A stretch of DNA of 6,803 nt. Origin: an uncultured Eubacteriales bacterium. GTDB taxonomy: Bacteria; Bacillota_A; Clostridia; Christensenellales; Aristaeellaceae. The notes beneath the pieces are model-generated. The model was not told the origin of the DNA and ran no database searches. It worked only from the letters and a program-made list of their open reading frames with translations. A program made the position numbers and the translations under genes. Shown piece after piece: positions 1 through 6,803 of this stretch. Within the stretch, counting starts at the first letter, position 1, and the number at the start of each line of letters is the position of its first letter. The stretch lies in contig CACYNZ010000274.1 of the NCBI GenBank assembly GCA_902775835.1, positions 1 through 6,803 of the forward strand. The letters are read 5' to 3'.

Positions 1-1047
1 GATGTTGGCAAACCGGGCGGCCTGACTGGCGGCATCCGCTGCCATCATATTGGTGCTGTTGCCCAGGTCGATCATGGTACGGGAGAACTCAGCCAGATGC
101 TCATTCTCAATGCCCAGCTGACCAGCAATGGACATGACCTCCGCGATATCTTCTGCGGAAGCGGCAACCTCAGTACTCATCTGCTTCACGGAGTCAGAGA
201 GCTTTTCATATTCCTCTTCTGTGGCATCCACGGTCTTCCGTACATCAGCGAAGGCGTATTCATAGTCAATGCTGGCTTTTACGGCGGCGGTACCAAGGCC
301 GATGATGGGCGTAGTGATGTTCCGGGTGAGCGTTTTCCCGGCTTTGGTCATGGCCTTGGAGATGGTTTCGCACTTCTTGCCGATCGCCGTCAGAGCTTCA
401 CCAGCCTGTGTCCATGCGGATTGCATCCGGTACAGCTGTTCTGTCAGTCTGCGGATCTCTGCCTCCGTTTCCCGGACGCCTGCCTTTGCATTGTTCAGGT
501 CAGTAGTGGCCTTAGAAACCGTGTCGGCGCTGTTCTGCATGGTTTTCTGGAGCGCTTTGACCTGACCTTCCAGTTTGGTAACCTCTGCCGTGGTATCCTG
601 GTATTCTTCCTGATACCGCTCCATGTTCTGCTTTGCGGCGATGGTCGCGGAGTCGGTCTCGCCAAGGGTATCCCGATACTGCTCATATGCAAAAGTGGCA
701 GTCTCCACTTCAAAGCGGAGGGCTTCCTGACGGGCCTTGGCTTCATCCAACCGCTGGGAATAATCCTGATGGCGGTTATAGTTTTCTTTCAGTTTATCGT
801 TGGCGGCAACGAGCGCCCGGCTGTACTGTTCCACAGCCCGGTTCTGCTGGGTGAGCTTATTTCCCAGCATGGAAAGCTTCGCTTCGGTTCCTGCAATGGT
901 CTTTTCAAAGTTCTCCACACCCGCGCCAGCCAGACGGAAGGTGGACTCGGCTTCCTTGATCTGCGCGTTGATGGTACGCATATTGCGCGAGAAATTGCTG
1001 GAGTCCAGCGACAGCGCGACTACCAGTTCGCGCAGGGTTTCGGCCAT
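1..1047 (-). CDS. Phage tail tape measure protein, N-terminal 349 residues (continues past window edge)
   Basis: The tape measure protein sets tail length, fills the tail tube during assembly and is ejected with the DNA. The reading frame is open without a stop from ATG at 1047 to base 1, giving 349 residues. The start is fixed by GAAGGTG (1061-1055), seven bases before the ATG. Residues about 25-225 are rich in Glu, Gln, Lys and Ala in heptad-like spacing, as expected of a long coiled coil. From about residue 262 (YEYAFADVRKTVDAT) through ATEEEYEKLSDSVKQMS and SIAGQLGI the sequence matches the TP901-type tape measure core (PhageMin_Tail family). The family is usually much longer, so most of the gene lies outside. 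It follows the tail chaperone, as is usual, but is separated from it by an opposite-strand gene. The family call is firm; the length is unknown. Confidence 0.95.
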   Translation of the reverse strand, partial: MAETLRELVVALSLDSSNFSRNMRTINAQIKEAESTFRLAGAGVENFEKTIAGTEAKLSMLGNKLTQQNRAVEQYSRALVAANDKLKENYNRHQDYSQRLDEAKARQEALRFEVETATFAYEQYRDTLGETDSATIAAKQNMERYQEEYQDTTAEVTKLEGQVKALQKTMQNSADTVSKATTDLNNAKAGVRETEAEIRRLTEQLYRMQSAWTQAGEALTAIGKKCETISKAMTKAGKTLTRNITTPIIGLGTAAVKASIDYEYAFADVRKTVDATEEEYEKLSDSVKQMSTEVAASAEDIAEVMSIAGQLGIENEHLAEFSRTMIDLGNSTNMMAADAASQAARFANI

Positions 1048-1067
1048 AAGTTTTCACCTTCTTTTCC

Positions 1068-1096
1068 TTGCGGTATAAGAGAAAATCAGTTATGAT
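1068..1096 (+). promoter_or_regulatory. Sigma70/SigA-type promoter for the opposite-strand cargo gene
   Basis: A -35 element TTGCGG (1068-1073) and a -10 element TATGAT (1091-1096) are separated by exactly 17 bases. The -10 matches the consensus at five of six positions and the -35 at three of six. Transcription would start near 1103, leaving a leader of about 37 bases that holds the AAAGGAG ribosome site of the gene at 1140. This is a sequence match only. It lies in the short divergent gap upstream of the tape measure gene, where a separate promoter is not normally needed. Confidence 0.6.
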
Positions 1097-1102
1097 GGTC
1101 AA
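1072..1102 (-). promoter_or_regulatory. Possible minus-strand promoter for the tape measure gene
   Basis: On the minus strand TTGACC (1102-1097, five of six -35 matches) is followed after 18 bases by TTATAC (1078-1073), or after 19 by TATACC (1077-1072). Both -10 versions are weak and the spacing is slightly long. Transcription would start near 1066, just before the GAAGGTG ribosome site. If real, it overlaps the plus-strand promoter back to back and would supply tape measure message independently of the late operon. This is a weak call. Confidence 0.3.
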
Positions 1103-1123
1103 TATCAGACAAGCGCAAAAATG

Positions 1124-1130
1124 AAAGGAG
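1124..1130 (+). promoter_or_regulatory. Ribosome binding site that decides the start of the cargo gene
   Basis: AAAGGAG ends nine bases before ATG at 1140. The in-frame TTG at 1131 directly abuts this site and so cannot use it, and the ATG is immediately followed by the Lys-Lys of a standard signal peptide. The ATG at 1140 is therefore the start. Confidence 0.8.
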
Positions 1131-1139
1131 TTGACCCCA

Positions 1140-1523
1140 ATGAAGAAGACCATCGCACTGGCACTTTCCGTTGTCCTCGTCCTCGTTTCACTTTCATGCA
1201 TCGCTCAAGCTGAAGAAGGCCCTAAGTTCGTTACCATTCAGGAGTGGCTGGATGCCAAAGGAGAATGCGGCGACTGCATGCTCGTTCTGAAGGTTGTGCA
1301 GGAACTGAATCCCACTGTTGCTCTCGTAGCAGATGAAACCGGGACAGCCAACCTATTCTCCGGTATCAATGAGGAAAGCTCGTTTATTGAATTCATGAGT
1401 CAAGAAACCGGGCCCAAGGTAGGATATATCTTGGTCATTGCTAATCCGAAGTACAACGAATATGAAGGAAACATCGAGATGGCAGCATGGACACTGCTAC
1501 GGATGCTTCCTGTTATCGAGTGA
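1140..1523 (+). CDS. Small exported OB-fold-like protein; moron-type cargo gene against the late operon
   Basis: This 127-residue protein begins with a clear signal peptide: Lys2-Lys3, a hydrophobic run at residues 5-19, then A22-Q-A24 before Glu25-Glu26, which fits signal peptidase I cleavage after residue 24. It should be released to the cell surface or outside. The mature part, about 103 residues, has the strand pattern of an OB fold: TIQEWL (32-37), MLVLKVV (47-53), TVALVADETGTANLF (59-73), GYILVIAN (95-102) and an EYEGNIEM turn (107-114). The 'vaLvaDEtGta' and 'Y.G..E' signatures resemble secreted OB-fold proteins of Clostridia. C43-G-D-C46 are the only cysteines after cleavage and could form a disulfide or bind metal; a thioredoxin-like reading is less likely. 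It is the only plus-strand gene, with its own promoter and terminator, and its stop lies one base from the stop of the converging chaperone frame. The exact function is not known to me. Confidence 0.85.
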   Translation: MKKTIALALSVVLVLVSLSCIAQAEEGPKFVTIQEWLDAKGECGDCMLVLKVVQELNPTVALVADETGTANLFSGINEESSFIEFMSQETGPKVGYILVIANPKYNEYEGNIEMAAWTLLRMLPVIE

Positions 1524-1546
1524 ACTACGGCTTCACCGATTTCCAT

Positions 1547-1583
1547 ACCTCGTCGATGAAAGCACGGCGAGGTTTTTTCTTTT
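1547..1583 (+). terminator. Intrinsic terminator of the plus-strand cargo gene
   Basis: On the plus strand CCTCGTCG (1548-1555) pairs with CGGCGAGG (1565-1572): eight pairs with one G-T wobble around a nine-base loop, extended by one A-T pair (1547 with 1573). A T-run TTTTTTCTTTT (1573-1583) follows. It lies 24 bases beyond the stop of the gene at 1140-1523. There is no T-run on the minus strand, so it acts in one direction. It lies within the 3' coding sequence of the converging chaperone extension, where the complement encodes the Lys-rich KKKPRRAFIDEV segment. Confidence 0.75.
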
Positions 1584-1643
1584 CCGCTTCCCGCTGAGCG
1601 TCCCATGCCCGCAGACGCAGGAAGCCCAGCATGTCCATTTCGT

Positions 1644-1729
1644 CGATTTCCTTCATACGCCAGCCATTTTTCATCAGTTCGTTATACGATTTCCTTCATA
1701 CGCCAGCCATTTTTCATCAGTTCGTTATA
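1644..1729. repeat. Perfect 43-bp tandem duplication
   Basis: Bases 1644-1686 and 1687-1729 are identical over all 43 positions and directly adjacent. The flanking bases (t1643 against a1686; c1687 against g1730) differ, so the unit is exactly 43 bp. Since 43 is not a multiple of three, it shifts the reading frame of the chaperone extension and places TAA at the junction. Two copies is not a CRISPR or iteron arrangement; it looks like a duplication by replication slippage. Confidence 0.97.
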
Positions 1730-1755
1730 GGTGGCATAAACATATTCCGGCAGCG

Positions 1756-2145
1756 TCAGGGTTCCTGTTCGATCTCCTTCAGGATCTGTTCCGCTTCCTG
1801 CGTCACCGGAATCGTAGGGAAAGAATCCAGCACCTCTGTGGTCTGGGTCTGAACCGCCATCAGGGCCAGCGCGATATCATGCATCAGCCGGTCGGCGGGA
1901 TAATTGTCGTACACTTCATCCGGGGTGAACTGGTTGTTGAACAGGATGCAGAACCATTTCACCATCGTATCCAGCGCGTCCGTCACGGTCATCTGTTCAG
2001 CGGATACGTCTTTGCCTTCCACGGCATCCTGAGACAGACGCACAAGCCTGCCATACACCTTCGCGGCAGGTTCCATTTCTCGAAGCGCTCTGCCGGAAAC
2101 AAAGTCCATGGTGTATTTCTTTTCACCAAGCGTACAGGTGATCAT
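1756..2145 (-). CDS. Tail assembly chaperone (gpG-like, zero-frame product)
   Basis: Tail assembly chaperones bind the tape measure protein and bring major tail protein to it during tail building; they are not part of the finished virion. The protein is 129 residues, MITCTLGEKKYTMDFVSGRA onward, with the TAC-family pattern of a short beta start (GEKKYTMDF), a helical middle (ALDTMVKWFCILFNN), then FTPDEVYDNYPADRL. The ATG at 2145 is chosen because GGAGGAA (2158-2152) ends six bases upstream; an in-frame ATG ATG at 2163-2158 lies before that site and has none of its own. It sits between major tail protein and tape measure, the standard place. It ends at TGA (1758-1756), but a slippery heptamer at residues 109-110 should send a fraction of ribosomes into the longer extension. 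Confidence 0.9.
   Translation of the reverse strand: MITCTLGEKKYTMDFVSGRALREMEPAAKVYGRLVRLSQDAVEGKDVSAEQMTVTDALDTMVKWFCILFNNQFTPDEVYDNYPADRLMHDIALALMAVQTQTTEVLDSFPTIPVTQEAEQILKEIEQEP
1816..1822 (-). promoter_or_regulatory. Slippery heptamer for programmed -1 ribosomal frameshift (T TTC CCT)
   Basis: The chaperone frame reads TCT TTC CCT at residues 108-110, giving T TTC CCT (1822-1816), an X XXY YYZ site in the correct phase. After a one-base slip the two tRNAs re-pair on TTT and CCC, and the -1 frame is then open into the T-type extension. An AGAGGTG run (1837-1831) ends eight bases upstream and could act as a stimulatory Shine-Dalgarno, as in dnaX. Downstream only a weak five-pair stem TTCCG/CGGAA (1811-1807 with 1793-1789) is seen. 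The lambda gpG/gpGT precedent supports the role. Confidence 0.7.
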
Positions 2146-2165
2146 GTTTATTTCCTCCATCACAG

Positions 2166-2205
2166 AATAAAAAGCTGCCGCACAGCGTCATGTCTATGCG
2201 GCAGC
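2166..2205 (-). terminator. Intrinsic terminator after the major tail protein gene
   Basis: On the minus strand GCTGCCGCA (2205-2197) pairs perfectly with TGCGGCAGC (2182-2174), and three inner pairs (one wobble) can extend the stem to twelve. TTTTTATT (2173-2166) follows directly. It lies 13 bases after the major tail protein stop and 20 before the chaperone start. A terminator here would keep major tail protein message high while letting less through to the chaperone and tape measure, which are needed in few copies. Confidence 0.85.
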
Positions 2206-2218
2206 GGGGTTATGGGGA

Positions 2219-2827
2219 TCACGGGGTGAAGCTGGGCGTGTACACGCTCGTCAGGAAGGTTTCACCCTTCTCAGCCGTGAAGCCGTTCTCGCCCTCATCG
2301 GCAACCGCCTGATAGCGTCCGTCATGGGTGCGCTTGATGGCAGTCCATTCCACATCACCGGTCTGACGGGTGATGGTGGTGCCTTCCTTGGTGGCGTAGT
2401 TCTCGGTCAGGGGTTTCGCCCGTACCTTGTACAGCCACACATAGCGGAACTTGCCGTTGGACTTCTCGCTCTTGAAGCCGACCGCGAAATACGGAGGCTT
2501 GTCGGAAGCCGAACGGATCAGGACGCCATTGTCGTCGATCTCGTTGCCGAAGATCTTTTCCTGAATGGCAAGAGGGATATCTGCCATCTTCGTGGTGAAG
2601 GTCAGTTCAGGATCAGGGTACAGGACGTCGAACTCGATGTCATCCGCATACTGGATATCCGGGTCGGAGTTCTCCGGGGTGATCGTCGCTTCAATCGCGC
2701 CAGCCACCAGTTGGAGATCTCCATAGGTCAGGGTTTCCTCGGTGTCGACCGTCAGCGGCGCGATCACCATGTTCTTCAGGCCGACCGTGGAAGAAACGGT
2801 CGGAGAAGCAGCAGGAGTATTAGCCAT
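2219..2827 (-). CDS. Major tail (tube) protein, phi13 type
   Basis: This protein polymerises to form the tail tube. It has 202 residues, about the usual family length. It carries the marks of the phi13-type major tail family: GLKNMVIAPLTVDTEETLTY (residues 16-35), AGAIEATI (42-49), QYADDIEFD (59-67), and PPYFAVGFKSEKSNGKFRYVW (111-131) leading into LYKVRAKPLTENYATKEG. The ATG at 2827 has GGAGG nine bases upstream. It follows the gp10-like gene by 18 bases and is followed by a strong terminator, which fits its need for high copy number. No extra Ig-like C-terminal domain is present: the protein ends at TSVYTPSFTP. Confidence 0.93.
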   Translation of the reverse strand: MANTPAASPTVSSTVGLKNMVIAPLTVDTEETLTYGDLQLVAGAIEATITPENSDPDIQYADDIEFDVLYPDPELTFTTKMADIPLAIQEKIFGNEIDDNGVLIRSASDKPPYFAVGFKSEKSNGKFRYVWLYKVRAKPLTENYATKEGTTITRQTGDVEWTAIKRTHDGRYQAVADEGENGFTAEKGETFLTSVYTPSFTP

Positions 2828-2845
2828 AGTCGTTTACCTCCATGT

Positions 2846-3256
2846 TTATTTGTTCTTCAGCTCGTCTCGCAGGACGCGCTTCATTTCGTTGTAGGCCTCA
2901 TCGGCCCGGGTATCAAAGGCAGGCCGGACAAAAGGATGCGCGGGAGCCGGAGCAGGGCCTCCGTGTCCAAACTCCACAGGGTTGGCGTAGTAAGCGCCGT
3001 TCTCCGAGTGGTGGACACCGATGGTGATCTGTTTCCCGCTGCCGCGCCGTTTTTTGACCTTGCCGGTGTGAATGGAAGAGTGAAGGGCATCCGTGATGAT
3101 CTTCGGGTCAGTGCTGGCGTTATGCAGCATCTGCTGTTCGATGGGAACAGCACCAGCCTTCAGGGCACGGTTCACACCAGGGCCCTGATCCAGCGCATAA
3201 GCCATGTTCACCAGATCATCCTTAAGATCGTCAAAGCCTCGCAGCTCAATTGCCAT
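2846..3256 (-). CDS. HK97 gp10-like neck/tail completion protein
   Basis: This 136-residue protein belongs to the HK97 gp10-like family, found between head-closure and major tail genes and thought to act in the neck or in tail completion. It opens MAIELRGFDDLKDDLVNMAY (a helix) and has the family core NGAYYANPVEFGHGGPAPAPAHPFVRPAFD (residues 86-115), with the diagnostic V-E-F-G and P-F-V-R-P-A-F motifs, then a charged C-terminal helix. ATG 3256 is preceded by GGAGG with nine bases between; a longer in-frame extension to 3424 is only read-through of the overlapping upstream gene, and ATG 3265 (MWTM) is too close to the GGAGG. It overlaps the upstream gene by 11 bases. Confidence 0.9.
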   Translation of the reverse strand: MAIELRGFDDLKDDLVNMAYALDQGPGVNRALKAGAVPIEQQMLHNASTDPKIITDALHSSIHTGKVKKRRGSGKQITIGVHHSENGAYYANPVEFGHGGPAPAPAHPFVRPAFDTRADEAYNEMKRVLRDELKNK

Positions 3257-3611
3257 AGTCCACATCCTCCCTCCAGCACCATGTCCACTGAACCGTGTAC
3301 TGCCGGGTAGCTGTGTCATACGCAGGCTGGTTATAGCCCTTATCGGATTCCTCCACCATGAAGAATCCATAAGCGTACATAGCTGCCCGGATCGTATCCG
3401 CCATGTCAGTCGGGTCGATATCACTCCACAGGTTCAGGTACACATAGGTTCTGATGGATGAAACGTGATCATCCTGATGGGATGCTTCCGTAGTGGTGGT
3501 GGAATAAACGCAGTACTGCACGGGCGGATTCTGGTTGGGCGAAGTGGCCCGCCAGACGCCTGCGTAAACCGGAATTCCGATATCCTTGAGCGCCTGCTGT
3601 ACCTGTCTCAT
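3246..3611 (-). CDS. Tail terminator/tail completion-like protein
   Basis: This 121-residue protein begins MRQVQQALKDIGIPVYAGVW and contains PPVQYCVYSTTTTEASHQDD (residues 29-48), TYVYLNLWSDID (55-66), an IRAAMYAYGFFMVEES helix-turn (74-89) and YTVQWTWCW (105-113) near the end. The order of strands (a 'vqYcvYs' strand, a 'tYVylNLWs' strand, a helix with a following glycine, then a final 'ytvqWtw' strand) resembles tail terminator proteins of the SPP1 gp17 / HK97 gp9 type, which cap the tail tube and join it to the head. The ATG overlaps the head-closure stop as ATGA (four bases) and has AGGGGG upstream. In many related phages the gp10-like gene comes before the terminator; here the order is the reverse. 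The assignment rests on position and pattern. Confidence 0.7.
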   Translation of the reverse strand: MRQVQQALKDIGIPVYAGVWRATSPNQNPPVQYCVYSTTTTEASHQDDHVSSIRTYVYLNLWSDIDPTDMADTIRAAMYAYGFFMVEESDKGYNQPAYDTATRQYTVQWTWCWREDVDYGN

Positions 3612-3967
3612 CCGCTCACCCCCTTGGCAAGGGAAGCCTTCAGGCCGAGATAGGTGCGTTTGAAGCTATACTCGCCCAGAGTGGAGATGTTCCATTTCTC
3701 TCCCTGAAAGCGCACCCACATTCCGGGCTTGATGTCTTCCCGGTACCGGATGGTGAAGTTGATGACGGCCTCAGTGTTCATGACGTCGGCGCTGCGATAG
3801 TGCTGGTTTCCTGCATCCGTCACAGCGGCCCAGACCCTGCAGACCACAACATCCGTCGGTTCAGGATAGCCGTTTTCATTGATCTGGTTCTCGGTGTACC
3901 CGATTTCAATCTTGTGTCGGAGATCCCCTGGATGCGGGTCACTTTCGAAGTTCTTATAACCACGCAA
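3608..3967 (-). CDS. Head closure / head-tail joining protein (SPP1 gp16-like), TTG start
   Basis: This 119-residue protein matches the phage head-tail joining family that plugs the connector after DNA packaging: GDLRHKIEI (residues 14-22), ENGYPEPTDV (31-40), VWAAVTDAG (45-53), NFTIRYREDIKPGMWVRFQG (70-89), then KWNISTLGEY and TYLGLKA. The start is TTG at 3967, supported by GGAGG (3981-3977) nine bases upstream. An ATG at 3974 lies in another frame and runs only six codons, and no in-frame ATG precedes the conserved GDLRHKI. The upstream connector ends 15 bases before, and the next gene overlaps by four bases (ATGA), so the two are probably translationally coupled. Confidence 0.88.
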   Translation of the reverse strand: MRGYKNFESDPHPGDLRHKIEIGYTENQINENGYPEPTDVVVCRVWAAVTDAGNQHYRSADVMNTEAVINFTIRYREDIKPGMWVRFQGEKWNISTLGEYSFKRTYLGLKASLAKGVSG

Positions 3968-3982
3968 ACAGCATCACCTCCG

Positions 3983-4291
3983 TCAGAACATTTTCTCGGG
4001 ATCACGGTACCGGTACAGCAGATTGTCAAACGCCATCCGGGTCGCTTTGTAAGTGGTCATGTCCGGGATATCCCGGTTCTCATAGTAGAAGCTGGCCATG
4101 AGAATCACAGCCAGCCGCACAGGCTCAGGAGCATCGGGAATGTTACCTTCCTCGTCAGGTTCCTCAAAGGATACCCGGCAGTAATCCTCCGCTTCAGCCT
4201 GAGCCTGTTTGATCAGACTTTCGATGTAGTCGTTCTCCTCATCATGCTCGATTCGCAGGTGGGTTTTGACTTCATCAACGGTGACGATCAT
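3983..4291 (-). CDS. Head-tail connector (HK97 gp6-like adaptor)
   Basis: This 102-residue protein has the gp6-type connector pattern: an N-terminal helix-turn 'VTVDEVKTHLRIEHDEEND' (residues 3-21), a long helix DYIESLIKQAQAEAEDYCRV (21-40), an acidic loop, then PEPVRLAVILMASFYYENRD (55-74) and a terminal AFDNLLYRYRDPEKMF. These proteins form the adaptor ring below the portal. The ATG (4291-4289) shares one base with the previous gene's TGA (TGATG) and has only a weak GGCGGTGG upstream, so translation is likely coupled to termination of the upstream gene. Confidence 0.9.
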   Translation of the reverse strand: MIVTVDEVKTHLRIEHDEENDYIESLIKQAQAEAEDYCRVSFEEPDEEGNIPDAPEPVRLAVILMASFYYENRDIPDMTTYKATRMAFDNLLYRYRDPEKMF

Positions 4292-4611
4292 CAGGTACCA
4301 CCGCCCTCAGTTCCTTCGGCGGGCGTTTCAGGATCAGTGGCCTCAGGCTCTGTCGCGGCAGGCGCGGTCGCGGACAGCACTCCGGCGGTACGCAGGGCAG
4401 CCAGCAGGCTGTTGAAGTCAGTCTTCAGGGCCGCTACGGTGGTTGCCTCACTGTCAGCCACATAAGGAGCGGTGCCGGATGCGGCAGCCCCGCTCGTGCT
4501 GCCGGGAAAGTTCTCGACCTCCGCGCCTTCCAGAAAGGTCAGCTTGCCGCCGATTACCAGTTGCTCACCGCCATGGGCAAAGTAGTTCTTGGTGTTATAG
4601 GTGTTCGCCAT
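4291..4611 (-). CDS. Head fibre-like protein (phi29 gp8.5-type N-terminus)
   Basis: This 106-residue protein opens MANTYNTKNYFAHGGEQLVI and GGKLTFLEGAEV (residues 21-32), a beta-rich start, then a Gly/Ala/Ser linker, the conserved TTVAALKTDFNSLLAALRTAGVL segment (57-79), and a low-complexity acidic and proline-rich tail ending in GGGT. This is the pattern of small head-fibre proteins that Bacillota phages often carry right after the capsid gene. Their proposed role is decoration of the capsid surface; this is known from phi29 and is inferred here. ATG 4611 has AGGAGG eight bases upstream. The tail (ATEPEATDPETPAEGTEGGG) has no visible fold. Confidence 0.75.
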   Translation of the reverse strand: MANTYNTKNYFAHGGEQLVIGGKLTFLEGAEVENFPGSTSGAAASGTAPYVADSEATTVAALKTDFNSLLAALRTAGVLSATAPAATEPEATDPETPAEGTEGGGT

Positions 4612-4624
4612 AACTCATTCCTCC

Positions 4625-4660
4625 TTAGAGAAGAGAGCCGCACATGGCAGTACGGCTCCC
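4625..4660 (-). terminator. Hairpin between capsid and head-fibre genes; weak terminator or message stabiliser
   Basis: On the minus strand GGGAGCCGTAC (4660-4650) pairs with GTGCGGCTCTC (4643-4633), eleven pairs with two G-T wobbles, around a six-base loop. TTCTCTAA follows, which is T-rich but not a proper T-run. It lies after the capsid double stop (TGA TAA, 4678-4673) and before the AGGAGG of the next gene. The stem is solid; whether it attenuates transcription or protects the 3' end of capsid message is inference. Confidence 0.5.
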
Positions 4661-4675
4661 ATGATCGTTGGGTTA

Positions 4676-5869
4676 TCAGGCCTTCACAGCCAGGCACTTC
4701 ATGGCCTCGGCCAGTACCAGACGGCCATCCACACGCTGAGTGGCGCGGAAGCCGACCTGACCGGTGACGGCGAAGAGCTCATTCAGGCGCTGGAAGGAAC
4801 GGCCCTGACGATCGGCAATCCAGTAGGACTTAAAGTCGCCGAACAGGATCACCTTATTCCCGGCGGAGATCTCCGGCATGAACGGAGAGGTCACCAGCCG
4901 GTAATTCAGCAGAGTATCCGGCTGGCCTTCCTTGATGCCGGGCTGCCACAGGTACTGACCCTGACCATCCTTCAGCTTCCGGATGGCCTTCAGGGTGCTG
5001 TCGTTCAGCAGGAAGACCGCCTTCTTCCGGTAAACACTCTTGATGGAATGCACCAGATCGAAGAGCTCATCGGCAGCGATGGTAGTACCCGCAGTGGTCA
5101 CGCCGGTGCCCGCGCCGTTGGTGGCGTGGAGCAAACCGGTAGGCTTGCCAGTGCCATTGCCGGTGATGAAAGCTTCCTCTTCGGCGGCACCGATCCGGCG
5201 GGCGAACTCAGCTGCAATATAGGACTCGATGTTGAAAACAGAGTCCTGCAGCAATTCGTCAGACACCTTGATCATGGTGGCCACTTTGTGAGCGCCGATG
5301 GAGATCTGACCAAAGGCGTCGTCGCTTTCGGGAATAGTGCCTTCCTCATCCACCCAGGACGCGGTACCGTGGGACGCCACAATCGGGATCTTCCGGTCGC
5401 CGGAGCTGGTCTGGATGACGGTGCACAGGGAACGGAGAACATTCTCCTCCTCAAGGCCCTGCACCAGAGTACGTTCATACTCGTCCGGCACAAGGTAGCC
5501 GCCCTCAGAGTCAGTACCGACCTGCAGGGCGTTCATGACGGCAGGGCTGGCAGAACGGTTCCGGATCATGCCCCAGAAGGCTTTGCCGTACTCATCGGAG
5601 GCACGGCCCATCTTCTGGTTATCCGCGCCATTGGGGCGGGAGACCAGAGGAGCAGCGGTAGGCTGATCCATCTCACGATCGATCGCAGCCTGACGCTCCA
5701 GCCGTTCGATTTCTTTGCCGAGGGCAACCACATCGGCCTCCATTTTCTCGTAGGTCGCATTGTCCTCAGCGGAGACCATGCCATCCTCACCACGATGGCT
5801 GTCCAGGAAAGCCTTAGTCTCATTCCACAGGTTGGCACGCTTTTCGCGCAGAGCAAGAATCTTGTTCAT
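4676..5869 (-). CDS. HK97-type major capsid protein with N-terminal delta domain
   Basis: This 397-residue protein builds the icosahedral head. Residues about 1-70 are a charged coiled coil (ALREKRANLWNETKAFLDSH; EKMEADVVALGKEIERLERQ), the delta domain that acts as a built-in scaffold and is removed by the head protease. The mature part shows HK97-family marks: GTDSEGGYLVPDEYE (118-132), GTASWVDEEGTIPESD (168-183), EEAFITGNGTGKPTGLL (231-247), and a C-terminal YRLVTSPFMP, IADRQGRSF and VGFRATQRVDGRLV. ATG 5869 has AAGGAGG eight bases upstream; a longer in-frame start at 5890 lies before that site. It follows the protease by 17 bases. Whether the mature shell is cross-linked as in HK97 cannot be seen. 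Confidence 0.95.
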   Translation of the reverse strand: MNKILALREKRANLWNETKAFLDSHRGEDGMVSAEDNATYEKMEADVVALGKEIERLERQAAIDREMDQPTAAPLVSRPNGADNQKMGRASDEYGKAFWGMIRNRSASPAVMNALQVGTDSEGGYLVPDEYERTLVQGLEEENVLRSLCTVIQTSSGDRKIPIVASHGTASWVDEEGTIPESDDAFGQISIGAHKVATMIKVSDELLQDSVFNIESYIAAEFARRIGAAEEEAFITGNGTGKPTGLLHATNGAGTGVTTAGTTIAADELFDLVHSIKSVYRKKAVFLLNDSTLKAIRKLKDGQGQYLWQPGIKEGQPDTLLNYRLVTSPFMPEISAGNKVILFGDFKSYWIADRQGRSFQRLNELFAVTGQVGFRATQRVDGRLVLAEAMKCLAVKA

Positions 5870-5886
5870 AGTGATATCCTCCTTCA

Positions 5887-6657
5887 TCATTTCAAAAGCG
5901 ACAGCCGCTTTTCCAGGTCTGCCGCTTTCACTCGGTTATCAGGGGTAATGGTTTCGGGTTCCTCAGGGGTGGGTTCCGGATCGGGTGGGTGCTCTGGCTC
6001 CGCCTGCATCACGGGCATCGGCTTTGGCATCGAAGCGATCACCCGGTTCATGAGGCAGGCAGCAGCGGATTTCCGCTCAAAAGAAAAACCCGCCATATCT
6101 TCAGGCAGGTCTTCAGCGCCAGTGTACAGGACTTCATCGCAGAAGCCCATCTCCTTTGCCTTGAGAGCATTCATCCAAGTTTCGCTGTCCATGAGATGGG
6201 AAATCTTCGCCCGGCTCAGCCCGGTCTTGATCTGGTAAGCATTGATAATGCTTTCCTTTACCTCGTCCAGCAGCTGGATGGCTTTCCGCATCTCTTCCGT
6301 ATCGCCCATGGCCATCGTGAAGGGATTGTGGATCATCATCAGACTGGTGGGACTCATGGTCACACGGGTTCCGGCCATGGCAATGACGGACGCTGCAGAG
6401 GCTGCCATTCCGTCGATCTGAATGGTGACGTCGCCGGGGTAATCCATGAGCATGGTGTAGATCTGGCTGGCCGCAATGCAGTCACCGCCGGGAGAATTCA
6501 GGTGAATAGTAATGGGGCCGTTCCCGGAGAAAAGCTCCTCCTTGAACATGGCAGGTGTGATGTCGTCAGCGAACCAGGATTCTTCGGCGATCACACCCTC
6601 CAGATACAGGGTACGGGATTCATCCTCGTTGCGGACCCAGTTCCAAAAGTGTCGCAT
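5887..6657 (-). CDS. Prohead protease, ClpP-like (peptidase S14 phage type)
   Basis: The protease degrades or trims the capsid delta domain during head maturation. The 256-residue protein has the ClpP fold signature: HLNSPGGDCIAASQIYTML (residues 52-70), IDGMAASAASVIAMAG (81-96) with nucleophile Ser87, MMIHNPF (107-113) with His110, and MDSETWMNALKAKEMGFCDEV (156-176). The place of the ClpP aspartate appears to be Glu159, with Asp157 close by, as in other phage S14 proteases. After about residue 215 there is a proline- and glutamate-rich linker (EPEHPPDPEPTPEEPETITPDN) and a short C-terminal helix DLEKRLSLLK, absent from host ClpP. ATG 6657 has GGAGG eight bases upstream and overlaps the portal stop by one base (TGATG). 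It sits between portal and capsid, the usual order. Confidence 0.94.
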   Translation of the reverse strand: MRHFWNWVRNEDESRTLYLEGVIAEESWFADDITPAMFKEELFSGNGPITIHLNSPGGDCIAASQIYTMLMDYPGDVTIQIDGMAASAASVIAMAGTRVTMSPTSLMMIHNPFTMAMGDTEEMRKAIQLLDEVKESIINAYQIKTGLSRAKISHLMDSETWMNALKAKEMGFCDEVLYTGAEDLPEDMAGFSFERKSAAACLMNRVIASMPKPMPVMQAEPEHPPDPEPTPEEPETITPDNRVKAADLEKRLSLLK

Positions 6658-6803
6658 CAGGGGTACCTCCTTCTTTCGGGATTGGATTGGGTTTGGGTGG
6701 TTGGCTCCGCATCATCCGCTGCCTGCTTCATGGCAGTAGTGATGGGGATCATGTTTCCGTTTACCAGATAAGCGTCGCCGCCTTCTTCCTTCGGGATCGG
6801 GTT
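6657..6803 (-). CDS. Portal protein, C-terminal 48 residues (start outside window)
   Basis: The frame is open from the window edge (6803) to TGA (6659-6657), reading NPIPKEEGGDAYLVNGNMIP then ITTAMKQAADDAEPTTQTQS and ending NPERRRYP. The GGD-YLVNGNMIPI motif is typical of the C-terminus of HK97-type portal proteins, the ring at the DNA-packaging vertex. Its position directly upstream of the protease, with a one-base TGATG overlap, supports this. Only the tail is in the window, so nothing can be said of the ring domains. Confidence 0.85.
   Translation of the reverse strand, partial: NPIPKEEGGDAYLVNGNMIPITTAMKQAADDAEPTTQTQSNPERRRYP

Follow-up and report, generated by a model that had tools for sequence, protein, structure and literature searches.

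The stretch of DNA analysed here (6,803 nt, referred to throughout as the window) carries on its minus strand part of a phage or prophage operon for head and tail genes, from the protease to the start of the tape measure. A small gene, ORF127, lies on the plus strand, antisense to this late operon, between the tail chaperone and the tape measure. The minus-strand genes were a head maturation protease, major capsid protein, connectors, tail tube, chaperone (Phage_TAC_19) and the beginning of the tape measure. The promoter, AAAGGAG site, 127-residue reading frame and hairpin with T-run proposed in the initial annotation were all found where it had placed them (Table 1), and its naming of the two flanking genes was borne out by Pfam and PHROG matches. 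A single base separates the stop codon of ORF127 from that of the chaperone (1525-1527). The C-terminal part of the chaperone, read in the -1 frame, is intact in relatives and broken in the window by a 43-bp duplication, which may mean that the window prophage is defective, or may be an assembly fault.

Table 1. Positions of the features of the ORF127 region in the window
Feature	Position	Strand	Evidence or remark
Tape measure gene, N-terminal part	1-1047, start at 1047	-	PHROG 4704, E 8.2e-57; 30 viral relatives
Tape-measure head, also beside some ORF127 copies outside phages	995-1047	-	blastn
Putative -35 box TTGCGG, 20 nt from tape-measure start codon	1068-1073	+	Same place in other filled slots
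Putative -10 box TATGAT, 17 nt after the -35 box	1091-1096	+	Similar boxes upstream of ORF127 homologues
Ribosome-binding site AAAGGAG	1124-1130	+	Similar sites upstream of homologues
ORF127, OB-fold protein, 127 aa	1140-1523, ATG 1140, stop 1521-1523	+	Homologues, dN/dS
Predicted intrinsic terminator for the plus strand: hairpin 1547-1573, TTTTTTCTTTT 1573-1583	1547-1583	+	dG -15.0 kcal/mol, p 0.02 against synonymous recodings
Chaperone C-terminal part, -1 frame, ending ...EKKKPRRAFIDEVWKSVKP and stop	1525-1755	-	Sequence and relatives
43-bp tandem duplication	1644-1729		Breaks the downstream (-1) frame of the chaperone
Tail assembly chaperone, first part	1756-2163	-	Pfam PF23857 (Phage_TAC_19), E 8.1e-11

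ORF127 encodes an OB-fold protein that is probably exported

A protein search returned 859 homologues of ORF127 with E no higher than 0.001, of which the top 120 were listed, and comparison with nine relatives gave dN/dS values of 0.06-0.17, by which measure the gene is under purifying selection. Given the homologues, these ratios and the promoter that recurs upstream of homologues, ORF127 is a real gene, beyond what chance would produce. Residues 1-25 resembled a signal peptide by eye, and the protein is probably exported; a CGDC motif occupies residues 43-46. ORF127 is an OB-fold protein and matches the YgiW/BOF family in this fold; YgiW of E. coli (PDB 1nnx) is a periplasmic member of the BOF family. 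No Pfam family was matched by the window ORF127 at E 1, the four Pfam families matched by any of 38 ORF127 members included no OB or BOF family, PADLOC and PHROG gave no match to ORF127, and PDB sequence searches returned one match at E 1.2 and otherwise none. An Ltp-like lipoprotein requires an attachment site, whereas the lipoprotein attachment motif LPAM_1 was found in only one of the 38 members and the window copy lacks it. The homologues at loci L022 and L023 were extended at the C-terminus by about 90 residues.

The chaperone and tape measure junction is a recurrent cargo slot

Thirty viral loci matched the first 349 residues of the tape measure, and the junction with the chaperone could be read in 29 of them (L083 begins inside the gene, and L069 has no chaperone). 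The viral contig L055, with a tape-measure start 99.4% identical to that of the window, has no ORF127 and its chaperone stop lies 16 nt from the tape-measure start; L056 (98.9%) carries a kinase and two other ORFs in place of ORF127, and L077 (96.8%) a different ORF with a signal-like start. The initial annotation had called the gene an opposite-strand moron and supposed that chaperone and tape measure would be neighbours in relatives lacking it, and both views agree with these junctions: ORF127 is an extra gene missing from close relatives (L055 and others), and far from holding the same place in all related phages, it gives way there to an empty or otherwise filled slot. The idea that ORF127 is needed for virion assembly was rejected on finding near-identical phages without it, and its absence from them suggests that the gene is dispensable for the lytic cycle.

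A wider viral scan, family-genome regions and the ORF127 loci together located 124 junctions, 68 of them distinct. Classified by ORF length, with a gap of up to 80 nt counted as empty, these comprised 28 empty junctions, 29 with antisense cargo, 10 with sense cargo and one unclear case with no ORF (L181 was classed as sense by summed ORF length, yet carries the fixed antisense promoter described below and a 114-aa antisense ORF; L063 and L064, which lack convincing cargo, kept their computed classes). Six of the 10 sense junctions belong to a more distant clade. Ten of the 68 matched fewer than 101 residues of the tape-measure head and were mostly chromosomal remnants; the remaining 58 divided into 26 empty, 21 antisense, 10 sense and one unclear. 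A close set of 47 junctions, defined by 75% or greater identity of the tape-measure start to whichever of 13 queries was nearest, held 17 empty, 25 antisense, four sense and one without an ORF.

A list of 45 cargo ORFs was drawn up, of which 30 were scanned with Pfam and 19 matched at E 0.01; the PADLOC scan covered ten proteins including ORF127. Antisense cargo matched protein kinase, GNAT (L057, L068, L192), methyltransferase, radical SAM, MarR, HicB, AbiEii, AbiEi, PIN, ParE, Phd, NUDIX and VanZ families, with weak matches to HicA and M41, and sense cargo matched an alpha/beta hydrolase and a DUF218 protein. On this comparison of sequences the junction is a recurrent cargo slot with turnover of unrelated genes, mostly in antisense orientation.

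Some cargos (L061, L181, L237, L241) were short proteins with, by eye, an 'ELSMDEL...GG' or 'ELTLDELNEVNGG' stretch like those of double-glycine leader peptides, and are possible secreted peptides. Large gaps between tail tube and chaperone were seen in L099, L110, L111, L169, L170 and L180, where a second insertion site may exist.

A putative promoter recurs at a fixed position in filled slots

A generic consensus scan of the window recovered neither the promoter nor the terminator, and the support for both signals is comparative. We defined a fixed slot promoter as a TTG.. box that starts 19-21 nt from the tape-measure start codon and has TATAAT, TAGAAT or TATGAT downstream at a spacing of 16-18 nt. 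Such boxes were present in 15 of 25 close antisense junctions, none of 17 close empty junctions and none of 21 distant junctions (the Fisher tests between junction classes take no account of relatedness), and also in L062, of unclear class, and L181, counted as sense. Among the 10 close antisense junctions scored as having no promoter at the fixed place was L016, which does have one, missed by the scan because of its rearranged tape measure. By eye, TTGC.. and TATNAT-like boxes also precede most ORF127 copies, those in other contexts included. At sequence level, the boxes of homologues and the fixed place in the slot together point to a promoter of the kind expected for a moron.

Slots holding different cargo were homologous over 57-98 nt from the tape-measure start, across promoter and leader, in three groups (L057/L062/L066/L195, L056/L074/L152 and L058/L059/L068/L192), and other slot pairs shared less, often 25-57 nt. 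The homology of the window to other slots extends for 26-33 nt, to the -35 box or slightly beyond it, and its homology to ORF127 copies elsewhere starts at 1082-1089 in six loci and between 1057 and 1120 in others, which together place the join approximately at the promoter spacer. The slot itself supplies a putative sigma-70-type promoter, its -35 box about 20 nt from the tape-measure start.

The predicted terminator is embedded in the chaperone gene

The hairpin and T-run downstream of ORF127 lie wholly within the -1-frame C-terminal coding sequence of the chaperone. For each chaperone end, the antisense strand of the last 30 codons was folded before each T-rich stretch and compared with 200 synonymous recodings, giving p values of 0.05 or less in 34 of 67 ends and in 28 of 46 within the close set. 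A stricter perfect-stem score, which overlooks bulged stems and was replaced by folding, gave p of 0.05 or less for 16 of 68 ends, the window included. Within the close set, a hairpin of -10 kcal/mol or stronger was found in 36 of 46 chaperone ends compared with three of 140 ends of seven other genes at the same loci. A strong terminator was also present in empty slots (16 of 25 representatives), and it was found with antisense cargo in 21 of 26 junctions and with sense cargo in two of nine (uncorrected for relatedness).

It could be argued that the hairpin acts in the sense mRNA, or is no more than a by-product of the encoded protein, and has no part in terminating cargo transcription; its occurrence in empty phages would fit this, as would the 25 ends with a KKKPR motif, for which synonymous recodings already average a dG of -7.6 to -13.0. 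We regard this as unlikely, as a strong hairpin is confined to the antisense side (none of the 46 chaperone ends of the close set had one on the sense strand), as different subgroups arrive at the same hairpin form through different stems (CCTCG/CGAGG, CCCCGGC/GCCGGGG and CCCAAAC/GTTTGGG), and as the hairpin is not strong in seven of the nine junctions with sense cargo. Judged by sequence, the predicted terminator following ORF127 is part of the chaperone gene and is found in phages with an empty slot too. The initial description of a self-contained unit therefore stands only in part: promoter, gene and terminator are all present, but the -35 region is common to slots with other cargo and the terminator belongs to the neighbouring gene.

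ORF127 has homologues in host genomes and entered the slot repeatedly or recombined

ORF127 was found in 35 of 300 genomes of the nearest family (12 of 50 when counted by genus) and in six of 297 genomes drawn across the order, all six belonging to that same family, and in neither of the virus sets searched (the viral contigs and the phages collection). Its 21 loci on genome contigs had records naming Clostridia or Clostridiales, with one Ruminococcus, so that the gene may occur in a second family, and the animal sources named were the gut of sheep, goat or water buffalo. Just one of the 21, L016 (CACWXY010000061), held ORF127 in the same phage slot as the window. At L005 (375-3742) and L007 (2581-10162), ORF127 was antisense in a sheathed tail cluster of tail sheath (PHROG E 1.5e-54 and 5.3e-55, respectively), chaperone and tube-like protein, which ruled out the idea that all other ORF127 loci are chromosomal; in L005 it lies between the chaperone and a tape-measure-like start, and in L007 between tube and chaperone, other small plus-strand genes lying there between chaperone and tape measure. 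These small genes of L007 carry double-glycine-like stretches, and a relative of the L059 cargo, with a HELMH motif seen by eye, lies beyond the sheath; the habit of antisense cargo may extend across unrelated tail types.

Four loci outside phages retained remnants of the slot. By blastn, the homology began at position 995 in L012, L024 and L025, which keep the first 53 nt of the tape measure, and at 1018 in L006, which keeps about 30 nt of the tape-measure head together with a remnant of the chaperone end. In L025 (5494-5907, minus strand), the first 17 tape-measure codons are in frame with what by eye is a likely type I restriction specificity subunit. The remaining 14 of the 21 loci had no phage genes nearby by eye.

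In the ORF127 tree, the window and L016 copies fell in different supported clades, intermixed with copies from elsewhere, and L016 formed a group (support 100/99) with L012 and L024, both of them located outside phages. Forcing the window and L016 together, a group chosen after the tree was seen, cost 115 log units (p-AU 1.75e-23). The tree is explained by two or more entries of ORF127 into the slot, or by recombination among its copies; on sequence grounds either would account for it.

The same facts admit a plainer account, in which ORF127 is an ordinary host gene family whose copies in phages landed there by accident as the prophages decayed, and the apparent slot reflects no more than the tolerance of dead prophages for insertions. 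A tail gene is indeed broken in both prophages with ORF127 in the slot, namely the chaperone frame in the window and the tape measure in L016 (split over two frames at about 4900-5900, near an ORF named by eye as transposase-like), and most homologues lie elsewhere with a promoter of their own. We nevertheless consider this account distinctly improbable, since viral contigs as long as 67 kb, with the first 349 tape-measure residues uninterrupted, carry other cargo in the slot, as does the phage record PV036454, since ORF127 recurs in antisense orientation in two sheathed tail clusters, and since a fixed promoter position and orientation would not be expected from accident.

Slot ends also occur in chromosomes

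Chaperone ends and tape-measure starts were also found standing alone in chromosomes around cargo, once in tandem. A further 21 loci carried a short tape-measure head, most with an antisense ORF directly upstream; the exceptions were sense ORFs in L197 and L204, and L194, L200 and L203, which begin or end too near. A search for chaperone tails, made in 33 loci picked for having matches, found one of 26-110 nt bounding the cargo at its other end in L184, L186, L196, L199, L201, L202, L233, L234, L236, L237 and L238 (some TAC matches in L168 and L202, from L140-based queries cut at the wrong stop, were ignored). In L235 (G198:C69, 2204-5458), tandem units holding a nucleotidyltransferase and a methyltransferase, each with a tape-measure head and a chaperone tail, stand beside a serine recombinase, and in L168 two units lie inside one phage slot.

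The natural empty junction was matched in 76 of 308 family genomes, an undercount as two candidates were scored per genome, and a control junction (tube end and chaperone start) in 21 of those 76, with nine candidates scored each. That isolated tape-measure heads are no more than general phage debris was rejected on this basis, the control being found in so few genomes despite the larger number of candidates. Searches with capsid and tube gave mostly near full-length matches, together with some pieces, many of which lay at contig ends. Loci L187-L190, from four species of one genus, shared a block of about 4.0-5.7 kb that holds a tape-measure head, an antisense gene of 298 aa and, downstream, an ORF of 315 aa; the other three copies were 99.3-99.8% identical to that of L188, which points to recent transfer.

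Prophage decay with the cargo kept explains these chromosomal ends most simply. A bolder reading, which we hold possible though doubtful, is a cassette system in which cargo units bounded by a chaperone tail and a tape-measure head move between prophages and chromosomes. The isolated ends in many chromosomes, the tandem pair beside the serine recombinase and the tandem units within the slot of L168 are in its favour, but the lengths of the ends vary (26 to 110 nt or more for one, about 33 to 330 nt for the other), which speaks against site-specific excision, and decay with retained cargo would look much alike; a unit with fixed ends was not supported, as its end points vary. We would put forward only tentatively that, within one gut-bacterial family, the chaperone end with its terminator and the tape-measure start with its promoter form the ends of an exchangeable cassette, the ends of the tail genes serving as homology arms. 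If this were true, prophages would exchange their cargo with a reserve kept in chromosomes, much as integrons exchange cassettes but with no dedicated integrase.

Comparison with known systems

Phage HK97 offers the closest positional parallel. Its gp15, reportedly a superinfection-exclusion protein, suggests by analogy that ORF127 could be a dedicated exclusion or defence moron, exported so as to block related phages. HK97 gp15 (AF069529) is an annotated moron, a single small gene between the frameshifted chaperone gp13/14 and the tape measure gp16, the position held by ORF127, and the company kept in the slot includes defence and toxin-antitoxin families (AbiEi/AbiEii, HicAB, ParE, Phd, PIN). 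This role seems improbable to us: ORF127 matched nothing in PADLOC, PHROG or Pfam, it occurs in 35 of 300 family genomes with most of its 21 loci lacking phage genes nearby by eye, and gp15 shares the strand of the late genes and has an annotated terminator of its own, whereas ORF127 is antisense with its predicted terminator in the chaperone coding sequence, in a slot that, unlike the gp15 locus, is common to many cargos. The 'reverse moron' gp23 of HK97 is located elsewhere than the chaperone and tape measure junction.

In transcriptional layout, ORF127 resembles the noncontiguous operon formed by Tha/Ith in S. aureus prophage 80alpha (PMC11087260), and taiEcA of phi80, proposed to run against the late operon (PMC11364771). 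In both, a gene runs from its own promoter against an operon and sets lysogenic against lytic transcription; ORF127 has this layout at sequence level, its putative promoter opposing the surrounding operon, and may switch likewise. They are single loci, in contrast to the reusable slot here with its fixed promoter place and its terminator in the neighbouring coding sequence. STMMW_20121 of Salmonella prophage ST64B, a candidate accessory gene antisense to lytic genes with its own promoter, is a different gene in a different phage, and the available part of PMC7067206 describes no slot. The Christensenellales phage PV036454 (Ca. Heliusvirales) carries between chaperone and tape measure two antisense genes, annotated as hypothetical proteins, which by eye resemble the ParE and Phd genes carried by L202 and L140 and are a different cargo from ORF127; its chaperone end has an antisense hairpin with a T-run, as in the window. 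In phage record PV036419 the slot is empty. Among the papers listed by full-text searches of the open-licence PMC literature, no title or abstract opening mentioned a reusable slot of this kind, antisense and with its terminator inside the chaperone gene.

A model for ORF127 and its slot

The reading that we favour, and consider likely, is that ORF127 is a moron captured from the bacterial host group and carried in a recurrent noncontiguous-operon slot. The slot, the turnover and orientation of its cargo, the fixed position of the putative promoter, the embedded predicted terminator and the repeated entry of ORF127 (or recombination) are read from sequence comparison. We propose that a host-group gene for a small, probably exported OB-fold protein was captured at the junction of chaperone and tape measure. 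The late operon would be off in the lysogen and the slot promoter on, and transcription would stop in the chaperone end, limiting antisense RNA against the silent tail operon. Upon induction, late transcription would cross the slot in the opposite direction and shut off the cargo. The protein would work beyond the membrane, contributing to host fitness or to the envelope, and superinfection exclusion is one of several possibilities; its OB fold and the abundance of its homologues outside phages point rather to an envelope gene taken from the host than to a protein dedicated to exclusion.

Morons are usually described singly, whereas here a single site accommodates a variety of unrelated genes, most of them oriented alike, and would provide them with a promoter position and with a terminator written in the antisense strand of a tail gene. 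The slot predicts where unrecognised lysogen-expressed genes such as toxin-antitoxin systems, defence genes and envelope factors may be sought in gut phages, and it offers a testable case of how a phage might express cargo in the lysogen yet silence it while virions are assembled. The loose slot ends in chromosomes may in turn provide a handle on how cargo is gained, and how it is retained after the prophage is lost.
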